Source: Chroogloeocystis siderophila 5.2 s.c.1
Lineage (GTDB): Bacteria > Cyanobacteriota > Cyanobacteriia > Cyanobacteriales > Chroococcidiopsidaceae
Assembly: GCF_001904655.1 (NCBI RefSeq)
Contig: NZ_MRCC01000007.1
Coordinates: forward strand, 186,001 to 250,000
Length of the DNA stretch: 64,000 bases
Direction of reading: 5' to 3'
The stretch's first letter is position 1. Every line of letters starts with the position of its first letter. Both the position numbers and the translations under genes were made by a program. This document shows positions 1 through 64,000 of the stretch, in pieces. A model generated the notes under the pieces. The model saw nothing but the letters and a program-made list of their open reading frames with translations, made no database searches and had not been told where the DNA came from.

Positions 1-700
1 TTAAGGGTAGCTGACAAGTATCAAATGGGTATTTGTACGCCAGCATCTTGAGATGAATTGCCGGATCTTTATGACCTGTAAAGCCAATGAATCGAACCTT
101 TCCCTGTTGTTTGGCTTGTTCTAGGGCTTCAATCACACCACCTTGGGCAAAATGTAGTTCAGGGTCGTTGTCGTAAATCACTTCATGAATTTGCCACAGA
201 TCGATGTAATCGGTTTTTAACCGTTGTAAAGATTGCTCTAACTGCTGCATTGCTACGCGGGCATCACGCCCATGCGTACAAACTTTTGTCATTAAAAACG
301 CTTTGTCACGTCTTCCGCCTTGCAGCGCTTGACCCATTAATTCTTCGCAGCGCCCCTTACCATACTCCCAAGCGTTATCCAAAAAATTCACACCTGCGTC
401 AATTGCTTCTTGAACAATCCGCACCGCAACTTGGTCATCTTTGATGTTACCGAGGTGTGCGCCTCCAAGCGATAAAGCAGAAACTTCTACTCCTGTTTTA
501 CCTAACATCCGTCGCGGGATTGTACCAAAATCCTCACTTGCATTTACTGCTTGACTTTGTGTTGCTGCTGAGGTGTTGTGTTTTTGCCAGATGAGATAGG
601 CGATCGCGCCTCCAGCACCAATGATTCCTGCACGTTGCAGAAATTGCCGTCGTTGCCAATCAAGCGAGTACTTTTGTGGTGTTCCTGATTCTTCCACCAT
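1..700 (-). CDS. Aldo/keto reductase with twin-arginine leader (3' end outside window)
   Basis: Read on the minus strand from ATG at 700; 233 residues are visible and the gene runs off the left edge. A good Shine-Dalgarno (GGGAGGTGA) precedes the start. The N-terminus has a twin-arginine-like motif (RRQFLQRAG) followed by a hydrophobic Gly/Ala stretch, so export by Tat or membrane anchoring is likely. The rest is an AKR barrel: the tetrad Asp/Tyr lie in DNAWEYGKG, the Lys in MTKVC and the His in WQIHEV. The family performs NAD(P)H-dependent carbonyl reduction; the substrate cannot be told. A terminator for the gene to its right lies at 742-763, so it probably has its own promoter. Confidence 0.85.
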   Translation of the reverse strand, partial: MVEESGTPQKYSLDWQRRQFLQRAGIIGAGGAIAYLIWQKHNTSAATQSQAVNASEDFGTIPRRMLGKTGVEVSALSLGGAHLGNIKDDQVAVRIVQEAIDAGVNFLDNAWEYGKGRCEELMGQALQGGRRDKAFLMTKVCTHGRDARVAMQQLEQSLQRLKTDYIDLWQIHEVIYDNDPELHFAQGGVIEALEQAKQQGKVRFIGFTGHKDPAIHLKMLAYKYPFDTCQLPL

Positions 701-741
701 CAGCTATCACCTCCCTTTTCCTATTAGCACTCCTTGATTGT

Positions 742-763
742 AAAAAAACCTACCTTCAGGTAG
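742..763 (-). terminator. Rho-independent terminator
   Basis: On the minus strand CTACC-TGAA-GGTAG forms a 5-bp stem with a tetraloop and is followed by G and seven T. It lies downstream of the small gene at 823-1128 and upstream of the aldo/keto reductase start. Confidence 0.6.
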
Positions 764-785
764 TAGAGAGTGAAGAGCTTACTTA

Positions 786-808
786 AGGGCTAACGGTGAG
801 GCGTTGCG
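786..808. repeat. Possible attC half-site
   Basis: GGGCTAACGGTGAGGCGTTG directly follows (on the minus strand) the stop of the 823-1128 gene. GTTAGCC, read on the minus strand, resembles an attC R' core, and CACCGTTAGC resembles the arm of the attC-like site at 5243-5334. The partner arm is not evident, so this is a weak call. Confidence 0.25.
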
Positions 809-822
809 GAAAGAGTAATGAT

Positions 823-1128
823 TTAAGCGAAAAAAGCCCAAAGTACCTCAACGATTCGGTAAATGTCGCAATCACCCTTCCAAACTTCGCGTTCAGCTTT
901 GTAGTCCAGAACTCTCACTAGATGAGTGACATATCCTTGCTGTCTGAGCAAAATCAAATTGCCCTTTTCAGGTCTATTGGCATTAGCTTCATCATCTTTC
1001 CATGCCAGTTTAAACAGATCAGAAACTTTAAATTGTGAATACGCCCACGCACCATCACCACGCCTCACGTTTTTGGTCCACTTCAGACCTTGTAAATCCA
1101 TGTCAATTTTTACTGGAACAATTGACAT
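823..1128 (-). CDS. Hypothetical protein, 101 aa
   Basis: A 101-residue soluble protein with no signal or membrane segment. It has mixed charge, with a conserved-looking core around GNLILLRQQGYVTHLVRVLD and an aromatic C-terminus (IVEVLWAFFA). I do not recognise the family. It sits in the same orientation as the ParDE-like pair to its right, is followed by a terminator and is flanked by attC-like sequence, so it could be a captured gene cassette. This is inference from context only. Confidence 0.5.
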   Translation of the reverse strand: MSIVPVKIDMDLQGLKWTKNVRRGDGAWAYSQFKVSDLFKLAWKDDEANANRPEKGNLILLRQQGYVTHLVRVLDYKAEREVWKGDCDIYRIVEVLWAFFA

Positions 1129-1216
1129 GGATTTTTTGGTAACTAAAACTATTGCTTAGGCTCTAGCTGTAGATATCTCACCAATAGCCTTGAAATGCGT
1201 CCCCACCGAAAACTGA

Positions 1217-1310
1217 GGCGGCATAACGTTTCCCCTTCAGCAGCAGCTAGTAGCCTTTGCATCTTCACTAGAATTTCGATGCTGTCCGTTGCAGCGCAGT
1301 GTTAGGCGGC
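1217..1310 (-). other. attC-like recombination site
   Basis: Read on the minus strand this begins GCCGCCTAACACTGCGCTG (GCCTAAC fits the R'' core RYYYAAC), contains TGCAAAG in its centre, and ends GTTATGCCGCC. The outer TAAC/GTTA and GGCGG arms are inverted. It lies 13 bp past the stop of the ParE-like toxin, the usual place for attC in a cassette. The inner arms are only partly complementary, so the site may be degenerate. Confidence 0.45.
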
Positions 1311-1322
1311 TGGCAACTTCAA

Positions 1323-1613
1323 TTACTTGCGGCTTTTCCAGTATCCAGGCTCACGACTATAATGCATGACCGCCAAAATCAGAATGTAGTCCTGCTCAAT
1401 TGTATAGAGAACACCATAAGGAAACTTACGCACCATACACCGCCGAACATCTTCATCAATCTTAGCGTAACGAGTTGGAGACACCCTAATCCGGTAAACT
1501 GTATCCTCGATCACGTTTATAAATGCTTGAGCTATCTCAACTCTCTGCTCTGTGTAGTATCGAACTGCTTCAGCGTATTCATTCAGCGCTTCAGGATGAA
1601 ATACGTACCTCAC
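1323..1613 (-). CDS. RelE/ParE-family toxin
   Basis: A 96-residue protein with the ParE/RelE fold pattern: FHPEALNEYAEAVRYY at the N-terminus, RRCMVRKFPYGVLYTIE in the middle and VMHYSREPGYWKSR at the C-terminus. Family members inhibit gyrase (ParE) or cleave mRNA on ribosomes (RelE); the sequence looks closer to the ParE-like group. It overlaps the upstream antitoxin by ATGA at 1610-1613, indicating translational coupling. Length is normal. An attC-like site follows the stop, which fits a toxin-antitoxin cassette of an integron array. Confidence 0.85.
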   Translation of the reverse strand: MRYVFHPEALNEYAEAVRYYTEQRVEIAQAFINVIEDTVYRIRVSPTRYAKIDEDVRRCMVRKFPYGVLYTIEQDYILILAVMHYSREPGYWKSRK

Positions 1614-1840
1614 GGCTCAATCAGCCGTCTGACTTGTGCTAAAGCGTCTTCACCTGAAATTGGCTGAACAGAACCATTTCGCACCTCATCTCTTCGGCGC
1701 TTGGACTCAGTTACCCAAACTGCCTGAATTGCTGAGTCGGTATCGAACTCCAAGCTTTCCACCAACTTGTCTGCCAGGATTGCTCTTGACTCACTAGGTA
1801 GGGACAATATTTCCTCAGTCAGTTGCTCAATTGACCGCAT
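1610..1840 (-). CDS. Addiction-module antitoxin
   Basis: A 76-residue protein beginning MRSIEQLTEEILSLPSESR, matching the short addiction-module component family (TIGR02574 type) that precedes ParE/RelE toxins in cyanobacteria. It is helical with an acidic and hydrophobic N-terminal half and probably neutralises the toxin encoded by the overlapping downstream gene. The ATGA overlap sets the gene order antitoxin then toxin. Autoregulation is typical but no operator was identified. Confidence 0.85.
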   Translation of the reverse strand: MRSIEQLTEEILSLPSESRAILADKLVESLEFDTDSAIQAVWVTESKRRRDEVRNGSVQPISGEDALAQVRRLIEP

Positions 1841-1977
1841 AATCCCAATTCCTCTCAGAAAGCTGCTATCCTAAATAATTGTATCAAAATCTGACATGAG
1901 AAGAAATTCAGGAAGCAGTCGCCCCACCTCAGGGCTATGTTAGGTAGCTACGAGTTAAGCACAGCCAGTACCAGCTT

Positions 1978-2489
1978 TCATTGTTGCACAGCAGCAGATA
2001 CAAACGTATCCGAAGCTGAGTCAGTACATATTAATGTCATGCGCATTCCATCAGCAGATATAGTTCCTGAACACTGTCCCCTTGACTGTCTACCCGACTG
2101 ATACTGAATAGCATACCTGGACTCAAAAGTTCTTCCAGTGATTGTGCCACTGCCTGACGACTCAAAGGGATCAGCCAGTACTGCACCCCATGTTTTAAAT
2201 TGCAACTCATTCCCATCTTGGATTACCTCATAGATGTAACCTAATGTGCGATCAAACCATCTGCTACTAATGTTTAGATTTGAATTTGAGGTGGATGGAG
2301 TCGGTGTTGGTGAAGGACTCGGTGACGGCGGAGATGGCGAGAGACTGGGGGTTGATGTTAGAGGTTTTTTATGAATTCACTATACCACCATGGAGAAGTT
2401 CCACCAACAAGAATTGTTATGACAACTGTTGGAATAATCTTACTCAGGAGACTACTCTTTTTCTCATCACCATTATTGTCGTTTGACAC
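1978..2489 (-). pseudogene. Membrane-anchored hypothetical protein with a frameshift at A6
   Basis: Frame 1 starts at GTG 2489 (AGGTGA eight bases upstream) and encodes SNDNNGDEKKSS, then a transmembrane helix (KIIPTVVITILVGG). It ends at TAA 2360-2358 after about 43 residues. The -1 frame continues from the same spot with a Ser/Pro/Thr linker (PSPSPSPTPTP) and a globular domain with one Cys pair, ending at 1978. The frames meet at A-AAA-AAC (2370-2364). A seventh A, or a -1 ribosomal slip, restores one protein of about 170 residues with an N-in anchor, a Pro-rich stalk and an outer domain. The domain family is not recognised. Confidence 0.6.
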
Positions 2490-2593
2490 TTCTTCGCTCA
2501 CCTTACTTTGGGTTGGCTATTACTACTGCTGCTTCATCCACTACGCATATTGTTATGTGTTTGGAAACTAATCTTCAACTTCAGAGACAGTCT

Positions 2594-2693
2594 CACGTTC
2601 CTGCTCACCGGACGTGGATAGTCTTTGCATAATAACCAATTAATTCTCGACGGTCAGCATGCATGGGCTTTGTTAGATACAGCTTTGTTAGGC
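2594..2693 (-). other. attC-like recombination site
   Basis: On the minus strand it has GCCTAAC (2693-2687) and ATCTAAC (2678-2672), both fitting the RYYYAAC core. TGCTGACCGTCG (2659-2648) pairs imperfectly with CGTCCGGTGAGCA (2614-2602). The loop contains TGCAAAG and the block CGTCCGGTGAGC, both shared with the site at 6450-6549, which argues for common ancestry. The distal GTTRRRY core is not clear. Confidence 0.45.
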
Positions 2694-2820
2694 ACAATTT
2701 ATTAGTATCTTGACAGCAGAACTCTCACTTTGACAATTATTACTTGAGGTTCCACATCTGTCTTTTGATCAACCATTCGCCTGAGTCCTCTTGGTGAAAA
2801 AGCCAAGTCTTTGTGTTTTT

Positions 2821-2995
2821 TTGACACTCCGCGCACTAAATTGACGCGGATTCTTGGGTCATTAGGGAGCTAACGCTTAACCCCTCGCCAAGCAGCAGCT
2901 TCACCGTATGTCCTACGGCTGTGAGTCCTCGCTGCATCACTACCTGAGCAGCCGCAATATCTCTATCTAAACTTGTCACATTCTCCAAATCTAAA
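2821..2995 (-). pseudogene. TnpB C-terminal remnant with IS200/IS605-type right end
   Basis: On the minus strand 2967-2836 reads DRDIAAAQVVMQRGLTAVGH and ends at TAG. This is the characteristic C-terminus of TnpB, following its zinc finger and the last catalytic Asp (the first D). Just upstream the DNA still resembles a CLECGTSLDRD zinc-finger segment but is out of frame. The end TTGACACTCCGCGC...GCGGATTCTTGG (2821-2856) is a typical IS200/IS605 terminal hairpin. The rest of the element is absent. Confidence 0.75.
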
Positions 2996-3029
2996 TTGTC
3001 TTATTGGTAGCAAGTACAAGAGGCTAACC

Positions 3030-4916
3030 ATGAAGACACTCCTCCGCATTGATGCAAGCGTTCGAGTCGATGGCTCAAACACCCGAATTCTCACAGACTA
3101 TTTTCAAAGCAAGTGGCTAAGCGCTAATCCAGGCAGTAGTGTTATTCAACGCTGCCTTAGTAGTAATCCTGTCCCACATATTTGTAATGAAACGATAGAA
3201 GCATTTCAGCATTCAAGCGGGACGTCAAATGGAAGTACGCTTTCCGATACTTTAATCGATGAGCTTAAGAAGGCAGATCATCTGCTGATCGGTAGCCCTC
3301 TCTACAACTTTACTCTCCCATCAACCCTCAAAGCCTATTTCGATCACGTTGTACGCTCAGGATTCACCTTTGGGGTCCGGCAGGGAACTTATCGGGGACT
3401 GCTCAACGGCAAGGGCGCAACAGTGATTACTGCCCGAGGTGGCAAAAGTTCACTAGAATACGAGGACGATTTTCAGACAGCATATTTCAGAGCAATTCTT
3501 TCATTTATAGGAATCAACTCAGTAGATGTCATTGCACTGGAAGGCACTGCTCTGGGGCAGGAGTCCAAAGAGAAGGCATTATCTTATGGCAAGCAACAGG
3601 TGGATTGGTTGTTTGATCGGACAGATGTTCTAGTTTGGCAAGGCGAGTTCACTGAAAAGGACAAGCAGCAAATTGAATACCTGCGTGCTGGTCAGGCAGA
3701 TGCTATCACTAAAGGGGATGCAGATGCCTATGTCGGGCTTTGTACAGACGACATCCACCTACTAATTCCCTCCCATGAGGTTGTTTCAGGATGCGCTGCT
3801 TTCCTGAACGCAGAGAAGGCACTTTTTAGCACCATGAAGTTTGCTCATTTTCAAAAATTTCCTTTTCACATTGAACGAAGCGGAAATTTAGCCTTTGAAA
3901 TGGGTCGTCAAAAAGTCATCATGCATAAACATGATAGTAGGTCTAATGGCGTATTCTCTACCTACCAAAAATACACTCATATTTTCCGTCTAACTTCTCA
4001 AGGCTGGCGCTTTGCGGTACTCATGTCAAAGATGACAGACGAAAGAACTCTCATTTTTGAGCAAAACCGCCAAACCCTTGAAGGCATTGCCTATCGCATG
4101 CTGGGTGATCTCTCCGATGCTCGAGATGTCGTGCAAGAAACCTACCTCAAATGGCGCGAGGTTGATTTTAGCAGTTTGCATTCTCCACGGGCATGGCTGA
4201 TTACGGTATGCAGCCGTACTGCATTGAACCAACTTCAATCTGCTCGCACGCGAAGAGAACTATATGTTGGCACGTGGCTACCAGAGCCATACCTTGATAA
4301 GCTTAGCCAAGATCCGAGTGCTCAGGTAGAGTTAGATGACACTGTATCAGTAGCCCTACTACTAGCGTTAGAACGATTATCACCTCCAGAGCGGGCAGCG
4401 TTTCTACTGCATGATGTGTTCGATCTCAGTTTTGGTGAAATTGCAAGCATATTAGGGAAAAGCAACGCTAGCTGCCGCCAGTTAGCCACTCGTGCTCGTA
4501 GGCGAGTTCAGGAACAGCGTCCCCGCTTTCACACTACCCCCGAAGAGCACCATAAGCTACTCTATGCCTTTATCAGTGCAGCGAGACAGGGAGATCTGGA
4601 ACAACTTATGGCTGTACTGTCCAACAACGTAGAACTATATTCCGATGGTGGCGGTAAGGTAGAGGCTCTATTTGATATTCTTCAGGGAGCAAATCAGGTA
4701 GCCAGATTCTTCATATCGATATTTGATCGCTACCACCAGCGGAACATTGCAGTTCAAACCCTAATGCTACGATTCAATGGTGTGCCAGGAATTCTCATCT
4801 ATGAAAATGGGCAATTGGCGACGGCATTGACTATTGACGTTTATGCAGAACAAATTCACCATCTGTATGCGATTCGCAATCCAGACAAGCTGAGCGATTT
4901 TCCAGCTAAAAGTTGA
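3030..4916 (+). CDS. Azoreductase-like / SnoaL-like / ECF41 sigma factor fusion
   Basis: One 628-residue ORF from ATG 3030 (AGAGG upstream; an extension to 2973 overlaps the TnpB remnant and is unlikely). Residues 1-200 are a flavodoxin-fold FMN-dependent NADH azoreductase (LLRIDASVR, GSPLYNFTLPSTLKAYFDHV). About 207-330 is an NTF2/SnoaL-like domain. About 340-628 is a full ECF sigma factor of group ECF41: region 2 (AYRMLGDLSDARDVVQETYL), WLPEPY at 416, region 4, then a C-terminal SnoaL-like extension with DGGGK (539-543) and NPDKL (617-621). ECF41 factors are normally separate genes next to an oxidoreductase; here they are one polypeptide. Internal ATGs at 4023 and 4032 could also give free sigma factor. 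Confidence 0.85.
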   Translation: MKTLLRIDASVRVDGSNTRILTDYFQSKWLSANPGSSVIQRCLSSNPVPHICNETIEAFQHSSGTSNGSTLSDTLIDELKKADHLLIGSPLYNFTLPSTLKAYFDHVVRSGFTFGVRQGTYRGLLNGKGATVITARGGKSSLEYEDDFQTAYFRAILSFIGINSVDVIALEGTALGQESKEKALSYGKQQVDWLFDRTDVLVWQGEFTEKDKQQIEYLRAGQADAITKGDADAYVGLCTDDIHLLIPSHEVVSGCAAFLNAEKALFSTMKFAHFQKFPFHIERSGNLAFEMGRQKVIMHKHDSRSNGVFSTYQKYTHIFRLTSQGWRFAVLMSKMTDERTLIFEQNRQTLEGIAYRMLGDLSDARDVVQETYLKWREVDFSSLHSPRAWLITVCSRTALNQLQSARTRRELYVGTWLPEPYLDKLSQDPSAQVELDDTVSVALLLALERLSPPERAAFLLHDVFDLSFGEIASILGKSNASCRQLATRARRRVQEQRPRFHTTPEEHHKLLYAFISAARQGDLEQLMAVLSNNVELYSDGGGKVEALFDILQGANQVARFFISIFDRYHQRNIAVQTLMLRFNGVPGILIYENGQLATALTIDVYAEQIHHLYAIRNPDKLSDFPAKS

Positions 4917-4936
4917 TAACTTTTGAGAATTCTAAT

Positions 4937-5116
4937 ATGAGTGTTTTCAGAGATATAAGCATGGCACTACTAGGTGGTTGGGTTATCGGAATAGTATTTG
5001 GTTGGTTGAAGTTGCCTGCCCCGGTTCCCCCATTAATTGGTTTAATTGGTGCGACGGGGATATTGATTGGCGGCTATTGCTACAGCTTGTTAGTTCGGTT
5101 ATTTACAAGCTCATAA
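4937..5116 (+). CDS. XapX-domain (DUF1427) small membrane protein
   Basis: A 59-residue protein from ATG 4937. An upstream in-frame start at 4913 would overlap the previous stop. It has two hydrophobic segments (ALLGGWVIGIVFGWL and IGLIGATGILIGGYCYSLL) separated by the conserved KLPAPVPP turn that marks XapX/DUF1427 proteins. These small inner-membrane proteins have no established function and are often next to oxidoreductase or hydrolase genes. It begins 20 bp after the azoreductase-ECF41 fusion, so the two are probably cotranscribed. Confidence 0.85.
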   Translation: MSVFRDISMALLGGWVIGIVFGWLKLPAPVPPLIGLIGATGILIGGYCYSLLVRLFTSS

Positions 5117-5242
5117 GGGATAGAACAGAAACCCTGGTTGGCTGAAAAAAACTCTCGAAACCCTAATTCATTTGTAGGTTGAATTCCCTTTGTCAACCCA
5201 ACAATTTCCTACTTATCAGCTCTGTCTGTTACTCTAGCAATC

Positions 5243-5334
5243 GCCAGCTAACCCTTGCGTGCAACGGACGGACTGAAAACCCCTAGCTTCGTTTCAATAT
5301 AATCTGCCGCCGGTGACGCTCGCCGTTAGCTGGC
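5243..5334. other. attC-like site with perfect 10-bp terminal inverted repeat
   Basis: GCCAGCTAAC (5243-5252) is exactly inverted by GTTAGCTGGC (5325-5334). Internal arms also pair imperfectly (TTGCGTGCAACGGACGG against CCGCCGGTGACGCTCGCCG). Total length is 92 bp, within the range of attC sites, with core TAAC/GTTA triplets at the ends. It sits between XapX and the antitoxin/doc pair. The same decamer recurs at the end of doc (5994-6003). Confidence 0.55.
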
Positions 5335-5421
5335 TTCGTTTTCGGGCTGGGAGGTACAGGGAGGTTATCGGTATGGAGTGTGTATTAAACTTGATGCAGA
5401 AACACTAGGAGAGCGATTGCG

Positions 5422-5619
5422 GTGGCTTCTATCACAATTGATCTTTCAGACAGCCAATTCCAAAAGCTACAGGATTTAGCAAAAGCACATGACATTGCGA
5501 TTGAAGTGCTGTTGAAGGCGAGCCTAGAAGATTGGCTAAATCTGCAAAAAGGTGATTTTGTTAACACAGCCGATTATGTGCTCCTGAAGAATGCTGAACT
5601 GTATAGACGTTTGGCATGA
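5422..5619 (+). CDS. Antitoxin of Doc-type toxin
   Basis: A 65-residue protein (MASITIDLSDSQFQKLQDLA...) with a short beta strand followed by helices, suggesting a ribbon-helix-helix or Phd-like DNA-binding antitoxin. Its C-terminus would wrap the toxin. It overlaps the downstream doc-like gene by ATGA at 5616-5619, the usual coupling of type II toxin-antitoxin pairs. The assignment rests mainly on position; sequence alone is not diagnostic of the antitoxin class. Confidence 0.75.
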   Translation: MASITIDLSDSQFQKLQDLAKAHDIAIEVLLKASLEDWLNLQKGDFVNTADYVLLKNAELYRRLA

Positions 5620-6002
5620 TCCGCTATTTGACGTTAGTAGAGATATTAGAATTGCATCGCAGAATTCTTGAGCAATCCGGTGGAGCGTCAGGTATCCGAG
5701 ATATAGGTTTGTTAGAGTCAGCGATCGCCCAACCTCGCATGACGTTTGGTGGAGAAGATCTGTACCCAAGCTTGCTGGAGAAAGCAGCAGCATTAGGGTT
5801 TTCGATCATCATGAATCATCCATTTGTAGATGGAAATAAACGTACAGGTCATGCTGCAACGGAAACTTTTCTTGTTCTGAATGGCTTGGAAATTAGCTCC
5901 TCTGTGGATGAGCAAGAGCGTTTGGTGTTGGCGATTGCAGCAGGTGAGCTAGAGCGCAAGGCACTTGTAGAATGGTTGCAACGGAACACAACCGCCAGCT
6001 AA
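5616..6002 (+). CDS. doc: Death-on-curing (Doc/Fic) toxin
   Basis: A 128-residue protein with the Fic/Doc catalytic loop HPFVDGNKRTG at residues 68-78, complete with His, Asp/Asn and Arg. The N-terminus (YLTLVEILELHRRILEQSGG) and the GLLESAIAQPRMTFGG segment are typical of Doc. Doc phosphorylates EF-Tu in the P1 system; related Fic enzymes AMPylate. It forms a type II pair with the overlapping antitoxin. Its stop codon lies inside a copy of the attC-end decamer GCCAGCTAAC, so the C-terminus abuts a recombination site, as in integron cassettes. Confidence 0.88.
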   Translation: MIRYLTLVEILELHRRILEQSGGASGIRDIGLLESAIAQPRMTFGGEDLYPSLLEKAAALGFSIIMNHPFVDGNKRTGHAATETFLVLNGLEISSSVDEQERLVLAIAAGELERKALVEWLQRNTTAS

Positions 6003-6016
6003 CAAGTCGTTGGAGC
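5994..6016. repeat. attC half-site overlapping doc stop
   Basis: GCCAGCTAAC at 5994-6003 is identical to the terminal decamer of the attC-like site at 5243-5252 and is followed by AAGTCGTTGGAGC, a common attC arm. No opposite arm follows before the GFA gene, so the site appears truncated, fusing two former cassettes. Confidence 0.4.
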
Positions 6017-6031
6017 AAAGAGGAGAAGCTT

Positions 6032-6442
6032 ATGACTGATGAAAAACTTGAGGGTGGCTGCCTTTGCGGGGCTATCCGATACCGAGTTTCTGGTGAGCCT
6101 GTCATGGCAGCAATTTGTCATTGCTCTATGTGCCGCCGAGCAAACGGAGCTCCTACCGTCGCTTGGGCAATGTATCAAGAATCGCAAGTTGTTTTTGTCA
6201 AAGAATCACCCAAATTATTTGCGTCTTCCGCAGAAGCAAAGCGCGGTTTCTGTCCAGTCTGCGGCACACAGATTAGCTTTACTGCTGAATTTATCCCTGG
6301 CTTAATCGACATCACCATCGGCAGCCTTGACCACCCGGAAATGGTTACTCCGACACTTCATTACTGGGATTCTAGACGGTTGCCTTGGATACAATTTGCC
6401 GACGATATGCCCAGATTCTCCGAATTTCCACCTACTGAATGA
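6032..6442 (+). CDS. GFA-family (glutathione-dependent formaldehyde-activating-like) protein
   Basis: A 136-residue protein from ATG 6032, chosen for its AGAGGAGA ribosome site; a longer frame from 5972 would run through the attC half-site. It carries the zinc ligands of the GFA fold: GGCLCGAIRYR (C10, C12), ICHCSMCRRANG (C29, C31, C34) and FCPVCGTQI (C74, C77). Family members are zinc-bound glutathione-binding proteins; formaldehyde activity is proven for only a few, so the specific substrate is unknown. Flanked by attC-like sequence on both sides, it is probably cassette-borne. Confidence 0.88.
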   Translation: MTDEKLEGGCLCGAIRYRVSGEPVMAAICHCSMCRRANGAPTVAWAMYQESQVVFVKESPKLFASSAEAKRGFCPVCGTQISFTAEFIPGLIDITIGSLDHPEMVTPTLHYWDSRRLPWIQFADDMPRFSEFPPTE

Positions 6443-6449
6443 AGCCAAT

Positions 6450-6549
6450 GCCTAACATGGCGCTCAACGGTCGCGCTCACCGGACGCAGATCACCTTTGC
6501 AACTCAACCGACTATATTGGTGCGTTCCGGTGCAGTGCGGTTGTTAGCC
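6450..6549 (-). other. attC-like recombination site
   Basis: On the minus strand it runs from GGCTAAC (6549-6543) to GTTAGGC (6456-6450), the latter fitting GTTRRRY exactly. Arms CGCACTGCACCGGAACGC and GCGTCCGGTGAGCGCG pair with a few bulged bases, as attC folds do. It shares TGCAAAG and CGTCCGGTGAGC with the site at 2594-2693. It lies 16 bp past the ferredoxin-like stop, oriented as expected for cassettes diverging from intI at 8111. Confidence 0.6.
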
Positions 6550-6564
6550 TGTATGGGAGTATGC

Positions 6565-6954
6565 TTACAAATCTTTCAAAAATGGGTTACGCGCAAACAT
6601 AAATTCTTCAACAGGTTTGCCTTCCAACAAATGTTCTTGGATAATGCGTTCACAGACCTCCGCTGTAACGTGACAATACCAAGTCCCTTCAGGGTAGACA
6701 ACTGCAAGCGGGCCACCTCGACAAAACATCAAACATTCCACTTCTGTGCGATAAATGTTGTGTCCATCTTGAGTAAGTTGCTTTAGTCGTTTACCCAGAT
6801 ATTTCCAAGTTTTAGCACCTTCTTCAGCAGGGCAACAAGTATCTCCACTTTGGCGCAACCCAGTACACAACAAAATATGTCGTTCATAACCACCTTGCCC
6901 ATTAACAGCAATACCTCGTGATTTAGCCTTCTTTTGCAAAGGTTTTGTATCCAT
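6565..6954 (-). CDS. Thioredoxin-like (2Fe-2S) ferredoxin
   Basis: A 129-residue protein with a thioredoxin-like ferredoxin pattern: HILLCTGLRQSGDTCCP (C30, C40, C41) and VECLMFCRGGPLAVVYPEG (C74, C78). The latter four-residue-spaced pair followed by Gly-Gly is typical of the family that includes NuoE-like and cobalamin-linked ferredoxins. It should carry a [2Fe-2S] cluster and act in the cytosol; its partner is unknown. It starts 13 bp after the methyltransferase on the same strand, probably one operon, and is followed by an attC-like site. Confidence 0.85.
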   Translation of the reverse strand: MDTKPLQKKAKSRGIAVNGQGGYERHILLCTGLRQSGDTCCPAEEGAKTWKYLGKRLKQLTQDGHNIYRTEVECLMFCRGGPLAVVYPEGTWYCHVTAEVCERIIQEHLLEGKPVEEFMFARNPFLKDL

Positions 6955-6967
6955 AACGAGTAGTACT

Positions 6968-7789
6968 TTAAGGATGGTTGGAAATTGCAGTATACAGGCG
7001 TGTGCGATAAATCAACCTTACAGAACTCTGGCGATCGCAGAAGCGTTGCTGGAACACGGCTAAGTCTGACATGAGTTTTTCTAAACCTTTTCCTTCGGAT
7101 GGCGTAAATCCTTGACTTCGGGCTAAACCTACTAGCCCTGTGAAATCAAGGTCTTGACTAGACACAAACTCATGTCGCCGTAAGTTTGTAAAGTAAGGTA
7201 GCCATAACCCTTGCCAAAACAGTTGATAACGTATGCTCTTAAACCATTTGTTCAGTTGTACTCCAGATTGGGATTGATGCTCTCGATCTTTGGATGCTTC
7301 AAAAACCAAGCGAGTGTAGTCTTTGGAAACAAGGTCGTCTTGATCCCAAAAACTCCATATTAATGCTAAACGTCCACTGGCTTTGAGGATACGGCGAAAT
7401 TCTTTGAGACTTTTGTCAAAATCAAACCAATGGAATGCTTGAAACGAGGTAACTAAATCGACTGATGCATTCTTGAGAGGAGTCTGCTCGGCAGTTCCAG
7501 CCAGAAAATCTACTCCTTCGTGTGGGGTCGCTGCCCTCCTCATGTCTTCGTTGGGTTCAATCGCTACAACCCGAACGCCTCGATCTGCCAACAATCTTGC
7601 GCCAATCCCCGTGCCTGCACCAACATCGACAGCAGTAATCTGAGTCGGAGATTCCAAACCCGACAAAATTGTATCAATCGCAGAAGCAGGATAAATCGGG
7701 CGATACTTTTCATAGTCATCGCCTCGATCAGAAAAATAGCTCAGCGGATTCGCGATCGAATCTGAAGCAGTGGAGAAATCAAAACTCAA
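6968..7789 (-). CDS. Class I SAM-dependent methyltransferase
   Basis: A 273-residue protein. Motif I VDVGAGTGIGARLL (54-67) binds S-adenosylmethionine, an acidic residue follows at IEPN, and motifs IV-VI match the UbiE/Methyltransf_11 group (VDLVTSFQAFHWFD, LKASGRLALIWSFWDQ). The N-terminal YFSDRGDDYEKYRPIYP is characteristic of this small-molecule methyltransferase subfamily. Substrate unknown. It is the first gene to the left of the palindrome array and the integrase pseudogene, transcribed away from them. Confidence 0.88.
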   Translation of the reverse strand: MSFDFSTASDSIANPLSYFSDRGDDYEKYRPIYPASAIDTILSGLESPTQITAVDVGAGTGIGARLLADRGVRVVAIEPNEDMRRAATPHEGVDFLAGTAEQTPLKNASVDLVTSFQAFHWFDFDKSLKEFRRILKASGRLALIWSFWDQDDLVSKDYTRLVFEASKDREHQSQSGVQLNKWFKSIRYQLFWQGLWLPYFTNLRRHEFVSSQDLDFTGLVGLARSQGFTPSEGKGLEKLMSDLAVFQQRFCDRQSSVRLIYRTRLYTAISNHP

Positions 7790-7858
7790 TTTCTGACCTC
7801 GCTGCGAGTTGCATTCTTAGACTAACTCAGAAACCAAGATTGCAGGCTAACTATTTAT

Positions 7859-8103
7859 TATACGGAAACTTTCCATATAATCTTTTTCTTGCTCGAGATA
7901 TGTCAAGCATTACAGCTAACTCCTATGTAAATATATGGAAAATTTCTTTTTTACATCCCTGTTCGGGAGTTATACCGAATTCTTCCGGATAAATACCCTT
8001 CCCGAGAGGATTATATGGAATTTTTCCGTATATCCCTTGGGGTTATGCAGAATTTTTCCAGATAACATCCTGATCAGGAGTCTTAAACGGAATTTTCTGT
8101 ATA
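7859..8103. repeat. Chain of alternating palindromes upstream of the integrase
   Basis: Six imperfect 21-bp palindromes of the form TAT-n-CGGAA-TTT-TTCCG-n-ATA occur at 7859-7879, 7932-7952 (degraded), 7971-7991, 8012-8032, 8044-8064 and 8083-8103. Between the last five are shorter GC-rich palindromes: CCCTGTTCGGGAG, CCCTTCCCGAGAGG, CCCTTGGGG and TCCTGATCAGGA (perfect). Start-to-start spacing is 32-41 bp. The block ends just before ATG 8111 of the integrase pseudogene, where attI and the intI promoter would lie. Function is unknown. Confidence 0.75.
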
Positions 8104-8110
8104 ACATCCT

Positions 8111-9079
8111 ATGGAACAATGTCCGAAAAAGCTGCTTGAACAAGTACAAGACGCGATCCGTCTTAAGCACTATTCTTACCAAACAGAAAAAACTTATATT
8201 TACTGGATTAGACGCTACAACATCCTTTTTTATAATAAACGCCATCCGAAGGATATGGGAAGTGCTGAAATTGAAGCATTTTTAACGCATCTGGCGGTTC
8301 ATGAAAATGTGGCGGCATCAACACAAAATCAAGCACTTCATTCTGTTTTATTTTTATATCGAGAAGTATTAAAACAGGATTTAGATATAAAGGTTGATGC
8401 AGTACGTGCAAAGAAATCTAAATATTTACCAACAGTTCTGACAAAAGATGAAGTTTTCGCAACTATCCAACACTTATCGGGTGTACATCAACTTTTAATT
8501 AAATTACTTTACGGTACAGGGCTACGATTAAATGAAGGATTGAACCTAAGAGTTAAAGATATTGATTTTGCTCAAAATCAAATTACAGCACGCGATACAA
8601 AAGGTAATGAAAGCCGAGTCACAATGTTACCAGAAAGTATAGCTGAAGAATTAAAAATTCATTTACAAAGCGTAAAAATTTTACATCAACAAGATTTACA
8701 AAAAGGCTATAGTTCGGTTTATTTACCTTTTGCATTAGAAAGAAAATATCCCAGAGCGAAGTACGATTGGATGAATGCAGTTTGTTTTTCCTTCTGGTAG
8801 CATCTCTAGAGACCCGCGTAGTGGAGAAGTTCACCGCCATCATTTACATGAGAGTAGTCTACAAAAAGCCCTCAAAAAAGCAGTTCGTCAAGCAGGTATT
8901 CAAAAAAGGTGGGTTGTCATACATTTCGACATAGTTTTGCTACCCACTTACTCCAAAACGGCTACGATATCCGCACGGTACAGGAATTACTTGGACATAA
9001 GGATGTCAAAACAACGATGATTTATACCCATGTGCTCAACCGTGGTGGTAAGGCTGTTCGTAGCCCACTTGATTTGTAA
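8111..9079 (+). pseudogene. intI: Integron integrase (IntI), two frameshifts
   Basis: A tyrosine recombinase of about 323 residues spread over three frames: 8111 to about 8775, 8775 to about 8908, and 8909-9079. Identification as IntI rests on [38 protein letters not shown] and the IntI-specific insertion ([12 protein letters not shown], then [20 protein letters not shown]). Catalytic residues are all encoded if frames are joined: Arg139, the HTFRH His and Arg, the LLGHKD His, and Tyr in MIYTHVL. The first shift is near 8771-8776, the second after the A6GG run at 8902-8909. As it stands the enzyme cannot be made. Confidence 0.9.
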
Positions 9080-9144
9080 AGAGTCGGTTAGCGTTTATGA
9101 ACAACTGAAGTTTCTCACTCAGTAAAAATCTTGCGCTTCACGTT

Positions 9145-10017
9145 TTACAAATACTTCTGCAATAACAAGTGCAATTTCTCTTTTGTCGCCGCAGGTGCTT
9201 GATCCAATCGAGTCAAAATTGCGTATTTTAGTGCTGAGTGGGCTTCTGATGGCGGTGGATTCTGACTTAAGCGGCGTACGGTTTCTTGAATGACTTTTTG
9301 AGCATTTGTTGCATTGCGTTGCAAGTTAGCAATCACCATTTCTACTGTAACGCTGTCATGATTGGGATGCCAGCAGTCGTAATCTGTCACAAGTGCTAGT
9401 GTTGCGTAGGCGATTTCTGCTTCACGTGCCAATTTGGCTTCGGGTAAATTTGTCATTCCAATGACAGTTGCGTCCCAACTCCGGTAGAGATGCGATTCTG
9501 CTTTAGTAGAAAATGCGGGACCTTCCATACATATGTAGGTTCCGCCACGATGTAGTGTGACATCAGGTAAGTTGAGGCTAGCGATCGCCTCTGCCAAAAT
9601 TCCAGCTAGTTGATGACAAACTGGGTCGCCAAACGCAATATGCGCCACAACCCCTTCACCAAAAAATGTTGAAATTCGATTTTTTGTCCGGTCAATAAAT
9701 TGATCCGGTACTACCATATCAAGTGGCTTTACTTCCTCTTTTAACGAACCAACGGCAGAAGCGGAAATCAAATACTCGACTCCCAACTGCTTCATTGCAT
9801 AAATATTGGCACGAAAAGGTAGTTCCGATGGCAACAAAGTATGATTGCGACCGTGACGTGCTAAGAAAGCAACTCTTGTTTCGTCTAAGGTTCCTAATAT
9901 TACTGCATCTGAAGGCGAACCAAACGGTGTAGATAATTGTACTTCTTCAATATCTTTAAGCGCATTCATCTTATATAAACCGCTACCACCAATGATTCCT
10001 ATTTGAGCTTGAGCCAT
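9145..10017 (-). CDS. mtnP: S-methyl-5'-thioadenosine phosphorylase
   Basis: A 290-residue protein of normal length for MTAP. It cleaves 5'-methylthioadenosine to adenine and methylthioribose-1-phosphate in methionine salvage, in the cytosol. Visible motifs are [10 protein letters not shown] (phosphate site, 6-15), PFGSPSD (31-37), [10 protein letters not shown] (51-60), [12 protein letters not shown] (164-175), [15 protein letters not shown] (188-202) and TDYDCWHP (211-218). The Pro-Glu-Ala and Asp-Tyr-Asp regions match MTAP-type purine specificity. It stands alone, convergent with the integrase pseudogene and marking return to ordinary chromosome. Confidence 0.95.
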
Positions 10018-10168
10018 TTTTCATTAATGTATTACTGTAGCTTTTAAGATATTTTATCGAGAAATAAGCAATAAAAACGCACAAAAAAATACAAAATAAA
10101 ATATATTTAAGTTACTTACAATTTTTACTTAGCTATGAGCGTTAATTGCTCTAGTTTTCATAACAAAA

Positions 10169-10208
10169 AACCGCTCAATATTTTTGCCTTGAAATCTTGT
10201 GAGCGGTT
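10169..10208 (-). terminator. Rho-independent terminator
   Basis: On the minus strand AACCGCTCA (10208-10200) and TGAGCGGTT (10177-10169) form a 9-bp stem around a 22-base loop, followed by a T run. It lies just past the stop of the 10236-10616 gene. Confidence 0.75.
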
Positions 10209-10235
10209 CTACTAACTAGTTCTTATAACTTTTGC

Positions 10236-10616
10236 TTAAACTGCTCCTGGACCTCTACCACGATTATCTTCTTCCATTGTTAACTCACCTTGCTTATCTT
10301 GATTCGCTTCAGCAAGTTCTTGTGCGCGATGAGCTTGATCTTGTGCAGCTTCTTGACTCGCATCCCCTGGAGTATCGTAATACATCTCAGGTTCAATCGC
10401 GTAGTTATTTGCTAAACCTTCTTGGTCTACAGTTGCGCCCCCAGTTACATCAATGCTCTCAGGATCAGCTTGTTCGTCAGCAGTGGTACGATAGTCACTA
10501 CCTTCGCGATCCATGCGCGCTGCTACTTCGGCTGGAATAATACCACGATCTGCTGTAGAGGTTTCTAACTCTTCGTTTCTTGTAACTTTTTCTTTAGAGC
10601 GTGCTTCATTTTCCAT
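10236..10616 (-). CDS. Acidic, disordered hypothetical protein, 126 aa
   Basis: A 126-residue very hydrophilic protein rich in Glu, Asp, Ala and Gln with few hydrophobics. It starts MENEARSKEKVTRNEELETS and ends MEEDNRGRGPGAV. It is probably intrinsically disordered and soluble. The composition recalls small stress-associated hydrophilic proteins, but I do not recognise a named family. It has its own downstream terminator, supporting that it is a real transcription unit. Confidence 0.65.
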   Translation of the reverse strand: MENEARSKEKVTRNEELETSTADRGIIPAEVAARMDREGSDYRTTADEQADPESIDVTGGATVDQEGLANNYAIEPEMYYDTPGDASQEAAQDQAHRAQELAEANQDKQGELTMEEDNRGRGPGAV

Positions 10617-10758
10617 GAATTTGACCTCAAAAAACTTATGTTTATTTAGCTTTTTATGCTAAAACTTAGCTTATTTTACTGCATCTATCTTCAGTCTTAA
10701 GCCCTTTAATTTAGAGTATTAAGTATTAATAACTGAGAGATCTATACCAAGTTCAATC

Positions 10759-11589
10759 TTAGCGTAGTAGCCAAAAACCACTAAACGTAATATCAGAATT
10801 ATCAGGCTGCACGAGTAAAAAATGCAATCCTTTACTTTGCTGTTTGCGCTGTTCATAATTTTGCGCAGACGCAGAAACTTCTTGATCCTCAAAAGTTGCC
10901 ACAATCCAGCGGTCTACTAAACCTGCTTCTAACACTAAGCCATCAGGAGCGCCAGCGATATAGTTTAGTGATACAGGATTTGCCTGTTGTAACCAACGAG
11001 CTAACCGCATCGATTGCCGTCCACCATAGATAATGACACCTGGTATTGCAATATTAGACGCTAATCCTAACTGTAAGGGCATCAATGCTGGCGGCATATC
11101 CAAAAGTGGGATAGGACGTTCTTGAAACGCTTCTTCTACATCCTTAGCGCTAAGTGCAGCAAAACGCCACTGTTCGCCCCATAGTTGCTCGGGTAGTGGT
11201 ATCGGAGGTGGTTTTTCGATTGTTAAGAGTTCGTAGGCTTCTCCTGTGTAATTATCCATGCTGCGGTAAAGCGGCGATCGCTCCTGCAACCATTGCTTTA
11301 AAGCATCTGTTCGACGAGTTGCTTCTACATTGATTCCGAGTTGTTCTCCAGCAGCGGTGATGAGACTCAATGACTGCGGACGAAAAACCTGGATTTTATC
11401 TGGCATTCTATCTGCAACAAGCTGCAATTGTTCCACAAGCCAATGCGCGTTAACTTGCGATTGGGGACACAGCGCGACAAATTCAATTGTGCGAGTTAAG
11501 TCACAAACGAGTAACTCCCACAAAGTTTGTCCAGATGCATCCCGCAACGGACGGCGATAAAAATCAGCTTGCCAGATAATCTCAGCCAT
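10759..11589 (-). CDS. Tab2/Atab2-family RNA-binding protein (DUF1092)
   Basis: A 276-residue protein starting MAEIIWQADFYRRPL, with LWELLVCD and the C-terminal GLHFLLVQPD and FSGFWLLR segments characteristic of the Tab2/Atab2 family. In algae and plants these proteins bind the psaB 5' region and are needed for photosystem translation; cyanobacterial homologues are present in nearly all oxygenic genomes. It supports a photosynthetic host. It stands as a separate unit upstream of the 10236 gene. Confidence 0.85.
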   Translation of the reverse strand: MAEIIWQADFYRRPLRDASGQTLWELLVCDLTRTIEFVALCPQSQVNAHWLVEQLQLVADRMPDKIQVFRPQSLSLITAAGEQLGINVEATRRTDALKQWLQERSPLYRSMDNYTGEAYELLTIEKPPPIPLPEQLWGEQWRFAALSAKDVEEAFQERPIPLLDMPPALMPLQLGLASNIAIPGVIIYGGRQSMRLARWLQQANPVSLNYIAGAPDGLVLEAGLVDRWIVATFEDQEVSASAQNYEQRKQQSKGLHFLLVQPDNSDITFSGFWLLR

Positions 11590-11662
11590 TAGCGATTAGC
11601 AATGAGCCATCAATTTTAAATTGTACAAACTACAGTGCTAACCGCTAACAGCTAATTGTTGC

Positions 11663-13876
11663 TCACGCGCTCACCTTGGCAAGGATTGGTGCCACACTAG
11701 TAGCAATCTCTGGTACGTATACTTGCGATACATAGTCCGAGATCATGCGATCCGTGTTGAACAACGGTGCATTCGTTTTAATCGATGCTTTCATCATCTG
11801 AATCCAGCGGCGAGGAATACCGTGCACATCGCGATCGTAGTACAGCGGAACAATTTCTTCTTCAAGTAACTGATATAGCGATTGCGAATCAATGCGATCT
11901 TGTACTTCCTGATCGCTAGTGTGTGCATCTTCACCAATTGCCCAGCCATTTAGTCCTTTACCATCAGAACCTGTTTGATAGCCTTCACACCACCAGCCAT
12001 CTAAAACACTACAATTAATCCCACCATTGAAGCAGACTTTTTGTCCACTTGTACCGGATGCTTCTAAAGGACGACGCGGATTATTTAGCCAGACATCAAC
12101 ACCTTGCACGAGTTTTTGACCAGTATAAATATCATAGTCTTCAATTAACGCCACGCGGTTTTGAATCGCGTTGTTGCGACACCATTCCATAATCCGTTGA
12201 ATAATCCGCTTACCTTCTTCATCCGCAGGATGCGCTTTACCAGCGAAGACAATTTGCACTGGACGTTCGGCGTTACCAAAAATCTTAATGGCTCGCTGCG
12301 CATCGCGCAAAATTAAATCGCCGCGCTTGTAAGGACTAAAGCGTCGCGCAAATCCGATAGTCAGTACATTGGGGTCTAATAATGTTTCGGTTGCTTGAAT
12401 GTTTTCGTAGCTTTCGCCGCGTTGTTCTCGTGCTTTTCTGACTCGAAAGCGCGTGTGGGCGATGAGTCTTTCTTTGAGAACTTGGTGTCGCCACCACAAT
12501 TCCTCATCAGGGATTTCATCAACTTTTGCCCACGTTTCTGGATGAATGACGCGAGTTTTCCAGTCTTCACCTAAATACTTTGCGTACAAGTCTGCCATGA
12601 GGGGTGCAGTCCAAGTGGGTGCATGAACTCCGTTTGTAATATGACCGATGGGTACTTTGTCTTCGGAACGATCTGGATATAAAATTGTCCACATCTTACG
12701 CGAAACATGACCGTGGAGTTCACTCACACCATTTGCGGCGCGACACATCCGCAGTGCTAATACTGTCATACCAAAAGGTTCCCAAGGATCGCCGAGTCGT
12801 CTAGCACCCAAAGCCATAAATTGCTCGCGAGACAGTTTCATTTGCGCCCAGTAGTGCGCAAAGTAAGAGTCCATAAGGTCGCCAGAGAAGACATCGTGAC
12901 CTGCGGGAACAGGAGTGTGTGTGGTGAAGACACAACGGTTACGGACGCTAGTTTCGACATCGTAGAACGATTTACCTGTGCGTTCCATTTCTTGTCGTGC
13001 GACTTCAAGTGTACAAAATGCCGCATGACCTTCGTTAAGGTGATACACAGAAGGGGCGATTCCTAACACTGTAAGGGCACGAACACCGCCAATGCCTAAA
13101 ACGACTTCTTGGGCAATTCGGGTGTCTTGATTGCCACCATAGAGGTGTCCTGTTAGCCAACGGTCGATAGGATCGTTATCTTCGCGATCGCTATCTAGCA
13201 GATAAAGGCTGACGCGCCCGACCTGAGTGCGCCAAATTTGGACTTTAACGCAGCGCTGGCGGATTTCCAGTTCAATGGTGAGAGGTTCGCCTTGGTCGTT
13301 TTTAATTAACTCTAAAGGCATTTGAGAGAAAGGATTGTCAACGTAGTAATCTTCTTGCCAACCACTACGGTTTAAGCGTTGACGGAAATAGCCTTGGCGA
13401 TACAGCAAGCCGATCCCGACCATTGGGACTCCTAAATCGGAAGCTGACTTGAGGTGATCGCCAGCAAGAATTCCCAAACCACCAGAGTAAATCGGTAAGG
13501 ATTCGTGAATGCCAAATTCAGCACAAAAGTAAGCGATCGGATGTTCGGCTGATATTTGTGGTGCAACGCGGCTAACCCATGTATCTTGCTGCGCCATGTA
13601 TTGGTCAAATTCTGCAACTAAAGATTGTAGTTGATTGAGGTAAAAAGGATCTTCGGCAAGTTGCGTCAAGCGTTCGTAGGAAGCAGACTCTAAAATCGCT
13701 ACGGGGTTGTGTCCGCAGTTTTCCCATTCTTCGGGATCGATGTTACGAAATAAAGAAACTCGGTCGGTTGTCCAACTCCACCAGTAGTTATATGCCAAGT
13801 CTGCTAATCTTCGCAGCGTTTGAGGTAACTTTTCACTAAGCTGTTGCGCAGGGGTTAATGCACCGTTATTCGTCAT
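11663..13876 (-). CDS. glgP: Alpha-glucan (glycogen) phosphorylase, short type
   Basis: About 737 residues from ATG 13876; an in-frame GTG at 13933 would add 19 residues without a ribosome site. It is a GT35 phosphorylase of the shorter alpha-glucan phosphorylase type (LADLAYNYWWSW start, AYFCAEFGIHESLPIYSGGL, HLNEGHAAFCTLE). It releases glucose-1-phosphate from glycogen. The PLP-lysine region is EASGTSGQKVCFNGG, as in this subfamily, rather than the SNMKF of classical enzymes. Divergent from avtA, with about 390 bp between the two starts. Confidence 0.93.
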   Translation of the reverse strand: MTNNGALTPAQQLSEKLPQTLRRLADLAYNYWWSWTTDRVSLFRNIDPEEWENCGHNPVAILESASYERLTQLAEDPFYLNQLQSLVAEFDQYMAQQDTWVSRVAPQISAEHPIAYFCAEFGIHESLPIYSGGLGILAGDHLKSASDLGVPMVGIGLLYRQGYFRQRLNRSGWQEDYYVDNPFSQMPLELIKNDQGEPLTIELEIRQRCVKVQIWRTQVGRVSLYLLDSDREDNDPIDRWLTGHLYGGNQDTRIAQEVVLGIGGVRALTVLGIAPSVYHLNEGHAAFCTLEVARQEMERTGKSFYDVETSVRNRCVFTTHTPVPAGHDVFSGDLMDSYFAHYWAQMKLSREQFMALGARRLGDPWEPFGMTVLALRMCRAANGVSELHGHVSRKMWTILYPDRSEDKVPIGHITNGVHAPTWTAPLMADLYAKYLGEDWKTRVIHPETWAKVDEIPDEELWWRHQVLKERLIAHTRFRVRKAREQRGESYENIQATETLLDPNVLTIGFARRFSPYKRGDLILRDAQRAIKIFGNAERPVQIVFAGKAHPADEEGKRIIQRIMEWCRNNAIQNRVALIEDYDIYTGQKLVQGVDVWLNNPRRPLEASGTSGQKVCFNGGINCSVLDGWWCEGYQTGSDGKGLNGWAIGEDAHTSDQEVQDRIDSQSLYQLLEEEIVPLYYDRDVHGIPRRWIQMMKASIKTNAPLFNTDRMISDYVSQVYVPEIATSVAPILAKVSA

Positions 13877-13933
13877 AAAGTTCTTGGAGTTATGCTTGAT
13901 TCTCGTCGGTTGAAACCATGTCACATCGTTCAC

Positions 13934-14270
13934 TGTTTCTCAGAGATATCAGTGTTCTGGGACTACGCTTCTGAAAAACAACTGGTTTCCTGCTAGCTAG
14001 CATATTCTACAATTGGGCGCGGTGTGGGCAACTTTACACGCTTTTTATGCAAATATATCTTTGCTTTATCTGCAAAACCTTTCCATTTGTAAAATTTTAT
14101 GTATAAATTAAGAGTTAAGCTATTTTAAAAATGACCAGCTTGCAGTGGCTATACGCAGTAGAATCAACGTTTAGCGCTGTTAGAAGTGTATTTTTAGTTA
14201 ATTCGGTAAGTAAAAGTACTAAATAAAACACTTGCTTACAAATTGTCCACTACTTGATGAATGACGACTT
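13934..14270. promoter_or_regulatory. Divergent intergenic region glgP/avtA
   Basis: This 337-bp AT-rich spacer lies between the divergent glgP and avtA genes and must hold both promoters. A TGCTAGCTAGCA-like palindrome sits at 13992-14002. No operator or RNA element could be assigned. Confidence 0.35.
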
Positions 14271-15554
14271 ATGAACCCTGCCCTGACTCAAATTGGCGAC
14301 CAAATGTCCAACCTGACAGGCGTCAGGGCGATTATGAAGGATATTATTGAAACGCTACAAGCTGGCTCAGGTAGGGAATTTATTAATTTGAGTGCGGGAA
14401 ATCCGCTAATTTTGCCTGAAGTAGAGCAACTGTGGCGAGACTGTACGGCGGAACTTTTAGCAAGTGAAGATTACGGTGAGGTCGTTTGTCGCTACGGTTC
14501 TAGTCAAGGTTATGGACCATTAATTACCGCGATCGCTAACGATTTTAATCGACGCTACAACTTAGAGTTGAGTGATCGCAATATCTTAATTACTCCTGGA
14601 AGTCAGTCACTGTATTTTTATGCCGCGAATGCTTTTGGCGGATACACGAGTGATGGGGACTTAAAACAAATCGTTTTACCTCTCAGCCCAGATTACACGG
14701 GTTACGGCGGTGTTAGCTTGGTTCCAGAGGCATTAATTGCTTACAAGCCAACTCTCGATATTGATGCTGCTGCGCATCGGTTCAAGTATCGCCCTGACTT
14801 TAGCCAATTGACGATTACCGAAAGTACGGGTTGTGTGATTTTCTCGCGTCCGTGTAATCCTACCGGAAATGTAATGACAGATGAGGAAGTCAGAAAAATT
14901 GCGGCTTTGGCTGCGCCGTATGATGTACCAGTATTTATTGACTCGGCGTATGCACCACCGTTTCCGGCGTTGAATTTTACGGAAATGACGCCGGTGTTTG
15001 GCAGTAATATTCTGCACTGTATGAGTTTATCGAAAGCCGGATTGCCAGGAGAACGCATTGGGGTAGCGATTGGTGATGCGAAGTTGATTCAGGTGCTGGA
15101 ATCTTTCCAAACAAATATGTGCATTCACCCGTCGCGGTATGGACAGGCGATCGCAGCGCGCGCGATTAACTCTGGGGCGTTGGCGGAAATTGCGGAACGC
15201 GTGATTCGACCTTTTTACCAAAACAAGTTTACTGTTCTAGAAAATACACTCAATGCAGCGATGCCGCAAGATTTACCTTGGTTTTTACATCGCGGTGAAG
15301 GAGCAATTTTTGCTTGGTTGTGGTTGAAAGATTTGCCAATTACTGATTGGGAGTTATATCAACAGTTAAAGCAAGTGGGTGTGATTGTTGTTCCTGGTAG
15401 CACTTTCTTTCCTGGTTTGCGCGAAAGTTGGTTGCATAAGCAGCAGTGTTTGCGGATTAGTCTAACAGCAGGTGATGCAGAAATTGTAACCGCGATGCAA
15501 CGTTTGGCGAAGGTGACTGAACAGGTTTATCAACGTGCAGCTGTGAGTGCGTAA
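14271..15554 (+). CDS. avtA: Valine-pyruvate aminotransferase
   Basis: A 427-residue fold-type I PLP aminotransferase. It begins with the AvtA pattern ([33 protein letters not shown]). Other marks are the cofactor Asp and Tyr segment DSAYAPPFP, the Schiff-base lysine in [14 protein letters not shown] and the substrate-carboxylate Arg in [10 protein letters not shown]. AvtA transfers amino groups between valine or alanine and 2-oxoacids. No strong Shine-Dalgarno is seen. rimM follows within 10 bp, so the two may be cotranscribed. Confidence 0.93.
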
Positions 15555-15562
15555 TCAAGTTG

Positions 15563-16153
15563 ATGGCGAACCACAAAGGCGCAAAGGACGCGAAGTTAGA
15601 ACAAGAAAGTTCGGGGTGGTTAGAGATTGGGAGAATTGTTGCACCTCAAGGGTTGAATGGCGAGGTGCGGGTTTATCCTGATACTGATTTTCCTGAGAGG
15701 TTTGAACAGCCAGGAACGCGATGGGTGTTGTGTTCTCCCGATGAGGAACCACGCCCAATTGAATTGTTGAGTGGGCGGTATCTTGCTGGTAAAAATTTGT
15801 ATGTAGTGGAATTTTTGGGAGTGGAAAACCGCGATCAGGCGGAGGCTTTGCGCGGGTGTAAGTTGTTGGTTCCTGTGAGCGATCGTCCTATATTAGGCGA
15901 AGATGAATATCATGTGTTGGACTTGGTGGGTTTGGAAGTCATCATGCAGGAATCGGGAGCGAAGATTGGCGCTGTTGTTGATGTAGTTCCTGCGGGAAAT
16001 GATTTATTAGAAGTGAAGTTATATCAAGATCCGATTGCAGATAACAATTCGCGGACGGTTTTGATTCCTTTTGTGAAAGAGATTGTTCCTGTAGTGGATT
16101 TGCAAGCGCGTTATGTCGAAATTAATCCGCCACCTGGGTTGATGGAAATCTAA
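15563..16153 (+). CDS. rimM: Ribosome maturation factor RimM
   Basis: A 196-residue protein with the RimM N-domain ([19 protein letters not shown]) and PRC-barrel C-domain ([24 protein letters not shown]). It binds S19 during 30S maturation. The first 15-18 residues ([16 protein letters not shown]) are encoded by AACCACAAAGGCGCAAAGGA, a sequence of the kind dispersed between genes in cyanobacteria, so the true start may be further in. Only 5-10 bp separate it from avtA. Confidence 0.93.
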
Positions 16154-16163
16154 TATATCCGGT

Positions 16164-16661
16164 ATGAAAATCCGCAATGCACTGATTTCAGACTTACCAG
16201 ATATTATTGGGATCTATAATGCATCAATCCCCACACGCAAAGCAACCGCAGATACTGAACCAATTAGGGTTGAGAGTCGTTTAGATTGGTTTGTAAAACA
16301 TAATGCATCGCGCCCTCTGTGGGTACTAGAAATTGATCGCGAAGTTGTTGCGTGGATTGGTCTGACTTCATTTTATGGTGGACGTCCGGCTTATAATGCG
16401 ACTGCGGAAGTTAGTATTTATATCGCACCACAACATCAGAGTAAAGGCTATGGCACAATGTTAGTCCGCCGAATGATCGATTATTGCCCTAGCTTAGGCG
16501 TGACAACGTTGATAGCAATGTATTTTGACCACAATGATGCAAGTCGGCGAATGTTTGAGAAACTTGGTTTTGAGCCAAAAGGACATCTACCTGAAATTGC
16601 CGTGCTTGATGGTGAAAAACGCGGATTAATTATTGCAGCTTATAAAATTGCCGCGTTATAA
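16164..16661 (+). CDS. GNAT acetyltransferase, phosphinothricin-acetyltransferase-like
   Basis: A 165-residue GNAT protein. The acetyl-CoA loop is in YIAPQHQSKGYGTMLVRRM (Q/RxxGxG/A type), with the downstream FDHNDASRRMFEKLGFEPKG signature typical of the Pat/Bar and MnaT-like group. Substrate likely a small amine or amino-acid analogue; not resolvable. It begins 10 bp after rimM on the same strand and could be the third gene of that operon. Confidence 0.88.
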   Translation: MKIRNALISDLPDIIGIYNASIPTRKATADTEPIRVESRLDWFVKHNASRPLWVLEIDREVVAWIGLTSFYGGRPAYNATAEVSIYIAPQHQSKGYGTMLVRRMIDYCPSLGVTTLIAMYFDHNDASRRMFEKLGFEPKGHLPEIAVLDGEKRGLIIAAYKIAAL

Positions 16662-17364
16662 ATTAAAGACTCCTTGGCAATATTCAATAAATACTAACAG
16701 CGTAACCTTATAATTATAAAGTTAAAGCATAATTGTTTAATTGTAGTATTCTACTGACGCTGTGTTTATCTCGAACAAAACAGTAAAATTGCATCTAGTT
16801 TTTATTTAAAATAGAAATATTGTGGAAAGTTTACCAGCAGAATTGCAAATTCATAAATATGCAACTTAATTGCGCTTGCCTGCATCGATGGGTAACAGAG
16901 CAGTCTCTCCATCGAGAGAAAAATTAATCGGTAAGGTGTTCGTTTGTCACAACTAAGCTTGATTCTAGGCTTTGCATAGCATGTTGCCAGAAGAATTACT
17001 TGGAAAAGATGTTCTTCCTAAGTTTTTGTCAATGCGAAATCAAGATATTCTTACTTGCTACGAGTCAGTAAGTATTAGCACACCTATTGTTGTTAAACCA
17101 TAGAAATAGAGTTCCAAAGGTCGTAATGTTTGATAAATTTATAACAACCTAAGACACGGCTGTACTGAGTGTAAATCTAAACAGACTACGCGATCGCAGA
17201 AATTGGAACTGTCATCTCGTTATTTCGTCATTTATGATTTTATGCGTTCAAGTCATGTCGAAGTAGGAATATATGTTTGAATGCCTATATTTTGTCTTCT
17301 TCCAGTCTCCTTATAGAATGGCTTAGCAGACGCTTGTAGATCGTTGATCCTCACAGCTAAACGC
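16662..17364. other. Long non-coding stretch upstream of permease
   Basis: About 700 bp with no convincing gene. A hairpin TCTCTC-CATC-GAGAGA lies near 16903-16918. TTGATAAATTTATAACAA (17130-17147) is a partial palindrome that faintly resembles metal-regulator boxes but does not match well. A 40-codon frame at 16981-17103 lacks a ribosome site. Presumably holds the promoter of the permease operon. Confidence 0.3.
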
Positions 17365-18390
17365 ATGACTCAACTCAACAACGCCTTCACTCTGTTTTTA
17401 AGTTTGCTCGTAGAGGCAATGCCCTTTTTGTTATTAGGGGTATTGTTATCTAGTGTGCTGCTATTGTTTATTGATGAGCAAAAGTTAATCGCCAGACTTC
17501 CTAAAAATCCGTTATTAGGTGCTTTGGTTGGTAGTATGGTAGGTTTTTTGTTTCCTGTATGCGAATGCGGTAATGTCCCAGTCGCGCGGCGATTGTTGAT
17601 GCAGGGAGTACCAACACCAGTGGCGATCGGGTTTTTGTTAGCAGCACCGACCGTGAATCCAATCGTCATTTGGGCAACTTGGACAGCGTTTCGCGATCAA
17701 CCAGAAATTGTTGTGCTGAGAATTGCGCTTTCATTAATAATTGCGACTATCGTCGGGTGGGTTTTTAGCGTTCAAAAAGATCTTAAGCCTTTGCTACAAC
17801 CTGCAATTGCTAAAAGTTGGGAATATAACTTTAGCCCAACGCAAGATTTTAAAAAATCAACACAAGCATCACCGCTATTACAATCAGGAACATTTTTACT
17901 CAATCAGCCTGGTCAAATGGTGCGCATGGATGCTACTGTACTTCAGGCAAGTTTAGCAGCTACGGCACCAACAAAACCGTTGTCTGACCGTTTGCGATTA
18001 TTAGTAGACAACACAATACAGGAACTGCGGGAGTTGGGTGCGGTTTTAGTGTTTGGGAGTGCGATCGCTGCTTTTATTCAAGTTGCTGTACCGCGCGAAG
18101 TAATTTTAAATCTAGGTTATGGCCCAGTCACATCGATTATTGCCATGATGCTGCTGGCGGCGGTTGTGTCGATTTGTTCTACAGTTGATTCTTTTTTCGC
18201 GCTTTCTTTTTCTTCGACATTTACTAGCGGATCGCTGCTTGCATTTTTAATATTTGGACCCATGATTGATTTAAAAGCAATTGGTTTAATGCTCTCAATT
18301 TTTAAGCCTAAAGCTGTTATTTACTTATTTGCTTTAGCGGCTCAATTAACATTTTTATTTACTTTATTCATCAACTTGCAGATTATTTAA
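17365..18390 (+). CDS. UPF0718/DUF318-family permease
   Basis: About 341 residues from ATG 17365; the in-frame TTG at 17344 is a weaker start. It has eight or so transmembrane segments in two halves, with the family signature PVCECGNVPVARRLL and a second, symmetric CSTVDSFFALSF motif. FLLAAPTVNPIVIWAT is also typical. UPF0718 permeases are putative metal or solute exporters; the cargo is not established. It is followed after 8 bp by a TIGR03943 protein, the usual partner, which suggests a two-component membrane complex. Confidence 0.88.
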   Translation: MTQLNNAFTLFLSLLVEAMPFLLLGVLLSSVLLLFIDEQKLIARLPKNPLLGALVGSMVGFLFPVCECGNVPVARRLLMQGVPTPVAIGFLLAAPTVNPIVIWATWTAFRDQPEIVVLRIALSLIIATIVGWVFSVQKDLKPLLQPAIAKSWEYNFSPTQDFKKSTQASPLLQSGTFLLNQPGQMVRMDATVLQASLAATAPTKPLSDRLRLLVDNTIQELRELGAVLVFGSAIAAFIQVAVPREVILNLGYGPVTSIIAMMLLAAVVSICSTVDSFFALSFSSTFTSGSLLAFLIFGPMIDLKAIGLMLSIFKPKAVIYLFALAAQLTFLFTLFINLQII

Positions 18391-18398
18391 TTAATTAT

Positions 18399-19199
18399 AT
18401 GATCGGCGGTAAATTCAAGCGTAAACAAGCAAAATTGAGTCCAAGCCAAGCCAAAAGCAGAGCTTGGTTTTTCACATGGCTGGATGTACTAGCAATTGGT
18501 GCCTGGGGCATTTTAATGCTGCGGTATTGGCTAACTGGTAAGCTGAATTTGCTGATTCATCCTGATTATTTTTGGTTAGTGATTTCAGGTGGAATTGGTT
18601 TACTGATTATTGCTAGTAGTAAAGCATGGCAACTATTGCGACAACGGCGTTCAAGTAAAGGCGCGATTGTGCAGCACGTAACGTTATTTCCTCCAGGAAT
18701 GAGTAGTAGCCTATTGTTAATCACCGCAATTATGGGGTTAACATTTACACCCCGCGTTTTTGCAAGTCAAACTGCACTTGATCGTGGTGTAACTGATTCT
18801 TTAGGCGCAACACGGGCGCAACCGCAAGCTTTTCGGAGTGCGCGCAATCCTGAAGAGCGATCACTTTTAGACTGGGTGAGAACTTTAAATGTTTATCCTG
18901 AACCTGATGCTTATGCTGGACAACGTGCTAAAGTGCAGGGCTTTGTGATTCATCCACCCGAATTACCCCCGGATTACATTTTGATCTCGCGGTTTGTAAT
19001 TACTTGCTGTGCTGCCGATGCTTATCCTGTAGGATTACCTGTGAAACTGAGTACATCGCGCCAAGCTTACCCACCCGATACCTGGTTAGAGGTTGAAGGA
19101 ACAATGGCGACTGACACTTTAGTTGGAAAACGCCAGTTAACGATTCAAGCAACTTCGCTTAAGCCTATTGCTGAACCTGAAAACCCCTATGAATATTAG
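18399..19199 (+). CDS. TIGR03943-family membrane protein (permease partner)
   Basis: A 266-residue protein with two N-terminal membrane helices (VLAIGAWGILMLRYWL, FWLVISGGIGLLIIAS) and a third at about 105-120. A C-terminal soluble domain carries FVITCCAADAYPVGLPV and WLEVEGTM. This matches the TIGR03943 family found next to UPF0718 permeases, including the Bacillus ycgR/ycgQ pair. It is translationally close to the upstream permease, so one operon. A role in metal homeostasis is inferred from relatives only. Confidence 0.85.
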   Translation: MIGGKFKRKQAKLSPSQAKSRAWFFTWLDVLAIGAWGILMLRYWLTGKLNLLIHPDYFWLVISGGIGLLIIASSKAWQLLRQRRSSKGAIVQHVTLFPPGMSSSLLLITAIMGLTFTPRVFASQTALDRGVTDSLGATRAQPQAFRSARNPEERSLLDWVRTLNVYPEPDAYAGQRAKVQGFVIHPPELPPDYILISRFVITCCAADAYPVGLPVKLSTSRQAYPPDTWLEVEGTMATDTLVGKRQLTIQATSLKPIAEPENPYEY

Positions 19200-19285
19200 T
19201 CAATCGCTCAGGTAGACGCGCCATTACTCTTGATAGTACTTCATCACTTTAATACAACCTGATTTTAATCCCTGACCCCTGCTTT

Positions 19286-20806
19286 ATGTCTGTCAGTCAT
19301 AAATTTCTGCAACCACTTGATCGCGTCGCCCTCACCTTAATGCTGGTGTTGAGTGTTTTCATTGGACTGCTACTGTTGCGAGGAGATGGTGTCGCACCAC
19401 AAGTGCGAGATTTTAGCTGGGACGGAAAAGCGATTGGAGCAGAAGACACTGCTTTTATTTTGAATTTTAGCCGTCCGATGGATACGGTAAGCGTTGAGGA
19501 AAATTTACAAATTGATCCGCCGCTACCAGGAAAAATTAGTTGGGCGGGGCGACGCATGGCGTATACGCTGCTGACACCTGCACCGTATGGAAATTCTTAT
19601 CAAGTTAATTTACACAGCGCTAAGGATCGTCTTTCTGTCGCTGAAAATTCTCCAAAAGTGATGCAGCCGTTTAGTAGTCGATTTCGTACGCGCGATCGCG
19701 CTTTTGTTTATCTCGGAGTCGAAGGAGACGAACAAGGACGCCTGATCCTCTACAACCTCTCACAACAGCAGAAGACGATTCTCACACCGAGAAATTTAGT
19801 TGTTGTTGACTTCAAGCCTTATCCTGATGGAAAAAAAGTTTTGTTCTCTGCTACCGAGCGAAGCAATAATCAGGACTTACTCGCCTCACAGCTTTACACG
19901 GTAACGACAGGAATAAATTCTGATCTTATTCAAAGCGATCGCACTTTTCTCGGCTTACGCTTACCTTTTGTTGGAAATAGAGCTAATCCCGAACCCGTAG
20001 GTAAGATTGACCTGATATTGGATAACAAAAATTATCAAAACTTAAAATTTGACCTTTCTGCGGACGGACAAAAGATTATTGTGCAACGCGTGAATCAACA
20101 AAATCCTGGAGAATTCGGCTTGTGGTTACTGCGTAATAACGAAAAACCGCAACGCTTGAATAGCCAGCCAGGAGGCGATTTTATGATTACACCTGATAGC
20201 ACCTCAGTTGCGGTAGCACAAGGCGAAGGGGTTGGAATTTTACCGTTACAACCAGACGCAGAGAAGCCGCTCGATTTTCTACCAGAGTATGGCATGGTAC
20301 TGAGTTTTTCGCGCGATGGTACCCAAGCAACAATGGTGAAATTTAATTCGGATTACACGCGATCGCTGTTTTTGGTAACAAGTCAAGGCGAACCAACCGA
20401 ACTTGTGCGGACAACTGGCTCAATTAAAAGCTGTCAGTTCGATCCTCTGCGCCAGAATCTTTATTGTCTGCTCACACAGTTGTTAGAAAAAGAGGAATAC
20501 GAAGAACAACCGTATTTAGTCGCAATTGACCTCAAAACAGGCAACCAAAAACCTTTGGTGATTTTACCTGAGCAACGCGATGTCCAAATGAGTTTAGCAC
20601 CCGATGGTTTGGCGGTGTTGTTTGACCAAGTTGTCACAGACGCAGCAAATTCAGCACTGACAGGACCGCGCACGAGTGACGGCGCGGCAATTACAACGAG
20701 TCGGTTATGGTTACTGCCAATCTTATCTCAAACGTCGTCTCCACAGCCATTTATGCAACCCGAACAACTTCCTCTACCAGGTTTTCATCCGCGTTGGCTT
20801 CCTTAA
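19286..20806 (+). CDS. Exported Ig-like plus beta-propeller protein
   Basis: A 506-residue protein with an N-terminal membrane anchor or signal (VALTLMLVLSVFIGLLLL). Next comes a bacterial Ig-like domain (residues about 45-130, with NFSRPMDTVSVEENLQIDP typical of Big_5), then about 350 residues of TolB/WD40-like blades (LILYNLSQQQKTIL, FDLSADGQKIIVQRV, GDFMITPDSTSVAVAQGEG). It is likely periplasmic or outer face of the inner membrane. The function is unknown; such proteins are widespread in cyanobacteria. It follows the permease pair by 86 bp on the same strand but may be independent. Confidence 0.7.
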   Translation: MSVSHKFLQPLDRVALTLMLVLSVFIGLLLLRGDGVAPQVRDFSWDGKAIGAEDTAFILNFSRPMDTVSVEENLQIDPPLPGKISWAGRRMAYTLLTPAPYGNSYQVNLHSAKDRLSVAENSPKVMQPFSSRFRTRDRAFVYLGVEGDEQGRLILYNLSQQQKTILTPRNLVVVDFKPYPDGKKVLFSATERSNNQDLLASQLYTVTTGINSDLIQSDRTFLGLRLPFVGNRANPEPVGKIDLILDNKNYQNLKFDLSADGQKIIVQRVNQQNPGEFGLWLLRNNEKPQRLNSQPGGDFMITPDSTSVAVAQGEGVGILPLQPDAEKPLDFLPEYGMVLSFSRDGTQATMVKFNSDYTRSLFLVTSQGEPTELVRTTGSIKSCQFDPLRQNLYCLLTQLLEKEEYEEQPYLVAIDLKTGNQKPLVILPEQRDVQMSLAPDGLAVLFDQVVTDAANSALTGPRTSDGAAITTSRLWLLPILSQTSSPQPFMQPEQLPLPGFHPRWLP

Positions 20807-21332
20807 GTGCTGAATTATTTGTAATTGCTAGCTACGAAGTTGCGTTTATGTTTGCCAAATTACTTTGTTCCTAAACTAATAACACAAATCTTTACTCAGC
20901 GATCGCCCAAAGAAACAACAAGCCTAATTATTGATGAGTCTGCATTCGCGGCGTTTGTATGCATAATTATCAGTTTAATTATGTAAATACTTCGATGATG
21001 CCCTCTTGTTTTCTTAAGTAAGACCTAATATCATGTCCATCTGAACATATCAACTTTTTTGTGTGTTGCTGCGTTGCGGTATCAATCTGAGCTATTTAAG
21101 TATTCACGAGTACATCCTTATTCCTGCTGAACCAAGACCTCTGAATAAATTGTGACGAAAATCACAGACACAGAAGTTGCGCTGAATATAGCATCCTTGC
21201 ATCAAGCAATGTGCTATGAACAAAGCTGATAAATTAACGTAGTTAAGTATTTCCCCAAACGTCAACAATACTCACTCAGCTGCAACTGAACGAGTACTCT
21301 ATGCTAATGCGCTTGCTGAGGGCAAATTGCCT
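20807..21332. other. Intergenic region with CRP box
   Basis: About 525 bp with no gene. Its one clear element is the perfect CRP-type palindrome at 21151-21166, described separately. The rest is AT-rich without recognisable repeats. Confidence 0.4.
21151..21166. promoter_or_regulatory. CRP/SyCRP1-type operator
   Basis: TGTGACGAAAATCACA is a perfect TGTGA-N6-TCACA palindrome, the consensus of cAMP receptor proteins, including SyCRP1 in cyanobacteria. It lies about 165 bp upstream of the coiled-coil gene at 21333. That distance would place it upstream of the promoter, compatible with activation. Confidence 0.65.
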
Positions 21333-22574
21333 ATGAATATGGAACTGACTCAAAGAGAAAATTATGTGGCAGAAATCGTGACTTCCAGCCGCGTGGAAGC
21401 AATAGAAGATCTGCTAAGCACCCCTGTAAGTTTTGAAAACGAAATAGCTATTGTAAATCAAGCATTATGCTCCACAAATCAAAAGCTACAACAGCGGGTA
21501 ACGCAGTTAGAACAAGCACTCGTAGAGTTTAGAAAAAATTTACAAATTGAGCGCGAGCGATCGCAAGCTTTACAGACGCAGGTCGCGCAGAAAATACAAG
21601 AGTTAGAGACAGCGCAAGAACAAATCAAGCGACTCAAGCAGGAACAACAAACCAACCAACAAACAACACAACAGCAACAAATTTTAATTGAAGGCTTAAC
21701 AGTTCAGTTGCAAGCGAGTCAAGAACGCGTCAACCAGATTGAGCATGAGTGGTTGTTAATGCAAGCAACTTACAACGAACAAACTTACCAACTGCGACAA
21801 AACGAAAGCACTTGTCAAGAACTACGTACTCGTTTGCTACGCGAGCAAGACCGCAGAAGGCAACTGCAAGCAGCGTTAGACAAATGCTTTGACCAATCAA
21901 GCAATAAATCTAAAACTACTACTGACACTGAGGGCGATCGCATTTTTACTTATACAGTAACTCGCGACTCGGATATTGATTCAGCACCAAATCAAGCGAG
22001 ATTTGCACAAGCGCAACCGATTCCGCCTTGGTCAGTACACGCAGAAGAAATCCAAGAATCGAAACCTGAGACTGAAGTATTTACCACACAAACATTCAAG
22101 CACACTACAGAAACACCTGTAGACAAAACTTTAGTAGAAACTTTTATTGAACAATTTCCTGAGGCGATCGCCACTTTAGGGGAAACCGCACAAGAGCAAC
22201 ATGATGCTGTCTTGAATTTACTCAGCGATACTAGCGCTAATGCTGTGTCTCAGAAGACAGTCAAAGTGACAGAATCCCCGGATTGTGAGACCTTAACGAT
22301 AGAAAATCTATCGTCTGCCGAAGATTTAGAATCATCCGCAACAACTAGTGGCGATCACAACACGACAACGGAACTGAATCTAGAAAGTGATATAGAAGCG
22401 CAATCTGAATCTGTTGCAGAACCAGCAACCGAGTTAGATGAGTTACTTGCATGGGAAGAAACTGAATTTTTTGCGAATCCAAACTGGCCTTCACCGATAG
22501 TAAATCCCTCGCGAGTTGCTAAAAAGCGTAAGACCTTAGCGGCGATCGAATTACCAAATTTTGCACATATGTAG
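21333..22574 (+). CDS. Coiled-coil hypothetical protein
   Basis: About 413 residues from ATG 21333 (an in-frame TTG at 21327 is possible). Residues about 45-190 form a long coiled coil rich in Gln, Glu and Leu (QKLQQRVTQLEQALVEFRK). The remainder is a Glu/Thr/Ser-rich, low-complexity acidic tail ending in a basic patch (RVAKKRKTLAAIELP). No membrane segment or signal. Not a recognised family. A perfect CRP-type operator upstream suggests cAMP control, as for surface-motility genes in Synechocystis; that link is inference. Confidence 0.7.
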   Translation: MNMELTQRENYVAEIVTSSRVEAIEDLLSTPVSFENEIAIVNQALCSTNQKLQQRVTQLEQALVEFRKNLQIERERSQALQTQVAQKIQELETAQEQIKRLKQEQQTNQQTTQQQQILIEGLTVQLQASQERVNQIEHEWLLMQATYNEQTYQLRQNESTCQELRTRLLREQDRRRQLQAALDKCFDQSSNKSKTTTDTEGDRIFTYTVTRDSDIDSAPNQARFAQAQPIPPWSVHAEEIQESKPETEVFTTQTFKHTTETPVDKTLVETFIEQFPEAIATLGETAQEQHDAVLNLLSDTSANAVSQKTVKVTESPDCETLTIENLSSAEDLESSATTSGDHNTTTELNLESDIEAQSESVAEPATELDELLAWEETEFFANPNWPSPIVNPSRVAKKRKTLAAIELPNFAHM

Positions 22575-22599
22575 ACAGTGAATGATCAGCCCCCTCAAT

Positions 22600-22615
22600 C
22601 CCCCACGAGTGGGGG
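22600..22615 (+). terminator. Hairpin / probable terminator
   Basis: CCCCCAC-GA-GTGGGGG followed by ACTTTAAATAG, 26 bp after the coiled-coil gene stop. It is a strong GC stem with a poor T tract; it could alternatively be a dispersed extragenic palindrome, as this sequence type recurs in cyanobacteria. Confidence 0.45.
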
Positions 22616-22723
22616 ACTTTAAATAGTTTGGAAACCGCTTGCCCCTCTGACTCTCTCCCACTTCTAGACGAGAAGATCAGGAAAAACATTTATTCACAGA
22701 GTTGGGGAGCGATCAAAAGTATA

Positions 22724-24817
22724 TTAGCTTCTGACTTCGATCTGACTACTTGCTTGCGGATTCTCCCGCTTGACACGCTGATTAATATGATAAGAACGTC
22801 CTAGACCAGCTGTAAGCTCGTAGTTATAAGCTAGGAGCTTTAGCCATAAAGCTGGATAACGCGGTTCCAACCAAGGTTGTATTTGACGCAGCAAACGAGG
22901 AAACCAACTACCGAGTAAAGCACTGATTACGGCAGCTAAGCCAAAGTTAAGATAGTTACCCAACCATTGCCAAAGATCTTTTGTTCCAGCTAAATCCCAA
23001 ATCCACAAGACCTGAGAAGGATTTTTTCTGGCGGCTTTCAACGCTAAGCGATTAAAGGTTAACCAGTCTACTCGGTCTTTAATAAAAGTATCCGCGACTT
23101 CTAGCGGTTCGTCGGTCAATAAGCCAAAGAAAGTATTTAACATCGAGTTGATGCGCTGGGGTGGTAAAAACCTACCCGTGGGAACCATCATCCCTTTGGA
23201 AAACAGCCAAGTGACAGCAACATTGCTTTGGTAAGCACGGATTTGATTAAGGTGGTGAAATTTGAGTAAGTCGTGCTTGAGGGCAGTATCTACCAGCGTC
23301 GTCAAACGTTCGAGGTTGCGGATTAAAGAACCAAAGCCAGTAAAGACTAAAGGTGATTGCAGTGATGCAGCGTCACCGATCGCAATCAGTCGGTCAAACG
23401 CAACTGTGCGATCGCGGCTACTCGTACTAAAGTGTCCTGGAATATAACCAAATGTTGCTTTTTTCCAAACCAGCTGATCCATGTCGCAGCGGCGGTACTC
23501 AGGCAGAATTGTAAAAAAGTCTTCATACATTTCAAGTAAGGAGCCAGGATTTGTTGCATTTACCTGATGGTAATGAAATAGATAAATGGCAATGTCGTCG
23601 CCTGCACCTGGAAATAATTCCCAAATTAGCTGTCGTCCGCGCGAGATATCTCCATGACTATTTAAAACATCGCCGTAGTGCGCATCCCACACCTCTGGAC
23701 CAAAACCACCAGAAATGACCGCCCCGACTGTCGGGCAGACGCTATCAAACGCTCGTCCGCCGTTTAACTGCCACGCGATCGGGGATGCTGTTCCCATCGC
23801 ATCTACCAGTAAGCGTCCCGTTGCTTCTGCCTCGTGAGTAGATAAATGCTTGACTTTTACTGTTAAATGTGTATCTGCTATCGCCGCGTTGAGAAATTCC
23901 GTCTCATCCCAAATTTCTCCCCCAGCCGCTTGTAACTTTTCGCCACACATCCGCAATAGCTTTTCAGCATCGAGCGCAACGTTTAATACAGTGGGAGTGT
24001 GTAAAACAGACGATCTCAGATGATTCGGGTTATTGCCGTCGAAAAACTTATTAAATCCGTCTTTGTACTCGCGCGCAATCAGGCTTTCACACTCAACAGC
24101 GGTAAACAAACCCAAGTTAATTAAGCTTTGGAGTTCGGCGCGGGAAATGTTCCACTCGCGATTCATTCGCCCAAACGGTAAGCGCTCGATTAACAACACT
24201 TTGTATCCTAACTGCGCCATCACCGCCGCATGAATGACGCCTAATGCGCCACCTATATAAATCAAGTCATAAGTGGGTGTTGAGGGCTGTTCGGTACCAA
24301 GCTTGAAAATAACTTGCTGTGGCTGTTGGGGATTGCGGACACCTGCGCGCCATCGTTTCTCCCACCAATAAGCACGTGTCAAGTCATACTCTCCTTGGGG
24401 AAATTTCTGAAAAAACTTGACAGTCAAAGGATAATAGGGAGCTAATGCAGCAAAAATTGATTGATTGCCAATTTCAGGGGGTTCGGGGTAATTGTGCGGA
24501 AATTGAACTCGTAGTTCTGCTATCAGGCGTTGCAAAATTTGCTTTTCATTTGGGAAAGCGCGATCGCCCCAGCGAAATACTTTAAGATACGTTGTCCGCT
24601 GCACAGACCAAACAAAAACGGAGAGTTCAGAAGGCAGTTGATCTTCTGAAGGATCTGAAATAAATGTTACCGGAGATAAATTTTGGGGCATTCTTAGACG
24701 TAGCCCTTCAGGAGTGATAATTTTTTCTCCTTTTTCCGGTACCCATGCCGTTTGCAGCCAGCTACGGACAGCCGCTGTATTTGGTGTGGGAATTTCTATG
24801 TAAACAAGTTCTCTCAT
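22724..24817 (-). CDS. cruA: CruA-type lycopene cyclase (FAD-dependent)
   Basis: A 697-residue flavoprotein. The dinucleotide-binding motif is IYIGGALGVIHAAVMAQLG near residue 187, followed by VLLIER and the CruA/CruP mark NREWNISRAEL. A second FAD contact is IAIGDAASLQSPLVFTGFGS near 475-495. Residues 1-170 form the long N-terminal domain that separates CruA from the shorter CruP. CruA converts lycopene to cyclised carotenes in cyanobacteria lacking CrtL. A CruA paralogue with other activity cannot be excluded. It is divergent from the 24979 gene. Confidence 0.85.
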   Translation of the reverse strand: MRELVYIEIPTPNTAAVRSWLQTAWVPEKGEKIITPEGLRLRMPQNLSPVTFISDPSEDQLPSELSVFVWSVQRTTYLKVFRWGDRAFPNEKQILQRLIAELRVQFPHNYPEPPEIGNQSIFAALAPYYPLTVKFFQKFPQGEYDLTRAYWWEKRWRAGVRNPQQPQQVIFKLGTEQPSTPTYDLIYIGGALGVIHAAVMAQLGYKVLLIERLPFGRMNREWNISRAELQSLINLGLFTAVECESLIAREYKDGFNKFFDGNNPNHLRSSVLHTPTVLNVALDAEKLLRMCGEKLQAAGGEIWDETEFLNAAIADTHLTVKVKHLSTHEAEATGRLLVDAMGTASPIAWQLNGGRAFDSVCPTVGAVISGGFGPEVWDAHYGDVLNSHGDISRGRQLIWELFPGAGDDIAIYLFHYHQVNATNPGSLLEMYEDFFTILPEYRRCDMDQLVWKKATFGYIPGHFSTSSRDRTVAFDRLIAIGDAASLQSPLVFTGFGSLIRNLERLTTLVDTALKHDLLKFHHLNQIRAYQSNVAVTWLFSKGMMVPTGRFLPPQRINSMLNTFFGLLTDEPLEVADTFIKDRVDWLTFNRLALKAARKNPSQVLWIWDLAGTKDLWQWLGNYLNFGLAAVISALLGSWFPRLLRQIQPWLEPRYPALWLKLLAYNYELTAGLGRSYHINQRVKRENPQASSQIEVRS

Positions 24818-24978
24818 TTTGCTGATCTTAACTCCGAGTTAATTATTTATGCAGATAGAGTTGACAAAATCACAGTTTGCGCTAAACTTCCCCATACAGT
24901 TAACTGAGATTTTTTTTAAGAAAGTTTACAATCTAACTAAGTTTATTAAAGTAGTTCCTATTTGTGTAAAAACCCGCT

Positions 24979-25212
24979 ATGCATTATCCCATTCCTGCTA
25001 GTCCTGAAGAAATTGCTGATCTACGCCAAAAACCTGTAGACGAAGAATTAGTCGCGGCCGCGATCGCTGGCGTCATTACAATTGTCCGCGCTCAAGGTCA
25101 ATCATTAGAACAATTGACTGCTCAAGTGCTAGCCGACGATAGTTTACTCGATGTCCAGCAACGACGCTGGTTGAGTGATGTAGTCGCTCAAGCTTGGGAT
25201 AGTTTCTCTTAA
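24979..25212 (+). CDS. Small conserved hypothetical protein, 77 aa
   Basis: A 77-residue helical soluble protein (MHYPIPASPEEIADLRQK..., LVAAAIAGVITIVRAQGQSL, LLDVQQRRWLSDVVAQAWDS). It looks like a small protein family conserved across cyanobacteria but without known function. It shares a divergent 160-bp region with cruA and is 30 bp upstream of the PAP2 phosphatase, so an operon with the latter is possible. Confidence 0.7.
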   Translation: MHYPIPASPEEIADLRQKPVDEELVAAAIAGVITIVRAQGQSLEQLTAQVLADDSLLDVQQRRWLSDVVAQAWDSFS

Positions 25213-25242
25213 ACTGGATATTAGTTGTCTAAGTCGATATGA

Positions 25243-25947
25243 ATGCGTTCCAAGCTGGCAAAACTCTCTTTACGAGTATTCCGCATTAGAGTCATTGGGA
25301 TACTCGTTTCAGTATTATCACTATGGATATTTGCGCGATTGGCGCGGCAAGTTTTAGAACAACAAACGAATGCCTTTGATACAGCAATTATGCTGGCAAT
25401 AAGAGGTATTCATTACCCATTACTCGACCAAGCAATGATGGGAACCACTTTTTTGGGCGATCCAATCGTGTTGTTTGTCTTTTGTCTTGTGTTGGGAGTG
25501 TGGTTATACAAACATCATCGGCGATCAGCAGCAAATACACTAGCGATCGCTTACATTGGTGCGCTGTTACTTCAGTTTGTTCTCAAGCAAGTATTTACCC
25601 GCGAAAGACCGCAGTTTTGGGAACAATTTATCAAATTAAGAGATTACAGCTTTCCCAGCGGTCATGCGGTGATGTCACTCGTTATTTATGGTTTGATTGC
25701 TTATATACTTACGGGTTACTTTCCGTACCGACAGAAATTAATTACGAGCATTACAGTTTTATTAATCATTGCGATCGGCTTTAGTCGCGTATATTTAGGC
25801 GTGCATTGGCCCACTGACGTCATCGCAGGTTACGCAGCAGGAGTAGTGTGGTTAGTTGCGTGTATTCTCAGCTTGCGAGTTTGGCGTCAACGTCGCCATC
25901 GTCGTCATGCTCAGGTTGAGAAAAACTCAGTATCTTCTTATCGATAA
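25243..25947 (+). CDS. PAP2-family membrane phosphatase
   Basis: A 234-residue integral membrane protein with about six helices and the full PAP2 triad: KQVFTRERP (KX6RP), YSFPSGHAV (PSGH) and SRVYLGVHWPTDV (SRX5HX3D). It dephosphorylates lipid phosphates such as phosphatidate or undecaprenyl pyrophosphate at the outer face. The C-terminus is strongly basic (RQRRHRRHAQ). Substrate is unresolved. Follows the 77-residue gene by 30 bp. Confidence 0.92.
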   Translation: MRSKLAKLSLRVFRIRVIGILVSVLSLWIFARLARQVLEQQTNAFDTAIMLAIRGIHYPLLDQAMMGTTFLGDPIVLFVFCLVLGVWLYKHHRRSAANTLAIAYIGALLLQFVLKQVFTRERPQFWEQFIKLRDYSFPSGHAVMSLVIYGLIAYILTGYFPYRQKLITSITVLLIIAIGFSRVYLGVHWPTDVIAGYAAGVVWLVACILSLRVWRQRRHRRHAQVEKNSVSSYR

Positions 25948-26033
25948 GATACGTCGAAAATTTTCAGGAATTTTCCTCGTTCTTTTGTAGTTACTCCTTA
26001 ACGTTAATATAACGTCAGTTCGACGAAGAAAAG

Positions 26034-26231
26034 CTAAGTAGGTGGGCATAACTTAAATATCATTTGTAACATTTGTAACATTGTCAGGTAACTGGTAATA
26101 GGTAATGGGGAGCCAGTGCGCCCTTCGAGGAGTCCTCCGTTGTAGCAACTGGCGTTAATGGGTAATAGAAACTCTTTCCAATGACCAGTTACCAGCCCTT
26201 AAGTTATGTTTATTTTTACCCACTTACTTAG
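26034..26231. repeat. MITE-like 198-bp nested inverted repeat
   Basis: Outer arms CTAAGTAGGTGGG (26034-26046) and CCCACTTACTTAG (26219-26231) are inverted with one mismatch. Inside are CATAACTTAA / TTAAGTTATG, then GGTAACTGGTAAT against ATGACCAGTTACC. The whole element can fold into one long hairpin with a central GC-rich part. No ORF. This has the shape of a non-autonomous miniature element and fills most of the 435-bp gap before the peroxidase. Confidence 0.6.
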
Positions 26232-26394
26232 TAGTTGAAACCGTTTGGCTTAAGCAACGCTGATTTTATAAGTCCACCTTCATGGACTTTGTTTGTCAAG
26301 CCGCGATTTTAACTGTCAGGCTGTCGAATTCACGTTCGTATTGCGTCTTTGTAAACATCAGCAACATTTTCATACTCAATAGGTGGGCGCTGCT

Positions 26395-27948
26395 ATGAAA
26401 AGAAGGAGTACCGCAAAAGACGGATTGAGAAATAATATTGAGTACTATATTTTAACGCACTTCAAGTGGTTTTGGAACTTAGTACAAAAAAACAATTACC
26501 TCAAACGCAAAATCAATAAATTCCTCATCAACAACGCCATTTATAAAATTCCGACTCGTCCGTATCCCTTCAGCACAATGGCACCTTATACATCATGGGA
26601 CTCGTTAACCGATAGAAAGTATAGCGGACGACATTTACCTCCAGTTGAGCGAGATTACGAGAAACTACCATCACCGGAAGCGATCGCCGAAAATCTATTT
26701 TTGCGTAAAGGCAACGCAATTTTATCTCCCAAATCTACGCTGTTGTTTTCTTACTTTGCGCAGTGGTTTACTGATGGTTTTTTACGTACTGATAGAAATA
26801 ATAACCTAAAAAATACTTCTAATCATGAAATTGATATCAGCCCACTGTATGGATTAAATCAAAATATTACTAATATTTTAAGACTGCATCAAGGAGGTAA
26901 GTTACGCTATCAAACAATCAATGGTGAAGACTATCCTCTTTACTACTTTGAAAACGGACAAGTCAGGGAAGAATTTAAAGACTTACCTGCACCAATTTTT
27001 CGGGAAGAATGGACGACTCCAGTGCAGAAGAACCACCTATTTGCCATGGGTAACGAACGCGGTAACGTCCAGATCGGCTATGTGATGATGAATACCCTGT
27101 TTCTAAGGGAACATAATCGTATCTGTGATGTTTTGGCACAAGCGTATAAGGATTGGGATGACGAACGACTCTTTCAAACCGCGAGAAATATTGTGATTGT
27201 CTTGCTGATTAAAATTGTGATTGAAGAGTACATTAATCACATCACTCCGTATCACTTCAAGTTCATTCTCGATCCCACTGCATTTACAAACGAAAAGTGG
27301 TATCGCCAAAATTGGATGACAGTAGAGTTCAACTTATTGTATCGCTGGCATAGCCTTGTACCAGATAAAGTTGTGCTAAATAACGAAGAAGTTCCTATAG
27401 CAAAAACTCAATGGAATAATGATTTAATTACAGATAAAGGCTTAGGAATATTATTCGACGCTGCCTCTAAGCAACCTGCTGGCGATATTGGCTTGCACAA
27501 CACTCTTCACTTTATTCTTAACACCGACATCAACAGTATTAAATTAGGACGCGATACCAAACTAGCTAGCTACAACGGTTATAGAGAAATTTGCAAGTTT
27601 CCTAGAGTGACCAACTTCAATCAAATTACGGAAGATGAAGGAACGCAAAAGGATCTTAAAGCCTTATACGGTCATGTTGATAACATTGAATACTATGTAG
27701 GACTGTTTGCGGAAGATACACGCCCAAATTCTGCTTTGTCTCCTTTAATTGGCAGACTTGTCGGTATTGATGCCTTTTCGCAAGCGTTGACGAATCCTTT
27801 ACTTGCGGAAAACGTGTTTAACGAAAAAACCTTCTCTCCGATTGGGATGAAAATTATTCAAGATACTCAAAGTCTTGCAGAGATTCTGCATCGTAATATT
27901 CCATCAACAGATAAGCGCTTTCTGGTTTCAATGACACAAGTGAACTGA
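26395..27948 (+). CDS. Cyclooxygenase-like (animal-type) haem peroxidase
   Basis: About 517 residues from ATG 26395 (AGGTGG upstream; an in-frame GTG lies at 26383). Similarity to prostaglandin H synthase is clear: LREHNRICDVL, ERLFQTARNIVIV, IKIVIEEYINHITPYHFKF and FNLLYRWHSLVPD. The last holds the equivalents of the catalytic tyrosyl (Y316) and the proximal haem His (H319). The distal region reads YFAQWFTDGFLRT: Gln is kept but the distal His position is Asp. No signal peptide. It probably oxygenates fatty acids; peroxidase activity may be altered by the missing His. Confidence 0.88.
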   Translation: MKRRSTAKDGLRNNIEYYILTHFKWFWNLVQKNNYLKRKINKFLINNAIYKIPTRPYPFSTMAPYTSWDSLTDRKYSGRHLPPVERDYEKLPSPEAIAENLFLRKGNAILSPKSTLLFSYFAQWFTDGFLRTDRNNNLKNTSNHEIDISPLYGLNQNITNILRLHQGGKLRYQTINGEDYPLYYFENGQVREEFKDLPAPIFREEWTTPVQKNHLFAMGNERGNVQIGYVMMNTLFLREHNRICDVLAQAYKDWDDERLFQTARNIVIVLLIKIVIEEYINHITPYHFKFILDPTAFTNEKWYRQNWMTVEFNLLYRWHSLVPDKVVLNNEEVPIAKTQWNNDLITDKGLGILFDAASKQPAGDIGLHNTLHFILNTDINSIKLGRDTKLASYNGYREICKFPRVTNFNQITEDEGTQKDLKALYGHVDNIEYYVGLFAEDTRPNSALSPLIGRLVGIDAFSQALTNPLLAENVFNEKTFSPIGMKIIQDTQSLAEILHRNIPSTDKRFLVSMTQVN

Positions 27949-27956
27949 AGCTGATG

Positions 27957-28184
27957 CTATCGAGTTTGCACTTTTGATGTTGGCTTGAGAAAGAGCCAAC
28001 TGACGAAAAAGAAGGATGCGGTAAATAACTGAATAATATCTATTGCCGATAGATAACCATCAGAAAAAGAAGCAATGGTTCTGTCAGTGATACCAAACAG
28101 CCACGAGGATATCCCCAATAGCCATATTCCGTTTTTGAGGTTTCCTAGGAAGATCGTCGCATCCGCTGATTGCTGATTGTTCAT
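27957..28184 (-). CDS. Small two-helix membrane protein
   Basis: A 75-residue protein with two likely membrane helices (GIWLLGISSWLFGI and LFTASFFFVSWLFL) and a basic C-terminus. It is convergent with the peroxidase, separated by 8 bp. No family recognised. It resembles small YrhK-like or generic membrane peptides only in layout. Confidence 0.5.
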   Translation of the reverse strand: MNNQQSADATIFLGNLKNGIWLLGISSWLFGITDRTIASFSDGYLSAIDIIQLFTASFFFVSWLFLKPTSKVQTR

Positions 28185-28641
28185 AAATTTGACGCCTTAC
28201 GGTCAATTAACGCTCTTATTGCATGGTTCAGGAGTCAGCAGGATTGTGATCCTCGTTACTCGCTTTGCCTCCTCAGGTTAAGAAATATTTCATTTGTCCG
28301 CCATTAACCTAAAGAAGTATTTCATAAACTTGACAAAAAGACACTTTGTAGCATTATTGACAAAGTGGGGCAAAGTCGTGTGAATTGGCGTTCTTAGAGC
28401 ATTAATCAGTTAAGAATGCAAGGTTTGTGACACAAAGAAACACACTTTGAGGGGAATTTACTATTTTTGATAAATCTATAGAAAGATAGAAGACAACTAG
28501 TGTCATCTATTAAAAGAAAGATAACTAGTTGCGGTCATCAATACTTGACATATTTGCGATCGCAGCCAATTCTTCCTGGAGGTACTACTTTTCCAGGGCA
28601 AAGCTCAGTTGAATAAGAATGTGTTTAACAATAAATAATAA
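28185..28641. other. Intergenic region upstream of uvsE
   Basis: A 457-bp AT-rich stretch without a gene, between a small minus-strand gene and uvsE. It contains a candidate sigma70 promoter (28330-28358) and several short repeats of GACAAAGTGG/GACACTTTG type. No RNA element recognised. Confidence 0.35.
28330..28358 (+). promoter_or_regulatory. Candidate sigma70-type promoter
   Basis: TTGACA (28330-28335), a 17-bp spacer, then ATTATT (28353-28358). The -35 is perfect and the -10 is moderate. It lies about 290 bp upstream of uvsE, so it may drive uvsE with a long leader or an unannotated RNA. Confidence 0.35.
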
Positions 28642-29583
28642 ATGACAGCAGTTGAGCTAAAGAATTTGCTTAAGACATCTTCAGCAGTGCGATCGCCGCA
28701 ACCGAATCTTGGTTTAGTGTGTGTCACCTTTTCTAAAGAAGTCCGCTTCCGCACAATTACGCGTACGCGTTATCTCACACTAAGTGATAGCCAACGGGAA
28801 AGCACGCTCAAAGATATTTACACCGATAATCTCAGTCGGTTCCACAAAGCGCTTTCGTTTTGTCAGCAACACAACATCAAGCTTTACCGCGCTTCCTCAA
28901 GTTTATTTCCCTTGAATGATTGGGAAGATCAAATCGGCGCACAAGTTTTAGAACAAATGCGCGATGAGTTGGGTAAAATCGGACAACGTGCCACAGAATT
29001 AGGAATTCGGATCGTGCTGCATCCCGATCAGTACGTTGTATTAAGTTCCGATTCCCCTAGCGTTGTGCAATCGAGTATTCAAATTTTGCAACGGCATTCA
29101 CAAGATTTAGACTTATTAGGATTACCGCAATCGCATTGGTCTTTAATGAATATTCATGGTGGTAAAGCGCAACGTCCAGAACAACTTATTCAAGTTGTGA
29201 ACGACTTACCAGCGGAAATCAAAAGCCGTTTAACGTTTGAGAATGATGAATATGCTTATAGCGCTAGGGAAATTTTAGAAGTGTGTCAATGTACAGGTGT
29301 ACCAATGGTGTTTGACGCGCATCATCATATTTGTCATGAAAAATTAAGTAGCTACGAAGATCCCTCAGTTGCAGAAATGTTTTATGCAGCGCGCGACACT
29401 TGGGAAAATCCAGATTGGCAATTGGTACATATTTCCAACGGCGAAACTGCTTTTAACGATCGCAAGCACAGTAATTTAATTACAACAATGCCAAGCGTCT
29501 ACCGCGAAGCCCCCTGGATCGAAGTTGAAGCCAAAGCCAAAGAAGACGCGATCACTCTATTACAAAAAGAGTGGCTAGAATAA
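28642..29583 (+). CDS. uvsE: UV-damage endonuclease UvsE/UVDE
   Basis: A 313-residue TIM-barrel nuclease. UVDE marks include LGLVCVTFSKEVRFRTITR, IKLYRASSSLFPL, RIVLHPDQYVVLSS, SLMNIHGGKAQRPEQL, LTFENDEY and PMVFDAHHHICH, covering the His, Glu and Asp metal ligands. It nicks 5' of cyclobutane dimers and 6-4 products to start alternative excision repair. Monocistronic as far as can be seen. Confidence 0.95.
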   Translation: MTAVELKNLLKTSSAVRSPQPNLGLVCVTFSKEVRFRTITRTRYLTLSDSQRESTLKDIYTDNLSRFHKALSFCQQHNIKLYRASSSLFPLNDWEDQIGAQVLEQMRDELGKIGQRATELGIRIVLHPDQYVVLSSDSPSVVQSSIQILQRHSQDLDLLGLPQSHWSLMNIHGGKAQRPEQLIQVVNDLPAEIKSRLTFENDEYAYSAREILEVCQCTGVPMVFDAHHHICHEKLSSYEDPSVAEMFYAARDTWENPDWQLVHISNGETAFNDRKHSNLITTMPSVYREAPWIEVEAKAKEDAITLLQKEWLE

Positions 29584-29736
29584 GGGGCTAAAAGCTAGGA
29601 GCGAGGAGTGAGGGAAAGCGTAGTTATTAAAGTAGCCAATATCTTTTACCAATCCTAACTAAGTAATTCAGATGTTCCTGTGCTTACAGTAAATAGTATG
29701 AATAAGATGAGGAATTAAAGCATAGTAGATAGTTGA

Positions 29737-31338
29737 ATGGCGATCGCAATTGATTTTGGTACGAGTAACACTTGCATAGCGCGTTGGAACCCCATAACGC
29801 AAAAGCCAGAAACAATCAGTTTAGCGGGGCTTTCAGTACAACAAGGGTTAAATCCGCCTTTGGTTCCGAGTTTGGTGTATGTGGAAGATGCAGCCCAAAA
29901 AAAGGTCATTGTCGGACAAGCGGTACGCGATCGCGGACTTGATCTTACAAGTAACCCGCGATTTTTCCGCAGCTTCAAACGCGGAATTGGTAGCAATATT
30001 CAAGGATTTCTTCCCGAACTCGATGGCGAGATGATCACTTTTGAGCAAGTCGGACAATGGTTTTTAACACAAATCATCACAACGCTCAATGCAGAAACTC
30101 CTGATGTTGGTAATTCTCTCGTATTGACTGTACCTGTCGATAGCTTTGAGGCTTATCGTCACTGGTTAGGAGCCGTTTGTCAATCGCTAGCAGTTGAACA
30201 AGTGCGGCTAATTGATGAACCAACTGCTGCTGCTTTAGGTTATGGTTTAGCCGATCGAGAGAATTTACTCGTTGTTGACTTTGGCGGTGGAACTCTCGAT
30301 TTATCTTTGGTAAAGCTCGATGGGAGTGGACAATCAGGGCAAAAACCATTAGGCTTTGTGCTGAAATGGGGCGATAAGTTATTTAGCGAAAAATCAGGGC
30401 AAAAACCCAAGACGGCGCAGGTACTTGCCAAAGCAGGGCAAAATCTTGGTGGTTCGGATATTGATAATTGGTTAGTTGATTACTTTGCTGCGACGCAGGG
30501 TTTAGTTGTCAATTCCTTAACAACACGACTTGCAGAAAAATTAAAGATTCAATTATCAACGCAACCGCAAGCAAGTGAGGTTTATTTTAATGATGAAACC
30601 TTTGAAACTTATCAACTAGAGTTAGACCGTGCGAGTTTAGAAAATATTTTGCAAGAACACGCATTTTTTGAACGATTAGATGAATCAATGACGCAACTTT
30701 TGCAACAAGCACGACGACAAGGGCTAGAAGTTGCTGATATTAATGCCGTGTTACTCGTCGGTGGTACAGCACAAATGCCTGCTGTACAAACGTGGATACA
30801 ACAGTATTTCGATGCGGCAAAAATCCGTTGTGAAAAACCTTTTGAAGCGATCGCACAAGGTGCTTTACAACTCAGTCAAGGAATAGAAATTAAAGATTTT
30901 CTTTATCACAGCTATGGCGTGCGCTATTGGGATCGACGCCAAAACGGTCATAAATGGCATCCTCTGATTAAAGCTGGACAACCTTATCCGATGAGCGAGC
31001 CAGTAGAACTCGTTTTAGGTGCTTCCGTAGATAATCAACCAAGTATTGAATTAATTATCGGTGAGCTTGGGCAAGAAACGGGCGGAACCGAAATTTATTT
31101 TGATGGCGATCGCCTTGTGACACGTCGTCTCGACAGCGGACAAAGCCAAGTTAAACCGCTCAACGATCAAGATGGGGCGCGATCAATTGCTCAACTAACG
31201 CCGCCAGGTTATCCAGGAAGCGATCGCGTTAAAGTATTATTTCAAGTCGATCAGCAGCGGTTTTTACGTATTACAGTAGAGGATCTATTCACAAATCAAA
31301 TCTTGTTGCAAAATCAACTTGTTGCTCAACTAAGTTAA
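29737..31338 (+). CDS. Divergent Hsp70-family protein
   Basis: A 533-residue Hsp70-like ATPase. Actin-fold motifs are AIDFGTSNTCIA, DEPTAAALGYG, VVDFGGGTLDLSL and VLLVGGTAQMPAV. The substrate region is short and the helical lid and EEVD-like tail are absent, so it is not canonical DnaK (a DnaK is encoded at 57359). After the phosphate-2 motif there is an insertion of about 25 residues with repeated SGQKP (SGQSGQKPLGF, SGQKPKTAQ) before LGGSDIDNW. Client and partner are unknown. Confidence 0.88.
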   Translation: MAIAIDFGTSNTCIARWNPITQKPETISLAGLSVQQGLNPPLVPSLVYVEDAAQKKVIVGQAVRDRGLDLTSNPRFFRSFKRGIGSNIQGFLPELDGEMITFEQVGQWFLTQIITTLNAETPDVGNSLVLTVPVDSFEAYRHWLGAVCQSLAVEQVRLIDEPTAAALGYGLADRENLLVVDFGGGTLDLSLVKLDGSGQSGQKPLGFVLKWGDKLFSEKSGQKPKTAQVLAKAGQNLGGSDIDNWLVDYFAATQGLVVNSLTTRLAEKLKIQLSTQPQASEVYFNDETFETYQLELDRASLENILQEHAFFERLDESMTQLLQQARRQGLEVADINAVLLVGGTAQMPAVQTWIQQYFDAAKIRCEKPFEAIAQGALQLSQGIEIKDFLYHSYGVRYWDRRQNGHKWHPLIKAGQPYPMSEPVELVLGASVDNQPSIELIIGELGQETGGTEIYFDGDRLVTRRLDSGQSQVKPLNDQDGARSIAQLTPPGYPGSDRVKVLFQVDQQRFLRITVEDLFTNQILLQNQLVAQLS

Positions 31339-31427
31339 TTGACATACTCCCTGCCCTTTAGAGCTAGGATTCTTGACGCTTCACTGAGAATTGCTACCGA
31401 AGTAGTCATATGCTCTCTTTACGCCCG
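31339..31427 (-). mobile_element. IS200/IS605-type terminal fragment
   Basis: Starts TTGACATACTCCC and has AGGATTCTTGACGCTTC, the usual terminal hairpin context of IS200/IS605 or TnpB elements (minus strand: GAAGCGTCAAGAATCC ... GGGAGTATGTCAA). The region upstream on the minus strand (GACTACTTCGGTAGCAATTC) resembles the RNA-rich 3' part of such elements. No transposase coding is left; the group II intron lies directly next to it. Confidence 0.6.
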
Positions 31428-32119
31428 GTTAAACTCAGCGAGATCCTCACGAGTCCCGCTCGTCTTCAAAACCGTGCTTGAGATAGGATAGGCGACCAAC
31501 GAGTTCCCATTGCTGGCACTTTTCCAATCGCTCCCTCCAAACGACGCATGACCGTTTCCGTATCACGATGACATTCAAGGCATACCACCAGCGTTTTGCG
31601 GCGACGTGCAGCCATCTTTTTCATTCTGTCAGCCTATCCTTGCCATTACAGCAAGGCGTTTGCTTTTGACTCAATTCCACCATCCCGCAGCATCCGGTTA
31701 GCACCTACTCCTGGTATTCGACTACCAAGACATACGGGGGGTTACTTCGTTTTGAGTGACCATACTATGAGTCTTTAGAGTTCCACTCTCCACCAGGTTT
31801 ATTTAGAGATGCTGTTGGTCAGTCTAACATCTGCCAACCTCTATCCTTGCCTTTTTAGGTCTCCCAGCTAATCAGTCCTTTTTGCTGGTTCCACGTGACG
31901 ATGGTTTAAACGTAAATTCAAGCTGTTGCTTTACGTTGCTTTACTCGGATGTGGGGTATTGCTACACCCATCTAGGCTCTTTGCTTGCCCAACACTACCC
32001 TGGACTGGGAGTGTTTAAGGCGTTTATCTCCGCTTTACGGATTGATGGCTAGTCGCTACCGTAGGCGATATGCTTTCACGTGGCATCTACAGGGGAGGGA
32101 TTTACACCCTCATGGTCAC
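31428..32119 (-). mobile_element. Group II intron with deleted ORF
   Basis: On the minus strand the 5' part starts GTGACC...GAGGGTGTAAATCCCTCC and continues with sequence typical of cyanobacterial group II intron domain I (CGGTAGCGACTAGCC, AACACTCCCAGTCCAGGGTA, GGTGTAGCAATACCCCA, GTAGTCGAATACCAGGAGTAG). The 3' end GCACGGTTTTGAAGACGAGC...TCGCTGAGTTTAAC fits domains V-VI. Between them nearly all of the reverse transcriptase is missing, so length is only about 690 bp instead of about 2.5 kb. Boundaries are inferred from the GTGAC start and AC end. Confidence 0.72.
31466..31615 (-). pseudogene. Remnant of intron-encoded protein C-terminus
   Basis: A 49-codon frame inside the intron (MAARRRKTLVVCLECHRDTE...). 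ARRRKTLVVC-x2-CH is the C-terminal HNH-type endonuclease motif of group II intron reverse transcriptases. The RT and maturase domains are gone, so the intron could only splice or move with help from another copy. Confidence 0.6.
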
Positions 32120-32202
32120 TCAGTTGTCAAGGTTCTGTTTTCGGGATTGCTCCCTAGTTTTACCTTGCGGCTAATCGCCCAAACCTTTAGCAGGCTTGGT
32201 TT

Positions 32203-33281
32203 CTAGCCAACGAATCGCACTGAGAGAACGAGGTGATGCCCTAATGTACTAAGTAATTGTTGCACAGGGGCTTCATCTAGGTAAGGCTTAAGAAGGACTA
32301 AATCGTATCGGGAACGATGCAGTGGTAGAAATTCTAATCCAAAAGCAGCGGCAACTGATGCGGTACTGACTCCTGCTGTTGCTTTACTGTTGCGATCGCC
32401 TGCGCCACCTCTAGATGTCCACAGACAGTCTGTTCAAAGCCTTTTACAAGTTTAAAATCAATGCCTGCTTGCTGAAGCGATCGCTCTAACAATTGACGGC
32501 TACCCGATCCCGCTTCTCGGTTAACAATTGTAACTCCAGGTAAAGTTAAATCTTCTACAGATTTAAGGCTGAGTGGATTTCCTGGCTGCATCATTAATCC
32601 CTCTTCCCAACTTCCCAAATTAATTAAAACTGCTGTGTTGTCTTGTAAAGCAGCTTGCACGAAAGGAACATTGTGTTCCTGAGTCATAGGATCGTATAAA
32701 TGCATACCAGCAATATGAACTTCCCCGCGACATAGTCGCTGCAACGCAGTCATACTGTTGTCAGTTGTCCAATGAACTCGTAATTCAGGATGCCAGCGTT
32801 CTGCTGCCCGCGCCCCTAGCGAGAGATCTGGCGTGCAACCGGCTAAAACAACGGTTTGATGGAGTTTTTCTAGATCGTCGAGCAACTTAACTTGTATCGA
32901 TGAAGATGAATCATATTTTCCTTCTCCATCAGCAGGAATCATTTCCATCCGAAAAGCATCATTGCCCAACAGTGGATAAGCTATCCAGCGTCCGCCAACT
33001 TGCGCTAAGCTCAAGCGTAGTGTTTTGTTAGTAGGAGTATGCTGTGTGGGAACTGCCTCAATTTGAGGAGTGTCTTGTTCCAGCCAGAACAAATCTTCGA
33101 CTTGACACCCTAATGCCTTTGCTAAACGAAGTGCTCTGGTAGTTGACGGGGCATATTGTCCTGATTCCACACCATCAATGGTTTGTCGAGAAACTCCGGC
33201 AATAACAGCTAAGTCTTGCTGGCTCATACCCAAGCGCAGCCGCACTTGCTTGAGGTTGTTGTAAAGATCGTGTTGCTTCAC
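32203..33281 (-). pseudogene. HTH plus periplasmic-binding-like regulator, one-base frameshift
   Basis: Intact up to about residue 295: an Xre helix-turn-helix (residues 8-62, MSQQDLAVIAGVSRQTIDGV) and a PBP-like effector domain (REAGSGSRQLLERSL) as in one-component sensors of oxyanion uptake. At 32386-32390 the frame breaks: ATCGCAACAG-TAAAGC lacks one base. The current product ends at 32334 after unrelated residues. In the restored frame the family C-terminus follows (AGVSTASVAAAFGLEFLPL ... LSVRFVG) to TAG at 32205-32203. Its place after modABC suggests it sensed molybdate. Confidence 0.75.
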
Positions 33282-33408
33282 ACTGCTTAATCAAAGTTCT
33301 TAAGAACTGGCACAAAGCGGTATCTAACATCAGTGGTTTTAGCGTATGTTACCCAAACCTGCATACGTATCGTTTCTCGTGATTCTGACAACAGATTCAC
33401 GCGCCAAC

Positions 33409-33428
33409 CCGTAGGTTTAAACCTACGG
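33409..33428. repeat. Perfect 20-bp extragenic palindrome
   Basis: CCGTAGGTTTAAACCTACGG followed by CTATGGGTTTTT. It can form a cruciform or, on the plus strand, a terminator-like hairpin with T5. It lies in the 250-bp gap between the regulator start and the modC stop. This palindrome type recurs in cyanobacterial genomes. Confidence 0.5.
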
Positions 33429-33534
33429 CTATGGGTTTTTAATTACGCCCTGCGCAGCGGGGCGCAGCCCACTACAAATTACGAGTATTCCGAATTAGTA
33501 TTACATTACCAGATTCCACATAGCCTGAAAGCTG

Positions 33535-34599
33535 TCAATCGTTGAGTAAAAACAAACGACGTGAATCTAAACAAGCAAACCACGGTAAGGGGCGATTTTT
33601 CAGATATTCCCAATTGTCCTTGAATATTTCTGCCTGGAAGTGATAGTCGTCTGTGTTGAGCGGTGGTTCTTGCAACTTTAGATATACAGTCATGCGATGC
33701 GGTGTTTCACTCGTCCAAACTAACCAACAGAGAAACGTATTTTCCTGATATTGCTCTGGAAAGGTAATTTGATGGGCACGAATACCTACATGGGTATGCA
33801 GCAAAGAAACAGGTTCAGAGGATTGCAGAGTACAGTTCCAATCTAGTGCTTGAATTTGTTGGGAGCCTATTGGTTGAATGCGGGAAATATTTTTACAGCC
33901 AGTGAGTCGTGCGACAGTTAATGTGTTGGGCTGTTCAAAAACGTTTTGTTTGTTTCCATCTGCAACAATCTTGCCAGCAGAGAGAACAATCAATTTTTGG
34001 CAAATTCGGTAAGCTTCCTCTAAATTATGACTGACAAATAAAGTTAATCCTTGATAGCTAGATAAGGTTTTAATAAGTTGCTTTTCTAGTTCGCTACGTA
34101 AATGAGTATCGAGCGCAGAAAATGGCTCATCTAATAGCAAAATCTCTGGACTAGTCGCTAACGCTCTAGCTAGCGCCACTCTTTGTTGTTGTCCGCCGGA
34201 TAGTTGATGAGGATAACAATGCTCAAACCTTGCTAGTTTAACTTGTTCTAGTTGAGTGGCAACGCGTCTTGCTTGCACACTCTTCGGTAAGCCTTTCAAA
34301 CCGTAGGCAATATTTTGCGCAACAGTAAGATGAGGAAAAAGAGCATAATTTTGGAAAAGAAAACCGACGTTGCGATCGCGACTAGGCAAACTAATTCCCT
34401 TGCAAGAGTCATATAGAATTCGGTCGTTTAGCACGATGACTCCACTATCAGGTGTTTCAATTCCGGCAATACAGCGCAAAGTCATACTTTTGCCTGAACC
34501 TGAACTCCCCAAAATTCCTAACGCTTCTTGCTCAACTTTAAAAGCGACTTCTAGAGAATAGCTGGGAAGTTGCTTTTGAATATCGACGATGAGTTGCAT
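33535..34599 (-). CDS. modC: Molybdate ABC transporter ATPase
   Basis: A 354-residue ABC ATPase: Walker A GSSGSGKS (31-38), Q-loop NVGFLFQNYALFPHL, signature LSGGQQQRVALARAL, Walker B EILLLDEPFSALD, H-loop FVSHNLEEA. The C-terminal third lacks the classic MOP repeat and has its own beta domain (VGIRAHQITFPEQY). It overlaps modB by 62 bp, in another frame. Forms ModB2C2 with the permease encoded upstream. Confidence 0.9.
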   Translation of the reverse strand: MQLIVDIQKQLPSYSLEVAFKVEQEALGILGSSGSGKSMTLRCIAGIETPDSGVIVLNDRILYDSCKGISLPSRDRNVGFLFQNYALFPHLTVAQNIAYGLKGLPKSVQARRVATQLEQVKLARFEHCYPHQLSGGQQQRVALARALATSPEILLLDEPFSALDTHLRSELEKQLIKTLSSYQGLTLFVSHNLEEAYRICQKLIVLSAGKIVADGNKQNVFEQPNTLTVARLTGCKNISRIQPIGSQQIQALDWNCTLQSSEPVSLLHTHVGIRAHQITFPEQYQENTFLCWLVWTSETPHRMTVYLKLQEPPLNTDDYHFQAEIFKDNWEYLKNRPLPWFACLDSRRLFLLND

Positions 34600-35287
34600 T
34601 GAATCTTTCTTTTTGCAGTTTCTTGTGCTGTTGTCGTTGACTCTGGGGTTGTTGTGATTCTAGATATCGCACCCACCACAGCACAGCAAAGGCGATCGCT
34701 GTGGTGATCAAAACCATGAGGTTTGCTAATTCATAGCGTTGCATTTGTACTGCATCGTAGATAGCTAAAGGTAATGTTTGCGTTCTTCCAGGGATACTAC
34801 CTGCAACCATTAAGGTGGCTCCGAATTCTCCAAGACCCCTTGCCACACTCAACCCAAAACCAGCTAAAATACCTCGGTATGCAACGGGAATTGTCACCCG
34901 CCAAAGGACTTCTAGTTCTGTTGAACCAAGGGTACGCGCTGCGGCTTCTAATTCAGGATCGACATTGGCGATCGCGGCTCTGGTTGATTCAACCATTAAA
35001 GGAAATGCGACAACAGCAGAGGCGATTACTCCAGCTTGCCAAGTAAATAATAAATCAATGCCAAACCACTCTTTGATTGGGCTACCTCTTCCCAATACCA
35101 GCAACAAGAAATAACCTACAACACTAGGTGGCAACACTAATGGCAAATTTAGCAGTGTGGAAACAAAAATCTGCCCTGGAAACTGTTTTCTGGCAAGCCA
35201 AATTCCTATGCTTAAACCAAATATTAGAATTAGAATACTAGCAACGATTGTGACTTGTAAAGACAGCATAAACGGCTGCCAGATCAT
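34538..35287 (-). CDS. modB: Molybdate ABC transporter permease
   Basis: A 249-residue membrane protein with five to six helices and the permease coupling loop ARGLGEFGATLMVAGSIPGRTQTLPLAIY. LPLVLPPSVVGYFLLLVLG is typical of ModB. The C-terminus is a long basic tail (QSQRQQHKKLQKERF...) that overlaps the start of modC, perhaps an extension gained by loss of an earlier stop. Overlaps modA by ATGA at 35284-35287. Confidence 0.92.
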   Translation of the reverse strand: MIWQPFMLSLQVTIVASILILIFGLSIGIWLARKQFPGQIFVSTLLNLPLVLPPSVVGYFLLLVLGRGSPIKEWFGIDLLFTWQAGVIASAVVAFPLMVESTRAAIANVDPELEAAARTLGSTELEVLWRVTIPVAYRGILAGFGLSVARGLGEFGATLMVAGSIPGRTQTLPLAIYDAVQMQRYELANLMVLITTAIAFAVLWWVRYLESQQPQSQRQQHKKLQKERFNATHRRYSKATSQLFSRSRF

Positions 35288-36099
35288 AATACTGGTTCCT
35301 CCCCTGGTAAAATGAAGCCATATTTGCGCATCAAAGGTCTTCCCTGTGCGCCATTGATAAAAGCGGCAAATTGCTTAGCTACCTCTGGATGACGGGCACT
35401 TTTAGGAACTGCGAGCATTTGTTCGAGAGGTTGATGTAAAACAGCAGGAATTAAAATCCACTTGCCTGGTTTATTGACACTGATAGAAAGCGCAGCGATC
35501 GCCACATCTGCATTTCCTGTTTCTGCGTATTGCTGTGTTTGTCGGATGTTTTCGCCAAAGACAAGTTTCGGTTGCAGTTCTTCCCAAATACCTGCCGATT
35601 GCAAAGCTTCCCGCGCAGCGACGCCATAGGGTGCGTGATTGGGATTGGCGATCGCCACTCGCTGAATCTGCGGTTGAGTTAAGTCTTTAATGTTTTGAAT
35701 ATTGAGGGAGCTATTTTTTCGCTGCCAGATTGTAATGCGCCCTACCCCATACAATGCCTTTGTTTCTGAACTTATTAACCCTTTTTGGTCTAAATCTTCG
35801 ATAAATTGCTTATTAGCTGCGGCAAACAAATCCACAGGTGCTCCTCGCTCAATCTGCTGGGCAAGTTGTCCTGTCGATCCCATGTTAAACGTTACTTGAT
35901 TTCCGGTTTCTTGTTCCCACAGCTTACCAATCTCTGGAAAGACGTAGTTTAAATCTGCGGCTGCGGAAACAGTCAAGGTAATTGTCTCAGCCAAAGGTGA
36001 GGGAGAAGTCACTAACGTAGGCGTACTTACAGTAGAAACTCCACACGCGGCTAAACAACCGATGAGAGCGAGAACTAGAAACCACAAGCACTTTTTCAT
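35284..36099 (-). CDS. modA: Molybdate-binding lipoprotein
   Basis: A 271-residue protein with a lipoprotein signal (MKKCLWFLVLALIGCLAAC; modified Cys19). The ModA fold shows TLTVSAAADLNYVFPEIG, FNMGSTGQLAQQIERGAPVDLFAAAN (anion contacts) and IANPNHAPYGVAAREAL. It captures molybdate or tungstate at the cell surface and hands it to ModB. First gene of modABC; the promoter lies in 36100-36412. Confidence 0.94.
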   Translation of the reverse strand: MKKCLWFLVLALIGCLAACGVSTVSTPTLVTSPSPLAETITLTVSAAADLNYVFPEIGKLWEQETGNQVTFNMGSTGQLAQQIERGAPVDLFAAANKQFIEDLDQKGLISSETKALYGVGRITIWQRKNSSLNIQNIKDLTQPQIQRVAIANPNHAPYGVAAREALQSAGIWEELQPKLVFGENIRQTQQYAETGNADVAIAALSISVNKPGKWILIPAVLHQPLEQMLAVPKSARHPEVAKQFAAFINGAQGRPLMRKYGFILPGEEPVL

Positions 36100-36412
36100 G
36101 GTTTGCTGACAATGTCTCTATCACTGAAAAACAGGGCAAGTATTATCTATATGCTGCCAATATACTTGCATAACTTTTGTAGCCTACTTAGCCAAGCCTC
36201 AGTTGTTCACAAGACTTGTAGTGAAGAGTTGAACAATCAATAAACCCTAATACCAATTCTTCCAAATACAACTACATCTGACTTCATCAATTACAAACTA
36301 CGAATTACAAATAGTTGTTGCTGCATCCAATCTAACGCTATTGCATTTCATCAATTACGAATTAGTATATGTTACGTTGATTTTCACCAACTTACTAATA
36401 TGGAGACTTTGA
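36100..36412. promoter_or_regulatory. Divergent region modA / TSUP permease
   Basis: A 313-bp AT-rich spacer with two near copies of CATCAATTACnAACTACGAATT (36286-36307 and 36348-36365, the second shortened). No molybdate operator or Moco riboswitch was recognised. Confidence 0.3.
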
Positions 36413-37204
36413 ATGAGAAATTTTTGGGCATTTATTTGGGGTACTGTAGTAGGAGTACTTGGTGGATTAATCGGGTTAGGAGGTGCAGAGTTTCGCCTAC
36501 CCATCCTTGTTAGTTTTTTTAACTACCGTACTCTCCAAGCGATCATCATTAATCTAATCGTGAGCCTGGTTGCAGTAACATTTTCATTTATTTTTCGTAG
36601 TCGTGTTGTTGGTCTTGAAAATGTGACTGCCAACTGGGCAATAATCATTAATATTCTGGCAGGCTCTTTAATTGGTTCATATGTTGGAGTTTATTATGCA
36701 ACCAAGGTCAATGAAAAAGCTTTGAATCGAGTTGTTGTCGGTTTTTTAGTGTTTCTAAGTATCGTATTAATTGGACACGATATCATTTTTAGTATTGGAG
36801 ATTTACCACTATCATATTTGTTCAAAATTATGTTGGGATTTCTAGCAGGAATTATCATTGGCATCTTCAGCAGTATGCTAGGTGTAGCAGGGGGAGAGTT
36901 AATTATTCCAACTATTATTTTAGTGTTTGCTGTTGATATTAAATTAGCAGGAAGTTTAAGTTTGGCAATCAGCATTCCTACAATTTTGATGGGTTTATTT
37001 AAGTATAGAAGTCAGCAACGGCTAAATGGAATTGAGTCAGAGCAAAAATTTATTAGTTTTATGGCAGTTGGTTCAATTTTAGGTGCATTTATTGGCAGCA
37101 TTTTATTGAGGTACGTATCAGCTTCATTGCTATACCTCATTCTGGGCACGATTTTATTGATATCAGCATTAAAGTTAGCAAAGCATAAGCCAAGAACTGT
37201 GTAG
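36413..37204 (+). CDS. TSUP (TauE/SafE) family sulfite/anion permease
   Basis: A 263-residue protein with about eight helices. The two family motifs are GVLGGLIGLGGAEFRLPILV near the N-terminus and GIIIGIFSSMLGVAGGELIIPTI in the second half. These proteins export sulfite, sulfoacetate or related anions; the substrate is unknown. Its closeness to modABC may be chance, though both handle oxyanions. It has lower GC than its neighbours. Confidence 0.88.
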   Translation: MRNFWAFIWGTVVGVLGGLIGLGGAEFRLPILVSFFNYRTLQAIIINLIVSLVAVTFSFIFRSRVVGLENVTANWAIIINILAGSLIGSYVGVYYATKVNEKALNRVVVGFLVFLSIVLIGHDIIFSIGDLPLSYLFKIMLGFLAGIIIGIFSSMLGVAGGELIIPTIILVFAVDIKLAGSLSLAISIPTILMGLFKYRSQQRLNGIESEQKFISFMAVGSILGAFIGSILLRYVSASLLYLILGTILLISALKLAKHKPRTV

Positions 37205-37289
37205 TAAAATTCTTATTGCCACGAGTATTGCCTAAGCCAATTCAATCGATATCAAAGTCAGTTTATTTAACAAGTTTGTACTATTTTAC

Positions 37290-38231
37290 CTAAGTTGTCA
37301 TTGACATAACTGGCTCTTTTTTTACTGGTGCAACTCCAGCTAAATCTAAAATTTGGGGAATTAAGTCTTCGCGCTTGACTGCCATCATATGGACACCTTG
37401 ACATAAGTCGCGAGCAATTTTTACTTGTTCTGCTGCAATTTTGACTCCTTCTTGGAGAGGATCTTGCGCTTGTTCTAAACGGTCGATAATATGTTGGGGA
37501 ATGTTTACACCAGGAACACAACGATTAATAAATTGCGCATTTTTAGCAGACTTTAATAAAAAGATCCCTGCCATGATTGGTTTACCACAACCATTGGCTA
37601 TTTGATCCATAAACTTTTCTAGGCGATCAAAATCTGTAATGAGTTGACTTTGGAAAAACTGTGCTCCAGCTTCAAGTTTACGCTCAAATCGACTTTGTAA
37701 CCCTGACCAGCTTGCGAGTTGTGGATCGACTGCTGCACCAGGAAATAAATCTGTTGCACCATCAGTGAGAGGTTGGTCGCAACAGTCTATCCCAGAATTC
37801 ATTTTATGAATTAATTTGAGGAGTCGAATAGATTCGAGGTCAAAGACACTTTTAGCATCAACATGATCGCCTGCTTTTACAGGGTCGCCCGTGAGCGCTA
37901 AAATATTGCGGATGCCCAGAGCATAAGCACCCATAAGATCTGCTTGCAGTCCAATACGGTTGCGATCGCGACAAGCAACTTGACAAATTGGCTCAATCCC
38001 GTGTTGCAACAATATCACTGAAGCAGCGAGCGAAGACATCCGCAAAACTGCCCTGCTACCATCAGTAATATTCACTGCATGAACGCGACTTTTGAGTTGT
38101 TGTGCCATTTGCACCATCTGCGCGGGATTGCTACCTTTAGGAGGTGCAACTTCAGCTGTAACTAGAAAGTCACCCCGAATGATGGCTGTGCGTAATGAGT
38201 TTAAAGAAGTTCCGTTTAAATTATTTAGCAT
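37290..38231 (-). CDS. metF: Methylenetetrahydrofolate reductase
   Basis: A 313-residue TIM-barrel flavoprotein: FLVTAEVAPPKGSNP (catalytic Glu), VNITDGSRAVLRMSS, ALTGDPVKAGDH, GAQFFQSQLITD. It reduces methylene-THF to methyl-THF for methionine synthesis. Slightly longer than E. coli MetF and of the type common in cyanobacteria. Confidence 0.92.
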   Translation of the reverse strand: MLNNLNGTSLNSLRTAIIRGDFLVTAEVAPPKGSNPAQMVQMAQQLKSRVHAVNITDGSRAVLRMSSLAASVILLQHGIEPICQVACRDRNRIGLQADLMGAYALGIRNILALTGDPVKAGDHVDAKSVFDLESIRLLKLIHKMNSGIDCCDQPLTDGATDLFPGAAVDPQLASWSGLQSRFERKLEAGAQFFQSQLITDFDRLEKFMDQIANGCGKPIMAGIFLLKSAKNAQFINRCVPGVNIPQHIIDRLEQAQDPLQEGVKIAAEQVKIARDLCQGVHMMAVKREDLIPQILDLAGVAPVKKEPVMSMTT

Positions 38232-38268
38232 TAGAGCGTGTAAATTAAATTTTATAGTTTTCTTGCAC

Positions 38269-39276
38269 TTACACTGGCATAGAATAGCCCAAAGAAGATT
38301 TCACTTTGTTCAGGGTTGAGATCGCGATCGCTTCGGCTTTTTCTCGTCCTGAACGTAATACTGACTCTAAATAGCCTTTGTCGTTCATGATTTCTTGATA
38401 TTTGTCTTGAATGGGCTTGAGGTGGGCGATCGCTGTTTCTGCGAGTAGCGGCTTAAATTGTCCCCAGCCCATATCTTGACACTCCGCAGCAACTTCAGCT
38501 TTAGACTTACCCGAAAGCAGCATATAAAGTGTTAACAAATTATGACATTCTGGGCGTTCTGGGTCATCAAACCTTAAACCCTTGATCGGATCAGTTTTAC
38601 AGCGCTTAATCTTTTGTTGAATTTGTTCTGGAGTATCAAGCAAGTTAATCCGACTAGCATCTGACGGATCGGATTTAGACATTTTGCGCGTACCATCTGT
38701 CAAACTCATCACCCGCGCACCTTCTTTGCGAATGAGTGGATCTGGTAACTTAAGTACTGGATTTTCTCTGGCAAACTGGTAGTTGAACCGCGCTGCGATA
38801 TCGCGAGTTAGTTCTAAGTGTTGTTTTTGATCTTCACCCACAGGGACTTTATCTGCTTGATACAGCAAAATATCTGCTGCCATTAATACGGGATAATCAA
38901 GTAAGCCTGTATTGACGTTTTCGCCTTGTTTAATTGCCTTTTCCTTAAACTGGATCATATCTTGCAGCCAGTTCAAAGGAGTAATGCAATTGAGTAGCCA
39001 TGTCAACTCACTATGGGCGCAAATGTGGGATTGAACAAAGATGTTTGCATATTCTAAGTCAATGCCACAGGCAAGATACAACGCAGCGATCGTATATGTA
39101 TCTGCTGCTAAGGTTGCTGGGTTATGCGGTACTGTAATAGCGTGTAGATCTACTACACAAAAGAAATTCTCGTATTCGCTTTGTGCTTCTACCCAATTGC
39201 GAATTGCACCGAGATAATTCCCTAAGTGTAAATTACCAGTTGGTTGAACTCCAGATAGAACGCGCTGCTTAGCCAT
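38269..39276 (-). CDS. trpS: Tryptophanyl-tRNA synthetase
   Basis: About 335 residues from ATG 39276; an in-frame start at 39312 would add MGSYCVNNQLKS, unlike the family. Class I motifs: PTGNLHLGNYLGA (HIGH) and RKMSKSDPSD (KMSKS). Normal length. Followed on the same strand by metF at 37 bp. Confidence 0.95.
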   Translation of the reverse strand: MAKQRVLSGVQPTGNLHLGNYLGAIRNWVEAQSEYENFFCVVDLHAITVPHNPATLAADTYTIAALYLACGIDLEYANIFVQSHICAHSELTWLLNCITPLNWLQDMIQFKEKAIKQGENVNTGLLDYPVLMAADILLYQADKVPVGEDQKQHLELTRDIAARFNYQFARENPVLKLPDPLIRKEGARVMSLTDGTRKMSKSDPSDASRINLLDTPEQIQQKIKRCKTDPIKGLRFDDPERPECHNLLTLYMLLSGKSKAEVAAECQDMGWGQFKPLLAETAIAHLKPIQDKYQEIMNDKGYLESVLRSGREKAEAIAISTLNKVKSSLGYSMPV

Positions 39277-39352
39277 TGATTTTAGTTGATTGTTTACGCA
39301 ATAACTGCCCAAAAATTATAGTAAGTAACTTTTTAATTACTAGTTTCCAATT

Positions 39353-39652
39353 ATGACTCAATCTTCCCCAAATCCGACGACTCTGCTGCGCCAGTGCCTC
39401 AAGTTAGCGCAAGAAGTTTCTACCCATCCCCAAGCAAATGAAGAATTTTCCCAGTTGCGTGAGGGAATAGCGGCGACAAACCCACAAGCAGCAGAATTGA
39501 TGGATATACTCTGGCAAGAAGTCATTGCTGCACGACGTTCTGCAGAGTTTTGGCACGAAATGAGCAACGTAGAAAAAGATTTAAGCAACCGAATGATGGA
39601 AAATATGGCACAATTACGCCAAAATTACTTACGTCTTATGCAGGAGATGTAA
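39353..39652 (+). CDS. Conserved small hypothetical protein, 99 aa
   Basis: A 99-residue helical protein (LLRQCLKLAQEVSTHPQANEEF, ELMDILWQEVIAARRSAEFWHE, MMENMAQLRQNYLRLMQEM). No signal or membrane helix. Looks conserved among cyanobacteria; function unknown. Divergent from trpS by about 75 bp. Confidence 0.65.
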   Translation: MTQSSPNPTTLLRQCLKLAQEVSTHPQANEEFSQLREGIAATNPQAAELMDILWQEVIAARRSAEFWHEMSNVEKDLSNRMMENMAQLRQNYLRLMQEM

Positions 39653-39849
39653 AGGAGATCAGAGGCGCGCTTCGCGCAGACCTAAGGTTCAGAGGTCAGA
39701 AACGGTTTTATTAATTACTAGTTACTAACCACTCGCCAGATTTCATGAATAAATTTTTATAAATATTGATATTGGTGAATTTTTAGGAATTTTTGACATC
39801 TACAGCAGTAGCTTTGAGGTTATTACTCTCTTAAGCGGGAATATATCAC

Positions 39850-40954
39850 TTCACTCATTCCTTTTGCATGGTACAACTTGCTAGATTTAGACGCTTACTT
39901 GGCAATTACAGTCCAGTTTTCGCGGGGTTGTCTTTTCCAGTGCGAATATTTGCGACGTTATTAACTTGTATGGACGCAAGCCCCGCACAACAAGCCCAGA
40001 GCAAATGTTGCAAGAATTTCAAGTTCTTTACGACTTAGGTTAACGACGGTATGTATTTGTTGATGATGATATTTTATTGGTAATAAGCGGAATGCCAAAG
40101 TCTTTTTAAAGGCATTAATTCCCTCGATGGAAGCGCACCATTATCCCTTTATTTTATTAACCGAAGCTTCGTTAATTTAGCTGAAGAAGATGAATTAATT
40201 GAACTCATGGTACAAACAGGTTTTACAATTGTGTTTATGGGAATTGAAACTTCCGATACAGATAGTTTAGTTGGTATTCATAAATTACAAAATACACGCC
40301 AAGATTTGATAGAATCGTGCCATAAAATTACCCGCGCTGGACTACAAATTATGTCTGGTTTTATTGTGGGATTTGATAACGAACGACCTGGTGCAGGAAA
40401 GCGAATTCAAGCATTTATTGAAGAGACAGGAATTCCTCAGTGTCTATTTAGTCTATTACAAGCATTGCAAAATACAGCAATGGGGCATCGTCTGCAAAAA
40501 GAAGGGCGATTAAGTGATTGGGTTAGGGCCAGTTCACCAAGGTGCAATTATGAATTTTGTGCCAACTCGTCCAGTAGAAGAACTGACAGAAGAGTATATC
40601 GATGCATTCTGCCATATTTATGAACCAATGCCCTACTTAAAACGCACGTTTCATCACTTCCGCATGATGAATGGTTGGCGGGGTAAGACCAATCGTCCTA
40701 TCACAATAACTGAGTTACGATTGTTTGCAGCACTTTGTTGGCGACAAGGATTATTACATTCGACGCGATTTCGTTTTTGGTGGCAATTAGGTGCGATCGC
40801 ACTCACAAAACCTCGTCTATTATATGATTACTTCGTTGCCTTATGTGCTGGCGAACACTTCTTCCACTATCGCTATCAAGTGCGAGAGCAATTACAAACA
40901 CAACTTAGTACAATTAAACAAGCAAAGCGGCAAGAACTCGTATCTGTTAGTTAA
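39850..40954 (+). pseudogene. B12-binding-domain-type radical SAM protein, heavily decayed
   Basis: Joined frames read WYNLLDLDAYLAITVQFSRG CLFQCEY, then CDVINLYGRKPRT and TSPEQMLQEFQVLYDLG: the CxxxCxxC radical-SAM loop with a frameshift in its middle. Then come a stop where Trp is expected (TAA at 40041), further shifts around 40065 and 40180, and another near 40515. Two open blocks remain (40207-40623 and 40514-40954; the latter is the DUF4070-like C-terminus). The N-terminal B12-binding domain is missing. Not functional. Confidence 0.75.
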
Positions 40955-40989
40955 TTGCTAATTGCTAAAAGGGCTAATGAGGTATTTTA

Positions 40990-41292
40990 CTACGCGCGAT
41001 CGCCGTTCTCTCGTTGCAAAAGTCGGTCTAGTTTATTCTCAATAGTGTTTAGCTTTCGCAATGTAGGTCGATCTTCATCTAGAGATGCCAAAAGGTTAGC
41101 AATACCAATTGTTGCTTGCCGCAATTCCTCCCTTTCAGTGCGAGCATTTTCTATATTTTGTTCTACTGTTAACTTAAAGGTGACGAGATCGTCAGTCAAA
41201 GCTTGAATAGCTAAAGCATTAGAGCGAGTAAGTTGGGCTGTTTCTGCAAGCAGTGCTTCTATTTGATCGAGACGATTATTACTGTTAGTCAT
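40990..41292 (-). CDS. Coiled-coil hypothetical protein, 100 aa
   Basis: A 100-residue protein that is nearly all heptad-like helix (RLDQIEALLAETAQLTRSNA, ALTDDLVTFKLTVEQNIENA, LRKLNTIENKLDRLLQRE). Such small coiled-coil proteins are very common in cyanobacteria, often several per genome, without known function. Located between the radical SAM pseudogene and the ATPase gene. Confidence 0.65.
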   Translation of the reverse strand: MTNSNNRLDQIEALLAETAQLTRSNALAIQALTDDLVTFKLTVEQNIENARTEREELRQATIGIANLLASLDEDRPTLRKLNTIENKLDRLLQRENGDRA

Positions 41293-41407
41293 ATGTAGTT
41301 GTATAAAACTGCCAGTCGTGGAAATAGGGAACAGGACAAGAATGATTTAATTAATTTTGTCTAAGGACTTAATATACTAATCTTAACTATGACTGCCAAG
41401 GCAAACA

Positions 41408-42502
41408 TCATGTATTAGAACCGCTGCTTAAACGTTGGCGCAGCCATAAAGCGAAAAAAGGTAGCGCCAGACGATAATTTTGCTCAGCACTGTAGATCAA
41501 GCCTTTCTGCTGTAATCCTATTAAGGCGCCTTGTAAACTTCCGCCACGCGAAAGCCCGTGTTTTTGAATATATTCGCGGCTTTGTGGTTTACTTGTGGGG
41601 TCTAAAGCAAGACATTCTAATAGTTGCACTTGACTCGCAGGTAAAAGCATGATTAATGATTCAAAGGTAATTGACAAATCTTGTAATAACCCTTGAATTG
41701 CTTGATGTACTTGTTCATCGCGAATAAATCCATCGGTACGACGGCTGACAAGGCGACGAATCAGTGTCATCGCATCGCCAATGTGTCCTTGAACCGCATC
41801 AATGAAAATGTTGATCGCAGGCGATCGCGAATCGAATATTAGCCCCTGGGTATGTAAAATTTCTCTTGCCCATACTGCCAACACATCATCTGCTAAAGGC
41901 GTGAGTTCGACAACTTCTAGCGGGTAATCTTCAGTATGCATAATTTCTGCAATTGTAGCAATGAGTACGTAGCTGACTCGTGTCTGTAGCTTAATTTCTC
42001 GTCTGAGCGTGTTTTCCCATTCACTATTGCGATCCCACGAGCGGAGGTGCGGAAAACTCTGTAAAATCAGCACAATGCGTTTATTGACAACTTCGGCTAA
42101 AAGTTGCGGTAGCTGAATTAATCTTTCAAAAGCTTGCCATAGTTGTTTTGGTGTTACCGCAGGTGCGAGTTTCAGGTGAGTGCTGTTGTCGGCGATGTGA
42201 ACTGTAAACAAATCTTTGGCAATTGTGTCAATCCACGTTTGCAGCAACGTTGAGTCAAAGTTTTGACTAATTGCTTCTGCGAGTAATTGAATGAATTGCC
42301 TTGCTGTGATCGCGCGGATGCAATCTACTTCTAAAGCGATCGCGCCTACTTCTAAAGCTGCGGTTCGTGTTAAAGTCCGTCTTCCACACCCTGGTACTCC
42401 CGCAATCAAGAGATCTCCATCGCGGGCGAGAACTTCCACAATCTGTTGAAATTGAGCCGAACGCCCAATGATTTCTATTGAAGTAGACACATTTACATTC
42501 AC
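41408..42502 (-). CDS. AAA/STAND-like ATPase with degenerate nucleotide motifs
   Basis: A 364-residue protein with an AAA-type layout: IIGRSAQFQQIVEVL, P-loop GVPGCGRRT (35-43) in which Lys is Arg, and a Walker B-like RIVLILQSF lacking the acidic pair. Arg-rich sensor segments follow (LRREIKLQTRVSYVLIAT). The C-terminus is a winged-helix (SQVQLLECLALD..., SLQGALIGLQQKGLIYSAEQ). It resembles archaeal-type ATPases of the ORC/STAND group. ATP hydrolysis is doubtful. No obvious partner. Confidence 0.6.
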   Translation of the reverse strand: MNVNVSTSIEIIGRSAQFQQIVEVLARDGDLLIAGVPGCGRRTLTRTAALEVGAIALEVDCIRAITARQFIQLLAEAISQNFDSTLLQTWIDTIAKDLFTVHIADNSTHLKLAPAVTPKQLWQAFERLIQLPQLLAEVVNKRIVLILQSFPHLRSWDRNSEWENTLRREIKLQTRVSYVLIATIAEIMHTEDYPLEVVELTPLADDVLAVWAREILHTQGLIFDSRSPAINIFIDAVQGHIGDAMTLIRRLVSRRTDGFIRDEQVHQAIQGLLQDLSITFESLIMLLPASQVQLLECLALDPTSKPQSREYIQKHGLSRGGSLQGALIGLQQKGLIYSAEQNYRLALPFFALWLRQRLSSGSNT

Positions 42503-42669
42503 GCGCCTGTACCAATTTTGAATAGGAAAAAGCTTATGAGTGCAATTTCAACCAACTTGCATCACACCACTGCCAGCATTAAGACAATCTATAGCTACCA
42601 TTAAAAACCATTATTGTCGAATATTTAAACACTATTTTTGAGTGCTAAAACAAAGTAGCACTTCGTAAA

Positions 42670-42838
42670 TGATGAAGAATGATGACGCAGACGTTAGTAC
42701 AAAGATTGATCAAGCGATCGCGATTCTCGAAAGAAAAAGCTGCGCAACGATTAAGTAGTACAAATGTTCAGCAACGTTCGGCTAAGTTTGGAGTCAACGA
42801 ACTAACTGTAAAAAAGCAAAAACGGAAGGACGCTTGCT
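42670..42838 (+). pseudogene. Scrap resembling P-type ATPase N-terminus
   Basis: In one frame AQRLSSTNVQQRSAKFGVNELTV is like the cation-ATPase N-domain (QQRLAKFGPNEL). A following frame has EHLNPVSEDILSKRPRK, faintly like a downstream ATPase motif. No intact ORF. Low confidence; it may be chance similarity. Confidence 0.3.
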
Positions 42839-43076
42839 AGAGCATTTGAACCCCGTATCCGAAGACATACTTTCAAAAAGACCAAGAAAATCTGCATCTT
42901 AGCAATTTCGGTGTCAAATTGGATTGTCATCGTTGGCGCTTTTGAATGTATTCGGGTAACTAAGGAAAATATTAATTTGGCACGAAATATTTCCTGACAT
43001 TTTTCTGGAATGTTCTTGATGAGTGCTGTATCCATCTTTTACACCCTAATATTCAATTCCTCTTAGTGAAACAGCG

Positions 43077-43766
43077 ATGATAAAGATGCGACGATTCATC
43101 AATCAAAGTAAGTGGGATTCTTTTCTATTAGTCTGTGTGACTTACTTTAGTCTTTTCTACTTGCTAGCGATTCCTTTCGGTTGGGTACGCACAAGATTTT
43201 AACTAACCGAGATAATTATTTTTACAATTATCTTATTAATTAATTCCGAATTAATCGAACGTCTTAGAAAACTCGGAATTAATAAAGATGGAATAACTTT
43301 TGAACTCGATCAAATTCAAGCTGAACAAAAAAATCAAAGAGACAATATTGAAACCAATAAAGCTAACATCGAAGCCGTGACCAATATACTCCAGCGCTTA
43401 ACCTAGATAGAATCACAACTCGCTGCGAGTAGAAGCAAAACTCAGCAGCTTAGTCAAAACTTACTTAATGACTATGAATTAAAGCATTTGCGTAAGCTAG
43501 CAAGCGATGCTCCCTTTATATATAAAAGACAACCATCATTTGAACGTGAGCTTAGACATCTACGCACACTAGGCTTTATTGAGAATATACCTGGAAAAAC
43601 AATTTCTCATATGCCAGAACGTGGAGATTTCAAAGAACAAGTAAGGATAACTGAATATAGTAGAAATTACTTAGACAAAATCGAGTCAATGAGTACTACT
43701 GTTTCTGCTGCATCATTAAGCGATAATGGTAGCGAAAATACATTGGAGAAGAGCGATCGCAGCTAG
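43077..43766 (+). pseudogene. Membrane-anchored hypothetical protein with two in-frame stops
   Basis: One continuous frame of 229 codons plus stop from ATG 43077, broken by TAA (43200-43202) and TAG (43404-43406). It would encode two N-terminal helices (SFLLVCVTYFSLFYLL, IIIFTIILLI), a coiled coil (QIQAEQKNQRDNIETNK) and a C-terminal winged-helix-like part (FERELRHLRTLGFIENIPGK). The frame is otherwise intact, so decay is recent or the codons are read through. Not a recognised family. Confidence 0.55.
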
Positions 43767-43860
43767 ACAGATAAACTCTATTACTGCTATGCACACTTAT
43801 TGGTGTAGCGCTGAAAAACGTTGCAGAGCACCTAATATCTATTGATTTCTTAGTACTATA

Positions 43861-44952
43861 TTACACATTAAATCGAAATAGCATTACATCGCCTTCTTGG
43901 ACAACATACTCTTTTCCTTCACTTCTAACTAAGCCTTTTTCTTTAGCTGCATTCATCGATCCAGTCGCGACTAAATCTTTGTAAGCAACCGTCTCCGCGC
44001 GAATGAATCCGCGTTCAAAGTCCGAGTGAATCACACCAGCGGCTTGCGGTGCAGACATTCCTGCATGAATTGTCCATGCACGAGTTTCTTTAGGTCCTGA
44101 TGTAAAATAGGTACGCAATCCTAAAAGTTCATACGTCGCGCGAATCAGTGATTTTAGTCCGCCTTCCTCAACGCCTAACGAAGAGAGAAACTCGGCTTTA
44201 TCTTCTTCGGGTAATTCTACTAACTCAGCTTCAACTTGCGCAGAAACGATTACGACTTGGGCGTTTTCTTGAGAAGCAATTTGTCGCACTTGTTCGACAT
44301 ATTCGTTACCCGCTGCTAAGTCTTCTTCCGACACATTTGCTGCGTAAATAATCGGTTTACCACTTAGTAAGCCGAGACCTTTAATTGTTGCAGCTTCTTC
44401 TTCGGTTAAATTGATTTGTCTTACTGATTTACCTTCGTTTAATGCAGCGCTTAATGTTTCCAAAACGCTAACTTCAAACTGGGCATCTTTACTGGTACGG
44501 GCTTGCTTTTTCGTACGTTCAATTCGTCGTTCGATTTGAGCTAAATCTGCTAACGCTAGCTCTAAGTTAATAATTTCAATATCTCGCTTGGGATCGACCG
44601 AACCCGCCACGTGAATAATATCGTCGTTTTCAAAACAACGCACGACATGAACGATCGCATCGACTTCGCGAATGTGTGAAAGAAACTGATTGCCTAAACC
44701 TTCGCCTTGGCTTGCACCTTTAACCAAACCCGCAATATCAACAAACTCGACTCGCGCTGGTACAATTTGCGCTGAATTGGAAATTTCTCCGAGAACTTGT
44801 AACCGTTCATCGGGAACTGCAACGACACCTACATTCGGTTCAATTGTACAGAAAGGGAAATTAGCAGCTTCTGCCTTGGCATTTGCAACCAAAGCATTAA
44901 ACAAAGTCGATTTACCAACGTTGGGTAGCCCTACTATTCCGGCTCTGAGCAT
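43861..44952 (-). CDS. ychF: Redox-responsive ATPase YchF
   Basis: A 363-residue Obg-like protein. G1 is GLPNVGKST (8-16), switch [12 protein letters not shown]; the G4 position reads NVSE rather than NKxD, which explains ATP preference in YchF. A C-terminal TGS-like domain follows ([33 protein letters not shown]). Binds ribosomes and affects oxidative stress response. Length normal. Confidence 0.95.
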
Positions 44953-45118
44953 ATAATTCTTGCAGGTGAACGGTCAGTTTAACTAGTTTAACGAAGATTG
45001 GCTATCCTACAGCAATCCTCTCAAAACTATTATGTAACATCCAAGTTTAACCTGACTTTTACACTTACCAGAACTGAGGAGACAAAAAGTAGCTCTCACT
45101 CTGAATCTAAAATAATAC

Positions 45119-45310
45119 TTATACTGGCTCAGGAATTGGTTGGGGAATTGGGGCAGGTACTGGCTGCGGTGCAGGTCCTGGTGTAGGCTGAGGGATAGGA
45201 CTTGGTACTGGTTGTGGTGCAGGTGTAGGTGGTGCAGGATCTGGTAAAGGATTGGGAACTGGTGCCGGAATTTCTGGCTGTGGTAAAGGGTTAGGATTGG
45301 GACTAATCAT
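45119..45310 (-). CDS. Proline-rich small protein
   Basis: A 63-residue, nearly pure Pro-x repeat: units such as APVPNPLPDP, PAPQPVPSPIPQP and PAPQPVPAPIPQPIPEPV. No signal peptide or membrane segment. It would form a polyproline II rod. Could be a real small protein or a chance ORF in a tandem DNA repeat (GGTGCAGGT-like units on the plus strand); intermediate support. Confidence 0.4.
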   Translation of the reverse strand: MISPNPNPLPQPEIPAPVPNPLPDPAPPTPAPQPVPSPIPQPTPGPAPQPVPAPIPQPIPEPV

Positions 45311-45713
45311 TGCAAATAAATCGACTTGACCTTACCACTCTAGACAAAAACTGCTATCTACTACATCTATCTAGATATTTAGACTTAGTGCGATCGCTCA
45401 ACATTGTTTTACCTCAAAGTTGCTACAAACAAATAGCCGAGCAGCGATGCAGAGGGAAATTGTGATTTATCTTAAGGAGGCAGGAGGTTTTTATGAATCT
45501 CCTTAAATGAATTTAGTTTAGGGGATTTAATAAGGATATTGTATTTTTTTTGCGCTATGCGTCTCAAAAGACATCTTTTTTTCATAAATAAATTTAGGGA
45601 TTTTTGACCCTTTTGGCAGAGGAAAAATAAAGTCTTTCCTTCTACCTCCTGCCCTCTGCTTTTCTTCGGTAACTATATAAAATGATTTCTATTTTAAATC
45701 AACGTTTTATTCT
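45311..45713. other. Leader region of the decarboxylase gene
   Basis: A 403-bp gap. TTAAGGAG (45472-45479) is inverted by CTCCTTAA (45499-45506) around GGAGGCAGGAGG and ATG 45493, so a strong ribosome site of a five-codon frame is sequestered. GGCAGGAGGT (45479-45488) is also inverted by ACCTCCTGCC (45644-45653). This could be a regulatory leader of the downstream gene, but no known riboswitch was seen. Confidence 0.3.
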
Positions 45714-47216
45714 ATGCATTTTCCTGAGCAACACCAAAGAAATTTACCAATATTAGATGCTTTACGCGAATGTGCTAACAAAAACCATACAGCTTTCTAC
45801 ACGCCAGGACACAAACGAGGACAAGGTATTTCCTCGCAATTAGCTAGTGATTTGAGTTCAAGTCCATTTAAATTTGATCTACCAGAACTTCCCGAATTAG
45901 ATAATTTGTTTGCGCCTGAAGGTGTGATTCAAGAAGCCCAACACTTAGCAGCAGATGCTTTCGGTGCGGAACAAACTTGGTTTTTAGTTAACGGTTCCAC
46001 TTGTGGAGTCGAAGCCGCAATTTTAGCAACTTGTCGTGCTGGAGATAAAATTATCCTGCCGCGTAACGCCCACTCCTCTTGTATCGCAGGCTTAATCCTT
46101 TCTGGTGCAGTTCCTGTTTTTTTGAATCCAGAATATGACGCAGAACTCGATATCGCACATAGTGTGACTTTAGAAGGTGTAGCAACCGCGCTGAAACAGC
46201 ATCCCGATGCGAAAGCGGTAATGATCGTTTACCCGACGTATTACGGTGCGTGTGGCGATATTAGGGCGATCGCATCTCTTACTCATAAGCACAACATTCC
46301 TTTACTAGTAGACGAAGCCCACGGCGCACATTTTGCCTTTCATCCCGATTTACCTATATCTGCATTGGCAGCGGGCGCAGATTTAACGGTGCAATCAACG
46401 CACAAAGTTCTTGGAGCGATGACGCAAGCTTCGATGCTTCATGTCCAAAGTAATAAGGTAGATCGCGATCGCATTAGTAAATCCTTGCAACTGTTGCAAT
46501 CGACAAGTCCTAGTTATTTACTTCTTGCTTCGCTCGATGCCGCACGACAACAAATGGCATTGCATGGAAAATACCTGATGTCACGCACCTTACAGCTTGC
46601 CGCCGCAGCACGAACCCAAATTCATCAAATTTCTGGGTTATCGGTTTTAGAATGCAAATCTACTCCAGGTTTTTGCACTCTCGATCCGACGCGGTTGACG
46701 GTAACAGTTTCAGGGTTAGGCTTAACAGGTTTTGAGGCGGATGAAATCTTACACCAAGAACTCGGCATTACAGCAGAGTTGGCATCATTGCAACATCTCA
46801 CATTTATTATTTCACTGGGCAACACGCAAGCAGATATCGAAAAGTTAGTATCAGCCTTCAAATTGGTATCTCAAAGATATCAAAAAGAAAACTTGACTTA
46901 TAAAAAGCCTTTATGGGAGAATCTGTTTTGTAAAATGGAATATTATATACAAATTTCGCCGCGCCAAGCATATTTTGCGGTAAGTGAGAGTGTACCGATA
47001 GCTCAAGCAAGCGATCGCATTTGTGCAGAATTAATTTGTCCTTACCCGCCAGGAATTCCGGTTTTGATGCCTGGGGAACTTATCACTTCACAGGCTTTAG
47101 ACTACCTTCAGCAGATTCAGGCACAAGGAGGCTTTATTAGTGGTTGTGCTGATAAGACTTTAAATACATTAAGGGTTGTGAGATCATCAGATCTGGCACC
47201 AAGCCTTAGCGAATAA
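45714..47216 (+). CDS. Orn/Lys/Arg decarboxylase-family PLP enzyme
   Basis: A 500-residue fold-type I PLP enzyme: AFYTPGHKRGQG, WFLVNGSTCGVEAAILATC, VDEAHGAHFAFHPDLP and the Schiff-base lysine in VQSTHKVLGAMTQASMLH. C-terminal part with SGCADKTLNTLRVV. This shorter form is common in cyanobacteria (annotated as arginine or lysine decarboxylase) and would make polyamine precursors; the exact substrate is not decided. Separate from the stress island starting 190 bp downstream. Confidence 0.88.
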   Translation: MHFPEQHQRNLPILDALRECANKNHTAFYTPGHKRGQGISSQLASDLSSSPFKFDLPELPELDNLFAPEGVIQEAQHLAADAFGAEQTWFLVNGSTCGVEAAILATCRAGDKIILPRNAHSSCIAGLILSGAVPVFLNPEYDAELDIAHSVTLEGVATALKQHPDAKAVMIVYPTYYGACGDIRAIASLTHKHNIPLLVDEAHGAHFAFHPDLPISALAAGADLTVQSTHKVLGAMTQASMLHVQSNKVDRDRISKSLQLLQSTSPSYLLLASLDAARQQMALHGKYLMSRTLQLAAAARTQIHQISGLSVLECKSTPGFCTLDPTRLTVTVSGLGLTGFEADEILHQELGITAELASLQHLTFIISLGNTQADIEKLVSAFKLVSQRYQKENLTYKKPLWENLFCKMEYYIQISPRQAYFAVSESVPIAQASDRICAELICPYPPGIPVLMPGELITSQALDYLQQIQAQGGFISGCADKTLNTLRVVRSSDLAPSLSE

Positions 47217-47406
47217 AATTCGCGGCTACACGAACGAAGTCTGTCTGCGCAGACTAAATCTTGAATAAACTCCAGTTTTCTGACAATGGTTTCTCGGTGA
47301 AACCAGGATTGCCAGCATTGCCTGAATGAATTCGTGTCATGATCATCCTCTGAATGCATTCATTAGATACGCCAATTTCTTCCTGCTATCGCCCTCGTTC
47401 ATATGC

Positions 47407-48561
47407 TTACCATCGCAACAAACCGGCAATTCCATCAAAGTCTTGCTTAAGCAACTGTTCTGTTTCTTCAGATACAAATTCTAAGCGTGTACCATAGTCG
47501 ATAGCAACTTCAGGCAAAACATCTTTTAACTTAACTTCAAAGATGGATTCGTCTGGAAATAAAGCGTTCCCTTCTATTGGAGTGAGTGATAGCCATCCAT
47601 TTGAACATTGCCAAAGCGTTCCATTAAGTTGCCAGGGAAGAATAATGGCGTATAACTGCCCCATTTGCAAGGACTCCAAAACTTTTTCCATTCCCCATAT
47701 CCCTGCTTCTCGCACGCGAGCAAGGAGAGCAAATTCAGACTGCCGCTCAATATCTCTGATAACTGGCGTGACCTTATTTAAAATCTCAGACAAGTTTACA
47801 TCTGCTTGGGGGGGACAAGGAATACAGCGGACAACTTTGTCACGTAGTACCTTTGGCAAGATCTCCCTAAAAAAATGCGTTGTTTCATTTGTGCCAGCTA
47901 GTATTAGCCGATCAAGGCTGCGCTCCCGAACTTGCTGGTTAATATGCTGAATTAGTTGTTTGTAAAGTCGATATGTCCAACCCTCTAATCGTCTCGCAAA
48001 TCGATCAAAATCTGCACCACCTCGTGAAGCTCCTTTACCAGGATAGTAGCGATCAACACTGTCTAGAGAAAGCTGCCGCCACTGCTCAGAATTAATATCA
48101 ACAAACGCACGATCAATTTCTTCTATTTCATTTAAATAGATCTCAAAAAAACGCCACTTTTTCTGATCTAGAAATACAACACCTGTACGTTCATATTCAT
48201 CTAGGGCATATAAAAGCGGAGTAACATACGGTTTACCCCAACGAGCTTCGACTTGGCCGTGAGCTAAATCAACTATTGGCAGATCAACCTGCAAATCAAT
48301 CCTTTCTATGAGTTGATCATTCGCAAACATAATTAGCGTTCGTGCCTTCGGGCGTTCTTGTTCTAGGAGGTTAAAAACTTTTTGTTTGAGTTCATCTGAC
48401 AGTTCTGTAAACTCCTTCAAGCTATTTTTGACTCGTAATAGCCATGCTTTGCGGCTATTTTCTGGTTTAGCAGGATTAATGTCTGTATAAATAGACAAAG
48501 TGGGAGTTTCCAGCTCACTGATGAAACTCGTTAAATCACTTACTTGTTGTTGACTGAGCAT
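47407..48561 (-). CDS. eRF1-like (baeRF/VLRF1-type) protein
   Basis: A 384-residue protein with a pattern of bacterial eRF1-related domains: TPTLSIYTDINPAKPENSRKA at the start, RTGVVFLDQKKWRFFEIYLNEIEE, SLDRLILAGTNETTHFFREI, and SNGWLSLTPIEGNALFPDES. The catalytic GGQ is not apparent; SRGGADFDRFARR might sit there. Bacterial members are linked to ribosome rescue or stress. It is the leftmost minus-strand gene of the proteostasis island and shares its orientation. Confidence 0.65.
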   Translation of the reverse strand: MLSQQQVSDLTSFISELETPTLSIYTDINPAKPENSRKAWLLRVKNSLKEFTELSDELKQKVFNLLEQERPKARTLIMFANDQLIERIDLQVDLPIVDLAHGQVEARWGKPYVTPLLYALDEYERTGVVFLDQKKWRFFEIYLNEIEEIDRAFVDINSEQWRQLSLDSVDRYYPGKGASRGGADFDRFARRLEGWTYRLYKQLIQHINQQVRERSLDRLILAGTNETTHFFREILPKVLRDKVVRCIPCPPQADVNLSEILNKVTPVIRDIERQSEFALLARVREAGIWGMEKVLESLQMGQLYAIILPWQLNGTLWQCSNGWLSLTPIEGNALFPDESIFEVKLKDVLPEVAIDYGTRLEFVSEETEQLLKQDFDGIAGLLRW

Positions 48562-48626
48562 AAATCTTTCCTTTATCTAGAGAGCAAGTCTGAATTATTA
48601 AATTTTGTCCCAAATTAAAAAGGTTG

Positions 48627-48860
48627 TTAACGTATGACAGACTGCCATATCCAGATCAGTAAACTCAAGACAATGCTTAGCAAAATAGACGTTGCCAAGG
48701 GAAAATAAAAGGTAATGTGTTCATTTTGGATCAGGATATCTCCTGGCAAACGACCGATTGGAAAATGCTTAAACGTTCCACTGCTCAGCCAGAGCAAGCC
48801 TCCCAACAACAAAACGCCTGCCCCGACGGCCACTAATGTTTTGCCAATTTCTGCAATCAT
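48627..48860 (-). CDS. DUF2905 membrane protein
   Basis: About 77 residues from ATG 48860 (an in-frame ATG at 48872 is possible). Two helices flank the DUF2905 core FKHFPIGRLPGDI (GKTLVAVGAGVLLLGGLLWL and FYFPLATSILLSIVLSLLIWI). Function unknown; often present near stress genes. Lies between the eRF1-like protein and the coiled-coil gene. Confidence 0.85.
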   Translation of the reverse strand: MIAEIGKTLVAVGAGVLLLGGLLWLSSGTFKHFPIGRLPGDILIQNEHITFYFPLATSILLSIVLSLLIWIWQSVIR

Positions 48861-48943
48861 GCCACTACCCATCCTCTCAGCGAGAGAATCTAAAATAACT
48901 TAATCAGTGCTTGAGAGAGTAATTGAGTTAGTAATAAAGGAAA

Positions 48944-49354
48944 TCAAGAATCCGAATGATGAGTGTCAGACTCCGCCTGAGTGAGAACCGCCCATGCAGT
49001 TTTGGCGGCTTCGGACAGGCGATCGCCCAAATGTTGAATTTCATCAGCAATAGACTGCCAATTTTTCTGTGCTTCTTGCTGAATCAACTGCACTGATTGT
49101 TCAAGGCGATCCGGATCAATCAATTTCGTTTCTTCAATGGCTTCTCTGGCACGTCGCACAGCCGCTAAATAGGCTTCACGAGTCAATTCTTGAGCAGCTT
49201 GAATTTCAGACTGAGCGCGTTTTTTGATCGCTTCGATCAAAGCCTTGGTTTCTTGCTTGATGTCCGCATTTTGTCCTGCCATTTCTTGTTCAACCAGAGC
49301 ATCGGTTTCTGGGCTAATAGTCATGGAAGTGGATGATTCCAGATTGTTCGTCAT
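48944..49354 (-). CDS. Helical coiled-coil hypothetical protein
   Basis: A 136-residue acidic helical protein (ALIEAIKKRAQSEIQAAQEL, AYLAAVRRAREAIEE, LEQSVQLIQQEAQKNWQSIA). It has a clear Shine-Dalgarno, GGAGGAATCCGATC before ATG. It resembles short apolipoprotein/gas-vesicle-like coiled coils but no family could be assigned. It sits 54 bp after clpB, likely in its operon. Confidence 0.65.
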   Translation of the reverse strand: MTNNLESSTSMTISPETDALVEQEMAGQNADIKQETKALIEAIKKRAQSEIQAAQELTREAYLAAVRRAREAIEETKLIDPDRLEQSVQLIQQEAQKNWQSIADEIQHLGDRLSEAAKTAWAVLTQAESDTHHSDS

Positions 49355-49407
49355 GATCGGATTCCTCCTGGGGTTGTATGAAATTGAGTATACTGGTGTA
49401 GATAATG

Positions 49408-52032
49408 CTATGAAGCACTGAGGAGTTCAGGGGACAAACGCTTAAAGACCAGTCGTTCATTTTCCATACCAACGTAAATGGTGTCGCCTTCGTGGAATTC
49501 TCCGCGCAAAATTGCCTTAGCAATGGGCGTTTCCAGTTCCCGTTGAATGGCTCGCTTCAGTGGACGTGCTCCATAAACCGGATCGTAGCCAACCTGAGCC
49601 AACCAGTCGAGGGCTTCATCAGAAAGTTTCAAAGCCAGTTTGCGTTCAATGAGTCGTTGTTCTAGGCGCTGAACTTGCAGTTTTACAATTTCGCGCAACT
49701 GCTCCGGTCGCAGGCTGTGGAAGATAATAATTTCGTCAATCCGGTTAAGAAATTCTGGACGGAAACTGGCTCGCATCGATTCCATCACGCGATCGCGCAT
49801 TTCTTCATACTTACTATCATCACCCGCCAGATCCAAAATGTATTGTGAGCCAATATTGCTGGTCATGATCACGACCGTATTTTTGAAATCAACTGTCCGT
49901 CCTTGGGCATCGGTCAGACGACCATCATCCAGAATTTGTAGCATGACGTTAAATACATCAGGATGGGCTTTCTCAATCTCATCGAAGAGAATCACCGCGT
50001 AGGGACGACGACGAATGGCTTCGGTAAGTTGTCCACCTTCGTCATACCCCACATAACCCGGAGGCGCACCAATCAACCGAGAAACCGTATGTTTCTCCAT
50101 GTACTCGGACATATCGATCCGCACCATCGCCTCTTCCGTATCAAACAAATAGGCTGCTAGAGCCTTTGCTAACTCTGTTTTACCCACCCCAGTTGGCCCC
50201 AAGAAGATGAAGCTGGCAATCGGGCGATTGGGATCGGCAAGTCCGGCACGGGAACGCTGAATCGCGTCGGCAACGGCGGTGACAGCTTCCTCCTGCCCAA
50301 TAACGCGCTTGTGTAATTCCTCTTCCAGATGCAGGAGTTTTTGCATCTCGGATTCCACCAGTTTACTTACCGGAATGCCTGTCCATTTGGAAATAATTTC
50401 GGCAATATCCGCTTCGGTGACTTCTTCCCGCAGCATAGATTTGCCGCTGGTTTGAGTTTCCGCTAAACGGGCTTCGGCAGCTTCTAGCTGTCGCTGTAAA
50501 TCGGTGAGCTTACCATACTTCAACTCTGCGGCTCGATTGAGATCATAATCTCGTTCTGCCTGCTGAATTTCAATGTTGACGCGATCAATCTCTTCTTTGA
50601 GTTTTTGGATTTGATCGATGATTTCTTTTTCTGCTTGCCATTGGGCATTCAACGCGGATTGTTGTTCCTTGAGATCCGATAGTTCTTTTTCCAATCGTTC
50701 TAAACGTTCCTTAGAAGCACTATCGGTTTCCTTCTGCAAGGATAATCGCTCCATTTCTAGCTGCAAAATCTTGCGATCAATTTCGTCCAGTTCTTCTGGT
50801 TTTGAGGTGATTTCCATCTTCAGCTTGGCAGCCGCTTCATCGACCAAATCAATGGCTTTATCAGGCAGAAAGCGATCGCTAATGTAGCGAGTAGACAGCA
50901 CCGCAGCAGCAACCAGAGCACTATCAGAAATTTTTACGCCATGATGCACTTCATAGCGTTCTTTCAGTCCCCGCAGAATGGAAATAGTATCTTCAATGCT
51001 GGGTTGATCAACATAGACTTGCTGGAAGCGCCGCTCTAATGCTGCATCTTTTTCAATGTATTTGCGATATTCATCTAGCGTCGTTGCACCAATGCAGCGT
51101 AGTTCACCCCGTGCCAGTAGAGGCTTGAGCAAATTCCCTGCATCCATTGCCCCTTGGGTGGCACCAGCCCCAACGACAGTGTGAATTTCGTCAATAAAGA
51201 GAATGATATTTCCCTGTGCTTCCTGGACTTCTTTAAGCACAGCTTTCAGTCGTTCTTCAAACTCTCCTCGGTACTTGGCTCCTGCAATTAAAGCACCCAT
51301 ATCCAGAGCGATCAAGGTGCGATCGCGCAACGATTCCGGCACATCGCCGCTAATAATTCGCTGCGCCAGTCCTTCCACAATGGCTGTTTTACCCACACCC
51401 GGTTCACCAATCAGCACAGGATTATTCTTAGTACGGCGAGACAGGATTTGAATTGTGCGACGAATCTCATCATCCCGTCCGATTACCGGATCGAGTTTCC
51501 CTTCTCGTGCCAGTTTAGTTAAATCCCTTCCATATTTTTCTAGGGATTCATACTTGCCTTCCGGATTTTGATCGGTCACTTTTTGACTCCCTCTAATTTG
51601 TTCAATCGTGGTATGCAGTTTTTGTTCGTTTAGCCCCAATGCCTGGAATAACGTTTTACCAAAGCGATCGTCCTTGGCAAACGCCAGCACTAAATGCTCA
51701 ATCGAAATATACTCATCACCAAAGTCTTTACGATACTGTTCTGCCCGATCCAGTAATGTATCCAGGCTGCGCCCCAAATAAACAGAGCCGCTACTGCCAC
51801 CCGATACTTTGGGCTGACGGTTGATAAAGTCATTGGTGCGATCGCGCAACGTCTGAACATTCACCCCAATTTTATTAAAAATAGAACTGGCCAGTCCTTC
51901 CTGTTCCAGAAGACTCCGCATCAAATGTTCACTTTCAATTTGCTGGTGTTGAAATTGTTTGGCGATTTCTGGCGTCCGAACGATCGCTTCCCAGGCTTTT
52001 TCAGTAAATTGATTGGGGTTAGTTGGTTGCAT
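49408..52032 (-). CDS. clpB: ClpB disaggregase
   Basis: An 874-residue Hsp100. The N-domain starts [21 protein letters not shown]1 has GEPGVGKTA and [15 protein letters not shown]. The M-domain coiled coil (about 410-530: [20 protein letters not shown]) marks ClpB rather than ClpA/C. D2 has GPTGVGKTE and [15 protein letters not shown]. Length is normal for ClpB. A strong GGAGG site precedes the start. Extracts proteins from aggregates together with DnaK and CbpA encoded upstream. Probably a second copy, as cyanobacteria usually have one or two. Confidence 0.95.
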
Positions 52033-52077
52033 ATTTGAATCCTCCAGACGGTGACAGAATCCTACCTACAAGCCTTC

Positions 52078-52374
52078 TTAGCCTTTCGTAACAGCTTCAT
52101 CCGATTGTCGCAGCCCTTGCAAATACTGTTGTCCTTTAGTTGTGATTTTGCCGCGGATGAAGTGAATTGGTTCAGGCACGATTGCAAAGGCGGCGTAGGC
52201 TCCTGGGGTAAATTCTCCAGTGATCAAGCCTTTTTCATTCAGGTAATCCAGGTGGAACACCAAGTCATATTCATCTCCGAACAAATGGGAAATGTCTTTT
52301 TCCTCAAACCCAGCTTCTCCCTTTTCAGCTGCTATTTCTAATATTTGTTGAAGAATGTTGCGACTTAGTTTCAT
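52078..52374 (-). CDS. Winged-helix hypothetical protein (DUF2513-like)
   Basis: A 98-residue protein: MKLSRNILQQILEIAAEK, DLVFHLDYLNEKGLITGEF, IRGKITTKGQQYLQGLRQ. The helix-helix-wing pattern resembles DUF2513/YjcQ-like winged helices, common in phages and islands. Could regulate the operon. It lies between cbpM and clpB in the same orientation. Confidence 0.6.
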   Translation of the reverse strand: MKLSRNILQQILEIAAEKGEAGFEEKDISHLFGDEYDLVFHLDYLNEKGLITGEFTPGAYAAFAIVPEPIHFIRGKITTKGQQYLQGLRQSDEAVTKG

Positions 52375-52439
52375 GGTTCAATTCGTTAATTCAAGTCAGT
52401 GTTTTGATGTTTAACAACCAGCCCACTAGTTACTAGTTT

Positions 52440-52742
52440 TCAACTCTGTTGATAAGCACGCAGTTGTGCCTTAAGTTGTGCAATTTCGGCTGCCATGTCT
52501 AGCACCATCGCAGCACCTACTAAATTCAGTCCCAAATCGCGGCGCAGGCGTTGAATCTGCACTATACGAACGAGATCCTGGCGGCGCAGCATGGTGCCTG
52601 TCGGTTCCACCAGACCTAAGGTCACAAATTGCTCAAGCAGCGACACTGAAGTTTGGGTAAAGTAAGCGGCTTGCTCAAAGCTGTAGAGGCGATCGCCCGC
52701 ATTAGACCAAACCACTCGTGAAAGCCCCATACTAGTAGTCAT
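52440..52742 (-). CDS. cbpM: Chaperone modulator CbpM
   Basis: A 100-residue MerR-like helical protein: [62 protein letters not shown]. This matches CbpM, which inhibits the DnaJ-like CbpA. It overlaps cbpA by ATGA at 52739-52742, the same order as in E. coli cbpAM. Confidence 0.9.
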
Positions 52743-53734
52743 AGATGCACCTCCGCGATCGCCCGTCGAGGGTTAAAACTGCTAACCTGCTGCAACTTTT
52801 CATAGCATTCTCTTTCCTGCACGCTCAGTTCCTTCGGGGTGACAATCTTCAGCCGTACCAACAAATCCGTCCGGTTGCCTTTCGAATCACGCCAGCCTTT
52901 GTCGCGTAGTCTCAATGTTTGTCCCGAATCGACTCCGGAGGGAAGGGTCATGGTCACCTTGCCGTCGGGCGTTGGCACTTCGATTTGGGCACCGAGTACG
53001 GCTTCTACGGGACTGATCGGGATTTCACAAATTAAATTATTTCCTTCAAATCTGTAGAAAGAATGAGGCAGTAACTCAATGGTGAGATACAAATCTCCCC
53101 GCTGCTGACTGAAGGGACTGATTTGGCCCTTGCCCTTTACCCGAATGCGGCTACCTGACTTTACCCCAGCTGGAATGCGAACGGTAACAGTTTCATCCCC
53201 GATTTGTAACCGTTTTTGGGTGCCGTGAAAGGCTTCAGAAAAGGTGAGGGCGATCGCGGCTTCGGTATCCTGAGCGGGCATTTCGGTGAAGCGACTAAAG
53301 GGGTCGTCACCAAAGTCAGTATAGTTGCCAAAGCCCTGGGGTCTTGTCGTTGTCCGGTGCGTGTAGACTCGCCGAGCAGTACCCCCGCCGCGCCCGAAGC
53401 GTCCCAGCAATTCGTTGATGAAATCATCAAAACTGCCATATTGCCCGAAGTCCATGCCCTCGAAGCCAGCCCCACCAGTCGGCGGTGCCCCCGCAGCAGC
53501 TTGCTTCCAATATTGCCCAAACTGGTCGTATTTCTGTCGCTTTTCTGGATCAGAAAGCACTTCGTGGGCTTCGTTGATCTCTTTGAAGCGAGCTTCTGCC
53601 TCTTGATCACCAGGATTTAAGTCTGGGTGATACTTGCGTGCCAGTTTACGATAGGCTTTCTTGATTTCCTCTGGCGTTGCGGTTTTACTGACTCCCAGGA
53701 TGTTGTAATAGTCTTTGAAATCAGTGGTAGCCAT
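52739..53734 (-). CDS. cbpA: DnaJ-like co-chaperone CbpA
   Basis: A 331-residue type B J-protein: J-domain 7-72 with HPD at 36-38 ([14 protein letters not shown]), Gly/Phe-rich linker (GRFGRGGG), two C-terminal beta domains ([38 protein letters not shown]), no zinc finger. Partners DnaK; inhibited by the overlapping CbpM. It starts with GAGGTATCC before ATG. Confidence 0.94.
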
Positions 53735-53878
53735 GGATACCTCTCAAGACGGAGTTTCCGATAAAGCTAGGAAAAATAAAGGAGGTTGACCAGAATGGGC
53801 ACATATTAGACTCGCTAAGCTGGTTAGGGTCAAAAGTTCAGAATCGAATCTTTGCGAGCTTATTTTTAAACACGCTTT

Positions 53879-54826
53879 TTAGGCAGCCTGCTTAACCTCA
53901 GAAACTCGATTAAAGAAGCTAGAGAACTTGTCTTGTAGTTTAGCGAAGGCGCTGGCAGTTTTCTCGTTTGCTCGCAATTGTCGCTGGATATCTTTAATGG
54001 CTTGATCCAGTTCAGCGTAGTCGGGATCGCGCCGGGCGTATCCCAATTCTTTTGCCAGTTGTAGATAATTCCGTGCGTCTTCTAAGAGTCGCCCAGCATC
54101 ACTTCGATCAAGATCGGCAACAGCAACAGCACCAAGGAGTTTTGTGTGAGCCTCAATCAATGGAATCGGTCGTGCTTGTTCAGTGATCACTAAGGTAGAA
54201 AGTGTCTTTTGCAAAACCTCTTTTGCCGCTTCTGCTTGTTTCTCGTTTAGCAATCGCGCTGCCTGTTTCATGGCATCTGGATAAGTGGCGAGAGGTAGGT
54301 TGAACGTTACGGTGCGAATTTCACTCATCAAATTGTTGAGTAGTTCTCGCGCAGCTGGGAAATCTTCAGCATTAATGGCACTTTTAATTTGATTCCGAAG
54401 ACGTTGAACGGTATCTAAGTCCAGTGGTGCGACATCAATCACAGCGACTTGAGTGAATGCTGGCACCAACCCTAACTCAGGGTAGCGGGCTAAAAGTATA
54501 TCTAGCTTGCCCGTTGCCCGCTCTAGAGCTTGTAATGCATCTTGAGTTTTGCCCTCAGCAATTGCCGCGATCGCCTTGCGTGTTTCTTCTATGGCAGCGA
54601 TCGCTTCTTGATCTAGACGGCTCTCAGCCTCATCCAGTGCTGCCTGTTTTTCCTTTTCAATTTCTTGCTGAAGGCTGGAATCAGGTTGATTGATGCTCTC
54701 AAGATTGGACGTATTAGAGATAGCAGCCGCACTCGCCATCCAAGTGGGAGTGATGAGTAATAGCCAGAAAACTAAAAAACCTACCACCAAAGTCTGCAAC
54801 TTCTTCAGGACATTAAGTTGATTCAT
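53879..54826 (-). CDS. YfdX-family protein, exported
   Basis: A 315-residue protein with an N-terminal signal or anchor (LQTLVVGFLVFWLLLITPTW, then ASAAAIS). The YfdX core follows: AIAAIEETRKAIAAIAEGKT, ALERATGKLDILLARYPELG, FNLPLATYPDAMKQAARLL, TLSTLVITEQARPIPLIEAH. YfdX proteins are part of heat-resistance loci in Proteobacteria, with chaperone-like activity proposed. Paralogue of the adjacent gene at 54883, about 45% alike by eye. Confidence 0.88.
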   Translation of the reverse strand: MNQLNVLKKLQTLVVGFLVFWLLLITPTWMASAAAISNTSNLESINQPDSSLQQEIEKEKQAALDEAESRLDQEAIAAIEETRKAIAAIAEGKTQDALQALERATGKLDILLARYPELGLVPAFTQVAVIDVAPLDLDTVQRLRNQIKSAINAEDFPAARELLNNLMSEIRTVTFNLPLATYPDAMKQAARLLNEKQAEAAKEVLQKTLSTLVITEQARPIPLIEAHTKLLGAVAVADLDRSDAGRLLEDARNYLQLAKELGYARRDPDYAELDQAIKDIQRQLRANEKTASAFAKLQDKFSSFFNRVSEVKQAA

Positions 54827-54882
54827 GATTTTTCAACAAAGATACAGGAACGTAGAGGATAAAAAAACTGCTTTCTTCTCTG

Positions 54883-55776
54883 TTAATTAGCTTGAGAATT
54901 TGTGGCTTGTTGACCTTCTTGTACAGACTTGCTGACTTTCTCTGATCGCCGCTTTAGGAAACTGGAGAACTGTTCCCGAAGTTTGGCAAATGGTCCTTCT
55001 GTTGAGTCCTTTGCTCTCACTTGCCGCTCAATATCCTTAATCATCCGCTGCAACTCTTTGTAGTCGGTATTGCTGCTAACATATCCCAATTCTTTTGCCC
55101 GATTGAGTTGGGTGCGACTCTCTTTCAGCAACTTCAAAATTTTATCCTGATCCTGCTCTGTCATGTTCTGCGACTTGTTTTTGGCAAGTGCAGATGCTGC
55201 AACTAAGTTGGCAAGTCCAACGATCAATGGAATTGGTCGAGATTGTTCAGTTACAACCAGAGTTGAGAGTGCCAGTTTCAACTCTGTTCGCGCTTCATCA
55301 ATCTGTCCTCGCTCCAACAATCGGGCTGCCTCTTTCATTGCATCTGGATAGGTTTCTAAAGGCAAATTGACTGTGGTTGTGCGAATCTCGCTCGTCAAGT
55401 TATGCAATAGGGCACGAGCATTGGGAAAATCATCGACATCTGTGGCGACCTTCGCAGCAGCACGAATTTCTGCAATGATGTCAAAGTCCAGCGGAGCCAA
55501 ATCAAGGACTGTGACTTGAGACGAGATTGGGATAAGCGAGAGGTTAGGATACCGTGCCAGCAGAATATCTAGCTTTCCAGTTGCCCGTTCTAGGGCTTGG
55601 ATGGCATCTGGGGTTTTACCCTCATCGATTGCGGTGATGGCATTGCGAGTTTCGGCGATCGCCGCGATTGCTTCCTGATCGACACGCTTTTCAGCTTCAG
55701 TTGTTGCCTCCTGTCTTTCCTTCTCAATCTCCTGATGAGCTTGAACGTCAGACTGAATGATGTTTGCAAGAGTCAT
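54883..55776 (-). CDS. YfdX-family protein, no signal peptide
   Basis: 297 residues from ATG 55776, chosen because AGGAGA lies 8 bp upstream; the in-frame start at 55851 has none. YfdX core: AIAAIAETRNAITAIDEGKT, ALERATGKLDILLARYPNLS, VNLPLETYPDAMKEAARLL, TLVVTEQSRPIPLIVGLANL. From this start no signal peptide is seen, unlike its neighbour, so the pair may serve two compartments. Confidence 0.88.
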   Translation of the reverse strand: MTLANIIQSDVQAHQEIEKERQEATTEAEKRVDQEAIAAIAETRNAITAIDEGKTPDAIQALERATGKLDILLARYPNLSLIPISSQVTVLDLAPLDFDIIAEIRAAAKVATDVDDFPNARALLHNLTSEIRTTTVNLPLETYPDAMKEAARLLERGQIDEARTELKLALSTLVVTEQSRPIPLIVGLANLVAASALAKNKSQNMTEQDQDKILKLLKESRTQLNRAKELGYVSSNTDYKELQRMIKDIERQVRAKDSTEGPFAKLREQFSSFLKRRSEKVSKSVQEGQQATNSQAN

Positions 55777-55872
55777 GAGCAAATCTCCTATTAGTTGTAA
55801 CTTACTTCTTGAAGCGTTCCAGAGTGAGAGGGAGGCAAGTTCTTGCCTCAAATTATCATGAATGATTGCCTC

Positions 55873-56418
55873 CTAGCTGATCTGCTTGCGAACTGCCAGA
55901 GGCAGCATAATCATCCAGATTCCGGTAAACAAAAAACTAGTTCCTGCGTAGACTCCCAGTAACCAAGTTGCACTGCTGGGCCATTGATACAGAATTAAGA
56001 CGCTCAGAATTATGGACAGGATGCCACTGAACAATAGCCAAATCCAGTTACCGTCTGGGCGCACTTTAAATGCGGCAATCACCTCTAAGATCCCCTCAAC
56101 CAAAATGAGGCTTCCTAGGACGAGGGTAAAGGTGAGGGCCGCTCCAAAAACATTAGTAATCAGCAAAATCCAGGCGAGGACATAGAAAAGCCCAACCAGT
56201 AGCTTGAGCCAGAAGCCTTTTTGTCTGCGGGATTGAACTGCCTGAACGATCCGAACAATACCTACAATTAACAAAAACCAGGTCAGCGCGATCGCCACTG
56301 CGATCGTGGCAACGAACGGTTCTAAAATTGCTCCAACCCCCAGCAGAACCATCACAACACCTAATGCAATTGACCAGCTTGAGCTTTGTTGAATTTCATC
56401 TGCTGTGTCAGCATTCAT
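55873..56418 (-). CDS. hdeD: HdeD-family (DUF308) membrane protein
   Basis: A 181-residue protein with six membrane helices in three pairs, of the HdeD/DUF308 pattern (WSIALGVVMVLLGVGAILEP, GSLILVEGILEVIAAFKVR, WIWLLFSGILSIILSVLILY). In E. coli HdeD is linked to acid resistance at high density, and homologues occur in transmissible heat-resistance loci. Located between yfdX genes and the ChaB fusion. Confidence 0.92.
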   Translation of the reverse strand: MNADTADEIQQSSSWSIALGVVMVLLGVGAILEPFVATIAVAIALTWFLLIVGIVRIVQAVQSRRQKGFWLKLLVGLFYVLAWILLITNVFGAALTFTLVLGSLILVEGILEVIAAFKVRPDGNWIWLLFSGILSIILSVLILYQWPSSATWLLGVYAGTSFLFTGIWMIMLPLAVRKQIS

Positions 56419-56494
56419 TGTCTGTTTCCCATCAAGTCAAGTAAGGAGCCGTTTGGAATTGATCCAGTTGGTATTGAGTCGAACCCCAGGGAAG

Positions 56495-57265
56495 CTAACT
56501 TGCTTTGCGTTTAGAAAAGATGCCCTTGTCGTCGCGATCGAATAATTGCTTGATGCGCTCCCAGGCTGTTTTTAAAGCATTGGTTTTCTCTGGAGATTCG
56601 CTGAGGGACTGGTTATAGGTTTCCACAAAGGTTTGCTGTGCCTCTTCTGACAAATCCGCCTTGATCTCTGGCGAAATTTGGTCACTGCCCGTCAATTCGC
56701 CTTCTGGCTCATGGGGCAACTGCATATCTGTAATGGCAACTTCTTCACCTCCTGCACTTTGTAAGAGCAGGAAGATCTCGCCTGATTTTTCTTCGGGAAC
56801 TTCTACGACCAGTAAAAATTCACCCGCCTGCACGCGCGTTTGATAAATGGCAGCCTTGTCTTGGGGCATTCCCAATGAGATGAGAGCAGATCCTAACCCT
56901 GCACCCAGCGCCCCGTAGAGGGCACCACTAGTCGCTCCCAGTAAAGCCGCACCGAGTGGTCCTGCTGCTACGACTGCACCTAAAAAGGGAATAAACAGCA
57001 CACCGACCCCAGTAAGTAGGCTTAAAACGGAGCCAAATAGGGAACCATACAGCGCACCGCTGGCCAGACCATCCAAGATTACGTCCTTTTTGGTCAAAAA
57101 ACCAGTAATACGGGCTTCCGATTGGAAGTTGCGTCCAATAATGGAGATACGCTCTTTGGGCACACCGCGATCAAGCAGGCGTTGGACAGCATCCTGTAAC
57201 TTTTTTTCATCTTTGAAGGCAGCGGAAACGCACTTTTCTGGGGGCTTAGCAAATGCTGAAGTCAT
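56495..57265 (-). CDS. DUF1269-like stress protein fused to ChaB domain
   Basis: About 256 residues from ATG 57265 (AGGAG eight bases upstream; a GTG at 57274 overlaps this site). N-terminal part like general-stress or DUF1269 proteins: CVSAAFKDEKKLQDAVQRLL, a Gly/Ala-rich glycine-zipper-like double membrane segment (GALYGSLFGSVLSLLTGVGV, GAALLGATSGALYGALGAGL), then a beta part (AGEFLLVVEVPEE). The C-terminus EIKADLSEEAQQTFVETYNQ...TAWERIKQ matches ChaB, a small cation-transport regulator. The fusion is unusual. Confidence 0.7.
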   Translation of the reverse strand: MTSAFAKPPEKCVSAAFKDEKKLQDAVQRLLDRGVPKERISIIGRNFQSEARITGFLTKKDVILDGLASGALYGSLFGSVLSLLTGVGVLFIPFLGAVVAAGPLGAALLGATSGALYGALGAGLGSALISLGMPQDKAAIYQTRVQAGEFLLVVEVPEEKSGEIFLLLQSAGGEEVAITDMQLPHEPEGELTGSDQISPEIKADLSEEAQQTFVETYNQSLSESPEKTNALKTAWERIKQLFDRDDKGIFSKRKAS

Positions 57266-57304
57266 GATTATCACTCCTGGTAGTTTTAGATATTAAGAGA
57301 ATGA

Positions 57305-57351
57305 ACCACAGAGGCACGGAGGGCACTGAGTTTTTTTGATACCTCTGTGGT
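57305..57351. repeat. Inverted repeat downstream of dnaK
   Basis: ACCACAGAGG (57305-57314) is inverted by CCTCTGTGGT (57342-57351), with an A7 run in the loop on the minus strand. Seven bp after the dnaK stop; it may act as a processing or termination hairpin. A related sequence is at 63185-63223. Confidence 0.5.
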
Positions 57352-57358
57352 GTTGGAG

Positions 57359-59245
57359 TTATTGCTGGTCTACAAAGTCAGCGTCGATAACATCTTCACC
57401 GCTGCTGCTAGTGGAACTGCCACCGTCTGCGGTGCCGCCACTGGCTTGGGAATAGACCGCGCTGCCAATTTGCATGAGTGCCTGCTGAATGTCGTTGGTG
57501 AGGGATTTCATCCGATCGTAGTTTTCTTGCTCGATCGCGGTTCGCAAGTCTTGAATCATCCCTTCCATACGAGTTTTGTCTGCGGCGGGGACTTTGTCGC
57601 CCAAGTCTTTGAGTTGCTTCTCGGCTTGATAAGCAACTGAATCAGCAGTGTTTTTGGTATCAATTTGTTCGCGGCGGCGGCGATCGGCTTCGGCGTTGCG
57701 TTCGGCTTCTTTCACCATCTTCTCGACCTCGGATTTATCGAGTGTCGAAGCCCCAGTGATAGTAATTGATTGCTCTTTGCCACTGGCTTTGTCTTTAGCA
57801 GAGACAGAGAGAATGCCGTTCGCATCAATGTCAAAGGTGACTTCAATTTGGGGTACACCACGCGGTGCGGGAGGAATGCCGTCGAGTCGGAAGGTTCCCA
57901 AGCTCTTGTTGTCCGCTGCCAGCTCCCGCTCCCCTTGCAAGACGTGGATTTCCACATTGGTTTGGCCATCAGCAGCAGTGGAGAAGACTTCCGATTTTTT
58001 CACTGGAATAGTGGTGTTGCGAGGAATAATTTTGGTCATCACGCCACCCAGGGTTTCTACCCCTAGTGACAGTGGTGTGACATCCAATAGCAACACGTCT
58101 TTAACATCGCCTGCCAATACACCCGCTTGGATGGCAGCACCCACAGCAACAACCTCATCCGGGTTCACGCCCTGACACGGTTCTTTTCCAGTCATTTGCC
58201 GGACTAATTGCTGCACCGCCGGAATGCGAGTCGAACCACCCACCAGCACGACTTCATCAATGTCAGACGCCGTTAGCTTAGCATCACGGAGAGCTTGATC
58301 TACAGGTTTGCGGCAGCGATCGAGCAGATCACTACACAATTGCTCAAACTGCGATCGCGTCAGCGTCACATCCAGGTGCTTGGGACCATCCTGGGTGGCG
58401 GTGATAAAGGGTAAATTAATTTGACTTTGAGTGGCTCCTGAGAGTTCAATCTTGGCTTTTTCTGCTGCCTCCGTCAGCCGTTGCAAGGCTTGCTTGTCTT
58501 TACGCAAATCAACGCCCTCATTGCGCTGAAATTCAGTGGCAAGCCAATCCACGATCTTTTTATCGAAGTCATCGCCTCCCAGGTGGGTGTCACCACTAGT
58601 GGATTTAACCTCGAACACGCCATCGCCCACTTCCAAAATGGAGACATCAAACGTGCCGCCCCCCAGGTCAAACACCAGGATGGTTTCATTACTTTTCTTA
58701 TCCAACCCATAGGCCAGTGCTGCCGCCGTCGGTTCGTTGATGATGCGTAGAACTTCAATGCCTGCAATCCGTCCGGCATCTTTGGTAGCTTGCCGTTGCG
58801 AGTCGTTGAAGTACGCTGGAACGGTAATCACTGCTTGTGTAACGGGTTCACCTAAATACTTGCTGGCATCATTCACCAGTTTGCGCAGCACTTCAGCGGA
58901 GATTTCTTCTGGTGCAAATTGCTTTTTCAAAATTGGGCAGTCAAGTTTGACATTGCCATTGCTGTCTCGCAAAACCTTGTAGGAAACCTGTTTGGCTTCC
59001 TCGGTGACTTCATCATACTTGCGTCCAATAAATCGTTTAACCGAGTAAAAAGTATTGTCTGGGTTCATCACCCCCTGCCGTCGGGCAATTTGTCCAACGA
59101 GCTTGTCGCCTGTTTTGGTGAATGCTACAACCGATGGCGTGGTTCGGCTGCCTTCGGCATTAGCAATGACAACGGGTTGTCCTGCTTCCATCACTGCCAC
59201 GCAGGAGTTTGTTGTTCCTAAATCGATGCCAACGACTTTTGCCAT
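57359..59245 (-). CDS. dnaK: Chaperone DnaK
   Basis: A 628-residue Hsp70: [89 protein letters not shown]; substrate domain and lid are complete, ending [11 protein letters not shown]. Strong GGAGG upstream. Canonical length, unlike the Hsp70-like protein at 29737. Likely an additional DnaK, forming a KJM set with CbpA/CbpM in the same island. GrpE is not in the window. No CIRCE element is seen upstream. Confidence 0.96.
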
Positions 59246-59605
59246 CGTTTGTTTCCTCCACTATTCCAAATGTCCTAAAACGGTTTATGGCACGATCAAC
59301 GGGGACCTGAAGAGCCTGACTTTAGTTTTTTGGGGTGACTAAAGTTGCGATTACGAACTGAACAGATTTCGTAAGGTAGCTAGACTCTGGTGGCCTTTAG
59401 TTGGAGTTTTAGCTGCAATTTCTCTTCACTAAGCCTTCTCTAAGCAATAGATCCTGTAAATTGATGCCTAGAGAACCACTCTATAAAAGGAGTGTAGAAC
59501 TGATTTCAGATTAAAGGGAATCGGTTTTCCAGATGCAAGAAGTTCCTGTTTCCGATCCCCTTTGTGCAATCAATGAACAAATCACTCAGGATTGAGTGCT
59601 TTAGA
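59246..59605. promoter_or_regulatory. Spacer between hsp20 and dnaK with hairpin
   Basis: A 360-bp non-coding stretch. AAGGGAATCGG (59514-59524) is inverted with one mismatch by CCGATCCCCTT (59552-59562), just past the hsp20 stop on the minus strand: a possible attenuator or terminator without a T run. The rest should hold the dnaK promoter; no CIRCE (TTAGCACTC-N9-GAGTGCTAA) found. Confidence 0.4.
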
Positions 59606-60046
59606 TTAACCCAGGTTCACTTTCACAACCTTGTTCTTTTCTTCTTCAGCCTTCGGTAAGGTGAGTTTTAGAATGCCATCTTTGTACTCAGCCTGAACAT
59701 TGGTATTCTGTACCCGCGCAGGTAATGGAATTATACGCTGGAACTTGCCGTAGCGAAATTCTGTGCGAGTCATTCCTTTTTCTTCCGTTTTTGTTTCTGA
59801 CTTCCGTTCGCCCGTAATTGAAACAGAGTCTGCTGATACTTGCACATCTAGATCTTTCGCATCCATACCTGGGACTTCTAGCTTAAGATGAATCGCATCG
59901 GAAGTTTCCTCCATTTCGGCTGCGGGCACAAAGGTAATGCTATTTCCAGTTTCGCGGGCGGTTGGCATGATCTCGTCAAACAGGCGATTCATCTGCCGTT
60001 GCAATGTATCAATTTCCCGAAACGGTTCCCAACGAACGAGTGCCAT
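59606..60046 (-). CDS. Small heat-shock protein Hsp20
   Basis: A 146-residue alpha-crystallin protein: WEPFREIDTLQRQMNRLFDE, the beta-sandwich LEVPGMDAKDLDVQVSADSV, ITGERK and the family signature FRYGKFQRIIPLPARV...YKDGILKLTLPK. The C-terminal VVKV replaces the usual IxI anchor. Ribosome site AGGAGG before ATG. It is the first minus-strand gene of the island, about 410 bp from the divergent regulator start. Confidence 0.95.
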   Translation of the reverse strand: MALVRWEPFREIDTLQRQMNRLFDEIMPTARETGNSITFVPAAEMEETSDAIHLKLEVPGMDAKDLDVQVSADSVSITGERKSETKTEEKGMTRTEFRYGKFQRIIPLPARVQNTNVQAEYKDGILKLTLPKAEEEKNKVVKVNLG

Positions 60047-60456
60047 AGGAATTTACCTCCTGTAATGTCGATACTTGCAATGTTGTTTATGCGGTCGAAT
60101 GAACTGTATCCAGCGGGTTGTTTACGCTGAATGCTTGAAGCTTTAGGCAGGTAGTCCACTACTGGGGACAGGATTCGCTGAGTTTGTAGTGCAGGCTTTA
60201 GCCTGTCACGACTGAAGTCGTTACTACAAACTACAAATGCTGAATCTGCCATGGTGCTGAACCCAGAAAAGCAGAAATAGGATTTCCTGGAGTTCTGCAC
60301 TGAAGATTCAAATTAAAAATAGGGAAAAAATCTGAGGACTTTCTGAGGATTGGCTGAATTTGCCTCGCTAATTATTAGATTGAAGGGGAAGTGAATCATT
60401 GCTTGGTTTGATCGTAGGAAAATGGAGATAAAGGGTGGTAGGGTGGCGGCAGAACG
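60047..60456. promoter_or_regulatory. Divergent promoter region of the stress island
   Basis: A 410-bp region between hsp20 and the response-regulator gene. It contains the three-way-junction repeat at 60181-60232. No CIRCE or CRP-type operator could be recognised, so regulation may be through the adjacent two-component system. Confidence 0.45.
60181..60232. repeat. Extragenic palindrome predicted to fold as a three-way junction
   Basis: Outer arms AGTTTGTAGT (60181-60190) and ACTACAAACT (60223-60232) are perfectly inverted. Between them sit two perfect hairpins, CAGGCT-TT-AGCCTG (60192-60205) and ACGACT-GA-AGTCGT (60208-60221). Total 52 bp. Resembles dispersed REP-like elements of cyanobacteria. 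Confidence 0.65.
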
Positions 60457-62310
60457 ATGAAACTATTGATTATCGATGACGATCGCGAAACAACTTCTGT
60501 TCTGAGCGCTGTACTGACTGCTCAGCAATTGACGGTGGATGTTGCGCCGGATGCTCAGACGGCACTGGCACTGCTCCAAACAGTTCCCTACGATTTAATT
60601 GTGCTGGATGTGATATTGCCTGATGCAGATGGTATTTCCCTCTGCCGCACGATTCGGCAACAGCAGCAAACTATCCCGATTTTGCTCTTGACGGCGAAGG
60701 ATGCAGTGGGCGATCGCGTGGCTGGGTTAGAAGCAGGAGCAGATGACTATCTCACCAAACCCTACGATTCAGCAGAATTGCTGGCGCGAATTCGGACCTT
60801 GCTGCGACGAGGACAGACCCCTATTACTGAAACCCTGACCTGGGGAGCGTTGCAGGTCGATCCTCAAGCTTGCAGAGTCACCTATCAGGGCAATCCCATT
60901 AAGCTGACCCCCAAAGAATACCGGTTGCTGGAACTCTTTTTGCGCTATCCTCACCGGGTTTTTGATCGCAAAGCATTGCTTGATCACGCCTGGTCAATTG
61001 ACGAATGCCCAGGGGAAGAAGCTGTGACCACCCAAATCCGGGGACTGCGCCGCAAGCTAGAAGCCGCCGGACTGCCCACCGACCCGATCGAAACGCTATA
61101 TGGACTGGGCTATCGCTTACGAGCCTGGCAACCGGATCCGCCCTCCCCGGAACTTGACATTGGAAAACAGGAGGCGATCGCCGCCATTAGGCAAATGTGG
61201 CAGGAGTTTCAAGGACGACTCCAGGAGCAGTTAAGCCTACTGGAAAAAGCAAGCAGCCACTTAGCCAACCAAACGCTAACCCCAACACAACAGCAGCAGG
61301 CCCAGTCCACTGCTCATCGGTTGATCGGTTCCCTCAGCGCTTATGGACAACCAGAGGCAGCAATACTAGCGCGACACATCGAGCAAGGGTTTGCTGCGCC
61401 TCAATCTGCGATCGCCCTTCAATTAACCAGCTTGTTACAGCAACTGCGGCAAGCCACCACCCAACCTTTCTTCGCCAAGGCTCCTGCAAGCTCAACAGCA
61501 TCTCAACCGCCGCTGACCCACCGGATTTTGGCGATTGCCCCTAATCTAACCCTCTTACAACCACTCCAAACCGCAGCACCCAATTGGGGATGTCATCTGG
61601 ACACAGCCACCGACCTCACCAGTGCCCGTCAGCAGCTTTTGACCCAAACGCCCGATGCCATTATTCTCGATCTAGACTTCCCAGATACCCAGAAAACAGG
61701 ACTCACCCTCCTAACCCAGATCAAACGCCTGGGACCTACGCCCGTCCTGATTTTGACCCAGCAAGATAGGTTGCGCGATTCTCCTTCAAAGACGCTGCGC
61801 GATCGCATCACCGTTGCCCGTTTGGGAGCCGATGCCTACTTGCAAAAACCTGCATCTCCCAGCGATATATGGCGCGTCATTCATCGCCTGCTGCACCGCT
61901 TTGATCCCATCACCGCCAAGCTGCTGATTGTAGATGACGATCCCGACCTGCTGACACGATTGCAGACGCAACTGCAACCCTGGGGGTTTCAAGTCACCGG
62001 GCTGAGCGATCCCAGCCAGTTTTGGTCGGTGCTGCAAACAACCCGCCCCGATCTGCTACTGCTAGATGTGTCCATGCCCGAATATAGCGGCATTGACCTG
62101 TGCCGAGTGGTTCGTTGCGATGCCCATTGGTACGCACTGCCTATCCTATTTCTGTCTGCCCATGCCGATGCCAATACGTTGCATAAAGCCCTGTCAGTCG
62201 GAGCCGATGATTACGTCCTCAAGCCGATCGCCGAAGCTGATTTAATTCAGCGAATCTTACAACGCCTGGGACGCACGAGTGCTCTGGAAGGGATGCCCAT
62301 TTTAAGGTAG
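60457..62310 (+). CDS. Multidomain response regulator (REC-wHTH-Hpt-REC-REC)
   Basis: A 617-residue regulator. REC1 1-115 (phospho-Asp51, Lys101), OmpR-type winged helix about 125-225 (LTPKEYRLLELFLRYPHRVF, TLYGLGYRLRAW), Hpt about 240-335 with candidate His287 (STAHRLIGSLSAYG), REC2 about 355-480 (Asp405 in IILDLDFPD), REC3 about 487-605 (Asp537 in LLLLDVSMPEYSG). A phosphorelay within one DNA-binding protein. GC-rich third. It is divergent from hsp20, so it may control the island. Confidence 0.9.
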   Translation: MKLLIIDDDRETTSVLSAVLTAQQLTVDVAPDAQTALALLQTVPYDLIVLDVILPDADGISLCRTIRQQQQTIPILLLTAKDAVGDRVAGLEAGADDYLTKPYDSAELLARIRTLLRRGQTPITETLTWGALQVDPQACRVTYQGNPIKLTPKEYRLLELFLRYPHRVFDRKALLDHAWSIDECPGEEAVTTQIRGLRRKLEAAGLPTDPIETLYGLGYRLRAWQPDPPSPELDIGKQEAIAAIRQMWQEFQGRLQEQLSLLEKASSHLANQTLTPTQQQQAQSTAHRLIGSLSAYGQPEAAILARHIEQGFAAPQSAIALQLTSLLQQLRQATTQPFFAKAPASSTASQPPLTHRILAIAPNLTLLQPLQTAAPNWGCHLDTATDLTSARQQLLTQTPDAIILDLDFPDTQKTGLTLLTQIKRLGPTPVLILTQQDRLRDSPSKTLRDRITVARLGADAYLQKPASPSDIWRVIHRLLHRFDPITAKLLIVDDDPDLLTRLQTQLQPWGFQVTGLSDPSQFWSVLQTTRPDLLLLDVSMPEYSGIDLCRVVRCDAHWYALPILFLSAHADANTLHKALSVGADDYVLKPIAEADLIQRILQRLGRTSALEGMPILR

Positions 62311-62352
62311 GCTGAATATACGAGACTCTGAGTGAGACTCCACACGAGTTAG

Positions 62353-63141
62353 TTACCTACCCATCCGCGTCGAATTCTGATGCTCCAACTCTAGACGCAT
62401 CTGCTCTTGATGATGGGCGATCGCCTCCTGATGCGCCTGATCTCCCGCACTCCCTGCTTTTCGAGAATCTAACTCACTGAAGGCATCCAGGCGACCATAC
62501 AAAATCACTACATCCCCAGGATGAATCACCGTCGAACCCTGAGGTGCCCCAATGTATGCTCCATCAAACCGCTGAATTCCTAGCACCAGCATCCCCTCCT
62601 GATACAGATCAGTTTCCTGCAACGGCTTGTCTGCCAGCCAATCGTCGGGGTCAATTTGCAATTCCATCACCCCATAATCTTCCGCAAGACGCAGCAGGCT
62701 GGCATAATCTCGCGCGTCTAAATGAGTCCAGCGCCGCAGTGCCCACTCCACCCAATGCGAGAGCAAACGACTGACCCAGCGATTCGTTGCCAGCACCCAC
62801 AGCACCGCAATTCCCAGCAAAAGCAACCCCAGCCGAGGCAGCCACTCGCGCGGCCCTGCCACATTAATAAACGTCAACACCAGCGAAGAAATCACCGTAA
62901 TCAGCCCAGCATTACCCAACAGCATCAGCCACATCAAAATACGGCGGCGTACAGGGTGAGCAACCACCAACTCAGATTCACTGGTGGTGAAACCCGAACC
63001 TGTGATGGCAGAATGGGCTTGAAATTTAGCCGCCTCGCGAGATAGCCCAGTCAAGGTCAATGCTTCAGCGGCAATCCGAGTGATCAATAGCGACAGAGTA
63101 ATGGTCAGTAAAACAGATATTAACGCTGCCAAGCAAAACAC
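62353..63141 (-). CDS. Membrane protein with TrkA-C (RCK) domain
   Basis: A 262-residue protein with three N-terminal helices (LAALISVLLTITLSLLITRI, LMLLGNAGLITVISSLVLTF, RLGLLLLGIAVLWVLATN) and a C-terminal RCK_C domain (GMLVLGIQRFDGAYIGAPQG, GDVVILYGRL). SAITGSGFTTSESELVV is like a conserved pore-adjacent motif of this family. Possibly senses ions or ligands. Kef-type antiporters with RCK domains occur in heat-resistance loci, but this is not KefB. Confidence 0.82.
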   Translation of the reverse strand: MFCLAALISVLLTITLSLLITRIAAEALTLTGLSREAAKFQAHSAITGSGFTTSESELVVAHPVRRRILMWLMLLGNAGLITVISSLVLTFINVAGPREWLPRLGLLLLGIAVLWVLATNRWVSRLLSHWVEWALRRWTHLDARDYASLLRLAEDYGVMELQIDPDDWLADKPLQETDLYQEGMLVLGIQRFDGAYIGAPQGSTVIHPGDVVILYGRLDAFSELDSRKAGSAGDQAHQEAIAHHQEQMRLELEHQNSTRMGR

Positions 63142-63184
63142 CTCCTAACTGGGTAGAGGACTCCATAACCTGAAATTTCACCAT

Positions 63185-63223
63185 AGAGATACAGAGCCAC
63201 TCCTCCGTACCCTCAGTATCTCT
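63185..63223. repeat. Inverted repeat related to 57305-57351
   Basis: AGAGATAC (63185-63192) is inverted by GTATCTCT (63216-63223), with CTCCGTACCCTCA in the loop and CTCTGTGGC flanking. Same family as the repeat after dnaK, placed between the TrkA-C gene and the kinase. Confidence 0.4.
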
Positions 63224-63290
63224 GTGGCCCTAAGCCACAATCTTTAGCATACGCTGGGATAGCTTGTAGTCAGCACTTCAGTGCTAAACT

Positions 63291-64000
63291 ATGGAAGAAA
63301 AACCCGCCCATTCCAGGAGCAACATTTTGTCTGAGGGTCGGTTTCATCTTCAGAAGCGATTGGTGAATATGGGATTGCTCGTTGCGATTTTGCTTCTGGG
63401 CAGTACCGGCGTTGTGGCCCTCCTCAATGCCCGCGAGTGGCAAGCCATCCAAAAACAAGTGCAACATACCTACAACCTGTTGCTGACCCTGGAGCAGACA
63501 AAAACCAACCTGAACGGCACAGCGAAAGCGCAGCGAGGCTATCGGTTGACCCAGGGCATCGAGTCTAACTCTAAGATCTTTTTGCAAGACTATCAAACCA
63601 GTGTGCAACAGACGCAGCAAGCCCTGGCGCAACTACAGCAGTTGACGGCAGACAACCCTACCCAGCAAACTCGCCTACAAGAAATCAACACTCTCTGGCA
63701 GCAGTATCAGGCACTCCATCAGTCTCAGGTGGAGCCATCCCTAACGGAGAATCAATCTGAAGCGCGAATCTCCTCTGTGATTCAAACGTCTGATCGCCTC
63801 CAGCGACAAATCTTTGCCCTGCTCAACCAGATGTCCACCACCGAGCAACAGTTGCTGGAACAGCGCATCGCCGTCACTGCCCGCCTGACGCGCACGGCAA
63901 ACCATATTCTAGCGATCGCCTATGGCTTAAGTCTGGTATCCCTGGCGACCATCTATGCCCTACTGCGACGGGAAGCCAGAAAACGACACCAAGCTGAAGC
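63291..64000 (+). CDS. CHASE3-domain sensor kinase (5' part, continues past window)
   Basis: 236 residues visible from ATG 63291. TM1 LVNMGLLVAILLLGSTGVVA (about 24-43), CHASE3 periplasmic helical domain about 50-205 (LNGTAKAQRGYRLTQGIESN typical), TM2 NHILAIAYGLSLVSLATIYA. The stop is beyond the window; a histidine kinase core is expected. Convergent order with the TrkA-C gene. It probably feeds the multidomain regulator at 60457. Confidence 0.82.
   Translation, partial: MEEKPAHSRSNILSEGRFHLQKRLVNMGLLVAILLLGSTGVVALLNAREWQAIQKQVQHTYNLLLTLEQTKTNLNGTAKAQRGYRLTQGIESNSKIFLQDYQTSVQQTQQALAQLQQLTADNPTQQTRLQEINTLWQQYQALHQSQVEPSLTENQSEARISSVIQTSDRLQRQIFALLNQMSTTEQQLLEQRIAVTARLTRTANHILAIAYGLSLVSLATIYALLRREARKRHQAE

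Follow-up and report, generated by a model that had tools for sequence, protein, structure and literature searches.

We report a single open reading frame of 628 aa (positions 3030–4916, + strand) that joins an azoreductase-type domain, an NTF2-like domain, and an ECF41 sigma factor, as identified by ORF calling, Pfam, and NCBIfam in a 64,000-nucleotide stretch of the cyanobacterium Chroogloeocystis siderophila 5.2 s.c.1 (the whole stretch is referred to below as the window). It is a real, rare variant of the known ECF41 operon, and our favored explanation, held with good confidence, is that the partner enzyme and the sigma factor of an ECF41 operon have been turned into one chain. The domains, the frame, the promoter motif, the enzyme–NTF2 fusion in two genomes, the separate sigma gene of the ortholog, and the purifying selection were computed here.

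Domain composition of the fused protein

The N-terminal module (aa 1–193; positions 3030–3608, +) matches the Pfam family Flavodoxin_2 over aa 3–189 (1.5e-38) and aligns with solved azoreductases (best 5.3e-30), including the NADH-azoreductase 1v4b (7.1e-30). It contains PLYNF and TARGG, which belong to the conserved motifs of the FMN site. Among the 11 rows of alignment A2, 19 columns are invariant, including those of window residues S10, S16, P90, Y92, T134, and G138. The NCBIfam azoreductase cut-offs are not reached (61.3 bits vs. 188 for NF010075; 59.3 vs. 143 for NF002370), and hence the domain is a diverged relative that can be called azoreductase-type only.

The second module (aa 213–331; 3666–4022, +) was assigned by Pfam to the NTF2-like families DUF4440 and SnoaL_3, with full-chain matches over aa 221–329 of 6.1e-9 and 1.6e-8, respectively. 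Scored alone, it clears the gathering thresholds of both families (31.1 vs. 25.2 bits and 29.3 vs. 22 bits). A search of solved structures with the sequence of this domain yielded no relative up to E = 1, and its single-sequence structure model is of low confidence (pLDDT 40).

The remainder of the chain (aa 335–628; 4032–4913, +) is a complete ECF41 sigma factor with its C-terminal SnoaL-like extension. Pfam recognizes Sigma70_r2 (aa 342–406; 8.8e-13) and Sigma70_r4_2 (aa 441–492; 2.2e-14), and two NCBIfam models cover aa 337–625, namely, TIGR02957 (5.9e-98; 327.5 bits vs. a cut-off of 323.25) and the SigJ model NF007214 (1.6e-97; 326.2 bits vs. 271). The solved structure of SigJ (5xe7) aligns over nearly the entire sigma part, C-terminal extension included (3.1e-52); taken by itself, the extension matches SnoaL_2 only weakly (0.0038, below gathering). 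All residues invariant across 36 aligned sigma factors are kept. The motif WLPEP (W416–P420), situated in the linker between sigma2 and sigma4 and named as an ECF41 motif in passages of PMC3426412, occupies conserved ECF41 columns together with DGGGK and NPDKL, the letters of the latter two being absent from the text of that paper. A preliminary description of this DNA had proposed a flavodoxin-fold oxidoreductase, an NTF2-like domain, and an ECF41 sigma factor, the last from WLPEP, DGGGK, and NPDKL. The Pfam and NCBIfam domain search bears out all three modules, and TIGR02957, NF007214, and the motif columns confirm the ECF41 assignment.

No anti-sigma family was found among the nine neighboring ORFs scanned, two of which had no match at all. 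The second-best match to the sigma part in the window's own genome is so weak (E 8.6e-4, 24% identity) that no second ECF41 is seen there. In the AlphaFold model of the whole chain (pLDDT 62), the sigma part reaches about 90 over most of its length and the rest is mostly below 50; with confidence limited to the sigma part, the model says nothing on contacts between domains.

Reading frame and junction

From ATG 3030, the frame runs for 628 codons to position 4916 (+) without interruption, just as the preliminary description had stated, and the two other forward frames contain 31 and 44 stops across 3030–4916. GC3 is uniform across the azoreductase, NTF2, and sigma parts (0.42, 0.40, and 0.41, respectively). 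The frame stays open 5′ of ATG 3030, with a TTG start at 2973; a possible ribosome-binding site for ATG 3030, AAGAGG, was located by anti-Shine-Dalgarno duplex energy at 3018–3023 (+). A small DUF1427 ORF (4913–5116, +; Pfam 3.8e-7) lies directly 3′ of the fusion.

A class-wide search identified one ortholog, the locus L185 in the genome G698, which belongs to another cyanobacterial family. There, an azoreductase–NTF2 ORF of 334 aa (1501–2505) ends with TGA and is followed, after 7 nt, by the sigma ATG 2513 in a different frame. In the DNA alignment of the window with L185 (A5), the junction of the NTF2 and sigma parts (4023–4035, +) is 19 nt shorter in the window, and the missing stretch spans the stop codon and the 7-nt spacer of the ortholog. 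Since 19 equals 1 modulo 3, the frames of the two genes come together in the window. A deletion in the window would be a simpler reading than an insertion in G698, because the other ECF41 genes considered here are separate, with the one ortholog leaving the direction of change unpolarized.

The window and L185 share 72, 69, and 75% of amino acids in the azoreductase, NTF2, and sigma parts, and the respective Nei-Gojobori dN/dS ratios are 0.111, 0.097, and 0.118, which are rough values, as synonymous sites are near saturation (pS 0.62–0.70). The linker between the azoreductase and NTF2 domains has a ratio of 0.27 over 19 codons. The fusion of these two domains is common to two families, and the ratios of about 0.1 in each domain point to purifying selection on all modules since the copies parted. 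Sigma was found joined to them in the window genome only, so that these ratios refer to the modules and not to the joined form. In L185, the azoreductase domain has S (TARGS) where all rows of A2 have G (G138 of the window), and hence flavin binding may not be under strict conservation. The operon of the ortholog comes after methyltransferase-like and P-loop-like ORFs, assigned by eye, on the same strand (L214, 6214–9859).

Could the joined frame be an error? Two genes with an ATGA-type overlap would be fused by a one-base length error in a short run of A's, and it is true that the ortholog has two genes, that the joined form occurs in a single genome (43 contigs), and that the base after ATG 4032, an A in the window and a T in L185, completes a TGA stop right at the overlap when read in the alternative frame. 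However, a run of only three A's is no homopolymer of the error-prone kind, the bulk of the 19–20 nt by which the window differs from the ortholog lies beyond any base-calling slip, and the genome is rated at 99.81% completeness and 0.13% contamination. We therefore consider a sequencing or assembly error distinctly unlikely, although the junction may reflect an error or else a natural change of very recent date. The preliminary description had set against its own reading the case of homologues that are always separate genes combined with an assembly error here: the first part is in line with the separate sigma gene of L185, and the second fits poorly with the 19-nt difference at the junction, which exceeds a simple base-calling slip, although a one-base error there may still have occurred.

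A second alternative accepts the joined frame and supposes that internal initiation at 4023 or 4032 also yields free sigma factor, in which case the covalent link would have little regulatory meaning. Both ATGs, pointed out in the preliminary description, are present in the sequence, and ATG 4032 aligns with the sigma start of L185; in stand-alone ECF41 ORFs, too, an ATG lies near this position, by the script rule used to set their starts. Shine-Dalgarno pairing 5′ of 4023 and 4032 is nevertheless weaker than 5′ of 3030 (−3.0 vs. −5.8 kcal/mol), and we regard internal initiation as conceivable, if on the unlikely side. At the sigma start of the ortholog, translational coupling is possible.

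Promoter of the fusion gene

A pattern search revealed an ECF41-type promoter, TGTCACA-n16-TGTC, at 2974–3000 (+), with 29 nt between it and ATG 3030. The 64-kb window has no other match to TGTCACA-n14to19-YGTC, with 0.34 matches expected. As 25 of 100 shuffled sequences had at least one match, it is the position and the conservation of the motif that carry weight. The motif, the spacer, and the 29-nt distance are identical in L185 (1445–1471; ATG 1501), and TGTCACA-n16-CGTC is found 5′ of the azoreductase gene in 12 of the 19 separate azoreductase–sigma pairs described below (13 of 20 with L185 and its ECF41-type motif). Genome-wide, the pattern has nine matches, equal to the nine of the reversed control, i.e., background; among them, the one at 2974–3000 alone directly precedes a clear gene start, and another precedes a weak ORF of 96 aa.

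Passages of PMC3426412 give the ECF41 consensus as TGTCACA-n16-CGTC before COE partner genes, with two mapped promoters carrying TGTT or CGTC; the −10 element of the window, TGTC, is one base off each of these forms. According to the same passages, the partner genes, along with sigma if cotranscribed, are the only detectable targets of ECF41. With an ECF41-type promoter so close to its start, the fusion gene probably drives its own transcription.

Separate azoreductase–sigma pairs and search for further fusions

Among 47 sigma loci from genomes of the phylum other than the window's own (batches of 18, 3, and 26), 19 have an azoreductase gene directly upstream of ECF41 in tandem (9/18 and 10/26 in the two batches concerned). 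The other 28 loci lack an azoreductase gene at this place, and thus the pairing is common and not a rule. The stop between the two genes is retained in all 19 pairs, none of which has a match to the NTF2 domain. The gap is at most 13 nt in 15 of the 19, with the sigma start set by the script rule, and the two ORFs share a frame in 13 vs. about six by chance, several of the loci being near-copies. At L013, L014, L017–L020, L022, L203, L205, and L210, the ORFs are in frame, 3–6 nt apart, and separated by a single stop, mostly TAG, so that the loss of one stop would fuse the genes; two consecutive stops stand between them at L207 and L209.

Three overlapping draws of genomes from the cyanobacterial phylum (291, 386, and 388), each including the window's own and with three or four candidates scored per genome, yielded one three-module chain, that of the window, and one partly joined ortholog, that of G698, which was in the 388-genome draw only. 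Of the architecture that the preliminary description had proposed to look for elsewhere, the azoreductase–NTF2 part thus recurs in G698, and the three-module chain is confined, within these draws, to the window genome. The ortholog is present in one of 63 genomes in the family and order of G698, i.e., G698 itself, and the fusion in one of 19 genomes of the window's family, again its own. The NTF2 domain alone was found in one of 291 genomes of the order, the window's own.

Among plasmids, the NTF2 domain had no match up to 0.01, and none of 681 matching records reaches 80% coverage. Phages gave 15 matching records, restricted to the azoreductase part, and a viral collection contained four relatives of the sigma part and none of the azoreductase part. 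A scan of genome contigs with the single protein confirmed nothing; in a scan with the alignment, the best 80 of 582 confirmed stretches (590 in total) included no ORF joining sigma to an azoreductase or NTF2 domain. Since these were the best 80 stretches only and few candidates were scored per genome, rare relatives of the fusion may be missed.

Several candidates were rejected. Matches reaching 5′ of sigma at L062, L064, L076, L052, and L054 are chance extensions, several of them across stops, and long stop-free N-terminal extensions (e.g., L099, L087, and L133) were judged from the look of the sequence to be chance as well. Two loci were considered as three-part relatives: L061, with sigma, an ORF that appears VOC-like by eye, and an azoreductase, has no match to the NTF2 domain of the window, and L056, in which an azoreductase is followed by an NTF2 gene, has an NTF2 domain unlike that of the window by BLAST or phmmer. 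At L056, on plasmid pB of Chroococcidiopsis sp. CCNUC1 (1372–3747), an IS701-family transposase gene (1672–2988) lies between two sigma-matching stretches. L076, on an Acidobacteriaceae contig (1160–3318), has two tandem ECF41-like stretches, the first split over several frames.

Evolutionary origin of the sigma part

In the maximum-likelihood tree of 109 sigma rows, which excludes L185 and L186–L211, the window sigma is placed beside that of Cerasicoccus frondis (97/95), and both fall into a 48-row, mainly Pseudomonadota set (98/88). A cyanobacterial clade of 21 rows (100/98) does not include the window sigma; three more rows of the phylum (L015, L035, and L036) are also outside it. In view of this position, an origin of the fusion in place, out of the cyanobacterial azoreductase–sigma pairs, was dropped as an explanation. 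The tree of azoreductases places the query without resolution, on a branch of 2.14. Just 5′ of the Cerasicoccus sigma gene lies an ORF with a weak match to carboxymuconolactone decarboxylase (0.0057, below gathering), another class of partner. Taken with the position in the sigma tree, this difference in partner suggests that the window sigma is of horizontal origin and has changed partners.

Genomic setting

The window is collinear with the same-genus genome G085 over 1–799 and again from about 9144, and the interval between these segments is about 2.3 kb in G085 vs. 8.3 kb in the window; hence, the fusion sits in a strain-variable region. The region also contains a GFA gene, genes of toxin–antitoxin type (ParE and Fic), and a truncated integron integrase (8111–8800, +; TIGR02249 at 4.3e-81, above the cut-off, profile positions 1–214 of 315). 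Three attC-like elements were noted: a repeat 5′ of the fusion ending with GTTAGGC (2595–2693, +), of which 2595–2642 is 71% alike to 6467–6514 and whose own fold is weak; a hairpin, AGCTAAC ... GTTAGCT, 3′ of the fusion (5246–5331, +), found by hairpin search; and a repeat, GCCTAAC ... GTTAGCC (6450–6549, +), relatives of which occur in 14 of the 18 further genomes of the family.

The patterns used for attC followed its core form with paired R″ and R′. The strict core pattern has no match in 600–9200 and one elsewhere in the window; the loose one has 28 matches in these 8.6 kb vs. 219 in the other 55.4 kb, i.e., no clear enrichment. Counts of loose-pattern hairpins in the region vs. the rest are 3 vs. 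8 at a score of at least 0.5, 2 vs. 2 at 0.6, and 0 vs. 1 at 0.7. Of 30 copies of the 6450 repeat, 4, among them that of the window, yielded the core pair. On balance, 800–9140 is a possible to probable cassette region and may represent a cyanobacterial chromosomal integron in decay.

A 25-nt unit occurs in four imperfect copies at 7855–8064, just 5′ of the integrase fragment; two of the copies form an inverted pair, and a similar unit adjoins an attC-like repeat in L160. In the 11.4 kb around L185, up to the end of its contig, inspection of the listed ORFs by eye brought up no integrase, and matches to the four repeats of the window were poor (best E 0.035). Rfam gave one chance-level match (24.5 bits vs. 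a gathering threshold of 90).

Proposed mechanism and its alternatives

The ancestral form suggested by the ortholog would have been an ECF41-type promoter followed by the azoreductase–NTF2 enzyme gene, a stop, and the ECF41 sigma gene. Loss of the stop and the spacer would have joined the two frames in the window genome. The sigma factor within the chain would then bind RNA polymerase and activate the promoter from which the chain itself is transcribed; the result would be an autoregulated chain with the enzyme and sigma in a 1:1 ratio. Sigma output would be limited mainly by the C-terminal SnoaL-like extension, as in the ECF41 factors studied in passages of PMC3426412 and PMC8999054, and the attached flavoenzyme would reduce quinone- or azo-type compounds, the oxidoreductase being the output of the system. 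From the computed features we infer the direction of change, the one-chain protein, the enzyme activity, and the autoregulation. As sigma is unattached in the ortholog, an operon of this type does not need the covalent link.

The preliminary description went further and proposed a redox switch, in which sigma would be gated directly by the azoreductase domain according to its flavin (FMN) or quinone state. The covalent link itself, the conserved azoreductase motif residues kept in the window, and the status of COE genes as conserved partners and targets of ECF41 in passages of PMC3426412 would all fit. Nevertheless, the sigma gene is separate in L185, where the S at the G138 column suggests that flavin binding is perhaps not strictly kept; the structure model, with pLDDT mostly below 50 outside sigma, is silent on domain contacts; and the passages of PMC3426412 report the partner YdfG to be without effect on Ecf41Bli, as data not shown. 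Direct redox gating thus seems unlikely to us, and the same applies to the broader notion of a natural single-chain switch, made up of a flavoenzyme, an NTF2-like ligand-binding domain, and the ECF41 sigma factor under autoregulation, in which the redox, ligand, or dimer state of the enzyme directly gates transcription of its own gene, which we would likewise doubt. If true, such a switch would be, as far as our searches go, the first covalent partner–sigma link in ECF41 and would show that COE partners belong to its signaling. We retain the reading of a partner–sigma operon turned into one autoregulated chain.

The case is of wider relevance, as ECF41 is a widespread group whose known targets are the partner enzymes. 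A signaling role of the partner was sought in one case, YdfG, and not seen, according to passages of PMC3426412. The enzyme–NTF2 partner is present in two distant cyanobacteria, joined to sigma in the window and separate from it in G698, which provides a ready-made pair for asking whether a physical link alters the control of sigma.

Comparison with known systems

ECF41 genes are tied to oxidoreductase genes as partners, with Flavodoxin_2 among those listed in passages of PMC3426412 (Wecke, 2012), and this agrees with the statement of the preliminary description that ECF41 factors are encoded beside oxidoreductases. Compared with the ECF41 factors and COE partners of those passages, and with SigJ (5xe7), the window protein has the same arrangement of sigma2, WLPEP, sigma4, and the SnoaL-like extension and the same TGTCACA-n16 promoter 5′ of the oxidoreductase partner. 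The difference is that the window partner is fused to the NTF2-like domain and to sigma, whereas theirs are separate genes. The azoreductase–sigJ pair on plasmid NC_020051 of Gloeocapsa PCC 7428 (WP_015328572/WP_015328571) has the same gene order, promoter type, and close spacing, but it consists of two genes, lacks the NTF2 domain, and has a sigma factor from a clade other than that of the window.

No oxidoreductase–ECF41 chain is described in the titles and abstract starts of the papers listed by our searches of the open-license PMC literature. In other ECF groups, fusions are reported in passages of PMC8999054, namely, a YCII domain fused to an ECF (Q9A8M4_CAUVC) and anti-sigma fusions in ECF36 and IutY. 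There, as in the window, a neighbor protein has become part of the sigma chain; the groups and the partners are different, the window partner being an N-terminal oxidoreductase–NTF2 protein. What is known, then, is the fusion of neighbor proteins to other ECF groups, and what is new, within the reach of our searches, is an oxidoreductase–NTF2 partner joined to ECF41.
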